From positions 1-38,250 of the forward strand of contig CALGPN010000027.1 in NCBI GenBank assembly GCA_937960435.1: a DNA stretch of 38,250 bases, written 5' to 3'. The stretch is from an uncultured Desulfosoma sp. (GTDB lineage Bacteria > Desulfobacterota > Syntrophobacteria > Syntrophobacterales > DSM-9756). The notes beneath the pieces are model-generated. The model was given only the letters and a program-made list of their open reading frames with translations. It was not told the DNA's origin and did no database searches. Below, piece by piece: positions 1 through 38,250 of this stretch; position 1 is the stretch's first letter, and each line of letters begins with the position of its first letter. Position numbers and translations under genes: made by a program.

Positions 1-152
1 CACGATTTCACGATTTCACGATTTCACGATTTCACGATTTCACGACTTCACGACTTCACGACTTCACGACTTCACGACTTCACGACTTCACGACTTCACG
101 ACTTCACGACTTCACGACTTCACGACTTCACGACTTCACGATTTCACGACTT
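1..152. repeat. Octanucleotide tandem array, 19 units, open at left edge
   Basis: Nineteen uninterrupted 8-bp units fill this stretch. Units 1-5 read CACGATTT, units 6-17 CACGACTT, unit 18 (137-144) CACGATTT and unit 19 (145-152) CACGACTT. The only variation is T or C at the sixth base. The array starts at the window edge, so its full length is unknown. On the minus strand (GTGAAGTC) each frame meets a TGA within 24 nt; on the plus strand all three frames stay open and give the same cyclic octapeptide, HDFTTSRL or HDFTISRF. The last two units overlap the end of pabC and encode its final residues and stop. I see no dyad symmetry in a unit and no unique spacers, so this is not a CRISPR array. 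Confidence 0.97.
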
Positions 153-1046
153 CACCCCTCGCCGGAAAAAGAGATCCCGGTACCGGGCGGCTCGGGCACC
201 GAAAAGCCGAGGAAGGGCTCTGCCGTCAATGGCCCGAACGGGCATGATGCCGAGCAAAGCGTTGGTGACCCACAGGCCTTCATATGCGGCGAGGTTCCTT
301 TGCGGGATGAAGGCTTCGTCGACAATCCAGCCGTCTTCTCGAAACATCTCCACGATGCGCCTTTCGGCGGTCCCTCTCAGGCGATGGGGACTTGCGGAGA
401 CGGTGCACCGACCGTCCTGAAGAAACAAAAGGGATCCCGTGGTCGTTTCGGCCGCATGCCCTTCGTTGTCGTAGAGTATCGCTTCGTCAAAACCCAAATC
501 GGCGGCGTCCTGTCGGGCTCGGAGGTAATAGAGGTAGTTGAGTGTCTTCATGGCGGCGAGAGGCGGAGTGCATCCGTTGCGGTCGGTGCGCAGGGCCCAC
601 CCCCGCCGGTAGGCTTCGGCAGACGGCGGTGTGTAGGGTTCCGCCAGGACGACCACCGTGGGGACCGTCGGCGGTGGAAGACCCACACCGGTGACCTCAC
701 CCCGAGTGAGCACGATCTTCACACGCGCCGCCCCGCACTTCAGGCCGTTGGCTTCCAGAAGCTCGGAAATCCGACGCGCCCAGATATGCGGCGCCTCAAG
801 GTCCAGTGCCGAAGCACCTCCTTCGTCGGGTGGAAGCAAGCGGAGGAGGGTGGCGGCTTTCGTAAGCCGTTCCAAATGGTCCCCGACGTAAAGGACTCGA
901 CCGTTTTCGGCCCGAAGGGTTTCAAACAAACCATCTCCGTAAAGAAACCCCCGGTCGAAGGGAGACACCCGCGCCCTTTCTTCGGGGACAAGGCTCCCGT
1001 TCCACCACAAGTAGCGTTTCTTTTGCAGCGCCCCGAAAGGTGTCAT
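144..1046 (-). CDS. pabC: Aminodeoxychorismate lyase (PabC), class IV aminotransferase fold
   Basis: A 300-residue PLP enzyme of aminotransferase fold class IV. It likely removes pyruvate from 4-amino-4-deoxychorismate to give p-aminobenzoate for folate synthesis in the cytosol. The family signature is visible: FDRGFLYGDGLFET near residues 30-43, the probable PLP lysine K167 in AAMKTLNYLYYLRA, and the glutamate E200 of the cofactor pocket. Its start codon overlaps the pabB stop by 4 nt (ATGA), which implies translational coupling, and the operon context decides between lyase and D-amino-acid or branched-chain aminotransferase, which share the fold. Oddly, the last codons (Val-Lys-Ser-stop) lie inside the octamer array, so the natural C-terminus may have been replaced by repeat sequence. 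Confidence 0.88.
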   Translation of the reverse strand: MTPFGALQKKRYLWWNGSLVPEERARVSPFDRGFLYGDGLFETLRAENGRVLYVGDHLERLTKAATLLRLLPPDEGGASALDLEAPHIWARRISELLEANGLKCGAARVKIVLTRGEVTGVGLPPPTVPTVVVLAEPYTPPSAEAYRRGWALRTDRNGCTPPLAAMKTLNYLYYLRARQDAADLGFDEAILYDNEGHAAETTTGSLLFLQDGRCTVSASPHRLRGTAERRIVEMFREDGWIVDEAFIPQRNLAAYEGLWVTNALLGIMPVRAIDGRALPRLFGARAARYRDLFFRRGVKS

Positions 1047-2452
1047 GGGCGTGGGTCCTCGTCTTCCGCTACGGCCCGGAAGAGGGTTCTACCTTTATGA
1101 AGGGTTTCTTCGTATTCGGCCTCTTCGTCGGAATCATACACGACGCCGCCTCCGACCGAGAAATGCAGGACCCCGTCCTTCAGGACGGCCGTGCGAATAG
1201 CGATGTTCATGTCCATGGTGTCGTGCCAGCCCATATAACCGATGGAGCCGGTGTAGACGTGACGCACGTGGGGTTCCAGCTCATCGATGATTTCCATGGC
1301 GCGAATCTTGGGGCAACCTGTGATGGAGCCTCCCGGAAAGGCAGCCCTGAAAATGTCCCCGACGGAAACATCGGATCTCAGCCTTCCCGAAATGATGGAC
1401 ACCAGATGCCAGACGTTTTCATAGGCTTCCAGGCGTTTGTGCTCTTGGACCATGATGGAGCGCGCTTCGCAGACGCGCCCCAGGTCGTTTCGCAAAAGAT
1501 CCACGATCATGGAAAGTTCGGCATCGTCCTTGGGGTTCGCCTCCAGGTCTTCACGAAGCCTTTGGTCTTCTTCCTCTGTGGCGCCCCGGGGCCGTGTGCC
1601 CTTGATGGGTCGTGTCTCGATCCGTCGGTCGCGCCGGCACAGGAACCGTTCCATGGACGTGGAAAGAATGCGGTGGTCGTCGAGATGAAGGTAGGCGAAA
1701 AAAGGCGCGGGGTTTCGACGAAAAAGGCGGGTCCACAAGCGCCATGGATCGCCCGTAAAGGGCGTGGAAAACCTCTGCGAGAGGTTGACCTGATAGACAT
1801 CGCCGCACCGAATGTATTCCCGGATCCGCGCCACCGCATCCACGTAGGCCTCTCGCGTAAAATTGCTGACGAGCCGACAGTCGCCCTTCGGGAAAAGCCC
1901 GGGCCACTTTGCGTCTTTTTCGCAGGCAAATTCCAGAGGCCTCAAGAAGTCCGTCTCCAGGCTCAGGTGAACGGACCGGCCGGATCGCCGGTCGAAAACA
2001 AGGATGTCTTTCGGAAGGAAAAAAAGGGCCTCCGGCAGCTGCAGATCATCTTCGGCGTTCTGGGGAAGCGCTTCCAGCACGTTTTTCAGTTCATAGGCGA
2101 GATAACCGATCAAGCCGCCTGAGAAAGGTTCGATAAGGAGAGGGAAAGCCGGGCGGGTCGCCTCCAGGAGACGATCCAAGGCATCCAGAGGGTGGGTTTC
2201 CTCGCAAAAGGTCCCTCGGGCCGTCGTGAGGGTCACCCGAGTTCCCTTAGCGCGAAGGAGAACGAGCGGGTTCCAGAAGGCCATGGAGAATCGGGCGCAA
2301 TCGAGCCCGCCCCCGCTCATGAACACCGCGCTATAGGGGCGCTGTGCCAGAGGTGCTACCCTTTCCAGGAACGAATCGTCGGTTTCCCGGGAACACACCT
2401 CCCGGACCTGAAGGCCTCGAATCGCGCCGTAAACCACATCTTGCATGCCCAT
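1043..2452 (-). CDS. pabB: Aminodeoxychorismate synthase component I (PabB)
   Basis: A chorismate-binding enzyme of about 469 residues that converts chorismate plus ammonia to 4-amino-4-deoxychorismate. The decisive motif is RPIKGTRPRG near residues 281-290: the lysine of PIKGT is the covalent nucleophile of PabB, while anthranilate synthase TrpE normally has alanine there. The conserved chorismate-site block GGSITGCPKIRAMEII follows near residue 374, with TGSIGYMGW shortly after. I chose the ATG at 2452 because GGAAAGG lies a suitable distance upstream; the frame could open at a TTG at 2482, and an ATG at 2446 is also possible. It lies 58 nt after the pabA stop with this start and overlaps pabC by 4 nt, so the three genes form one unit. 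Confidence 0.92.
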   Translation of the reverse strand: MGMQDVVYGAIRGLQVREVCSRETDDSFLERVAPLAQRPYSAVFMSGGGLDCARFSMAFWNPLVLLRAKGTRVTLTTARGTFCEETHPLDALDRLLEATRPAFPLLIEPFSGGLIGYLAYELKNVLEALPQNAEDDLQLPEALFFLPKDILVFDRRSGRSVHLSLETDFLRPLEFACEKDAKWPGLFPKGDCRLVSNFTREAYVDAVARIREYIRCGDVYQVNLSQRFSTPFTGDPWRLWTRLFRRNPAPFFAYLHLDDHRILSTSMERFLCRRDRRIETRPIKGTRPRGATEEEDQRLREDLEANPKDDAELSMIVDLLRNDLGRVCEARSIMVQEHKRLEAYENVWHLVSIISGRLRSDVSVGDIFRAAFPGGSITGCPKIRAMEIIDELEPHVRHVYTGSIGYMGWHDTMDMNIAIRTAVLKDGVLHFSVGGGVVYDSDEEAEYEETLHKGRTLFRAVAEDEDPRP

Positions 2453-2510
2453 CCCACGGCCTTTCCGCCCTATTCGCCCCAACGGCTTTCACCCCATGCC
2501 GGTTGCAACC

Positions 2511-3266
2511 CTACCCGTCGTCGGTGGAGGTCGGCACCGCGTACCCCGGTAATCCACGGGAATGCGCTCCTCCGAGCGAACCCAAGGGATGCTCGGAGCG
2601 CAAGCCGTTTTTGCCCAGACTTTCTGCGGAAACCTCGGCACAGAGCCACCGGGGAAAACGCTCTTCTTTCGTGTTTGCCAAAAGTACAGGCTCTTGAAAA
2701 TCCTTTTGGGACGCCAGGAACCGGGCGGCGATCTCCAGCCCGTACTGCGACAAAAAGGATTCCGGGTGGAACTGCACCCCCCAGACGGGCAGGCTCTTGT
2801 GCTCCAGCGCCATGAGCACCCCATCGTCCGCCCAGGCTGTCTCCCGTAGATTCGGTGAAGTGACCCGGCACTGGAGGGAATGATAGCGGGCCACCCAAAA
2901 AGGCGAAGGAAGGCCGGCGAAAAGCCCGTCTCCTGTGTGGTGGACTAAAGAGCGCTTGCCGTGCACGGGAATCGGGGCCCTCTCGGTGCGGCCTTCGTAA
3001 ACTTCGTTGATCACCTGCATGCCGAGACACACCCCCAAGATGGGCACCCTGCCCGCGAAGCGGCGCACCACATCCTTACTGATTCCGGAGTGGGCCGGAG
3101 ACCTGGGCCCCGGGCTGATGACAATCCAATGCGGCGCCAAGGCTTCAAGGGCGGCTGCGGAAGTCTTGTCGTGGCGAAACACGAGGACGTCCACGTCGAA
3201 TTCGCAAAACAGCTGGTAAAGATTGAACGTGAAGGAATCGTAATTGTCGATGAGGACAAGGCGCAT
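2511..3266 (-). CDS. pabA: Aminodeoxychorismate synthase glutamine amidotransferase (PabA)
   Basis: A class I glutamine amidotransferase of 251 residues that releases ammonia from glutamine for PabB. The opening MRLVLIDNYDSFTFNL is typical of PabA/TrpG; the triad is Cys80 (GVCLGMQ), His167 and Glu169 (QFHPES). The amidotransferase fold ends near residue 184, the usual family length. About 65 extra residues follow, rich in Gly, Ser, Arg and Pro, with no domain I recognise. The same frame extends 21 codons upstream to an ATG at 3329, but that stretch is encoded by the terminator hairpin and is probably not translated. The Shine-Dalgarno before 3266 is weak. PabA and TrpG can be interchangeable, so a shared role in tryptophan synthesis cannot be excluded. 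Confidence 0.9.
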   Translation of the reverse strand: MRLVLIDNYDSFTFNLYQLFCEFDVDVLVFRHDKTSAAALEALAPHWIVISPGPRSPAHSGISKDVVRRFAGRVPILGVCLGMQVINEVYEGRTERAPIPVHGKRSLVHHTGDGLFAGLPSPFWVARYHSLQCRVTSPNLRETAWADDGVLMALEHKSLPVWGVQFHPESFLSQYGLEIAARFLASQKDFQEPVLLANTKEERFPRWLCAEVSAESLGKNGLRSEHPLGSLGGAHSRGLPGYAVPTSTDDG

Positions 3267-3274
3267 GAGGGATC

Positions 3275-3319
3275 CCCAAAAAAGGAAAAGCCACCCGACC
3301 GTTGAGGCTGGGTGGCTTT
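3275..3319 (-). terminator. Intrinsic terminator between the methyltransferase gene and pabA
   Basis: On the minus strand a 10-bp perfect stem (plus-strand arms 3287-3296 and 3310-3319, AAAGCCACCC with GGGTGGCTTT) encloses a 13-nt loop. It is followed at once by a T-rich tail, TTTTCCTTTTTT, that ends about 9 nt before the pabA start codon. It lies about 80 bp after the methyltransferase stop and should end that transcript. Its closeness to pabA leaves no room for a promoter between them, so it may also act as an attenuator for pabABC. Confidence 0.85.
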
Positions 3320-3397
3320 CGCCTGGCATACCTCGGTGTTCTTATGCCTCGTTTGGCTCCGGGCGTCAACAACGATGTGAGCGCCACCCGGCGTTCG

Positions 3398-4381
3398 TCA
3401 TGGGAAAGCGCGGACGAGGCAATCCATTTGCTCGCCCGTGCGGATAAGTTCCACCTTTCGAAAACCGGCTTCCGAGAGAGCCGCTTGGGTTTCCTCAAAA
3501 GTGTACGTGTCGCCGCCCTCCGTGTTCACCAACATGTTGATGGCAAAAAGAGCCCCGGCGGGAGGACGGGTGCGGTCGGGTTCCATGATGTGGTCTCGGA
3601 TGAGGAGGCAACCGCCGGGTTCGAGAACGCCCCGGATTTTGCGATAGAGTGCTATGTTTTGTTCCGGGCTGTTTTGGTGGATGATGGCCGAAAGGAGCAC
3701 CAGATCGCACCCGGGGGGCAGGGGGTCCGAATAAAAGTCGCCCGGAACGAGGCGCACGCGGGGGAGCAACCCATGGGCTTCGAGGCGTTGCCGAGCCAGG
3801 GGGATCACGTCGGGGAGATCGTAGAGCACGGCCTCGAGCGACGGCTGCCGTTCGAGAAAGGCGATGGTGTAGGTGCCCGACGCGCCCCCGATATCCAAGA
3901 GTCGCCTGAAGGGCGAAAGATCGAGGGAGGCGGCGATCTCTCGGGCGAGGGTTCGCCCCACCACGTGCATGGCTCCGATAAAGGCCTTCAACGTATCGGG
4001 TCCGGAATGGACGATGGATTGCCGGTGAGGGTTGCGCCCCGAGCGCACCGTGTCCGTGAGATGATGCCAGTTGAGCCAGATATGGGCCAGGTGGAGGACC
4101 ATGGGCAGAACCGTTTCGGGGTGTTTAGAGGAAAACGGGGCGCCTTTTTCCGTCAGCCGATAAAGGCCCGCCGTCTTTTCCAGATGGCCGAAAGTGACGA
4201 CGCAGTCCAGAAGGCGCGTGAGAGCCCGAAGGTCGGATCCCGTTTTTCGGGCGAGTTCTTCAGCCGACGACGGGGTGTCGTCCAGCAGGGTGAAGACGTC
4301 CAATTGGGACGCCGTGAGAAGGACGCGGCTTTTCATAAAAGCGCGTACGTCGACCAACGGATCTTCGCTTCGGGGCTTCAT
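3398..4381 (-). CDS. SAM-dependent O-methyltransferase with N-terminal winged-helix domain
   Basis: A 327-residue protein of the plant-type/bacterial O-methyltransferase family, which also contains hydroxyneurosporene and bacteriochlorophyll methyltransferases. The N-terminal third looks like the winged-helix dimerisation domain (ASQLDVFTLLDDTPSSAEEL). The Rossmann SAM site is LLDIGGASGTYTIAFL near the middle, with the acidic post-motif YDLPDVI and the glycine-rich LEPGGCLLIRDH further on. The start at 4381 has AGGAGGG six nt upstream; an in-frame start 18 nt earlier lacks this. The gene is divergent from the Tmc operon and is followed by an intrinsic terminator. The substrate cannot be told from sequence; a small aromatic or quinone-like acceptor is possible but unproven. 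Confidence 0.8.
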   Translation of the reverse strand: MKPRSEDPLVDVRAFMKSRVLLTASQLDVFTLLDDTPSSAEELARKTGSDLRALTRLLDCVVTFGHLEKTAGLYRLTEKGAPFSSKHPETVLPMVLHLAHIWLNWHHLTDTVRSGRNPHRQSIVHSGPDTLKAFIGAMHVVGRTLAREIAASLDLSPFRRLLDIGGASGTYTIAFLERQPSLEAVLYDLPDVIPLARQRLEAHGLLPRVRLVPGDFYSDPLPPGCDLVLLSAIIHQNSPEQNIALYRKIRGVLEPGGCLLIRDHIMEPDRTRPPAGALFAINMLVNTEGGDTYTFEETQAALSEAGFRKVELIRTGEQMDCLVRAFP

Positions 4382-4434
4382 AAAAACCCTCCTGGCCAAT
4401 GTCGTTCAAAAATGCACAAAATCACTTGACCGCC

Positions 4435-4463
4435 TTGACCCCATGCCTCGATGCTTTTACATT
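4435..4463 (+). promoter_or_regulatory. Probable sigma-70 promoter of the Tmc-like operon
   Basis: TTGACC at 4435-4440 and TACATT at 4458-4463 are separated by exactly 17 bp, matching the consensus in five and four of six positions. The predicted start of transcription near 4470 would give a leader of about 130 nt before the cytochrome b gene. Confidence 0.5.
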
Positions 4464-4603
4464 TCGGCTGTTCTTGAGCCGAGGACGCAGGTTCAAAGCG
4501 AACGTACCAGGAATTCCCGGGGGCTGTCCATGGCCCGAAACCGGATAGGCAGGCGAGAACGAGTGCGGAAAAACGCCGGGTGAAAGACAGTGGGAGATGG
4601 GGC

Positions 4604-5263
4604 ATGCAGGCGTGGTATGCTTTTTTGACAGGACCGGCTTTGTGGGCAACCTTCATCATTTTCTTGGGCGGCTTGGTCATCCGGCTAACCTTTCTCTACG
4701 GGCTGAGCCGCGAACGGGACCGCGTCTTTTATAACCACATGGACTGGACTTGGGGCCTCAAGTCCATCCTCCATTGGCTCATCCCTTGGGGCAGCGCTTC
4801 CATGCGTTTGCAACCCGTCTTCAGTTTCGTCTTCATTGTGTTTCATGTGGGGCTGTTGGCCGTGCCGCTTTTCCTTTCGGCCCACAACATCTTGTGGGAT
4901 CGGGCTTTTGGGGTGAGCCTGTGGTCCATGAGCGACGCCTGGGCGGACGCCTTGACCATGGTGGTCTTGGCGTGCGGCGTTTTTCTTTTGATTCGCCGTT
5001 TGGTGCGCCCGGAAGTGAGGATCCTCACCACAGCTTGGGACTACACGCTCTTGGGACTCACCCTCACCCCCTTCGTGACGGGTTTCCTGGCCTACCACCA
5101 GTGGGGCCCCTATGAGTGGCTCATGATCCTTCACGTCCTTTCGGCGGAGGTCCTCCTTGTCCTCATTCCCTTTACCAAACTGGGGCACATGGTGCTCTTT
5201 TTCTTCACTCGCGCCTTTATCGGTTTTGAAATGGGCGCACGTCGGGGCGCTCGAGCCTGGTAG
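4604..5263 (+). CDS. tmcC: TmcC-like membrane cytochrome b subunit (NarI/DsrM family)
   Basis: A 219-residue integral membrane protein with about five hydrophobic segments (roughly residues 9-31, 70-95, 115-135, 148-170 and 178-208). Histidines in the membrane parts (FHVGLL, ILHVLSAEV, KLGHMVLFF) fit haem b ligation as in the NarI/DsrM/TmcC family. It is inferred to pass electrons across the cytoplasmic membrane between a periplasmic cytochrome c3 and the cytoplasmic iron-sulfur subunit encoded next. I chose the ATG at 4604 because GGGAGATGG precedes it; a GTG at 4580 is in frame. The gap to the next gene is 51 bp. It could also be called a respiratory nitrate reductase gamma-like subunit; the neighbours favour Tmc. 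Confidence 0.8.
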   Translation: MQAWYAFLTGPALWATFIIFLGGLVIRLTFLYGLSRERDRVFYNHMDWTWGLKSILHWLIPWGSASMRLQPVFSFVFIVFHVGLLAVPLFLSAHNILWDRAFGVSLWSMSDAWADALTMVVLACGVFLLIRRLVRPEVRILTTAWDYTLLGLTLTPFVTGFLAYHQWGPYEWLMILHVLSAEVLLVLIPFTKLGHMVLFFFTRAFIGFEMGARRGARAW

Positions 5264-5314
5264 GCGAAGGGCGCAAACCGGCGAAGTCGAACTCTGAGGG
5301 ACGGAGCGGAGACA

Positions 5315-6640
5315 GTGCAGAAGAACGACGGCGACACGCGACCGGTGGATGTGAAAAAGATTCGCGAGCTATTGGATGCCAACAACGGCGCCCGCATCCG
5401 AACATGGCTCAGCCTGTGTTCCCGGTGCGGGCTGTGTGCGGAAAGCTGTTTTTTCTACCTTGCCCATAATCGCAACCCCAAGCTCAGCCCCGCCTACAAG
5501 TTCAAGGCGACTCTCGGTGAGCTTTACAAGCGCAAGGGACATGTGGACCGGGAATTTCTTCATCGTTGCGCGGACATCGTCTGGGGCGAGTGCACGACTT
5601 GCAAGCGCTGTTCCATGTATTGCCCGTTCGGCATCGATGTGGCCACCCTCATCGCCGCCACCCGGACCATTTTGTATTCCCAAGGCATCACACCCGAAGG
5701 ACTGGCCCGGACCGTGGTCAATTACCGGGAAACGGGCAACCAGATGGGCATGAGTTCCGAAGATTTTGTGGACACGTGTGAGTGGATGGCCGAAGAAAGC
5801 CAAGATGAAATCAAAGGGGTGACCATTCCCATCGATAAACACGGGGCCAAATACATGTACACGGTCAATCCCCGGGAGCCCATGTTTTACCCTCAGGATT
5901 TGGCCATGATGGCCAAGATCCTCACCGTGGCCGAAGAGGACTGGACCATGCCGTCCACGGGATGGGACTGCACGAATCTGCCCATGTTCGCCGGCGATCG
6001 GGCTCTGGCCGGCCAAGTGGTTCGAAACATGTATGAAAAGGCCCTGGAGCTGGGCGTTCAGGCCATCCTCATTACGGAGTGCGGTCACGCCTATCGCTCG
6101 GCGCTCTTTGAAGGGCCCTACTTGGCGGGCTATCCCGACGGGAAGCCCCCGGTGCCCGTCGTCCATTCCGTGCAATTGTTCTACGAATATATTCGGGACG
6201 GTCGCATCACCATCGACCCGGCCAAGAAGATCAAAGAACCCGTCACCTATCAAGACCCCTGCAATGTGTCGCGTAACGGCGGCCTGTGGGAAGAGGGGCG
6301 GAAGCTGGTGCGGTTTCTCGCGGAAGATTTTCGCGACATGAACCCGAACCGAGACCATAACCACTGCTGCGGCGGCGGGGGCGGCTACATCCCCATGGGG
6401 CCGGAATATAAAGCGCGGCGCATGGCTTCGGGGCGAGTCAAGGCGGAGCAGATTCGGGCGACGGGCGCCAAGATTGTCATTGCGCCGTGCCACAACTGTT
6501 TCGACCAGGTGAGCGATCTCAACAAGGAGTACCAACTGGGCGTCAAGGTCATGTCCTTTAAGGAAATTCTTTGCGAACTGATGGTTGTGCCCGAAAAGTT
6601 TCGGCCGGAGGTGTCTGAAGAGGACGAGGGGGAGAGCTAG
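5315..6640 (+). CDS. tmcB: TmcB-like HdrD-family iron-sulfur protein with CCG domain
   Basis: A 441-residue cytoplasmic electron-transfer protein of the heterodisulfide-reductase HdrD family. Two 4Fe-4S motifs lie near the N-terminus: Cys35, 38, 41, 45 and Cys93, 96, 99, 103, the last of each set being the handover to the other cluster. The C-terminal half carries a canonical CCG (cysteine-rich) domain: the DPCNVSRNGG cysteine, the HCCGGGGG pair and APCHNC. It starts with GTG, preceded by a purine-rich GGAG. In Tmc complexes this subunit works with a NarI-like cytochrome b and a type II cytochrome c3 to link periplasmic electron donors to a cytoplasmic acceptor. The acceptor is not known from the sequence. 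Heterodisulfide reductase proper is less likely because no HdrABC-type partners are present here. Confidence 0.85.
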   Translation: MQKNDGDTRPVDVKKIRELLDANNGARIRTWLSLCSRCGLCAESCFFYLAHNRNPKLSPAYKFKATLGELYKRKGHVDREFLHRCADIVWGECTTCKRCSMYCPFGIDVATLIAATRTILYSQGITPEGLARTVVNYRETGNQMGMSSEDFVDTCEWMAEESQDEIKGVTIPIDKHGAKYMYTVNPREPMFYPQDLAMMAKILTVAEEDWTMPSTGWDCTNLPMFAGDRALAGQVVRNMYEKALELGVQAILITECGHAYRSALFEGPYLAGYPDGKPPVPVVHSVQLFYEYIRDGRITIDPAKKIKEPVTYQDPCNVSRNGGLWEEGRKLVRFLAEDFRDMNPNRDHNHCCGGGGGYIPMGPEYKARRMASGRVKAEQIRATGAKIVIAPCHNCFDQVSDLNKEYQLGVKVMSFKEILCELMVVPEKFRPEVSEEDEGES

Positions 6641-6704
6641 ACGTCGTTGGGCATGCGAGGGCCTTTTCCCGCGGCGGTGAAAAGGGCAGGGCGAGGGGGG
6701 AAAC

Positions 6705-7235
6705 ATGTATCAAAAGATTGTCTTTTGTGCGGATCTGTACGCCAGTTCCGACTATGCCTTTGCGGCGGCTCTGGATCTCGCCGAACGCTCCGGGGCCGAA
6801 CTGATCATCCTGCACGTTTTGGAGTCGCGGCATCGGTATTCGGGACATGTGATCACCGAGGACGGCGAAACGTGGGCCGGGCCCGAAGTTTTCGAAAAAC
6901 TCAAAAAGAAGCTTCGGGAATACTATCTCATCCGCATCGAACGGGAAGATCCTCAGAACGTGCGGGTGGAGGTCCGGGCCGGGATCCCGTGGGTGGAAAT
7001 TTGTCGATTCGCCAGGAAGGAAAAGGCGGATCTGATCGTCATGGGCCCATATACGATCCACGACCCGAAAGCCCCTTTGGATTTGGAAAAGCCCCATCTC
7101 GGACAAAACGCCCAGGAGGTGTCCTTGAGGGCGCCATGCCAGGTTTCCATCGTCACGTCACCCAAACAGCGGCTGGCGTTGGAAAAGGCCGGGGAGTCCC
7201 CTCGGGAAAAGAGGCGAAAACGCTCAAAGGAATAA
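6705..7235 (+). CDS. Universal stress protein (UspA domain) inside the Tmc-like operon
   Basis: A single-domain UspA-family protein of 176 residues. The N-terminus MYQKIVFCADL and the following amphipathic helix (YAFAAALDLAERSGAELIILHV) are typical, as is ADLIVMGPY late in the fold. The ATP-binding class usually shows a G-2x-G-9x-G(S/T) motif; here the corresponding region (GQNAQEVSLRAPCQVSIV) is degenerate, so nucleotide binding is doubtful. The C-terminal 20 residues are strongly basic. It lies 64 bp after tmcB and 28 bp before the cytochrome gene, with an AGGGG-rich ribosome site, so it is almost surely co-transcribed. A regulatory or assembly role for the complex is inference only. Confidence 0.85.
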   Translation: MYQKIVFCADLYASSDYAFAAALDLAERSGAELIILHVLESRHRYSGHVITEDGETWAGPEVFEKLKKKLREYYLIRIEREDPQNVRVEVRAGIPWVEICRFARKEKADLIVMGPYTIHDPKAPLDLEKPHLGQNAQEVSLRAPCQVSIVTSPKQRLALEKAGESPREKRRKRSKE

Positions 7236-7263
7236 GGCGACCTATTCAGCGGCAGGAGGCCTC

Positions 7264-7638
7264 ATGAAACGGACACTGTTCGGTGCCATCGGTTGCGCCA
7301 TTTTGGCTGCGGTGGTTTCCTTGGCCTGGTCTCAGGAAGAAGTGATGCGGCTTCAAGGAGACGGGACCAAAGCCTCGCAACGTCCCGCGGTTGTTTTCCC
7401 TCATGAGAAACATGCGGAACTCATGGATTGCTCCCGATGCCACCATGACTACGACGCCTACGGGGTGAACAAGGGCGACGAAGGCCGCCGATGCGCCGAA
7501 TGCCACGGGAGCGGAAAGGCCAATCCCGTCCCGCTCCAGCGGGCTTACCATGAGCAATGCCTGTCGTGCCACGAACGGGTGAACGCCCGCCAGAACCGAA
7601 ATCTTCCCGTCATGTGCGGCCAGTGCCACGTGCGCTAG
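7264..7638 (+). CDS. tmcA: Tetraheme cytochrome c3 (TmcA-like), periplasmic
   Basis: A small class III cytochrome c of 124 residues. The first 24 residues form a Sec signal peptide ending near AWS-Q, so the protein acts in the periplasm. Four haem-binding motifs are visible, all CXXCH: CSRCH, CAECH, CLSCH and CGQCH. Additional histidines suited as sixth ligands lie in FPHEKHAEL and after the first motif (CHHDY). In Desulfovibrio the type II cytochrome c3 is the periplasmic partner of TmcBCD and takes electrons from hydrogenase and type I c3. AGGAGG lies directly before the start. In the described Desulfovibrio operon tmcA comes first; here it is last. Confidence 0.88.
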   Translation: MKRTLFGAIGCAILAAVVSLAWSQEEVMRLQGDGTKASQRPAVVFPHEKHAELMDCSRCHHDYDAYGVNKGDEGRRCAECHGSGKANPVPLQRAYHEQCLSCHERVNARQNRNLPVMCGQCHVR

Positions 7639-7715
7639 GCGTGGGCTTTGCGTCGGTTTATCGTCCGGGAGCGCCGATCGGCCCCATCGAGTCGAACCGG
7701 CGGATGCGGCGACGT

Positions 7716-7766
7716 TCCCGGGTAAGGGCCACGTCATTCATCCACTCGTGTTCCCCGGGAGTTTTT
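7716..7766 (+). terminator. Possible intrinsic terminator after the Tmc-like operon
   Basis: TCCCGGG (7716-7722) can pair with CCCGGGA (7754-7760), with an inner CACG/CGTG pairing, and GTTTTT follows at once. The loop is long (31 nt) and each arm is itself nearly palindromic, so the fold is not certain. Its position, about 80 bp after the cytochrome stop and before the ndk promoter, fits. Confidence 0.4.
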
Positions 7767-7799
7767 CCGTACCCCGCCTTTGCGGCTTCCCGATTGTCC

Positions 7800-7828
7800 T
7801 TGACATTTCTTGGCAAGAAAAGCACTAG
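7800..7828 (+). promoter_or_regulatory. Possible promoter of ndk
   Basis: A perfect TTGACA lies at 7800-7805. At 17 bp spacing the -10 position reads CACTAG, which is a poor match. The box sits about 95 bp before the ndk start, in a gap with no other use, so a promoter here is plausible but weakly supported. Confidence 0.35.
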
Positions 7829-7896
7829 GGAGGCGTTTTGACCCGAAGCGTCCGAGGCGTGACCGCAACATTTTGAGGAAGAGGAGGCATCAGCGC

Positions 7897-8313
7897 ATGG
7901 AACGAACCCTTTCGATCATCAAACCGGACGGCGTGCAAAGAGGTCTGACGGGAAATATCGTGCAGCGCTTTGAGAGCGCAGGTATCCGCATTGTGGGGAT
8001 GAAACGAGTGTGCTTGAGCAAAAAAGAGGCCGAAGCCTTTTATGCCGTCCACAAGGAGCGCCCCTTTTTCGACAGCCTGACGTCCTATATGTCTTCCGGG
8101 CCCGTGGTCGTCATGGTTTTGGAGGGCCCAAACGTCATCCAACGCAACCGCGACATTATGGGCGCCACCAATCCGGCCCAGGCCGCTCCTGGAACGATCC
8201 GAAAAGATTACGGCCTGGATGTGGAAAAGAACACCGTGCACGGTTCCGACGCCCCAGAGACGGCGGCTAAGGAAATCGCGTTCTTTTTCAGCGAATTGGA
8301 GCTGATGCGATAG
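7897..8313 (+). CDS. ndk: Nucleoside diphosphate kinase
   Basis: A 138-residue enzyme, the usual length of the family, that passes phosphate between nucleoside tri- and diphosphates through a phosphohistidine. The signature around the active histidine is clear: [10 protein letters not shown], with the preceding [14 protein letters not shown] loop that binds the nucleotide. The N-terminus [17 protein letters not shown] is conserved. The frame stays open 87 nt further upstream, but GAGGAGG nine nt before the ATG at 7897 and the family alignment fix the start. The lytic transglycosylase gene follows after 32 bp. Confidence 0.96.
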
Positions 8314-8345
8314 GGAAAAAGGGACAGTGTCCCGGGAGGCGTTCC

Positions 8346-9566
8346 ATGCGTTGGCAGATCGTTTTGACGGCGGCATTGTGCCTGGCGGGGATTTCCTGTT
8401 CGGGGTGTGCGACCAAACAGGCCCAGGAACCGACGGCGCACTATGGGGCGGCACCGGTCCAGGAATCCGTGAAATCGGAATCCGTCCCTCCCATGGCCCC
8501 TTATGTGGCGCCGCCGCCGAAACTGGACCTGTGCGGCGAACCCGTTCCCCTGCACATTCGGGATGTGTGGGAGCGGTTCGATCGGGAATTCACCATTGTG
8601 GTCTATTCCCATGCCCAGGTGTATTTGTGGCTGAAGCGGGCGGAACGGTTCTTCCCATGGTTTGAAGAGGAATTGCGCCGACGCGGCCTCCCTGACGATC
8701 TCAAGTATGTGGCGGTGGCGGAAAGCGACCTGCAGCATGGAGCCGTGTCTCCGGCGGGTGCGGCCGGCATGTGGCAATTCATTCCTTCCACGGGAAGCCG
8801 ATACGGTCTGGACCAGGGCCCCCAGCTCGACCAACGCTATGACTTCGAAATGGCGACGGAAAGCGCCCTCCGATACCTTTCGGACCTCTATAGACGTTTC
8901 AACAACTGGACTCTGGCCATTGCGGCTTACAATTGTGGAGAAAGGCGCATCAGCGAGGAAATGGCTTTCCAGCGGGTGTCGGATTACTATCAGATGAAAC
9001 TTCCTTTGGAAACCGAACGGTATATTTTTCGCATCCTGGCCATCAAGACGGTCTTATCGGAGCCGGAAAAATATGGATACCGGCTTCCGCCCGGAGCGGG
9101 TTACCCTCCGGAACGTGTTGACACCGTCACGCTGAATATCCGATCCACGGTGCCCATCGTGGCCCTCGCCGAAAGAGCGGGCATCACGTACCGCGAATTC
9201 AAAAGGCTGAATCCCGCCTTCACCACGACCACGCTTCCTCCGGGGACGCATCGCATCCGAGTGCCCGAAGGCTCCGGCAAAGCCTTTGAACAGAATGCGG
9301 GATCCTTCTTGGCCGCCTATCGGGCTTCGGAAACGCCGACCCCATCGGAAGCGCCCCGCGCGTCGGAACCATCCCGGCCGTCGGAGCCGCCTCGGGTGTC
9401 GGAAAAACCCCAGGCCTCGCAAACCCTCATCCACACGGTGGGGCCGAAGGAAACCCTGAGCGCCATTGCGGCGCGGTACAAGGTATCCGTTTCGGACATC
9501 CAGCGCTGGAACGGCCTGAAAACCTCAACGGTCAAGGTGGGCCAGAAATTGCGCATCGAACGGTAA
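8346..9566 (+). CDS. mltD: MltD-like lytic transglycosylase lipoprotein with LysM domain
   Basis: A 406-residue cell-wall enzyme that cleaves peptidoglycan between MurNAc and GlcNAc with formation of an anhydro end. It has an N-terminal signal ending in cysteines (GISCSGC), so lipidation is likely although the lipobox is imperfect. The SLT domain follows: VAVAESDLQHGAVSPAG, with the glutamate as catalytic acid, then GMWQFIPSTGSRYGL and IAAYNCGE. Residues around 260-310 (TVPIVALAERAGITYREFKRLN) resemble a divergent LysM. A Ser-Glu-Pro hexapeptide linker (residues 328-357) leads to a clear C-terminal LysM (VGPKETLSAIAARYKVSVSDIQRWN). The ribosome site GGGAGG sits beside a small GGGAC/GTCCC hairpin. 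The envelope theme matches the Tol-Pal genes downstream. Confidence 0.88.
   Translation: MRWQIVLTAALCLAGISCSGCATKQAQEPTAHYGAAPVQESVKSESVPPMAPYVAPPPKLDLCGEPVPLHIRDVWERFDREFTIVVYSHAQVYLWLKRAERFFPWFEEELRRRGLPDDLKYVAVAESDLQHGAVSPAGAAGMWQFIPSTGSRYGLDQGPQLDQRYDFEMATESALRYLSDLYRRFNNWTLAIAAYNCGERRISEEMAFQRVSDYYQMKLPLETERYIFRILAIKTVLSEPEKYGYRLPPGAGYPPERVDTVTLNIRSTVPIVALAERAGITYREFKRLNPAFTTTTLPPGTHRIRVPEGSGKAFEQNAGSFLAAYRASETPTPSEAPRASEPSRPSEPPRVSEKPQASQTLIHTVGPKETLSAIAARYKVSVSDIQRWNGLKTSTVKVGQKLRIER
9327..9416 (+). repeat. Diverged 18-bp minisatellite coding a Ser-Glu-Pro linker
   Basis: Five in-frame 18-bp units, each beginning with the codons for Ser-Glu (TCGGAA or TCGGAG), encode SETPTP, SEAPRA, SEPSRP, SEPPRV and SEKPQA between the two parts of the transglycosylase. 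Only the Ser-Glu start and the prolines are constant, so this is an old, diverged array. It likely forms a flexible spacer. Confidence 0.8.
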
Positions 9567-9584
9567 AGATCCCGGGCGTGGTCC

Positions 9585-9614
9585 TTGACAGGGTCGAAAC
9601 AACGCCACTACGAT
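9585..9614 (+). promoter_or_regulatory. Probable promoter before the sirtuin-tol operon
   Basis: TTGACA (9585-9590) and TACGAT (9609-9614) are 18 bp apart; the -35 box is perfect and the -10 box matches four of six. Transcription would begin near 9621, about 40 nt before the sirtuin start. No equally good promoter is seen directly before tolQ, since only 5 bp separate it from the sirtuin gene. Confidence 0.5.
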
Positions 9615-9662
9615 GAGACCACTGAGCGTTCGAAGACCAAGGGATCCGCTGAGGTTTCGACG

Positions 9663-10424
9663 ATGAGTCCATCCAAGATTGAAGAGGCTGCCGCGCGCCT
9701 TCGGGCGAGTTCCTGGGCCGTGGCGCTCACGGGCGCGGGGATATCCGTGGAAAGCGGCATACCCGACTTTCGAAGTCCCGGGGGGTTGTGGTCCAGGTAC
9801 GACCCCATGGAATACGGGGATATCCGGGCGTTCCGGATGAACCCCGGCAAGGTCTGGCGCATGCTCGTGGACATGGATCGCATGCTTTGCGAGGCCAAGC
9901 CCAACCCGGCCCATGAGGCCTTGGCGGTGCTGGAACGGGAAGGGATCCTCAAAGGCGTCATCACTCAAAATGTGGACAGCCTCCACCAGCGGGCGGGCAG
10001 CCGCACGGTGGTGGAATTTCACGGCCACGGGCGAAGCGCCCGCTGCGATCAATGCGGCCGGGAGGTCCCCCGGGAAGCGCTTAAGCTCGAGAACTTGCCG
10101 CCTCGATGCGGCTGCGGCGGGCCCCTGCGGCCCAATTTTGTTTTTTTTGGGGAAGGCATTCCCCGTGAGGCCTATCTCCAGGCGGCCTTCATGATGGAAC
10201 GCTGCGACCTCCTTTTGGTCGTGGGCACGTCGGCGACGGTGGCCCCGGCGTCCCAGCTGCCCCTTATGGCCAAAGGGCGCGGCGCTTTTCTCATCGAGGT
10301 CAACCCCAACGAAACGGAACTGACGGCGGCCCAAACCGATCTTCATATTGCGCTGCCCGCCGGAAAGGCTCTGCCGGCTATTGTTTCGGCCATGGGCCTT
10401 TCCATGGATCCGGAAGGAAAGTAA
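9663..10424 (+). CDS. cobB: NAD-dependent protein deacylase, Sir2 family
   Basis: A 253-residue sirtuin that removes acyl groups from lysines using NAD. The motifs run in order: GAGISVESGIPDFRSPGG (NAD site, residues 24-41), TQNVDSLHQRAG (101-112), the catalytic His120 in EFHGH, and the zinc ligands Cys128, Cys131, Cys149 and Cys151. VVGTSATVAP and the C-terminal EVNPNET complete the Rossmann part. The start at 9663 has GAGG eight nt upstream; the open frame reaches back a further 78 nt. Whether it prefers acetyl, succinyl or other acyl groups cannot be read reliably. The gene ends 5 bp before tolQ and very likely shares its transcript. Confidence 0.92.
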   Translation: MSPSKIEEAAARLRASSWAVALTGAGISVESGIPDFRSPGGLWSRYDPMEYGDIRAFRMNPGKVWRMLVDMDRMLCEAKPNPAHEALAVLEREGILKGVITQNVDSLHQRAGSRTVVEFHGHGRSARCDQCGREVPREALKLENLPPRCGCGGPLRPNFVFFGEGIPREAYLQAAFMMERCDLLLVVGTSATVAPASQLPLMAKGRGAFLIEVNPNETELTAAQTDLHIALPAGKALPAIVSAMGLSMDPEGK

Positions 10425-10429
10425 GTGCC

Positions 10430-11254
10430 ATGCGTGCGGTTTCTTTGAGCGTCCTTTCCCTTGGGTTGGTTTCCGAGGCATGGGCGGCCCCGGACGGCGG
10501 TGCCGCCAACGGCGTGGCGGACATGATCTGGAACGCCGGCCCTATGGTCAAGTTGGTGCTTCTGCTCCTTGTGGGCCTATCGTTGGCTTGCTGGGGCGTG
10601 GTGCTGGTGAAGTTCAAGCTTTTTCGAAGGGCCGAAAGGCAGTCCGAAGATTTCTATGAAATGTACCGGCAAAAGAAAAACTTCGGGCTCTTATACCGGG
10701 AAAGCCAGCTGCTCACGGAAAGCTATCTGGCCCAGGTGTTTCGAGCCGGATACGCGGAATGGGGGCGACTGACCAAGACCTTGGAAACCGCAGGGGCGGC
10801 GGAGATGCCCTTGAGCGGCGCCGACGAGGTGCTGAGCACGGTGGAAAAGGCGATGGAAGGAGCCATTTTGTTGGAGACGCGCCGTCTCGAGCGGTTTCTT
10901 CCTCTTTTGGCCACCACCGGCAACACGGCCCCGTTTATCGGGCTTTTCGGCACCGTGTGGGGCATCATGACGTCTTTTCATCACATCGGGCTGAAAGGGG
11001 CGGCCAATTTGGCCGTGGTGGCTCCGGGTATCTCCGAGGCTCTGGTGGCGACGGCCATCGGGTTGTTCGCGGCCATTCCCGCCGTTATCTTCTTCAATTA
11101 TTTCATGAACCGCATTCAGGCCGTTCAGGGGCACATGCACTATTTCGCCGGCGACTTCTATACCGTCCTCAAAAGGGAGTGGCTGCGGCGTTCTACAGCG
11201 ATTTCGAAAAACGGCACATCGGAAACGTCGGCGGTTTTGCGCACGACCGGTTAA
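10430..11254 (+). CDS. tolQ: TolQ, MotA/TolQ/ExbB proton channel
   Basis: A 274-residue inner-membrane subunit of the Tol-Pal motor, which uses the proton gradient to drive TolA. A first membrane segment lies near residues 36-58, and the two conserved ones follow GNTAPFIGLFGTVWGIMTSF and in ALVATAIGLFAAIPAVIFF, with the threonines and small residues expected for the channel. Unusually, the protein begins with a stretch that looks like a cleavable signal peptide (ending AWA-AP) ahead of the first membrane segment; this is more common in ExbB than in TolQ. tolR follows after 10 bp. The order tolQ-R-A-B-pal-cpoB makes Tol rather than Exb the right name. Confidence 0.9.
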   Translation: MRAVSLSVLSLGLVSEAWAAPDGGAANGVADMIWNAGPMVKLVLLLLVGLSLACWGVVLVKFKLFRRAERQSEDFYEMYRQKKNFGLLYRESQLLTESYLAQVFRAGYAEWGRLTKTLETAGAAEMPLSGADEVLSTVEKAMEGAILLETRRLERFLPLLATTGNTAPFIGLFGTVWGIMTSFHHIGLKGAANLAVVAPGISEALVATAIGLFAAIPAVIFFNYFMNRIQAVQGHMHYFAGDFYTVLKREWLRRSTAISKNGTSETSAVLRTTG

Positions 11255-11264
11255 GAGGAAGGCC

Positions 11265-11699
11265 ATGAAGACCAACAACGGGACAGCTCGGCAGATGATG
11301 TCGGAAATCAACGTCACGCCTTTTGTGGACGTGATGCTGGTGCTTCTCATCATCTTCATGGTCACGGCCCCGATGATGATGCAGGGGGTCGACGTGGATC
11401 TGCCCGACACGGAAGCGCCCGCCATCCCGTCGGAAGAGGAAAGGCTTGTGGTCACCGTGGATGCGCAAAGAAAGGTCTACATCAACGAATACCCGGTGGA
11501 CATGGAGACCCTGGGGCCCAAGCTGAGCGCCATCTACAAGAACAAAGGATCCAAGCAAGGGGTGTTCCTGAGGGCCGATGCGTCGTTGCCGTATGGTTTC
11601 GTCATGGAAGTCATGGGAACCATACGCCAGTCTGGGATCGATCAAATCGGCATGGTCACCGAACCGGCGACGAAGCCCGAAAAACGCCAGAGTGGGTAA
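11265..11699 (+). CDS. tolR: TolR, ExbD/TolR family
   Basis: A 144-residue protein with one N-terminal membrane helix (FVDVMLVLLIIFMVTAPMM). The aspartate in VTPFVDVMLVLL is the conserved residue that takes part in proton flow with TolQ. The rest is a periplasmic domain that binds peptidoglycan in the family. AGAGGAAGG precedes the ATG and tolA starts 6 bp after the stop. Confidence 0.93.
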   Translation: MKTNNGTARQMMSEINVTPFVDVMLVLLIIFMVTAPMMMQGVDVDLPDTEAPAIPSEEERLVVTVDAQRKVYINEYPVDMETLGPKLSAIYKNKGSKQGVFLRADASLPYGFVMEVMGTIRQSGIDQIGMVTEPATKPEKRQSG

Positions 11700-11705
11700 A
11701 GGGCC

Positions 11706-12668
11706 ATGACGGCTGCGGACGCTTTCGATCGGTTGCGTCTTCCGCGCCAGGACGTTCTTTTCGGCATGGCGGTTTCCATGATCGTCCATGTCGTAATGGT
11801 CTTCGTCGTCCTTTTTCTCCCCAACGTGCTGCCGAGGAAGCCTGTGGAGCTGCCGTACTATTCGGTGAAATTGGTCAGCGCCGGGGACTTGGGTTTGGAT
11901 CAGGGATCCGGGGGAAAAGCCCCCAAGGCCCAAGTGAAGGCGCCCCAGGCGCCGACGAGCACCCCCAAGAGGGAAGCCGCCCCATCGGTTCCGGTGGTTC
12001 CGGTGAAACGCCTCGCCGATAGTTTCAAACTTGCCGACACCAAAGTGGAAAAACTCGATGCGGACGTCAAACCGAACCTGGAACGCATCGAAAGGCCTTC
12101 TCTCGAAAAAAGCGTGGAACAGCTGATCCCCAAAAACAAGGTGGAACGGCCGAAGCCCCCGCCCATGCCCACTACGCCCACTCAGACGCCCTCGGGAAGC
12201 TCCGCCGGAGGCTCGGCACCTTCTTCGGCCGCTTCGGGTTCTAAGGAATCGGCCAAGCCGACTCCGGCCCCAGGGACGGCCTCAAGCGGAACAGGCGCGG
12301 GGGAATCGGACTCTTCAGGCGCAGCCCGTGGTTCCCCGGGACCTCCGGGGCCGGGGGGGACCGGAGAGGAATTGGCACTGGCGCGGCGCCTCTACTACAC
12401 CGAGGTGTGGGCGGCCATCAAAAGGCAATGGGTGCTGCCCAAATCGCTCATCAACGTGCAAGGCCTGGAAGCCGTGGTCGTCATCGTGGTGCGACGGGAC
12501 GGCAAGATCGAGAGCATGCAGTTCGAGAAGCGATCCGGAAACCAGCTCTTTGACGATTCGGTGCTGCGAGCGATCCAGAAGGCGGATCCGCTGCCGAAAT
12601 TCCCGGACATTTACAGTCCGCCTCGGGACGAGATCGGCGTGCGGTTCCGGCCCGAGGATCTGGCGTGA
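11706..12668 (+). CDS. tolA: TolA/TonB-type energy transducer
   Basis: A 320-residue protein anchored by one helix (about residues 18-38) with a long periplasmic part. The C-terminal 85 residues form a TonB/TolA C-terminal domain (VVIVVRRDGKIESMQF, then SVLRAIQKADPLPKFP). It should reach through the periplasm to Pal and TolB. The middle differs from E. coli TolA: instead of a long Ala-Lys-Glu helix it has a basic, proline-rich part and then a Ser-Gly-Pro-Ala-rich, low-complexity linker (about residues 155-220). Annotation tools may call it TonB; the position between tolR and tolB makes TolA the better name. Confidence 0.85.
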   Translation: MTAADAFDRLRLPRQDVLFGMAVSMIVHVVMVFVVLFLPNVLPRKPVELPYYSVKLVSAGDLGLDQGSGGKAPKAQVKAPQAPTSTPKREAAPSVPVVPVKRLADSFKLADTKVEKLDADVKPNLERIERPSLEKSVEQLIPKNKVERPKPPPMPTTPTQTPSGSSAGGSAPSSAASGSKESAKPTPAPGTASSGTGAGESDSSGAARGSPGPPGPGGTGEELALARRLYYTEVWAAIKRQWVLPKSLINVQGLEAVVVIVVRRDGKIESMQFEKRSGNQLFDDSVLRAIQKADPLPKFPDIYSPPRDEIGVRFRPEDLA

Positions 12669-12677
12669 GGCGTTTTC

Positions 12678-14039
12678 ATGGGACAAGGGACGGTTGACGT
12701 GGTGCGGCGTGCAGGCGGTGTGAGGGGATTGTGGGGGCTGTGCGTTTTCTTCTGGGGCGTGGCGCTGGGAATGGCGGGTTCGACGGCGGGGGCCGCGGAA
12801 CGGGTGTATATCGACATCACCCAGCCCGGCTTTTTGAAACTGCCCATCGCCGTCCCGGACTTCAAGATGCAAGGGGGGGAAGAACCCTCCCTGGCCCGGC
12901 AGATGGCGGCCGTGGTCCGGGACGACCTGGATCTTTCAGGCTATTTTAAGGTATTGGATCCGGCAGGGTTTTTGGAATCCCCGCAGCAAATGGGGGTCTT
13001 GCCTTCGGAGATCCGTTTCGACAGCTGGAAGGCCGTTGGAGCCGAATTCCTGGTGCGCGCCCAGTACGAAGCGAGAGGGGGAGGGCTCAACGCCGAATTT
13101 CGACTTTTCGATGTCGTCTCCCAGAAAATGGTGGTCGGAAAAGCTTATGAGGCGAGGGTTGTGGATGCTCGGGCGGTAGCCCACCGCATCGCCAACGAAA
13201 TCATTGCCGCCTTGACCGGGGAGCCGGGCATTTTCGATACGCGCATCGCTTTCGTCCAGGCCGAAGGCGGCAGCAAAGAAATTTACGTCATGGACGTAGA
13301 CGGCCAGAACCTTGCGGCCCTCACGCGGGACGGCAGCACGGCTCTGTCTCCGGCGTGGAGCCCCGACGGGACCCAGCTGGCGTACGTGAGCTATGTGGAG
13401 GGGCAGCCGAAGATTTACATCGCCAATGTTCTGTCGGGATCTCGCCGATCCGTGGCCGGGTATCCCGGGATCAACATCACGCCGGCGTGGCACCCTTCGG
13501 GTGGGCGGCTTGCCGTGACCTTGTCCAAGGACGGGACGCCGGACATCTATCTGATGGACACCCAAGGATCGGTCCTCAAGACGTTGGTTTCCGGCTGGGC
13601 CATTGAAGTCTCCCCCTCGTGGTCCCCGGATGGGTCGAAAATCGCTTACGTTTCCAACGAATCGGGAAACCCCCACATTTATGTGCTGGATGTGGCCGGC
13701 GGCAATAAGCGGCGGCTGACCTTCGAAGGCAAGTACAACACGTCGCCCGCCTGGTCGCCCAAGGGCGACTGGATCGCTTTTTCCAGCATGACCGGGGGAC
13801 GGCACAACATTTATGTCATCCGCCCGGACGGCTCGGGACTTCGGGCCGTGACCCACGGAGAGGGGGACAACGAAAGCCCCACATGGTCTCCCGACGGGAG
13901 GCTTCTCGCTTTCAGTTCCACGCGGGAGGGGGCGAGCGCCATCTGGGCCGCGGTGGTCAACGGGGAAGGAATTCGGCGGCTGACCCGCTTGGGAGGGGCT
14001 CAGAGCCAGCCCAGTTGGTCGCCGCGGGCGAACCGCTAA
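12678..14039 (+). CDS. tolB: TolB, periplasmic beta-propeller protein
   Basis: A 453-residue periplasmic protein. The N-terminus is a long signal peptide (hydrophobic part about residues 18-38, cleavage near AGA-AE). An N-terminal TolB domain of about 130 residues is followed by six PD40-type propeller blades, each with a SPAWSPDG-like motif ([48 protein letters not shown]). TolB binds Pal and is the docking site for TolA at the outer membrane. It starts 9 bp after tolA; pal follows after 29 bp. Confidence 0.95.
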
Positions 14040-14068
14040 ATGCTTCATCCAAAACCAGGGAGGGTTCT

Positions 14069-14644
14069 ATGAACCATCGTGTGACGGCGGCAGTGGTCTG
14101 GTGTTGCGTTCTTTTGACCCTCACGGCCATGACGGCGTGTTCCAAGAAGGCCGTGCCGGGGCAAGCGGCCTACCCATCGGCGGTGACGCCCACGGGGCCG
14201 GGTGCCGGCGGCCGATACACGCCGGGCGGTCCCATCGACGAAGCCACTTGGCAAAAGCTCGGATTGCGCACCGAAGAGGAACGCCAGCGGTTCCTCAAGG
14301 ACATGGATGAATTTCAAAACGACGACATTTACTTCGAGTTCGACTCCTTCGTGCTCATGGACGAAGCCAAGAAGATCCTGGACGACAAGGTGACCTTTCT
14401 GCGCCGCTATCCGGCGGTGAAGGTGACCATCGAAGGACACTGCGACGAACGGGGCACCAACGACTACAACCTGGCGCTCGGGGAACGACGCGCCAACGCC
14501 GCCTGGCAGTATCTCGTCAACTCGGGCATCGAACCGTCCCGATTGAACATGATCAGCTACGGTGAAGAACGCCCCATCGCGCTGGGTCATGACGAAGCGT
14601 CATGGGCCAAGAACCGTCGGGCGCATTTCGTGGTTGAATTTTAA
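14069..14644 (+). CDS. pal: Pal, peptidoglycan-associated lipoprotein
   Basis: A 191-residue outer-membrane lipoprotein. The signal peptide ends at MTA-C, and the cysteine would be lipidated. A Pro-Gly-rich spacer leads to the OmpA-like domain, with [10 protein letters not shown] at its start and the peptidoglycan-binding block [20 protein letters not shown] followed by [10 protein letters not shown]; the aspartate and arginine are the residues that hold diaminopimelate in this family. The ATG at 14069 follows AGGGAGG. It is the fifth tol gene in order. Confidence 0.95.
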
Positions 14645-14661
14645 GGCAAAAGGAGCGGTCC

Positions 14662-15501
14662 ATGGGCGGCGGGACCAAGCGGCCTGGATACATGGGGATC
14701 CTTCTCGGGATTTTGCTCATCCTTTCGGGATGCGCCACCACCCAGCAAACCGATGGGCTCCGAAGCGATATGCTGGGCTTGCAGCGACAGATGCAGGACT
14801 TGGACGGTCGACTGCAGAAACTGGAGCAGGCGGTCTTTGGCGCTAAGGGCTCCGCAGGAGCGGGAGCGGGGGGGCTGGCCGCGTTGAACGCTCGGATGGA
14901 TCAAATCCAGATGAGCATGGCGCAGCTCAAAGGCCAGGTAGAAGAACTGCGCCATGCCCAGCAACAGTCCAGTGCGCCTCCGCCGTCTGAGCCGAAGCCG
15001 CCTTCGGACCAGCCCATCATTAGCATCCCGGGAACCCCGCCGCCGCAGGGAACCGCTGGAACAGCGCCATCACAGGGCCCACCGCCCGCGCAAGCCGCTG
15101 CCCCCCCTCAAACGGCGCCGGCACCGAACCCCGAAAAAGACCTCTATAATGCGGCCATGAGCCTCTACCAGAAAGGGGACCACGCCGGAGCGCTCCGGAA
15201 GTTCAAAGAGTTCACGACGCGCTATCCAACCTCTGAGCTGGCCGACAACGCCATCTTCTGGACCGGCGAATGCCACTTCATGCTGGGAAGCTACCAGGAA
15301 GCCATCAACAGCTACCAGGAAGTCCTGGATCGCTTCCCCAAGGGGAACAAGGCCTCCCACGCCCTGCTCAAACAGGGGGCCGCTTTCGAGAAACTCGGAG
15401 ACCCCACGGCCGCCCGAATCCTCTACGAACGTGTCATCCAGCAATACCCCCAAAGCCCTCAAGCACAGGTGGCCAAACAATGGCTTGAAAGGCTGAAATA
15501 A
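14662..15501 (+). CDS. cpoB: CpoB/YbgF, Tol-Pal system TPR protein
   Basis: A 279-residue periplasmic protein. It has a lipobox (ILSGC), unlike E. coli CpoB, so it is probably a lipoprotein. A coiled coil with heptad-like leucines and glutamines (about residues 35-60 and 75-95) is followed by a Pro-rich linker and then three TPR repeats over the last 130 residues (LYNAAMSLYQKGDHAGALRK, NAIFWTGECHFMLGSYQEA, ALLKQGAAFEKLGDPTAAR). CpoB couples the Tol machine to cell-wall synthesis at division. AAAAGGAG precedes the start; tamA begins 12 bp after the stop. Confidence 0.92.
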   Translation: MGGGTKRPGYMGILLGILLILSGCATTQQTDGLRSDMLGLQRQMQDLDGRLQKLEQAVFGAKGSAGAGAGGLAALNARMDQIQMSMAQLKGQVEELRHAQQQSSAPPPSEPKPPSDQPIISIPGTPPPQGTAGTAPSQGPPPAQAAAPPQTAPAPNPEKDLYNAAMSLYQKGDHAGALRKFKEFTTRYPTSELADNAIFWTGECHFMLGSYQEAINSYQEVLDRFPKGNKASHALLKQGAAFEKLGDPTAARILYERVIQQYPQSPQAQVAKQWLERLK

Positions 15502-15513
15502 CAGGGTCGTCCC

Positions 15514-17346
15514 TTGAACCATCGCCTTTGCCGTTTCCTCACCGGCGTGGCCGTATCCCTCGTGATCCTCGGTGCGCCGTCGGCCCCTCGAGCGCAGACG
15601 GCCGCTCCTCCCATGGTGCGATTCATCCGCTTTGTGGGCCTCAAGTCATTTGAACCCGGCCGTTTGGAAAAGATCATGGTCACTCAAGCGAAACGGCTTC
15701 GCTGGGGGCGGGGCGTGCCGCTGGATGAGGCGGTGCTGCGGAATGATCTGGAACGGATTGAAACGTTTTACAAGAGCCAAGGTTTTTACGAAGCCCGCGT
15801 GCTATCCCATCGGCTGATCCAGCTGGGCGGTCGGGAAGTGATCCTGGAAATCACTTTGGATGAAGGACTCCCCGTCATGGTAGACCGTGTGGAGCTTACC
15901 GTGGACGGGGATCCTACCGGTCCGTGGCATGACGACCTTCTCGCCGCGATCCCCCTAAAACCTGGACGACGGTTCACGACGCCCGATTTCGAGGAGACGG
16001 AAAAAACGGTTCGGCATTTTCTGAGCCTTTGGGGGTACCCTCGGGCCGATGTGCGCACCGGCGGGACAATAGACAAGGAAGCCAAAAAAGCCCACATCCA
16101 GGTTGAAGTGACCCTGGGGCCTCTGTGCACCTTCGGCCCGGTTCGCGTGGAAGGGAACCGCCGCGTGGAGACGAGCCTGATCCTAAGGGAACTGACCTTT
16201 CGGCCCGGGGACCGGTACCGGGCTAAGGCCTTGGCGGATTCCCAAAAGCGCCTCATGGACCTCAAACTCTTCACCTTCGTGGACATCCAGCCCATGCTGG
16301 AAGAATCCTCGGGGACAGAGGTGCCCGTCTCCGTGGTGGTCAAGGAAGCCAAGAGTCAAACCGTGCGGCTGGGAGCCGGATACGGCACGGAAGACCAGGT
16401 GCGCGGCCGGATCAATTACGAGTACCGCAACATTTTCGGCGAGGGGCGGAACCTGGCGCTGGACGCCAAGGCGAGTTCCCTGGTGCGGTTTTTTGAAGGG
16501 CGGTTCACCCAGCCCCATTTTCTTGTGGATCCCTTCCGACTCACGGTTTCCGGCGGCGCTTCCCGTGAGATGCAGGAAAGCTATGAAAACGAGCAATTTT
16601 TCCTGCGGCCTCAAGTGACCTGGCAGTTTGCCGACCATTGGCTTTTCAATGCCGGACCCAACGTGGAAGCCAACCGGCTGGTCGATGTGGGATTGTCGCC
16701 CCGGGCCATCCGGCCGAGCGACCAGAAGGGCGAGGAGTATTTCATTTCGTCGTTGGTGTTCGGAGCGACCTATCAGCGGGTAGACAATCTTTTGGACCCT
16801 CGAAAAGGCGTGCAGCTGCTGCAGCGGTTTGAATGGGGTGGGACCCCCGTGGGTTCCGAAGTCGCCTTCGTGAAACTCGGCCTGGAAGGGCGCTCCTACG
16901 TGCCCGTCGATCCCTTGGGCGTTTTGGCCTTTCGGGCCAAGTGGGGGAGCATCGCAGCTTTGGAAAATACCACCCGAATTCCCATTTTCAAGAGATACTT
17001 CAGCGGCGGGAGCACGAGCATACGAGGCTATCCCTACCAGAAGTTGGGACCTCTGGACGACGAAGGAAACCCGCTCGGAGGCCTCACCCTGTTGGAACTG
17101 AGCAGCGAATGGCGTTTTCCCTTAAAAAGCTCCTGGGAGGGGGTGCTCTTTTTCGATACCGGCAATGTCTTCGAAACCCGTTATGAACTGCTCTGGGACC
17201 AACTGCGTTCCACCGTCGGAGCGGGCCTGCGCTACAAGACTTTAGTGGGCCCGCTGCGTCTCGATGTGGGCTACCAGCTGAACCCGCCCGATCAGGATTT
17301 CTTTAACCGCTACCAAATCCACCTGAGCATCGGTCAAGCGTTCTAA
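15514..17346 (+). CDS. tamA: TamA-like Omp85 outer-membrane barrel with POTRA domains
   Basis: A 610-residue protein of the Omp85 superfamily. A signal peptide (cleavage near PRA-QT) is followed by about three POTRA domains up to residue 270 and a 16-strand-type barrel to the end. The conserved loop-6 motif is visible in GGSTSIRGYPYQKLGP, and the chain ends in phenylalanine (SIGQAF), as expected for barrel insertion. The length and number of POTRA domains fit TamA better than BamA, which is nearer 800 residues with five. The start is TTG with a poor ribosome site; no later start keeps the signal peptide. It is the last gene of the tol run; its partner tamB lies just beyond a gene on the other strand. 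Confidence 0.82.
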   Translation: MNHRLCRFLTGVAVSLVILGAPSAPRAQTAAPPMVRFIRFVGLKSFEPGRLEKIMVTQAKRLRWGRGVPLDEAVLRNDLERIETFYKSQGFYEARVLSHRLIQLGGREVILEITLDEGLPVMVDRVELTVDGDPTGPWHDDLLAAIPLKPGRRFTTPDFEETEKTVRHFLSLWGYPRADVRTGGTIDKEAKKAHIQVEVTLGPLCTFGPVRVEGNRRVETSLILRELTFRPGDRYRAKALADSQKRLMDLKLFTFVDIQPMLEESSGTEVPVSVVVKEAKSQTVRLGAGYGTEDQVRGRINYEYRNIFGEGRNLALDAKASSLVRFFEGRFTQPHFLVDPFRLTVSGGASREMQESYENEQFFLRPQVTWQFADHWLFNAGPNVEANRLVDVGLSPRAIRPSDQKGEEYFISSLVFGATYQRVDNLLDPRKGVQLLQRFEWGGTPVGSEVAFVKLGLEGRSYVPVDPLGVLAFRAKWGSIAALENTTRIPIFKRYFSGGSTSIRGYPYQKLGPLDDEGNPLGGLTLLELSSEWRFPLKSSWEGVLFFDTGNVFETRYELLWDQLRSTVGAGLRYKTLVGPLRLDVGYQLNPPDQDFFNRYQIHLSIGQAF

Positions 17347-17388
17347 AGGGGTCGGAGGCCCTGGAAGGCATCAGGCCCTGGCGGGCCC

Positions 17389-18411
17389 CTACGGAATAAG
17401 GACGCCCGTGCCCTCGATGCGGTCGTTTTTGAGGTCCAGGAGGGCGTCGTTGGCCGCTTCCAGAGGATAAGTCCGCACGGTGGGCCGTACGGGGACGGCG
17501 GCGGCCGTCTCCAAAAGTTCCACCGCGTCTTGGCGGGTGTTGGCTGTCACACTGTGTACGTTTTTCTCGTAAAACAAGTGTGTTTCGTAATCCATGGGCG
17601 GGATGGCGCTCATGTAGATCCCGGCGAGAGCCAGGGTGCCTCCTTTTTCCAGGTGTTCCAGGGCCGCGGGGACGAGCGGCCCGGCCGGAGCGAACACGAT
17701 GGCGTGATGGACCTTGACGGGAAGATCCTGCGCGGAAGCCCCCGCCCAGACCGCCCCAAGCTCCAAGGCCAACTTTTGATGGCGTTCGGTGCGTGAGACG
17801 GCGTAGACCTCATAGCCCCAGTAGCGGGCGATCTGAATGACGATATGGGCGGAAGAGCCGAAGCCGTACAAGGCCAGGGTGCGCGGCGTCTTCCCGGGTT
17901 CACGGGATAACGGGCCGCACAAGGCCCGCTTGAGGCTCCGATAGCCGATGATGCCGGCACACAGGAGCGGGGTGGCTTCGGCGTCGGTGAGATTTTCGGG
18001 AATGGGATAGGCGAAATCCTCGTGGACGACGGCGTGGGTGGCGTAGCCGCCCGGGGCGTGATAGCCCGTAAAGAGCGCTTTTTCGCACAGATTCTCTCGC
18101 CCTTCCATGCAGTGCGCACAGACCCCGCATGTATGGCGGAGCCAGGCGATCCCCACGCGATCTCCTTCCCGGAAACGCGCGGCGCCGGGTCCTTTCTTGT
18201 CCACACGTCCCACGATCTGATGGCCGGGAATGACGGCACGCCCCAGCGGAGGCAGTTCCCCTTCCACCACATGCAAGTCGGTGCGGCACACGCCGCAGGC
18301 GGCCACCCGCACCCGGATTTCCCCGACGGCGGGTTCGGGGTCGGGAAGCTCATGGAGCACAAGGGGCTTTTGTTCCACCGGAGCGCAGCGAGTCAGCACC
18401 ATGGCTTTCAT
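17389..18411 (-). CDS. Zinc-dependent alcohol dehydrogenase family protein
   Basis: A 340-residue medium-chain dehydrogenase/reductase. Catalytic zinc ligands are seen in ACGVCRTDLH and the GHQIVG histidine-glutamine site; the structural zinc is bound by the four cysteines of CGVCAHCMEGRENLC. The NAD(P) Rossmann part has LALYGFGSSAHIVIQIARYWG, an altered form of the usual GxGxxG. This resembles the bacterial subgroup with the ACGVCRTDLHVVEG block near the N-terminus. The start at 18411 has GGAGG eight nt upstream; the frame is open 39 nt further. It sits alone on the minus strand between tamA and tamB and its substrate is unknown. The 42 bp between its stop and that of tamA hold only a weak GC-rich hairpin. 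Confidence 0.85.
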   Translation of the reverse strand: MKAMVLTRCAPVEQKPLVLHELPDPEPAVGEIRVRVAACGVCRTDLHVVEGELPPLGRAVIPGHQIVGRVDKKGPGAARFREGDRVGIAWLRHTCGVCAHCMEGRENLCEKALFTGYHAPGGYATHAVVHEDFAYPIPENLTDAEATPLLCAGIIGYRSLKRALCGPLSREPGKTPRTLALYGFGSSAHIVIQIARYWGYEVYAVSRTERHQKLALELGAVWAGASAQDLPVKVHHAIVFAPAGPLVPAALEHLEKGGTLALAGIYMSAIPPMDYETHLFYEKNVHSVTANTRQDAVELLETAAAVPVRPTVRTYPLEAANDALLDLKNDRIEGTGVLIP

Positions 18412-18453
18412 GGCATGGCCTCCATGGAAAAACCCTAAGATCACGAACATGAG

Positions 18454-18482
18454 TTGATTTGGCGGGCCGAGTCGTTGATAAT
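18454..18482 (+). promoter_or_regulatory. Probable sigma-70 promoter of tamB
   Basis: TTGATT (18454-18459) and GATAAT (18477-18482) stand exactly 17 bp apart, five of six matches at -10 and four at -35. Transcription should start near 18489. This lies inside the theoretical upstream extension of the tamB frame and therefore supports the GTG start at 18535. Confidence 0.6.
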
Positions 18483-18534
18483 CGCCTCATGGAAAAATGC
18501 GAGACGACGCCACCCGCCGAGGGATGATCGAAAC

Positions 18535-21500
18535 GTGGGATCTCTAAAAGGTCAAGAAAAAACACGATCCAACCTGAGAAAAAAGCACACGGCCGCCAGT
18601 TCCAAAGCTTTTCCCGCGACCGTCAAAGGGCTGATCGCCGTCGGGGCGGTCGGTATCGTCGGCCTTCTCCTCCTCGTTGTCCTGATCCACACCCCATGGT
18701 TTCAGGAGCGACTGATCCGCGCCGCAGCCGCGCGCATCCAGGAAGAAACCGGCGTTCGCGTGGAAATGAGCGGTTATCGATGGCACCCTTTCCGGAGCCT
18801 TCAGATCGAGGAACTTTCCGCAGAGGCGGACGGACGCCGGGTGTTCTCCGCGGCAGCGCTCCGCGTGGACTACACCCTCACGTGGGCTCGACCTCACCTG
18901 AACCTCCGCGATGTGGTCGTCATCCGGCCCGTTCTGCGGCTCGAAAAGAATGCCCGCGGTTCCTGGAGTCTGCCCTTATCGGCCGAAAAAGGCGCGCGAA
19001 GCGCCCCGGGGCCCGGTTGGCGTTGGGATGGGCTGCCTCCCGTGACCATCACCGTGGTTTCGGGGCGGATCCAAGGCTTCGACGGCGACCGATGCGTGAT
19101 GGACGTAGCCGAAATGAACGGCCGAATGAGCCTGCGCGGGCGGGCCGAGGAAGGCCGTTCAGGTGTGGAAATTTCCTTGGACTCTTGGACGATGGAGCTT
19201 CTGGAGCCGGTCCGCGACACGGTGCAGCTGACCTCGCAGGTTTTATACGCCGACGGGATGCTCCATCTGGAACGCTTTGCCGCCACGGTCAACGAAACGT
19301 CACACGTGACGGCATCCGGCACGTGGTATGATCTTCCCGATGGGCCGCTGGCCATGGAGCTTCGGATGGCGCCATGGCGATTTTCCATGAAAGAAATCGG
19401 CGGCCGGGAGGCAATCCTAAAGGACGTCGAATCCCTTGAAGGCACGATCCGGCTGGAAGGAACCGCGAAAGATCTCCTGTGCCGTTATGATTTTCAAAGT
19501 TCCCGAGGCAACCTCACCGGAGAGGCGCAGTGGATCACATCAGGAGAAACGGGCCGGCTGAGCGCTCAAGCGTCGCTCGGCGAACTGCTTCTTCCCTTGG
19601 GGGCGAGGGGCCCCACGGCGGTTTCGGGAACCGCGCAGCTGACCCTGGAATGGAACGGCATCGGCGAACCCAAGGGGACCTTTTTGGCCGTGTTGCATAA
19701 GTTCGCCGGCGGCTCTCTCACCCTGCGCGACCTCGCGGTCGATGCGGTCTATGACGCAGGGGTTCTCACGGTGCGACGCGCGGCAGCCCGCGTGAGGGAT
19801 ACGGGCAGGGTGGAAATATCAGGAACTGCGGTTGTCCCAAGGGAAAAGGGCTCCAAGGCGACGGCCGAGCCGGTCCTGGATTTCCGTGTGGAACTGGATC
19901 GGCTGCCCTTGGCCGCTTTCCAGGACTTGATGCCGCAGCGGGCCATGGCGGGGAGCGTTTCGGGTCGCGGCACCCTGCAGGGGGCATTTCCGGCTTTGAT
20001 CTGGACGGGGTCCCTGACGGCGACGGACGTGGCCCTTGCGCCCTTTCGAGCCAAGAAGGTAACGATCGATGGGGTCTCCAGCCTTGCCGGCTTCCGTGGA
20101 GCCCGAAAGCTCACCGTGGACGTGCTCTCTTTCGCCTATGGCGATCGTTCCGGCGATTCCCTTTCCATCAGTTTCCGACAGGATCCCGCGGGGGATTCCG
20201 TTCCCTTTGAAGCGGAAGGGCGGCGTCTCCTCGGAGCGGATCGCATGACGGTCAAGGGGACCGTGACGTCGCTCTTCGATTTCCCCACGGTCTTGCGACT
20301 GGACAAGGCGGAGATATGGGCGGGAGGAGAAAATTTCCAAATTCAGGGTGAGGTTCGATACAAAAAAGATATTCTCGAAGTGGCTGCGGTCCGCGCGATG
20401 CACGGGAGCGAGCAGGCCGTGGTCCAGGGAACGATTCGAGTGCCCGGTCCCGTGGATCTTTCCGTGCAGTTGGCCGGCGTGAATATGGGGTCGTGGCTTG
20501 CCAAGTTTTTGGGGGATGGGCGGTTCAACCCCCGAGAGCCCGACAAGGTTTCGCCGGCTTTACGGGGGACGCGACAGGAGCAGGAAAAACCTCAGACGGC
20601 GCCTCGGAGCACCCAAGAATTCTTTTCCGTTCATCGGCTCGGCCGCGTCGACGGTCGGTTACGCCTTCAGGGGTCGTGGGATAATCCTATGGCTGTCTTT
20701 GACGGCGCTGCCTCCGAGCTGGACGTTCCGGGTCTGGGCCGGAGCGTTCTGGCCTTCTCGGCGCGTTACGAAAAGGGAACGCTCTCCGGGCGCGGGGAAC
20801 TTTCCAGCGCGTCCCTGGAAAACCCGGTGATCGTGGAAGGGGCCTGGCCCATGCAAGCGGAGCTGGTTCCTTTTAGGGTCGTTCCGGCCGAGGGCCGTGA
20901 AGGGCGCCTGCGCCTCTCGGCCCGGGATGTATCGTTGGAGCGTTTTCAGGCGTTGATTCCCTTGGAGAACCTCACAGGCCGGGCCTCATGGGATGTACGT
21001 CTCACCGGGCCTCTGAGGGCCCTCCGCTTCGACGGTGCCGGAACCGTGACCCAAGCCGCCTTCCGCTGGCCCGGTTGGGGCGAGCGATTGGAAAACATGG
21101 AAATTCGGTGGCGTGCCGAAGGGCAATCCATCTTGATCGAGGAGGCCGTCTTTACCCTTTTGGGCGGCCGAGCGCGGGCTCATGGCGAAATCCGGCTGCC
21201 CCAAGGCCGTTTTGACGGCTATACGGTGCATGTGGCGGGGGAAAACGTACAGTTTCCCGAAATTTTCGGGATCGAAGGCGAAGGCTCCGCACGCGGCACG
21301 ATTGCTCAGCAGGGTGAGGCCTTCTCGCCCGACATTTCCGGCGAGGTGGTTCTGAGCAAGGCGTCCATCAATTTGGGGGAATTGGAAAAGGACGTGGCCC
21401 GCCAAATTCGTGTGGTGGAAGAAACCGGGGACGGCCCGGTGGTCCGCATCGGGCGTCGGCGGGCTCCGGCCGAGAAAACCGAGGGGTTTCAGAATGTGGC

Positions 21501-22215
21501 CATGAAGCTCGAGATCCGGCTGCCTCCCAAAGGCGCCCGGGCGCGGGGATTCGGGTTGGACGCGGAAGTCCAGGGGAGCGCGGTGCTCCAGAAAGCCCGA
21601 GGCGGCCCCGTCCAGCTCCTCGGCACCCTGTCCACATCCACAGGGGAGTACGCGTTTCAGGGCGTGCGATTCAAAATCGTCGAGGGGGAAGTCACCTTCC
21701 GGGGTCACGCGCCGCCCGATCCGTTTCTTTCCCTCACATGCCGCAAAGATGTTCGGGATGTGAGCATTACGGCTTCTTTGTCCGGGCAGCTCAGTCGTCC
21801 CGCGCTGGTTTTTTCCAGCTTTCCCGAAATGGACCAGGTGGATATCGTGTCGGTGTTGTTGTACGGACGGCCGGCGAGGGACCTCAGCGCGAGTCAGTCC
21901 CGGGACCTGCAGGATCGGGGTCTCCAGTTCGTGTGGGGAGGGACGACGCCGGTGGTCAAGAGCCTTTTAGGCAAGACGCCGCTTTCGCCGGATGCCGTGG
22001 ATATCAAGGGCACGGAAAACGGCAGCGTGGTGGAAATCGGCAAGTATCTCACGCCTGAGCTGTACGTCACCTACCAAAAAGGGCTGGAAGGGGACGACAA
22101 GGATGAACTTCGGGCCGAATACCGCGTGAACCGATACCTTTCGGTGGAAAGCCAGGTGGGCCGAGAGGATCGTGCCGGTGTGGACGTGTTTTTCCGCTAT
22201 GATTTCGGGAATTGA
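18535..22215 (+). CDS. tamB: TamB-like translocation/assembly protein (DUF490)
   Basis: A protein of about 1226 residues. It has one N-terminal membrane helix (about residues 31-51) after a basic stretch; the rest is a very long periplasmic part made of repeating beta-rich segments, as in the AsmA-like bridge proteins. The C-terminal DUF490 region is recognisable: FQGVRFKIVEGEVTFRG, then FSSFPEMDQVDIVSVLLYGR, and the ending VDVFFRYDFGN. TamB works with TamA and is thought to move lipids or barrel proteins between the membranes. I chose the GTG at 18535, with GAGGGATGA upstream, because a good promoter lies across the earlier TTG at 18454. Unlike most genomes it does not directly follow tamA. 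Confidence 0.87.
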   Translation: MGSLKGQEKTRSNLRKKHTAASSKAFPATVKGLIAVGAVGIVGLLLLVVLIHTPWFQERLIRAAAARIQEETGVRVEMSGYRWHPFRSLQIEELSAEADGRRVFSAAALRVDYTLTWARPHLNLRDVVVIRPVLRLEKNARGSWSLPLSAEKGARSAPGPGWRWDGLPPVTITVVSGRIQGFDGDRCVMDVAEMNGRMSLRGRAEEGRSGVEISLDSWTMELLEPVRDTVQLTSQVLYADGMLHLERFAATVNETSHVTASGTWYDLPDGPLAMELRMAPWRFSMKEIGGREAILKDVESLEGTIRLEGTAKDLLCRYDFQSSRGNLTGEAQWITSGETGRLSAQASLGELLLPLGARGPTAVSGTAQLTLEWNGIGEPKGTFLAVLHKFAGGSLTLRDLAVDAVYDAGVLTVRRAAARVRDTGRVEISGTAVVPREKGSKATAEPVLDFRVELDRLPLAAFQDLMPQRAMAGSVSGRGTLQGAFPALIWTGSLTATDVALAPFRAKKVTIDGVSSLAGFRGARKLTVDVLSFAYGDRSGDSLSISFRQDPAGDSVPFEAEGRRLLGADRMTVKGTVTSLFDFPTVLRLDKAEIWAGGENFQIQGEVRYKKDILEVAAVRAMHGSEQAVVQGTIRVPGPVDLSVQLAGVNMGSWLAKFLGDGRFNPREPDKVSPALRGTRQEQEKPQTAPRSTQEFFSVHRLGRVDGRLRLQGSWDNPMAVFDGAASELDVPGLGRSVLAFSARYEKGTLSGRGELSSASLENPVIVEGAWPMQAELVPFRVVPAEGREGRLRLSARDVSLERFQALIPLENLTGRASWDVRLTGPLRALRFDGAGTVTQAAFRWPGWGERLENMEIRWRAEGQSILIEEAVFTLLGGRARAHGEIRLPQGRFDGYTVHVAGENVQFPEIFGIEGEGSARGTIAQQGEAFSPDISGEVVLSKASINLGELEKDVARQIRVVEETGDGPVVRIGRRRAPAEKTEGFQNVAMKLEIRLPPKGARARGFGLDAEVQGSAVLQKARGGPVQLLGTLSTSTGEYAFQGVRFKIVEGEVTFRGHAPPDPFLSLTCRKDVRDVSITASLSGQLSRPALVFSSFPEMDQVDIVSVLLYGRPARDLSASQSRDLQDRGLQFVWGGTTPVVKSLLGKTPLSPDAVDIKGTENGSVVEIGKYLTPELYVTYQKGLEGDDKDELRAEYRVNRYLSVESQVGREDRAGVDVFFRYDFGN

Positions 22216-22232
22216 CGAAGAGGAGTTGAGCC

Positions 22233-22433
22233 ATGAAAATGCAGGAAATCCGAGTGAAAGCCAAGGCGCTGGGCATCAACTCTTTTGGGAAAAAAAAGGC
22301 CGAGCTCATTCGCGAAATCCAGAGGGCCGAGGGCAACTTCGATTGCTTCGGCACGGCCCGAGGTTACTGCGACCAGATGGATTGCTGCTTTCGGGATTTG
22401 TGCCTCGCCGAAGGCGATGAAAAGCGCCGCTGA
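22233..22433 (+). CDS. Small SAP-domain protein
   Basis: A 66-residue protein. Its first 35 residues look like a SAP motif (IRVKAKALGINSFGKKKAELIREIQ), a helix-turn-helix-like nucleic-acid-binding fold. The second half has four cysteines: Cys38, then YCDQMDCCFRDLC, which could bind metal. Similar mini-proteins occur in Desulfobacterota from memory; their function is unknown to me. GAGGAG precedes the ATG. It follows tamB by 17 bp and may be co-transcribed with it. Confidence 0.75.
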   Translation: MKMQEIRVKAKALGINSFGKKKAELIREIQRAEGNFDCFGTARGYCDQMDCCFRDLCLAEGDEKRR

Positions 22434-22463
22434 AAACCTCACGATATGCTTGAAAGGACGACG

Positions 22464-22832
22464 ATGGAAACGCAACCCGCTGAGAAAAAAATGGAACTCC
22501 TGAAAGTCCAGAATCAGAAAAAACCCGAGCAGGTCATCTCTGTTGTCCGAGATCCTCACGACCAGGGTTTCCACACAGAAGGTCTCAAGCGCCTTTTCGG
22601 CCTCAAGGAGATTTGGATCGACACCCGAAATCTCACGGAATCCGTCCTGGAATTCGCCCAGGTGCTCTCCTTCATCATGGAAACGATCTCGGAGGCTCAA
22701 GACTTGGGCTTGCCTTTCGGCTACCAGGACGAATTCACCTTCCACGGGCTCCGCTATTCCCTCAAAGACCGGGGCGACTATCGCGTGCTGCGCCGCATTC
22801 CCGACTTCGGCCAAGCGGCCTACGATGAGTGA
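22464..22832 (+). CDS. Unrecognised 122-residue protein
   Basis: I do not recognise this protein. It has no signal peptide or membrane segment. It begins with a charged, lysine- and glutamate-rich stretch, then a probable mixed alpha/beta fold (EQVISVVRDPHDQGFHTEGL, LKEIWIDTRNLTESVLEF, YQDEFTFHGLRYSLKDRGDY). The start at 22464 has AAAGGA upstream; an ATG at 22446 is in frame. Codon use matches its neighbours, with G/C favoured at third positions, so it looks like a real gene. It is the last of the tamB run and ends 6 bp before the convergent reductase gene. Confidence 0.65.
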   Translation: METQPAEKKMELLKVQNQKKPEQVISVVRDPHDQGFHTEGLKRLFGLKEIWIDTRNLTESVLEFAQVLSFIMETISEAQDLGLPFGYQDEFTFHGLRYSLKDRGDYRVLRRIPDFGQAAYDE

Positions 22833-22838
22833 GGATTT

Positions 22839-24440
22839 TCAGTTTTTTGTCCAGTAGGGGTGGGACAGATCCTCGAAAATGGTCATGGCCGCCCCGGCAC
22901 CGGCCCCGACGGCCGTGACGATCTGCTTATAGCCGCCCTCCACATCCCCGGCGCAGTAGATCCCGGGCACCGTGGTCCGGTGGAATCCGTCGTGGCGGAT
23001 ATAGCCTTCGGGGGTGAGTTCGGCGCCTACGGCTTGCGCGAGGCGGGTTTCCGGCACATAACCGACGGCGATGAACACGGCATCTGCGGGGACCGTAAAG
23101 GTCTGATTCGTGGCGTTGTTCAGAAGTACCACATGAGTGACCTTTTTGTCCCCGTGAATTTCCTTGACTTCCGTGTTCCACAGCACGGGGAGGCCCGCAT
23201 CGTTTAAGGCCTTAATGAGATGGTCCTGGGCGCGGAGACGATCGCGCCGATGAACCAGAGTCGTCTGGACGCCGATGTGATGGAGATGCAGCGCTTCGGT
23301 CACAGCGCTGTTTCCCCCGCCAATCACGAGCGCTTTTTTCCCCTTGTAGAGCGGCCCGTCGCACGTGCTGCAAAAACTCACGCCCCGACCCGCGAGGCGA
23401 CTTTCTCCGGGAACCCCAAGCCGCCTGTAGGAGGCTCCCGTGGCGAGAAGGACCGCCCGTGTTTGAAAAGCCCTCCGGTTAGTCTTGACTTCCATGACGG
23501 GCGAAAGGGCGATATCCACGACTTCTTCGTTGGGGAAAATCTGCACGTATTCCATGGCGTGGGCGACCATGATGTCCACCAGGGTCTTGCCGGCAATGCG
23601 GGCGAAACCGGGGTAGTTTTCCACGACAGGGGTTGTCGCCACTTGGCCGCCCAAAGTGCCGCGTTCGACCACAGCGGTGCGAAGGCCGCTTCGCACGGCG
23701 TAAATTCCGGCCGTCAGCCCTGCAGGGCCGCCGCCAACGATGACGAGATCCGTTTCCACGCGTTCCGCGTCGCTTTCCGGAATGAAAATGGTTTGAGGTT
23801 CCATTTTTTCCAGCGAAGCCATGAAGAGCTCTTCCGGCTGGGCTCCTTGGGCGATGAGCGTTTCGCCCGCAAAGGTTTGCGGCACACTGAAAGCCGAATA
23901 TTTTTCTGCAAGATCGGGATTGAATTGGATATCGACAATCTCGGCGGAAACCAGATCCGGCCGTTCCACGGCGGCTTTGACGGCATTGACGGCCTGCTGC
24001 GGGCAATAAGGGCAGGTGGCGCTCACGAACACACGCACATCCCTTGGGTCTTTCAGACGATCGAGAACCTTTTTCGCCTGGGGGCCGAGGCCGCTCTGGC
24101 GCGTGCCGACGAGGAGCAAGATTTCCACGAACGTGCGACCTTCTTCTCCCAGAGGGAGCCCCAAATAGCGGATACGGTACCGCTCGGGTTCGAAAACCAG
24201 CGCGGGCGCTCTGTGGATTCCCCACGTACGGACGCGCCGATCCGTTACGTCCAACTCCTCATAGGTGATCTTGTCCGAAAGGGGTCGAAAAAGGCGAATG
24301 AACTCCCGCGCAGTTTCCGTGACCGCGTCACGCCGACTTTGATCCAAGACCACCGAAACCGAAACAGGGTAGGGGAGTTTCTTGAAGAGTTCCCTAAGGT
24401 GCTTTTTTACATCCATCGGCAATTCCGCCTGACGGGCCAT
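22839..24440 (-). CDS. AhpF-like thioredoxin reductase with N-terminal tandem thioredoxin folds
   Basis: A 533-residue flavoprotein. Residues 1-220 form two thioredoxin-like folds, as in AhpF and in the protein disulfide oxidoreductases; only the second has a redox pair, Cys143-Pro-Tyr-Cys146. Residues 230-533 are a thioredoxin reductase: FAD site VIVGGGPAGLTAG, redox pair Cys357-Ser-Thr-Cys360 followed by DG, NAD(P) site VIGGGNSAVTEAL, and the FAD signature GIYCAGDVEGG. It should pass electrons from NAD(P)H through FAD to its own CPYC pair and then to a peroxiredoxin or another disulfide substrate. No ahpC lies here. GGAGG stands 7 nt before the ATG. A promoter is proposed at 24501-24530. 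Confidence 0.87.
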   Translation of the reverse strand: MARQAELPMDVKKHLRELFKKLPYPVSVSVVLDQSRRDAVTETAREFIRLFRPLSDKITYEELDVTDRRVRTWGIHRAPALVFEPERYRIRYLGLPLGEEGRTFVEILLLVGTRQSGLGPQAKKVLDRLKDPRDVRVFVSATCPYCPQQAVNAVKAAVERPDLVSAEIVDIQFNPDLAEKYSAFSVPQTFAGETLIAQGAQPEELFMASLEKMEPQTIFIPESDAERVETDLVIVGGGPAGLTAGIYAVRSGLRTAVVERGTLGGQVATTPVVENYPGFARIAGKTLVDIMVAHAMEYVQIFPNEEVVDIALSPVMEVKTNRRAFQTRAVLLATGASYRRLGVPGESRLAGRGVSFCSTCDGPLYKGKKALVIGGGNSAVTEALHLHHIGVQTTLVHRRDRLRAQDHLIKALNDAGLPVLWNTEVKEIHGDKKVTHVVLLNNATNQTFTVPADAVFIAVGYVPETRLAQAVGAELTPEGYIRHDGFHRTTVPGIYCAGDVEGGYKQIVTAVGAGAGAAMTIFEDLSHPYWTKN

Positions 24441-24500
24441 GCTTTTCCTCCGTGATGCCTACAAATTCCCCCGGTTTCACCGGCCTTGTGCCTTTTGATG

Positions 24501-24530
24501 ATTGTCTTCGAGGCTGCATTTTATAGTCAA
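24501..24530 (-). promoter_or_regulatory. Probable promoter of the AhpF-like reductase gene
   Basis: Read on the minus strand, TTGACT (24530-24525) and GACAAT (24506-24501) are 18 bp apart, with five and four matches to consensus. A TATAAA overlaps just downstream of the -35 box and could form a second, poorer promoter. The start of transcription would lie near 24494, about 55 nt before the ATG. Confidence 0.45.
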
Positions 24531-24572
24531 AAACCGCCTCATTGAATAGCCGTCGCCGTAGCCGCAGTAGCC

Positions 24573-24603
24573 GTAGGTTGGGGTGAGCGAAGCGAACCCC
24601 AAC
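24573..24603. repeat. REP-like hairpin repeat, copy 1
   Basis: GTAG is followed by an 8-bp perfect inverted repeat, GTTGGGGT (24577-24584) and ACCCCAAC (24596-24603), around the 11-nt loop GAGCGAAGCGA. A second copy with one base changed in the loop lies at 37945-37975. Short intergenic palindromes of this type are common in many bacterial genomes. Confidence 0.85.
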
Positions 24604-24712
24604 GCCCCTGGAACAGTTGATACCGATCGCTCTTCGAAGGAAGGCACCGGCCGGACACATTGTTCTTGGATTCTCCACCGCCTTCTTCAAAAAATTTTTG
24701 GCTTCCTCAATG

Positions 24713-24892
24713 TCAAGCGACCCCTGACCGTGCGTTGAAAAAGACATCCCTTCGCCGTTGACCTGATGTCCGAAAAACACGGGCGGTGAAGGCTTGGAAC
24801 AAGCTTAAACGCAGGCAATCCGCGATCTCTTTGAGCCCTTGCAGATGGTGGCGTCGAGTCACGGTTTCCTGAGAAAGAACGTGTCGGGCCAT
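24713..24892 (-). pseudogene. Possible small gene or gene relic, 59 codons
   Basis: An ATG at 24892 has AAAAGGA six nt upstream and opens a 59-codon frame ending in TGA. The peptide begins MARHVLSQETVTRRHHLQGL and is basic, with a hydrophobic middle (CLRLSLFQAF). Third-position bases are less G/C-biased than in the genes around it. An overlapping frame from 24780 reads through a helical-looking stretch (DIEEAKNFLKKAVENP) and could be its continuation after a frameshift. I do not recognise either part. It may be a decayed gene, a genuine small protein, or chance. Confidence 0.25.
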
Positions 24893-24987
24893 GCCAGTCC
24901 TTTTCTTGGCTGGTTGTCCCTATAGCGGGGTCGGGCTTCAGCGCCAAAGGATGTTGGCGTCCTCATGTCCCAAAGTGGCCCGAGTTT

Positions 24988-25662
24988 TTATGAAGGTGCC
25001 CCGTTGTCGGTTGTCGACGTCGATGACGGGGCCTGCCGTGAAACCCATGGGAGGATCTTCCCCCAGAGCTCTCCCACGCCTTCTCGACTGACGGCGGAAA
25101 ACACAACGAACTCCTCGGATCTGATGCCGAGGGAGCGCGCTGCCGCGTGCAGATGGGAAGAACGTTTTCCTCGGGGGATCTTGTCGGCTTTGGTGAGCAC
25201 GGGAACCGTTCGGATCCCGTTTGCTTGGAGCCAGTTCCAGAGCTGCACGTCATCGGCCGTCGGAGGGTGTCGAAGATCCATGATGTGGACCAACCCCGCC
25301 AATTCTTTTCGACTCGAGAGGTATTTTTCCACCATGGGGCCCCATTGTTCCCGAACCTTTTGGGGGACCTTGGCGTAGCCGTAACCCGGAAGATCGACAA
25401 AAAGAAACGCGTCGTTGATCCGGAAAAAATTCAATGTCTGGGTGCGGCCCGGAGTGGCGCTGGTGCGCACCAGCTTCTTTCGGCCCAGGATGGCGTTGAT
25501 GAGGGAGGATTTCCCCACGTTGGATCGCCCCGCAAAGGCGACTTCCGGGAGCCCTTCTTTCGGGTACCCCTGGGGGGCGACGGCCGAGGTGACGAACACC
25601 GCCGATTGGATCACCAGGGGAGATTCAGATGAGGCAAGAGGATCTCCGGCGACGGGGTTCAT
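24988..25662 (-). CDS. engB: EngB/YihA ribosome-biogenesis GTPase
   Basis: A 224-residue GTPase of the TrmE-Era-EngA-EngB group, needed for assembly of the large ribosomal subunit. The nucleotide motifs are G1 GRSNVGKS (45-52), the switch TPGRTQTLNFF, G3 DLPGYGYAKVP (from 90) and G4 TKAD (157-160), with FSAVSREGVGEL as G5. The C-terminus is a Ser/Thr-rich tail of about 15 residues beyond the usual end. GAGG stands 6 nt before the ATG. It follows the aminotransferase gene by 136 bp, in which I find no clear promoter. Confidence 0.95.
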   Translation of the reverse strand: MNPVAGDPLASSESPLVIQSAVFVTSAVAPQGYPKEGLPEVAFAGRSNVGKSSLINAILGRKKLVRTSATPGRTQTLNFFRINDAFLFVDLPGYGYAKVPQKVREQWGPMVEKYLSSRKELAGLVHIMDLRHPPTADDVQLWNWLQANGIRTVPVLTKADKIPRGKRSSHLHAAARSLGIRSEEFVVFSAVSREGVGELWGKILPWVSRQAPSSTSTTDNGAPS

Positions 25663-25798
25663 GGTTACCTCGATGCGCGAACCTTTCGACGCACGTTTAC
25701 TTTCTCCTACAAATGTTTCATCCGGAAGCCTCGGTGGAACTTAATTCCCATGGCCCTTCCTTCGTGCCCGCTCAGAGGAAGTCAGCTCAGGAAGAGGC

Positions 25799-26947
25799 TC
25801 AACGCTCCGCTAAAAAGCGCTCTAGCCGGTCCATGCCCTCGGCGATGTTTTCCATGGAATTGGCGTAACTGAACCGCAGGTACCCTTCGCCTCGGCTGCC
25901 GAAATCCACTCCGGGGGTCACTCCAACGCGAGCCTTTTCCAGAATTTCAAAGGCAAAGGCCAGGGAATTTTCGGAAAACTTTTTCGCGTTGGCAAAAACA
26001 TAAAAGGCGCCCGTCGGTTCCACGGCGATCCCGAAGCCCATGTCCCGGAGCCTTCGGATCATGAACTGACGCCGTTCGTTGTAGGTGCGCACCATCCGGG
26101 CCACATCGTCTCGGACTTCAGGGACCGTCAGGGCGGCCAAGCCTGCCCATTGAGACACCGAGTTGGCGGAGATAAAAAAATTTTGCATCAGGGCTTGCAT
26201 GGGGCGCACCAAGTCCTTGGGGACCACGAGATAGCCCAGCCGGAAGCCCGTCATGGCGAAGAGCTTGGAAAAGCCGTTGAACACGATGGCCTTTCGGGTG
26301 AATTCCAAAATGGAGTGGGCGCGGCCTTCATAAACCAGCCCGTGATAAATTTCGTCGCTCAGGATCCACAGGCCCAAATCCGCCAGGGCTTGGAGCCGTT
26401 CCTTGTCGATGAGCGTACCCGTCGGGTTGGAAGGGGAATTGATGAGAATCGCACGGGTCTTGGGGCCCATGGCTTTTCGGACGGCTTCCGGACGCAGCTG
26501 AAAGCCGTCTTCTTCCTCCACAGGCACCATTTTAGGCACCCCTTCCAAAAAAGTGACAAAGCTCGGGTAGCAGGCGTAGTGAGGATCCGACAGAAGGACT
26601 TCCTCCCCACAGTCCACGAGGGTGCTCAAGGCGATGAGAAACGCCGGGGAGGAGCCCGAGGTGAGCAAGATTTGATCCGGTTCGAGATCCGTGACCCCGT
26701 AGGCCCGGGCGTATTCTTCGCAGAGGGCTTCCCGCAGCTGGGGCAAGCCCAGACTGTGGGTGTAATGGGTTTCGCCCCGCCTCAGGGCTTCGACGGCAGC
26801 ATCCAGCACAGCTTTGGGGGCGTCGAAGTCGGGTTCGCCCACTTCCAAATGGATCACCGATTCGCCTCGGCGTTCCATGGCTTGGGCCTTCTCCAAAACG
26901 TCCATCACCAAAAACGGCTTTACGTCGCGCACACGGCGGCAGATCAT
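25799..26947 (-). CDS. Class I/II pyridoxal-phosphate aminotransferase
   Basis: A 382-residue PLP enzyme of fold type I, close in style to aspartate/aromatic aminotransferases. The main residues are visible: HLEVGEPDFDAP near the N-terminus, the SPSNPTGT block with its asparagine (N174), D198 and Y201 in LSDEIYHG, the Schiff-base lysine K228 in NGFSKLFAMTGFRLGY, and the carboxylate-binding arginine near the C-terminus (LRFSYANS). Its ATG overlaps the stop of the TPR gene by 4 nt, so the two are translationally coupled. Closeness to hisG and hisI makes a role as a histidinol-phosphate aminotransferase thinkable, but the sequence looks more like the general aspartate-type group. Substrate unproven. 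Confidence 0.85.
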   Translation of the reverse strand: MICRRVRDVKPFLVMDVLEKAQAMERRGESVIHLEVGEPDFDAPKAVLDAAVEALRRGETHYTHSLGLPQLREALCEEYARAYGVTDLEPDQILLTSGSSPAFLIALSTLVDCGEEVLLSDPHYACYPSFVTFLEGVPKMVPVEEEDGFQLRPEAVRKAMGPKTRAILINSPSNPTGTLIDKERLQALADLGLWILSDEIYHGLVYEGRAHSILEFTRKAIVFNGFSKLFAMTGFRLGYLVVPKDLVRPMQALMQNFFISANSVSQWAGLAALTVPEVRDDVARMVRTYNERRQFMIRRLRDMGFGIAVEPTGAFYVFANAKKFSENSLAFAFEILEKARVGVTPGVDFGSRGEGYLRFSYANSMENIAEGMDRLERFLAER

Positions 26948-27777
26948 GGGTTCAGTCCCTCGATTCCCAATTGGCGTAGATACACGGCCGCGGCATCGGC
27001 CAAGGGCGTTCCCGGGGCAAGGCGCATCACCTGGCGGAAAGCCTTCACGGCTTCTTCCGTCCGCCCCTCCGCGGCAGCCGTTCGACCGAAGTGAAATTGC
27101 GCGTCCGGAAGATTGGGCCCATGGGTGACGGCGGCCCTGAAAGCTCGACGCGCTTCGGCTTGCCGCCCGAGGGCTTCCAGAGCCCGTCCGCGATAAAGGT
27201 GCGCCTCGGCATAAGTGTCCTTGAAATGCAAAGCTTCGTCGAAATATCGAAGCGCGTCCGCGTATCGGCCTTGATCCGCCATGATTCTTCCCAAATTGAA
27301 CAGGGGCTTTTCCGGCGTGCGATAGAAAGGATTGGCCAAAGCTTTTTGGAAATGCTCGACGGCTTGGTCCGTCTTTCCCTGTTCCGCGTAGAAAACGCCG
27401 AGAGCGTTATGGGCTTCCGAATAGTCCGGCTTGAGTTCTATGGCCCTGAGGAAGTGTTCCAGAGCCTGGTCCGGCAGGCGGCGTGCCGCATAGGCCAAGG
27501 CCAAGCTGTAATGAATGCGCGGGTCCTTGGCCTCTTTCTTTTTGGCGGCCACCAGGTACTGCAGCGCCTGTCCCGTATCGCCGGCCGCCAGGAACTTGTC
27601 GCCCAGGGCCCGGAGTTCCTCGGCGTTCATCCAGGTCGTCGGGTCACTTTCGGGGGATGGCTGCGGAACGCACGACGCCAGGCCCATCGCAAGGATCAGG
27701 GCGATCAGGCCCCACAGTGTCCATAAAGCGCCGCATGAGCCGACGTGTTTCGGCGCCGTCCGATGGTGTCGCTTCAT
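26944..27777 (-). CDS. PilF/PilW-like TPR lipoprotein
   Basis: A 277-residue protein. A signal region (about residues 18-35) ends at GLAS-C, fitting a lipoprotein. Five to six TPR units follow (LRALGDKFLAAGDTGQALQY, IHYSLALAYAARRLPDQALE, HNALGVFYAEQGKTDQAVEH, LFNLGRIMADQGRYADALRY). The phrase ANPFYRTPEKPLFNLG between repeats resembles the place in PilF/PilW, the outer-membrane pilotin that helps the type IV pilus secretin assemble. No other pilus genes lie in the window, so the link to pili is inferred. A run of seven G precedes the ATG as ribosome site. It follows hisG by 36 bp and overlaps the aminotransferase gene. Confidence 0.75.
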   Translation of the reverse strand: MKRHHRTAPKHVGSCGALWTLWGLIALILAMGLASCVPQPSPESDPTTWMNAEELRALGDKFLAAGDTGQALQYLVAAKKKEAKDPRIHYSLALAYAARRLPDQALEHFLRAIELKPDYSEAHNALGVFYAEQGKTDQAVEHFQKALANPFYRTPEKPLFNLGRIMADQGRYADALRYFDEALHFKDTYAEAHLYRGRALEALGRQAEARRAFRAAVTHGPNLPDAQFHFGRTAAAEGRTEEAVKAFRQVMRLAPGTPLADAAAVYLRQLGIEGLNP

Positions 27778-27813
27778 GGATTCCCCCCCCAGGGTGTACC
27801 CGCAAACTTTCTT

Positions 27814-28686
27814 TTAAATGACCTTGTTCAAGCTGTATTCGATAATCCCTTCGGCCCCGCGCTTGATAAGCTGCGGGACCAGTTCGCGCACGGTATGTCG
27901 GCTCACCACCACTTCCACGCTCAACCAGTCCGACTGGTAGAGATGGGCCGTCGTCGGCGACGTGAGGCTCGGAAGGATCTGGATGACGTCGTTCAGTTTG
28001 TCTTTGGGAACGTTCATCTTGAGGCCCACCAAGTCTTCGGCCCGGAGCGCGGCCTGAAGGAGCAGGGCGATCTGCTCGATCTTTTCCCGTTTCCACGGGT
28101 CTTGCCATGCGGCCTTGTTGGCGATGAGCTGGGTGTTGCTGAGCATGAGCTCCTTGACGATGCGAAGGCCGTTGGCCCGCATGGTGGCGCCCGTTTCCGT
28201 TACTTCCACAATGGCGTCGCACAGGCCGGCGATGACCTTGGCTTCCGTCGCCCCCCAGGAAAATTCCACCTCCACCTGAACTCCGGCCTGGGCGAAATAG
28301 CGCCGCGTGAAATTGACCAGTTCGGTGGCGATCTTCTTCCCCTGCAGGTCAGAAACATCCTTTACGGGCGAGTCATAAGGGACGGCCAAGACCCACCGGG
28401 CGGGCCGCTGGCTCACTTTGGAATAAATGAGATCGGCCACCACCTGCACCTGCGAGTCGTTTTCCAAAATCCAGTCCTTTCCTGTGAGCCCGGCGTCGAC
28501 GGTGCCGTTTTCCACGTAGCGGCTCATTTCTTGAGCCCGGCAGATGGCGCATTGAATTTCGGGGTCGTTGATTTCAGGGAAGTAGTTACGGCTGGTGAGC
28601 GATATTTTCCAGCCGGATTTCCGGAACAGGTCGATGGTCGCTTCCTGGAGACTGCCCTTGGGGATGCCGAGAATGAGCTGCTTCAC
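27814..28686 (-). CDS. hisG: ATP phosphoribosyltransferase, long form (HisG)
   Basis: A 290-residue enzyme that joins ATP and PRPP, the first step of histidine synthesis. The N-terminus [18 protein letters not shown] is characteristic, as are [12 protein letters not shown] and the PRPP loop [16 protein letters not shown]. The length shows the long form, whose C-terminal regulatory domain (from about residue 215) gives feedback inhibition by histidine. It starts with GTG, which overlaps the hisI stop by 4 nt (GTGA). Confidence 0.95.
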
Positions 28687-29060
28687 GCTTTGTAAACCTC
28701 CTTGGGATCAAAGACTCTTTCTTCCACGACGACAAAGGCCCCGTCGTCGAGGCGCCGGAAAAAGCACGAGGCGTACCCTTCATGGCAGGCGGCGCCGCCT
28801 GCCTGTTCCACCAGAATGAGAAGGGTGTCGGCGTCGCAGTCCACGTACATTTCCCTGACCTTTTGCACATGGCCGGACGTTTCCCCTTTAAGCCATATTT
28901 TCTTCCGCGAGCGGCTCCAGTAATGGGCCAGCCCGGTCTGAACAGTCTTCGACCAGGCCTCTTCGTTCATGTAGGCCAGCATGAGAACACGTCGATTGAC
29001 CGCATCTTGAACGATGACGGGTAGAAGCCCGTGACCTTTGTCGAAATCAGGTTTCTCCAT
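28683..29060 (-). CDS. hisI: Phosphoribosyl-AMP cyclohydrolase (HisI)
   Basis: A 125-residue enzyme that opens the purine ring of phosphoribosyl-AMP, the third step of histidine synthesis. Conserved parts are [12 protein letters not shown], the [19 protein letters not shown] block, the metal-binding [10 protein letters not shown] and the cysteine site [12 protein letters not shown]. It is the monofunctional form without a HisE part. The start at 29060 has AAAGGAG upstream and fits the family; an ATG at 29093 is in frame. The 156 bp before it, after rlmN, hold no promoter I would defend. Confidence 0.95.
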
Positions 29061-29216
29061 GGACGGCGTCTCCTTTCCTAGTGCGTTCGCCATTCCCTTC
29101 CTGCCGGCATTTCCTCGGCGATCCCGCTCGGATGATGAGGTCTAGTTTGGCCGCGCTCACCCCACAGGCCCTAAAGGCGTGACAGTCGGGGAGCGGCCGA
29201 AGGTGTCGGGACGGCC

Positions 29217-30257
29217 TCACGAAGATACCATCCGGGCGGCCAACTGTCCACAAGCGGCACGGATATCGGCTCCTCGGCTTTGGCGGATCGTGGCGGTGAG
29301 GTGGGCGTTTTGAAGAATCTCTTGAAAAGCGAGAATCCTTTCTTCCGAGGGCCGTTCGAAGGGGAGATTCGGGTGCGGGTTGAAGGGGATGAGGTTCACC
29401 TTGGAGCGCACGGAGGCCAGGAGCCGCACGAGGCGGCGCGCGTCTTCGGGTCGGTCGTTCACGTCTTTGAGGAGGATATATTCGAAGGTGATCCGTTTTC
29501 GGGACGGCATGGGATAGGCGCGGCAGGCCTCCATGAGGACCGCCAGGGGATATTTTCGGTTGATGGGCATGAGGCGGTTTCGGGTGTCGTCGTCCGCCGC
29601 GTGCAGGCTGACGGCGAGGTTGACCGGAGTTTCCCGTCCGAGGCGTGCCATCTGAGGCACAAGACCGACGGTGGAAACCGTAATGCGCCGGTGGGAAAAC
29701 CCGAACCCGGTAGGATCCATGAGGATATTGAGGGCCGGGAGGAGAGCTTCTTCATTGGCCAAGGGTTCCCCCATGCCCATAAAGACGATGTTGGTGATGC
29801 GCCGGCCGGGCCCGGCGTCCTGCTGCATATGCACCACCTGATCCACGATCTCGGCCGTCGCCAAATGGCGGGTCAATCCCATGGTGCCCGTCAGGCAGAA
29901 CCGACAGCCCAAGGCGCAGCCCACCTGGCTTGAGACGCATGCCGTCAGTCTCGGCGGGTCGGGAATGAGCACGCTTTCGATGAGGCTTCCGTCACGGAGG
30001 CGGAACACAAACTTGCGGGTGTCGTCCGCGGCGTCTTCCGTGGCGACGACTTCCACGGCGTGCAGCCGCGTTCCGTATTCCAGCTGGGTGCGGAAGGCTT
30101 TGGAAAGGTCCGAGCATTCATCCCAGGATCGGATCACGCGGTGGTAAAGGTGCCGAAAAATCTGCCGGGCCCGAAACGGCCGCTCGCCGATGGTTTGCAC
30201 CCAAGTTTCCAAAGCCTCCAAGGGAAGATCTTTAATGAAAATCGGCTCCTGACCCAT
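29217..30257 (-). CDS. rlmN: Dual-specificity 23S rRNA/tRNA adenine-C2 methyltransferase RlmN
   Basis: A 346-residue radical SAM enzyme that methylates C2 of adenine in 23S rRNA (A2503) and in some tRNAs. The cluster cysteines are Cys114, Cys118 and Cys121 (GCALGCRFC); NIVFMGMGEPLAN is the SAM-binding glycine-rich part, and Cys336 in RAACGQL is the conserved cysteine that forms the covalent intermediate. RlmN is preferred to Cfr by overall length and the housekeeping setting. It starts 6 bp after the deacetylase stop, so it should share that transcript. Confidence 0.95.
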   Translation of the reverse strand: MGQEPIFIKDLPLEALETWVQTIGERPFRARQIFRHLYHRVIRSWDECSDLSKAFRTQLEYGTRLHAVEVVATEDAADDTRKFVFRLRDGSLIESVLIPDPPRLTACVSSQVGCALGCRFCLTGTMGLTRHLATAEIVDQVVHMQQDAGPGRRITNIVFMGMGEPLANEEALLPALNILMDPTGFGFSHRRITVSTVGLVPQMARLGRETPVNLAVSLHAADDDTRNRLMPINRKYPLAVLMEACRAYPMPSRKRITFEYILLKDVNDRPEDARRLVRLLASVRSKVNLIPFNPHPNLPFERPSEERILAFQEILQNAHLTATIRQSRGADIRAACGQLAARMVSS

Positions 30258-30263
30258 GCCGCC

Positions 30264-31580
30264 TCAGGCCTTCCTCACCTCGTAACGGTCGGTGGTTCGA
30301 TCCTGCAGGAACACCCGATCGTAAGATCGCAGATTGACCGCATCGAACCATTCGTAACCCAGGGCCACACAATCCGGACAGGCTTTTCGGGGGATGTGGA
30401 CGGCGTAGATATGGTAGCCCCGATCGGTCAAGGAATCGATGGACAAGACGCCACTGCACACGGGGCACACGCGCAGGCGTTCTTTTTGGTTTTCGAGGAT
30501 GTTGTCCGTATCGTAGTAGATCGTGCGTTCCCGCTGGGCGAATTCTTTGGTCGCCCGATTCTTGGCGATGAACTCCGGACATCGGCGAAGATAGCCCATG
30601 ATCTCTTCGGCCAAGCGGTCGATGTAGGCGTTGGTGTCCGGCGACTGGCGAATTCGGTCGGGGTCGTAGTCCGGTTCCCTGACCTTGCTGTAATCCACAC
30701 CGGCCAGGGCCAGGATGATGCCGACGTTGACGTAGGGCAGAGCTCCTTCGATGGAATAACCCCCTTCCAGGACGGCGATGTGCGGCTGCAGCATGCTCGT
30801 CAAGGTGGCGTAGCCCTGGGCGGAAAAGTTCATGTTGGTGATGGGGTCTGTGTAATGGTTGTCTTGCCCCGCCGAATTGATGATGAGTTCGGGCCGAAAT
30901 TCTTCCAAAGCCGGCAGGACGATCTTTTCCATGGCCCGAAGGAAACCTTCTTCGGACGTTCTCGGCGGCAAGGGAATGTTGATGGTCGCCCCCATGGCCG
31001 TGGGCCCGCCCAATTCGTGATGGAACCCCGAGCCTGGATACAGCGTGCGCCCGTCTTGATGGATGGAGATGAACAGAGTGTCCGGGTCGTGCCAGTAGAT
31101 GTCCTGGGTGCCGTCTCCGTGGTGACAATCCGTGTCCACAATGGCAATGCGATCGACGCCGTAGGCGGCCCGCAAGTGCTCGATCATCATCGCTTCGATA
31201 TTGATATTGCAAAAACCGCGGGCGCCGTGCACCACGCGCATGGCATGGTGGCCGGGAGGCCTCACCAACGCAAAGCCGCGCTCCACCTTCCGGGCCATGA
31301 CGGCCCGGGCAATGGTCATGGCCCCACCGGCGCTGATGAGGTGACTTTCGGTCAGAACGCTCCGTTCATCGGGCGCGCAGAAGTGCACGCGGCGCACATC
31401 TTCGAGAGTCGCCAGGTCGGGCTTGAATTCCACAATGCCGTCGATGTCGAGAAGGCCCTCTTCGAAAATCTGGTCCTGGGTGTAAAGGAGTCTTTCTTCC
31501 CGTTCCGGGTGCGTGGGACTGATGGCCCAGTCGAAGGCGGGAAAGAAAACGAGGCCGGTTCTGGATGCGGCACGGAGCAT
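30264..31580 (-). CDS. Histone-deacetylase-family hydrolase with C-terminal zinc ribbon
   Basis: A 438-residue zinc amidohydrolase of the HDAC/acetoin-utilisation family. The catalytic set is complete: RPPGHHA (His111, His112), DTDCHHGDG (zinc ligands Asp151 and His153), SAGQD (Asp240) and the transition-state tyrosine in LEGGYS (Tyr275). After about residue 300 comes an extension with two cysteine pairs, CPVC (372, 375) and CPDC (401, 404), which looks like a zinc ribbon. Bacterial members act on acetylated polyamines, other small amides or protein lysines; the substrate here is unknown. AAGGAG precedes the start. It lies between the hydantoinase-like gene (19 bp) and rlmN (6 bp). Confidence 0.88.
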   Translation of the reverse strand: MLRAASRTGLVFFPAFDWAISPTHPEREERLLYTQDQIFEEGLLDIDGIVEFKPDLATLEDVRRVHFCAPDERSVLTESHLISAGGAMTIARAVMARKVERGFALVRPPGHHAMRVVHGARGFCNINIEAMMIEHLRAAYGVDRIAIVDTDCHHGDGTQDIYWHDPDTLFISIHQDGRTLYPGSGFHHELGGPTAMGATINIPLPPRTSEEGFLRAMEKIVLPALEEFRPELIINSAGQDNHYTDPITNMNFSAQGYATLTSMLQPHIAVLEGGYSIEGALPYVNVGIILALAGVDYSKVREPDYDPDRIRQSPDTNAYIDRLAEEIMGYLRRCPEFIAKNRATKEFAQRERTIYYDTDNILENQKERLRVCPVCSGVLSIDSLTDRGYHIYAVHIPRKACPDCVALGYEWFDAVNLRSYDRVFLQDRTTDRYEVRKA

Positions 31581-31599
31581 GGGCGAGTCTCCTTATTCC

Positions 31600-33321
31600 T
31601 TATGAAGAGCCTGCGGTGGAACAGGGCGCGGTGGTGTCCGTGTCTTGGATCCTCTCGACGACGGAGCGATAGTCGGCGATGAGCCCCGGTTTGACCTGGA
31701 CCTTGACGCGATAGTACTTACCCGTGGTGTAAAAACCCCGAACCATGTTGAATTGCAGTTTCTCCAAAACTTCCGTCTCCATGTCGTCCGGCTTGGCCCC
31801 TTCCCGAACGGCTTTGTGGGTGAGCAGTTCCAGGGCCAGGGAGACGGCCTTGTCCAAGGTGAAATCCCGCTTGACCGGTTGGTGGAAGGCCTCCTCAGGG
31901 GCCGTGGCGATACCCCTTTCGGTGTCCACGAAGAGAGTGAGCTCGCAGGTTGTGCGCGCCAGCGCGGCTCCCACGGCGTTGGCCACTTCCCATTGGGGGA
32001 CGATGCGGGTCGCATAGGGAGAAATTTCCTGAAGCCGCCGGGCGAAGTAAGGGGCGGGACCGCCCAGGATCAAAAGTTCTTTGGGCTGCACCTGATAGCC
32101 TTCCAAAAGTTCGTGCACAGTATAAACGGGTTTGGCGTTAATGGCCCGCACCATCTCCTCCGCGGCATTGAGAATGCCGCGGCATGCGGCGTCGAAGACC
32201 TGTTGGGCGGCCTCGCGCGTCGAGACACCCAGGGCTCGGGCCACCTGAGCCATGCCCTGTTCGGCGGCGTCGCGGTCGCCCTTGAGATCTCCCCCCAAGA
32301 CGATAATGGCGTCGGTCGGGGTAGGGCACGATCCCCCGAACGCCATGGCCGGCCCTTCCCGGTCGGGCCCCACGTGGAGCCGTCCGTCGATGACCCGCAC
32401 GGCGCTGTCTCCGCCCAGGGCGAGGGATGTGGTATTGAGGGCGCGGATGAGCGTGCGGAAACGGCCGACTTCCGCTCCTTGGGCCGCCAACAAAGGGACG
32501 GTCCCAACGAGCACGGCCATGTCCGTGGTGGTGCCGCCGATGTCCAGGACAATGGTATCGACGCTCTCGGAGGCAAATGGCAACGATCCCATGACACTAG
32601 CCGCGGGACCCGAAAGGATGGTTTGACCCGGAAGGTCCAAAGAGGCGTCGAAACTCATAGTGCCGCCGTCGGCTTTGAGGATGTGGATGGGGATGGGCAG
32701 GCCGTTCTTTTTGAGCGAACGGCGCACGGCATCGAAGAATTTCTTGTGAAGAGGATAGACTGCGGCGTTGAGGTAGGCGGTGGCGATGCGGCGAGGAAAA
32801 TTCAAATTCCCCGAAAGACGATGCCCCAAAACCACGTATTCGAAATGGTCGCCCAGGATCTCTTGAATCTGGGTCTCGTGCTTGGGGTTGCGCACGGAAA
32901 ACTTTCCCACCACGCCCACGTGGCGCACTCCCTCTTTGCGGAGCCTGGAGGCGACGGCTTCGATTTCCATGGGGTCCAGGGGCTGGATTTCCCGCCCTCG
33001 ATGATCGATGGACCCGGAAACCGTGTAATAGTGGTCGTTGGTGCGGAAAAACTCGGGATCCAACCCGGGACCGCTGGAGACGATCATGCCGACGGGCGGC
33101 AATTTCTCCTCGGCAATGGCGTTTGTGGTCAAGGTGGTGCTGAGGACAATGCGTTCCACATCATGCGGCCGGACGCCCAAGGTGACCGCTTCGAGCCCCT
33201 TCCACACACAGATGAGGAGATCCTCATGGGTCGTAGGGATTTTCGCCTGACATTCGATGCCGTGGTCTCCCAGCAAAACCACATCGGTGTGCGTGCCGCC
33301 CACATCCAGTCCTATGATCAT
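31600..33321 (-). CDS. Hydantoinase/oxoprolinase family protein (HyuA-like)
   Basis: A 573-residue protein of the ASKHA-type hydantoinase A/oxoprolinase family, whose members use ATP to open cyclic amides such as hydantoins or 5-oxoproline, or to carboxylate ketones. The N-terminal phosphate loop GLDVGGTHTDVVLLG and the second one VLDIGGTTTDMAVL are clear, and FGGSCPTPTDAIIVLGG lies further on. It is shorter than bacterial N-methylhydantoinase A (near 650-700) and no HyuB-like partner gene is near, so it belongs to an orphan subgroup of unknown substrate. The start at 33321 has GAGGGTGG upstream; the frame extends back a further 231 nt across its own promoter. It heads the minus-strand run. 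Confidence 0.83.
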   Translation of the reverse strand: MIIGLDVGGTHTDVVLLGDHGIECQAKIPTTHEDLLICVWKGLEAVTLGVRPHDVERIVLSTTLTTNAIAEEKLPPVGMIVSSGPGLDPEFFRTNDHYYTVSGSIDHRGREIQPLDPMEIEAVASRLRKEGVRHVGVVGKFSVRNPKHETQIQEILGDHFEYVVLGHRLSGNLNFPRRIATAYLNAAVYPLHKKFFDAVRRSLKKNGLPIPIHILKADGGTMSFDASLDLPGQTILSGPAASVMGSLPFASESVDTIVLDIGGTTTDMAVLVGTVPLLAAQGAEVGRFRTLIRALNTTSLALGGDSAVRVIDGRLHVGPDREGPAMAFGGSCPTPTDAIIVLGGDLKGDRDAAEQGMAQVARALGVSTREAAQQVFDAACRGILNAAEEMVRAINAKPVYTVHELLEGYQVQPKELLILGGPAPYFARRLQEISPYATRIVPQWEVANAVGAALARTTCELTLFVDTERGIATAPEEAFHQPVKRDFTLDKAVSLALELLTHKAVREGAKPDDMETEVLEKLQFNMVRGFYTTGKYYRVKVQVKPGLIADYRSVVERIQDTDTTAPCSTAGSS

Positions 33322-33442
33322 GACCACCCTCGAAGTTTCTTTGGATTTGCCGGTGTCGCATGAAACCGCCCTTGGAAATCGTCCGGGTGCGCGAAAAAGG
33401 CTTATGCTGCTTCTCGGGGAAAAGGTGACGCAATCCTTGAAG

Positions 33443-33471
33443 ATGCTAGCGAAAAGGCCGCCGAGTGTCAA
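33443..33471 (-). promoter_or_regulatory. Probable sigma-70 promoter of the hydantoinase-deacetylase-rlmN run
   Basis: On the minus strand a perfect TTGACA (33471-33466) and TAGCAT (33448-33443) are exactly 17 bp apart. Transcription would start near 33436, about 115 nt before the ATG at 33321. It is divergent from the promoter at 33511-33539. Confidence 0.6.
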
Positions 33472-33510
33472 TGAACCGTTTCCGCTTTCGGAACACAAGA
33501 CATTCGTTTC

Positions 33511-33539
33511 TTTACAACAAATGCAAATCGGGCTATGGT
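33511..33539 (+). promoter_or_regulatory. Probable sigma-70 promoter of the rhomboid-thiolase run
   Basis: TTTACA (33511-33516) and TATGGT (33534-33539) are exactly 17 bp apart, with five and four matches to consensus. Transcription would start near 33546, about 50 nt before the rhomboid start codon. The five genes that follow have gaps of 16 bp or less. Confidence 0.55.
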
Positions 33540-33596
33540 CCACTGTTCCCATGACCGGGCAAGTCCGTGCCGAGGCCTTCTCAGGGTGGCGAGCCG

Positions 33597-34271
33597 ATGA
33601 TCCCTTTGCGTGACGCCAATCCGTCCCGAGAATTTCCTGTGGTGACGTACGGGATCATCGGGGTCTGCGTGCTCGCCTTTGTTTACGAGCTTTTCTTGGG
33701 GCCGGAGCTCAGGGTGTGGATTTTTCACTATGGGATCGTGCCCGTGCGCTACACCCGGGCGGATATCGCGGCCCGGTTCGGCTTCGCGGAACAGGCCATT
33801 CCTTTCGTGACCACCATGTTTTTGCACGGCGGCTGGATGCACCTCATCGGAAACATGTGGGTCCTGCACATTTTTGGGGACAACGTGGAAAGCGCTTTGG
33901 GCCGCGGCCGCTACCTGGTGTTTTACCTTTTGTGCGGCCTGGCCGCGTCCGTTTTGCATATCGTGACCAACCCCGCATCCCGGATCCCCACCATCGGCGC
34001 CAGCGGCGCCATCGCCGGCGTGATGGGAGCGTATTTCGTCCTGTACCCTCGGGCCAGGGTGCTCACTTTGGTGCCCATATTTTTTTATTTTTCCATCATC
34101 GAACTGCCGGCTTTCGTGTTCTTGGGCTTGTGGTTCCTGATGCAGTTTTTCAGCGGAACCTTTTCCCTTATGGGTGGTGGGGCTCAAGTGGGCGGAGTCG
34201 CCTGGTGGGCTCATATCGGCGGCTTTATCGCCGGCATGGTGCTCCTTCGGGTCTTCAAGGTGCGTCGATGA
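33597..34271 (+). CDS. Rhomboid-family intramembrane serine protease
   Basis: A 224-residue membrane protein with about six hydrophobic helices. The catalytic serine lies in TIGASGAIAGVMGAY and the histidine in VAWWAHIGGFIAGM; the HLIGNMWVLHIFGDNVE block between helices is typical. Rhomboids cut single-pass membrane proteins inside the membrane. The start at 33597 has AGGGTGG upstream. Its last codon overlaps the ATG of the next gene (ATGA). The target protein cannot be inferred. Confidence 0.9.
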   Translation: MIPLRDANPSREFPVVTYGIIGVCVLAFVYELFLGPELRVWIFHYGIVPVRYTRADIAARFGFAEQAIPFVTTMFLHGGWMHLIGNMWVLHIFGDNVESALGRGRYLVFYLLCGLAASVLHIVTNPASRIPTIGASGAIAGVMGAYFVLYPRARVLTLVPIFFYFSIIELPAFVFLGLWFLMQFFSGTFSLMGGGAQVGGVAWWAHIGGFIAGMVLLRVFKVRR

Positions 34272-34651
34272 ACCGCCCTTGGGACGCCTGGAGCTCGGAA
34301 CAAAACTCGGACGGGGTCATCGCCTTCGTTCGGAACCACCCCGAGGGGGCGACCGTCTCGGTTGTCGTGCAGCCCAAGTCTCGAAAGACCGAACTGGTCG
34401 GGGTACAAGGCGGGGCGGTGAAAATCAAGGTGAGTGCCCCTCCGGTGGAAGGGGCGGCCAATAAGGAATGTGCGCGATTCTTGGCCGATCTCACGGGATC
34501 GGCCAAAAATCGGGTGGTGCTCCTCCAGGGGGAAAAGAGTCGAAACAAGGTGTTTTTGATCAAAGGGATCAGCGCCGAAAAGCTTGCGAGCGTTTTCCAG
34601 GCTTTCGGCGTGGCCGAAGAGCGGCACTCGTCAACATCCAACGGAAGCTGA
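34268..34651 (+). CDS. DUF167 (YggU-like) protein
   Basis: A 127-residue protein with the DUF167 fold. The conserved block is clear: VSVVVQPKSRKTELVG, then KIKVSAPPVEGAANKECARF and the basic VVLLQGEKSRNKVFLIKG. An N-terminal 25 residues and a C-terminal Ser/Thr tail lie outside the domain. The family is widespread and its role is not known. It overlaps the rhomboid gene by 4 nt and ends 16 bp before the thiolase gene. Confidence 0.88.
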   Translation: MNRPWDAWSSEQNSDGVIAFVRNHPEGATVSVVVQPKSRKTELVGVQGGAVKIKVSAPPVEGAANKECARFLADLTGSAKNRVVLLQGEKSRNKVFLIKGISAEKLASVFQAFGVAEERHSSTSNGS

Positions 34652-34667
34652 GAGGGAGGAATCGATC

Positions 34668-35843
34668 ATGCGGGAAGCGGTCATCGTCAGTGCAGTGAGA
34701 ACGCCGCTGGGGAGTTTCAATGGCTCTCTGTCGGGGATCGGCGCCACGGCTCTGGGCGCTATCGTCATCGAGGAAGCGGTTCGACGGGCGGGCATCCAAA
34801 AGAGCGACGTCAACGAAGTCATCATGGGACAGGTGCTTCCCTGCGGTTACGGGCAAAACCCGGCCAAGCAGGCGGCCGTCAAGGCCGGCATGCCCTGGGA
34901 AGTGGAATGCCTTACCGTCAACAAAGTGTGCGGGTCGGGGCTCAAAGCGGTGATGCTGGCCGCCCAGGCCGTCCAGACAGGCGATGCGGACGTGGTAGTG
35001 GCCGGCGGCATGGAAAACATGAGCATGGCGCCGTACTTCCTGGACAAAGCCCGCACCGGCTACCGCATGGGCCACGGTCAGCTCAAGGACCACATGATCC
35101 ATGACGGCCTATGGGACATCGTCAACGACTTCCATATGGGCATTTCCAACGAACTGTGCAGCGAACGCTACGGCGTGAGCCGGGAAGATCAGGACCGGTA
35201 CGCGCTCGAATCCTATCGGCGCTCTTTGGCGGCCATCGCGGCAGGGAAATTCAACGACGAAATCGTTCCGGTGCCCATTCCGCAGCGCAAAGGCGATCCC
35301 GTCCTCTTTGCCAAAGACGAATGTCCCAGGGAAACCTCTTATGAAATTCTCTCCAAAATGAAGCCGGCCTTCAAAGAAGGCGGGGTCACCACGGCCGGTA
35401 ACGCCTCGGTTATTTCCGACGGCGCCGCAGCCGTTGTGGTCATGGCCCGAGAAAAGGCCGAAGCCCTGGGCTGCCGCGTCATGGCCGCCGTAGGGGCCCA
35501 GGCCTCCGCCGGCATCGACATGAAATACGTCCTTGTGGCTCCCATCTGGGCCGTGCCCAAATGCTTAAAAAAAGAAGGCATCGGGCTGGGTGATGTGGAT
35601 CTTTACGAAATCAATGAGGCTTTCAGCGGTTCCACGGTCGCCGTGTTGCGGGAACTGCAGTTGGATCCGGCCAAGGTGAACGTCAACGGCGGCAGCGTCT
35701 CCCTGGGCCACCCCATCGGGGCCAGCGGCGCCCGGGTGTTGGTGACCCTCATTCATGAAATGATTCGCCAAAACAAAAAAACGGGCTTGGCGTCTCTGTG
35801 CCTCGGCGGCGGTGAGGCGGTGGCGCTTGTGGTCAAGCGATAG
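34668..35843 (+). CDS. thlA: Acetyl-CoA C-acetyltransferase (thiolase)
   Basis: A 391-residue thiolase that splits or forms acetoacetyl-CoA, or does the same for longer 3-ketoacyl-CoAs. The nucleophile is Cys88 ([11 protein letters not shown]), with His348 in [11 protein letters not shown] and Cys378 in [12 protein letters not shown] as the acid-base pair. The length and motif style fit the biosynthetic/degradative acetyl-CoA acetyltransferase group. GAGGGAGGA stands before the ATG. With the next two genes it forms most of a four-carbon acyl-CoA pathway; the direction (butyrate oxidation or formation) cannot be read from sequence. Confidence 0.93.
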
Positions 35844-35858
35844 ACGAGGAGGGTAAAG

Positions 35859-36710
35859 ATGGAAGTGAAGACCTTCGGTGTGATCGGCGCCGGCCAGATG
35901 GGAAACGGCATCGCCCAGGTGGCGGCCATGAGCGGCCTCTCGGTGATCATGAACGATATTCAAGACGAGTTCGTCCAGAGGGGTCTCAACACCATTAAGA
36001 AAAACCTGGCGCGCAGCGTGGAAAAGGGCAAAATGAGCCAACAGGAGATGGACGCCGTTTTGGGGCGCATCCGCACCAGCGTCGATCTCAAAGATATGGC
36101 CGCGGCCGACTTTGTCGTGGAGGCGGCAACGGAAAACGAACAGATCAAATTCAAGATCTTTCAGGATCTGGACGCCATCTGCCCGGCCCATGCCGTTTTG
36201 GCCACCAACACCTCCTCCATCCCCATCGGGAGGATCGCCGGCAAGACGAAGCGGCCGGAAAAGGTCATCGGGATGCATTTCATGAATCCCGTGCCGGTGA
36301 TGAAGCTCGTGGAAATTATCCGAGGGATCGCCACGTCCGACGAAACCTTTCAGCTCACCTGGCAGCTCGCCGAAAAAATGGGCAAAACCCCGGCGTTGGC
36401 CCAGGACTACCCCGGCTTCATCGCCAACCGGATTCTCATGCCCATGATCAATGAAGCCGTCTATTGCCTCTACCACGGCGTGGGCACTCGGGAAGACATT
36501 GACACCGTGATGAAACTGGGCATGAACCACCCCATGGGTCCTTTGGCCCTCGCCGACCTCATCGGGCTCGACACCTGTTTGGCCATCATGGAAACCCTGT
36601 ATCAAGGCTTTTGCGATTCCAAATACAGGCCGTGCCCGCTGCTGCGCAAATATGTGGAAGCGGGCTGGTTGGGCCGCAAGACGGGTCGAGGGTTTTACGA
36701 ATACAGCTGA
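35859..36710 (+). CDS. hbd: 3-Hydroxybutyryl-CoA dehydrogenase
   Basis: A 283-residue, single-function dehydrogenase that interconverts 3-hydroxyacyl-CoA and acetoacetyl-CoA with NAD(P). The Rossmann loop is VIGAGQMGNGIAQ (residues 8-20). The catalytic pair is His140 in GMHFMNPVPVMKL and Glu152 in VEII; the C-terminal domain has PGFIANRILMPMINEA. The length is right for the stand-alone form with no crotonase part. GAGGAGGG precedes the start, and the gaps on both sides are 15-16 bp. Confidence 0.95.
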   Translation: MEVKTFGVIGAGQMGNGIAQVAAMSGLSVIMNDIQDEFVQRGLNTIKKNLARSVEKGKMSQQEMDAVLGRIRTSVDLKDMAAADFVVEAATENEQIKFKIFQDLDAICPAHAVLATNTSSIPIGRIAGKTKRPEKVIGMHFMNPVPVMKLVEIIRGIATSDETFQLTWQLAEKMGKTPALAQDYPGFIANRILMPMINEAVYCLYHGVGTREDIDTVMKLGMNHPMGPLALADLIGLDTCLAIMETLYQGFCDSKYRPCPLLRKYVEAGWLGRKTGRGFYEYS

Positions 36711-36726
36711 GACGGAGGCGTCTTCG

Positions 36727-37875
36727 ATGCATTTTGAACTCACCGAGGAGCAAAAAATTATCCAGGAAACAGCGGCGAAGTTTGCGAAAAACGAGCTGGA
36801 ACCCGTCGCGGCGGAACTGGACCGGACGAAGAACCGGGACATCCTAAAGAAAAATTTGAAAAAACTCGCCGAACTGGGCTTCATGGGCCTCAACGTGGAT
36901 CCCGAATATGGCGGCACGGGCGCCGGTGTCATCGCCTTTTCCTTGGCCATGACGGAATTGGGCCGCGCCTGTGCGGCCACCACGGTAACCACGTCCGTGA
37001 CCAACATGGTGGCCGAAGTCATTCAGGCCATGGGCACGGAAGAGCAGAAACGTCGCTACATCCCGCCTTTGTGCAGCGGGGAGTATGTAGCGGGAAGCTT
37101 TGCGCTGTCGGAGCCCGGCGCGGGCTCGGACCCGGCGGGCATTCGCACCAGCGCGGTGAAAGACGGCGATCATTGGGTTATCAACGGGACCAAGCTTTGG
37201 ATCACCAGCGGCGAATACGCGGGGATCTTTGTGGTCTGGGCCGTGACCGACAAGGAGGCTCCCAAAGGGAAAGGCATCACGTGCTTCCTCGTGGAACCCG
37301 GCACTCCCGGATTCACCATCGGCAAAGATGAGAAAAAACTCGGCCAGCACGGCTCATCGACCAACGAACTGTTGTTCGAAGACTGCCGGGTCCCGGACAC
37401 CGCCGTCCTGGGGAAGGTCAACGACGGTTTCCGCATCGCGGTCTCGGAACTGGCCGGAGGGCGCATCGGCATCGGCTCCATGGCCCTGGGAATCGGCCTT
37501 GCCGCCATGGATTTTGCCTCCAATTACGCCAAGGAGCGCATCCAGTTCGGGGTGCCCATCGCCAAACACCAGGCCATCCAGTGGATGATCGCCGACAACT
37601 ACACGCGCTTGGAAGCCGCGCGCCTTCTGCTTCTCCGTGCGGCCTATCTCAAGGAGAACAAGCGCCCCTATTCCAAAGAAGCGTCCATGGGAAAGCTTTA
37701 CGCCACGGAAGCGGCCAACAAGGCCTGCTACGACGCCATCCAGATCCTGGGCGGCTACGGCTACACGCAAGATTTTCCCGTGGAACGCTACTACCGCGAT
37801 GTGCGGGTGACGAGCATCTACGAAGGGACGAGCGAAATCCAAAGGCTCATTATCGCCCGTGAGCTGCTGAAATAG
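36727..37875 (+). CDS. Short-chain acyl-CoA dehydrogenase (butyryl-CoA type)
   Basis: A 382-residue FAD enzyme that makes the 2,3-double bond in acyl-CoA, or reduces it in reverse. It shows the family blocks FALSEPGAGSDPAGIRT and WITSGEYAG, and the catalytic Glu366 in SIYEGTSEIQRL, the position used by short-chain enzymes. QILGGYGYTQDFPVERYYRD is the conserved C-terminal helix region. The start at 36727 has GGAGG nine nt upstream. Electron-transfer flavoprotein genes are absent from the window. Sequence alone does not fix chain length. Confidence 0.9.
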   Translation: MHFELTEEQKIIQETAAKFAKNELEPVAAELDRTKNRDILKKNLKKLAELGFMGLNVDPEYGGTGAGVIAFSLAMTELGRACAATTVTTSVTNMVAEVIQAMGTEEQKRRYIPPLCSGEYVAGSFALSEPGAGSDPAGIRTSAVKDGDHWVINGTKLWITSGEYAGIFVVWAVTDKEAPKGKGITCFLVEPGTPGFTIGKDEKKLGQHGSSTNELLFEDCRVPDTAVLGKVNDGFRIAVSELAGGRIGIGSMALGIGLAAMDFASNYAKERIQFGVPIAKHQAIQWMIADNYTRLEAARLLLLRAAYLKENKRPYSKEASMGKLYATEAANKACYDAIQILGGYGYTQDFPVERYYRDVRVTSIYEGTSEIQRLIIARELLK

Positions 37876-37897
37876 CCGTCTCGGCGACCCAATTCCC

Positions 37898-37935
37898 ATC
37901 GTTCAGGGCACGGGGCATGCCGTGCCCCGAACGAT
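37898..37935. repeat. Long inverted repeat after the acyl-CoA operon
   Basis: ATCGTTC-A-GGGCACGG (37898-37913) pairs with CCGTGCCC-C-GAACGAT (37920-37935): fifteen pairs with one mismatch around the 6-nt loop GGCATG. No T tract follows on either strand, so it is not a standard intrinsic terminator. It starts 23 bp after the acyl-CoA dehydrogenase stop and may protect or end that transcript, or be another family of intergenic palindrome. Confidence 0.8.
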
Positions 37936-37944
37936 TCGGATCCT

Positions 37945-37975
37945 GTAGGTTGGGGTGAGCGTAGCGAACCCCAAC
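37945..37975. repeat. REP-like hairpin repeat, copy 2
   Basis: GTAG then GTTGGGGT (37949-37956) and ACCCCAAC (37968-37975) around GAGCGTAGCGA. It is identical to the copy at 24573-24603 in 30 of 31 bases and has the same orientation. Confidence 0.85.
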
Positions 37976-38250
37976 ATGAAACACCGACCCTCTGCATCCC
38001 GCACCCCCTCCTCACATCCCGCACCCTCCCTTTCCACCCGATTCACCCCTGCCAGCGTAGGGTTCCACCTTTGAGGCGACGGCTTTAAACCCCAACCCCT
38101 TAGCACCCGCCTCACCCCTGGCCCCGTAACGCGCATCGAGAGGCTTCACAAGGGGAACCGTCCCCGAGCCGGTCGGCACCGCGAAGGGTTCCCGCCGCAG
38201 GCTGCGTCGGGCGAAAGACTTCCGCCAACTGGGACAAAATCATCCCGGCG

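Follow-up and report, generated by a model that had tools for sequence, protein, structure and literature searches.

The window, by which we mean the entire 38,250-nucleotide stretch of DNA that was analyzed, comes from a sulfate-reducing bacterium and contains four consecutive genes in the order cytochrome b, HdrD-like protein, universal stress protein (Usp) and cytochrome c3, as the first-pass annotation had reported and as the open reading frames and profile scores confirm. The features of the locus are as follows:

4435..4463, + strand: weak sigma-70-like promoter match (9/12 matches) on the 5' side of the operon
4580..5263, + strand: TmcC/HmcE-like membrane cytochrome b subunit (passes NCBIfam TmcC, 256.9 bits, cut-off 240)
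5315..6640, + strand: HdrD-like CCG/4Fe-4S subunit, distinct from canonical TmcB and from HmcF (NCBIfam scores and HdrD tree)
6705..7235, + strand: universal stress protein of the in-operon type, ATP motif lost (PF00582, 77.6 bits, cut-off 24)
7264..7638, + strand: tetraheme cytochrome c3, TmcA-like, with four CXXCH motifs (PF02085, 59.5 bits; TmcA, 94.2 bits, cut-off 114)

The successive gaps between the four genes, all on the same strand, are 51, 64 and 28 bp, the latter two, which flank the Usp gene, being exactly those given previously. A single common transcript that includes the Usp gene is compatible with the sequence, for example with the 3-bp gap between the HdrD and Usp genes in three relatives from family f2, and no terminator-like sites are present inside the operon gaps (the scan yielded 8 sites in total vs 8.5 in shuffles). 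The promoter match by itself is no evidence because one was found against 1.5 expected in shuffles. The TmcC model aligns to the cytochrome b gene starting from residue 11, so that translation may in fact begin at the ATG near 4604. The cytochrome c3 is probably periplasmic given a signal peptide recognized by eye, and none is apparent by eye in the Usp. Fusions of the Usp with HdrD were not observed: none of the genes picked from the loci gave a match to more than one of the four profiles.

Profile scores lead us to reject the assignment of this complex to the canonical Tmc or Hmc systems. The cytochrome b is recognized as TmcC and the cytochrome c3 remains below the TmcA cut-off; the HdrD-like protein scores 435.6 bits with the TmcB model (cut-off 735) and 521 bits with the HmcF model (cut-off 750), and the HmcE model reaches 231 bits (cut-off 275). 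The sole cytochrome c encoded beside the HdrD and cytochrome b genes is the tetraheme one, not a multiheme HmcA. In the HdrD tree, which includes 181 of the 213 rows (omitting the majority of the Bacillota rows plus ten named ones that are long-branched or DsrK-like, and still containing some duplicates), the HdrD-like protein of the window falls outside both the TmcB and the HmcF clades. Judging from the families involved, electrons would flow from the periplasmic cytochrome c3 to the membrane cytochrome b and from there to the HdrD-like CCG subunit in the cytoplasm, with DsrC as the probable next acceptor. To our knowledge, the control of electron flow through Tmc/Hmc-type complexes is poorly known.

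The locus had been described as a Tmc operon in changed order, with the Usp possibly taking the place of TmcD; neither description can be maintained. In locus L227, where all four NCBIfam Tmc equivalogs (NF045722-NF045725) pass, the order on the coding strand is D-C-B-A, so that the C-B-Usp-A arrangement of the window is D-C-B-A minus D plus the Usp. The window thus keeps C-B-A, and this D-less arrangement is the norm in its group. The TmcD and TmcB models pass in L219 as well (the TmcC and TmcA models were run on L227). TmcD-like ORFs were sought on both sides and both strands of distinct rows. Of the 49 TmcB-type rows, 32 have them upstream on the same strand and four have them downstream on that strand, no farther than 1.5 kb away (in these four, two HdrD genes probably lie in tandem); none of the 49 has them on the opposite strand. 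Near window-type HdrD, TmcD is found in none of 57 distinct rows. The reported lack of a TmcD-like gene is therefore real and extends well beyond this locus: among the 39 genomes of the order, whether they carry the Usp or not, none has a TmcD match over the cut-off; G000 gives no match at all, and short sub-threshold matches (at most 27 bits) were detected in four of the 39. That the Usp might serve as a genuine structural subunit in place of TmcD, which would agree with the position of its gene between the B and A genes, a constraint about equal to that of the HdrD-like gene and the lack of TmcD, is nevertheless very improbable. Because no TmcD passes the cut-off across the order, including relatives with Usp-free operons, the idea that the Usp replaces it finds no support; furthermore, TmcD consists of about 425 amino acids as opposed to 176 amino acids with a Usp fold. 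Nor is the Usp a constant partner: it is encoded in the operon in just 11 of the 53 distinct related loci for which 900 bp of downstream sequence is at hand, which indicates that it is no obligatory subunit, and in 8 of the 22 operon-bearing genomes of the order. The majority of relatives therefore possess the three core genes with no Usp among them, an outcome that had been named beforehand as counting against the proposal.

The identity of the Usp is clear from the PF00582 score and from the best Foldseek matches of the predicted structure, which are Usps (mean pLDDT 75.8, with low-confidence loops 41-60 and 115-133, from which no inference was taken). TeaD of Halomonas elongata is encoded alongside the TeaABC transporter, which it regulates, and binds ATP. 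This Usp of a membrane complex, titled Usp of a TRAP transporter (3hgm), is the closest structural match (E 4.6e-11); however, TeaD serves a transporter whereas the Usp of the window sits with a redox complex and lacks the ATP motif. The nucleotide-binding motif, previously noted as degenerate, is indeed absent: G-2x-G-9x-G(S/T) is present in none of 10 in-operon Usps, in all 21 Usps from the signalling cassettes described below and in 33 of 42 background domains. Comparison with Desulfacinum (L033) gives dN 0.12 and dS 1.68 for the Usp, and dN 0.10 and dS 1.57 for the HdrD-like gene; the Usp is likely subject to purifying selection, with the dN/dS estimate coming from this one pair as dS is undefined in the other four Usp comparisons with the window. 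The ten in-operon Usps form one clade (SH-aLRT 99), and the in-operon, cassette, double and f44/f61 Usps are separated from the 42 background domains by a branch of 97, in a quick tree with several long branches that leaves out the partial L183_19581 and L123_3841 along with domains shorter than 100 amino acids.

Members of this Usp group either adjoin HdrD-like genes or belong to cassettes that consist of a histidine kinase, a receiver-ATPase, the Usp and a receiver. This order is complete in 15 of 27 loci; in some cassettes, the gene picking missed one of the ORFs, such as the Usp. The cassette kinases often contain one periplasmic CXXCH, and CXXCH is found in 18 of 23 kinases. In L227, a kinase, a receiver-ATPase, a double Usp and a receiver come after TmcA.

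Across the phylum sample, the Usp group tracks one type of complex, whether the Usp is encoded in the operon or in cassettes with CXXCH-sensor kinases. With the best nine Usp and four HdrD candidates scored per genome, the 25 genomes with an in-operon or cassette Usp, among 395 of the phylum, all fall within the 28 with window-type HdrD, and this Usp type appears in none of the 367 others; on the same candidates, without the seven in-operon genomes, the counts are 18 of 21 vs 0 of 367. These genomes are not independent, the Usp profile derives from in-operon Usps and one cassette Usp, and the thresholds (1e-36, 1e-150) were chosen after the lists were seen. Within the order, the Usp is found in 15 of the 22 genomes with the operon and in none of the 17 without it, and in each of the genera g3, g6, g9 and g13 some genomes have the two together and others lack both. 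The Usp need not accompany the complex, since seven operon-bearing genomes (G021, G023, G025, G029, G035, G036 and G038, five of them from g13) show none at E 1e-27; such absences are no proof, given that the best nine Usp, four HdrD and, for the regulator discussed below, 49 candidates were scored. Many Usps act broadly and genomes encode many of them (16 domain matches in G000), as would suit a general stress protein co-expressed with the respiratory operon for convenience and placed there incidentally. This explanation appears unlikely because the in-operon Usps comprise one clade that spans several families, apart from the sampled background, because the Usp type accompanies the complex even when unlinked, and because the presence of the Usp near HdrD requires 8 changes on the HdrD tree, at least 5 of them forced.

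Alternatively, the Usp might participate in signalling that sets the expression of the operon, with no action on the complex itself. Related Usps adjoin kinases and receivers, and, according to the excerpted text of PMC10102598, the DVU0539-0545 cluster of D. vulgaris combines a kinase, a DNA-binding regulator and two Usps. We consider this quite unlikely given that the signalling proteins of L274 and L227, three from each locus, contain no detectable DNA-binding Pfam domain (with one sub-threshold VpsR-domain match in L274), and that the cassette regulator is not found in the window's family. Among the best 49 candidates, this regulator was identified in 8 of the 14 operon-bearing f3 genomes, in none of the 12 f3 genomes that lack the operon, and in none of the 8 f1/f2 genomes with an in-operon Usp. 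In D. alaskensis, mutants in the Usp genes Dde_3712/3713 are defective, as are mutants in kinase and receiver genes close by (PMC5193443, in excerpt); these fitness data were set aside as evidence because the locus could not be tied to a CCG complex. The accessible portion of Rajeev 2011 (PMC3333781) makes no mention of the Tmc complex.

Considering the genomic context, we favor, with modest confidence, the view that the Usp, devoid of the ATP motif, is attached as a dedicated regulatory partner to a Tmc-like complex without TmcD, for which it is no substitute. Usps related to it are often found with such complexes in the company of sensor kinases, so that a dedicated regulator is likelier than a stand-in for an absent subunit. 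Of the earlier suggestion of a structural or regulatory subunit, the regulatory part gains indirect support from the kin in two-component cassettes and the co-occurrence with the complex; the TmcD-replacing part does not stand. The Usp of the window shares ancestry with cassette Usps of genomes that carry the same complex. In the Desulfacinum-like family and a second family of the order, it lies within the operon and lacks the ATP motif, and no cassette response regulator was found among the candidates scored; given these features, the most likely role of the Usp would be that of a modulator that acts independently of nucleotides and binds either the CCG subunit or the membrane complex. More tentatively, and with considerable doubt, dedicated signalling might control CCG-type transmembrane redox complexes in sulfate reducers: a heme-c sensor kinase would read the periplasmic redox state and act directly on the complex via the Usp and receivers without DNA-binding domains. 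The lineage of the window would have lost this upstream signalling, and the nucleotide-blind Usp would have become a permanent, operon-encoded regulatory subunit. The association of this Usp group with the complex suggests a testable way in which sulfate respiration could be tied to the redox state of the periplasm, and Usps may here have a new part to play, as permanent regulators of a respiratory complex.

Among the known systems, TmcABCD of Desulfovibrio resembles the locus in its cytochrome b, CCG/HdrD protein and tetraheme cytochrome c3, and in the C-B-A order of L227, but has TmcD and a double Usp located outside the core genes; the HdrD of L227 scores as TmcB (839 bits vs 436 bits for the window). 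A TmcD-less three-gene core is already in print: Tmc2 (tmcA2B2C2) of Desulfococcus multivorans and TmcBCA of Desulfobacterium autotrophicum are described, in the available parts of PMC5109826 and PMC2702500, without TmcD being named. Unlike the window, these operons, compared by description, come with no mention of an in-operon Usp in those parts, which do place a Usp near the Tmc1/Hmc cluster of D. multivorans together with response regulators and kinases. Tmc operons without TmcA, reported for some seep bacteria (PMC10553843, in excerpt), are a different case from that of the window. The Hmc system (HmcA-F) differs in its multiheme HmcA, further subunits and double-domain Usp. Of 41 distinct HmcF-type rows, 13 have a Usp encoded no more than 900 bp downstream, and for 10 of these 13 the distance is at most 65 bp.

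The four genes of the operon all lie on the + strand, with gaps of 51, 64 and 28 bp, and the coordinates bear out the 64- and 28-bp spacing around the universal stress protein (Usp) gene described in the first-pass annotation:

4580-5263, +, cytochrome b (TmcC model passed)
5315-6640, +, HdrD-like iron-sulfur/CCG protein (below the TmcB and HmcF cut-offs)
6705-7235, +, Usp (PF00582 passed)
7264-7638, +, tetraheme cytochrome c3 (TmcA score below cut-off)

The HdrD-like protein passes neither the TmcB model (436 bits; cut-off 735) nor the HmcF model (521 bits; cut-off 750), and the cytochrome c3 does not pass the TmcA model (94 bits; cut-off 114). The genome of the window encodes a single window-type HdrD (1050 bits), that is, a CCG/4Fe-4S subunit like this one and apart from canonical TmcB and HmcF; the remaining three matches score far lower, at 219 bits at most. 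The closest named records are those of Desulfacinum (86% identity), in a comparison from which the window's own genome is possibly absent. The Usp looks to be under purifying selection and is predicted to adopt the Usp fold (mean pLDDT 75.8), the top Foldseek match of the model being TeaD. Three further ORFs of the window were assigned by eye only:

24988-25662, YsxC/EngB-like GTPase
30264-31580, histone-deacetylase-like protein
31600-33552, large ORF with a DVGGTHTD motif

The first-pass annotation assumed that Tmc genes are transcribed as tmcA-B-C-D and called the order here changed, but the complete Tmc locus L227, which passes all four NCBIfam Tmc models, reads D-C-B-A on the coding strand. 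The D and B genes of locus L219, which pass their models, are arranged in the same way; in D. vulgaris, tmcA to D carry the tags DVU_0263 to DVU_0266, a tag order that does not by itself give the strand (PMC10920352). TmcD-like ORFs were sought on both sides and both strands of HdrD genes, counting distinct HdrD-bearing loci (rows) sorted by type. Of the 49 TmcB-type rows, 32 have such an ORF upstream and four have it downstream, always on the same strand, and none of the 49 has one on the opposite strand; the four downstream cases fit tandem HdrD pairs, with the ORF preceding the second HdrD. Window-type HdrD genes (57 distinct rows) have none nearby, on either side or strand. Because TmcD, or a TmcD-like ORF, lies upstream in L227, L219 and most TmcB-type rows, the window order is the usual Tmc order without D and with an added Usp. 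Tmc clusters without a named D are already in print (PMC5109826, PMC2702500).

Window-type HdrD is present in 22 of the 39 genomes of Syntrophobacterales. The Usp gene follows it in all five such genomes of family f1 and all three of f2; in the 14 such genomes of f3, HdrD is followed by the c3 gene with no Usp between. Outside the order, such an in-operon Usp is found in loci L035 (and genome G155), L037, L084 and L056. Only distinct rows that extend 900 bp or more downstream were counted; a same-strand Usp is encoded within these 900 bp in 11 of 53 window-type rows, 13 of 41 HmcF-type rows (every one double, with an intervening gene in three of the 13), 6 of 41 rows closest to the f44 reference, none of 48 TmcB-type rows and none of 12 f61-type rows; in f61 genomes, Usps are present further downstream. 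On the HdrD tree (FastTree), Usp presence scored within 1.5 kb (35 of 181 rows) requires 8 changes, at least five of them forced. With an in-operon Usp in only 11 of 53 window-type rows, the core genes mostly occur without it, which speaks against the earlier suggestion that the Usp takes the place of TmcD.

Related Usps are also encoded in cassettes with histidine kinase, receiver-ATPase and receiver genes. In a survey of 395 genomes of the phylum (E ≤1e-36 for in-operon or cassette Usps and ≤1e-150 for window-type HdrD; best nine and best four candidates per genome scored, respectively), all 25 Usp-bearing genomes are among the 28 with window-type HdrD (Fisher p 1e-36, kinship ignored). Without the seven in-operon genomes, the Usp is present in 18 of 21 genomes with HdrD versus 0 of 367 without (p 3e-28, kinship likewise ignored). 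Genomes G192, G258 and G059 have window-type HdrD and no Usp of this type among the best candidates scored. The E thresholds were picked after viewing the lists and are consistent with the clades of the Usp and HdrD trees. Within the order (39 genomes, every candidate scored), the Usp accompanies the operon in 15 of 22 genomes versus 0 of 17 lacking it (p 7e-6), and within f3 alone in 7 of 14 versus 0 of 12 (p 0.006). Genera g3, g6, g9 and g13 each include genomes with both operon and Usp and genomes with neither; in g13, five genomes have the operon but no such Usp (G021, G023, G025, G036, G038). With up to 49 candidates per genome scored, a match to the cassette regulator turned up in 8 of the 14 operon-bearing f3 genomes (that in G013 spans 168 of 388 residues), in none of the 12 f3 genomes without the operon and in none of the eight f1/f2 genomes with an in-operon Usp.

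Cassettes run kinase, receiver-ATPase, Usp, receiver; 15 of 27 loci show all four genes in this order. A single CXXCH is found in 18 of 23 kinases longer than 500 aa, in 17 of these 18 between two membrane segments (custom hydropathy script), and is absent from the kinases of L274, L352, L255, L256 and L257. The motif alone suggests heme binding by these kinases, because matches to the sensor model PF21563, obtained for four of nine kinases scanned, are all below cut-off. In the L274 signalling set, the Pfam scan shows no DNA-binding domain except a sub-threshold VpsR-domain match.

In a quick tree of 120 Usp domains, the ten in-operon Usps form a single clade (SH-aLRT 99), and a branch of 97 separates the linked Usp types from 42 background domains. 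The closeness of cassette to in-operon Usps is expected, because the former were found by similarity to the latter; f44/f61 Usps, which lie on a long branch, and most double Usps entered the tree as HdrD neighbors. In L068, a cassette-type Usp comes after the c3 gene in the same orientation, an arrangement between the cassette and in-operon states. The ATP motif is intact in all 21 cassette Usps and missing from all ten in-operon ones. The f2 Usps have a cysteine-rich, zinc-ribbon-like N-terminal stretch (Pfam matches sub-threshold in two of three).

In D. alaskensis, Tmc is important in hydrogen use and is proposed to pass electrons towards DsrC (PMC4215793); electrons in the window complex would flow in the same direction. 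Regulation of this complex is the best-supported role for the Usp, which would probably act independently of ATP by binding the cytoplasmic CCG subunit directly. In D. multivorans, a Usp close to Tmc/Hmc genes is already mentioned in print (PMC5109826); a literature search that covered few subscription papers found no published account of a Usp within such an operon or of its co-occurrence with the complex.

A ~180-aa protein with no Pfam match is encoded immediately before the double Usp in L164 (5138-5671) and L227 (9336-9896). L179, L183, L226, L232, L235, L237 and L238 combine cytochrome b and HdrD (477 aa) with a divergent Usp. In L238, genes for a HEAT-repeat protein, a receiver and a PAS/ATPase kinase come next, and the set is oriented divergently from a further cytochrome b/HdrD pair, candidate DsrMK. 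In family f15, two opposite-strand Usps flank the HdrD-like gene (L261, ~3846; L262, ~3534), and in L262 HdrC- and HdrB-like genes, named by eye, adjoin one of them. In the f61 loci L255-L260, an ORF of ~740-800 aa and a divergent Usp lie no more than a few kb past the HdrD-like gene; in L255, this ORF is a kinase by Pfam, with a receiver gene in between. The HdrD-like gene is split by an in-frame stop in loci of several lineages, namely L024, L026, L028, L029, L067, L068, L087, L110, L125-L127 and L130; wherever the search listed the codon, it is TGA, possibly encoding selenocysteine.
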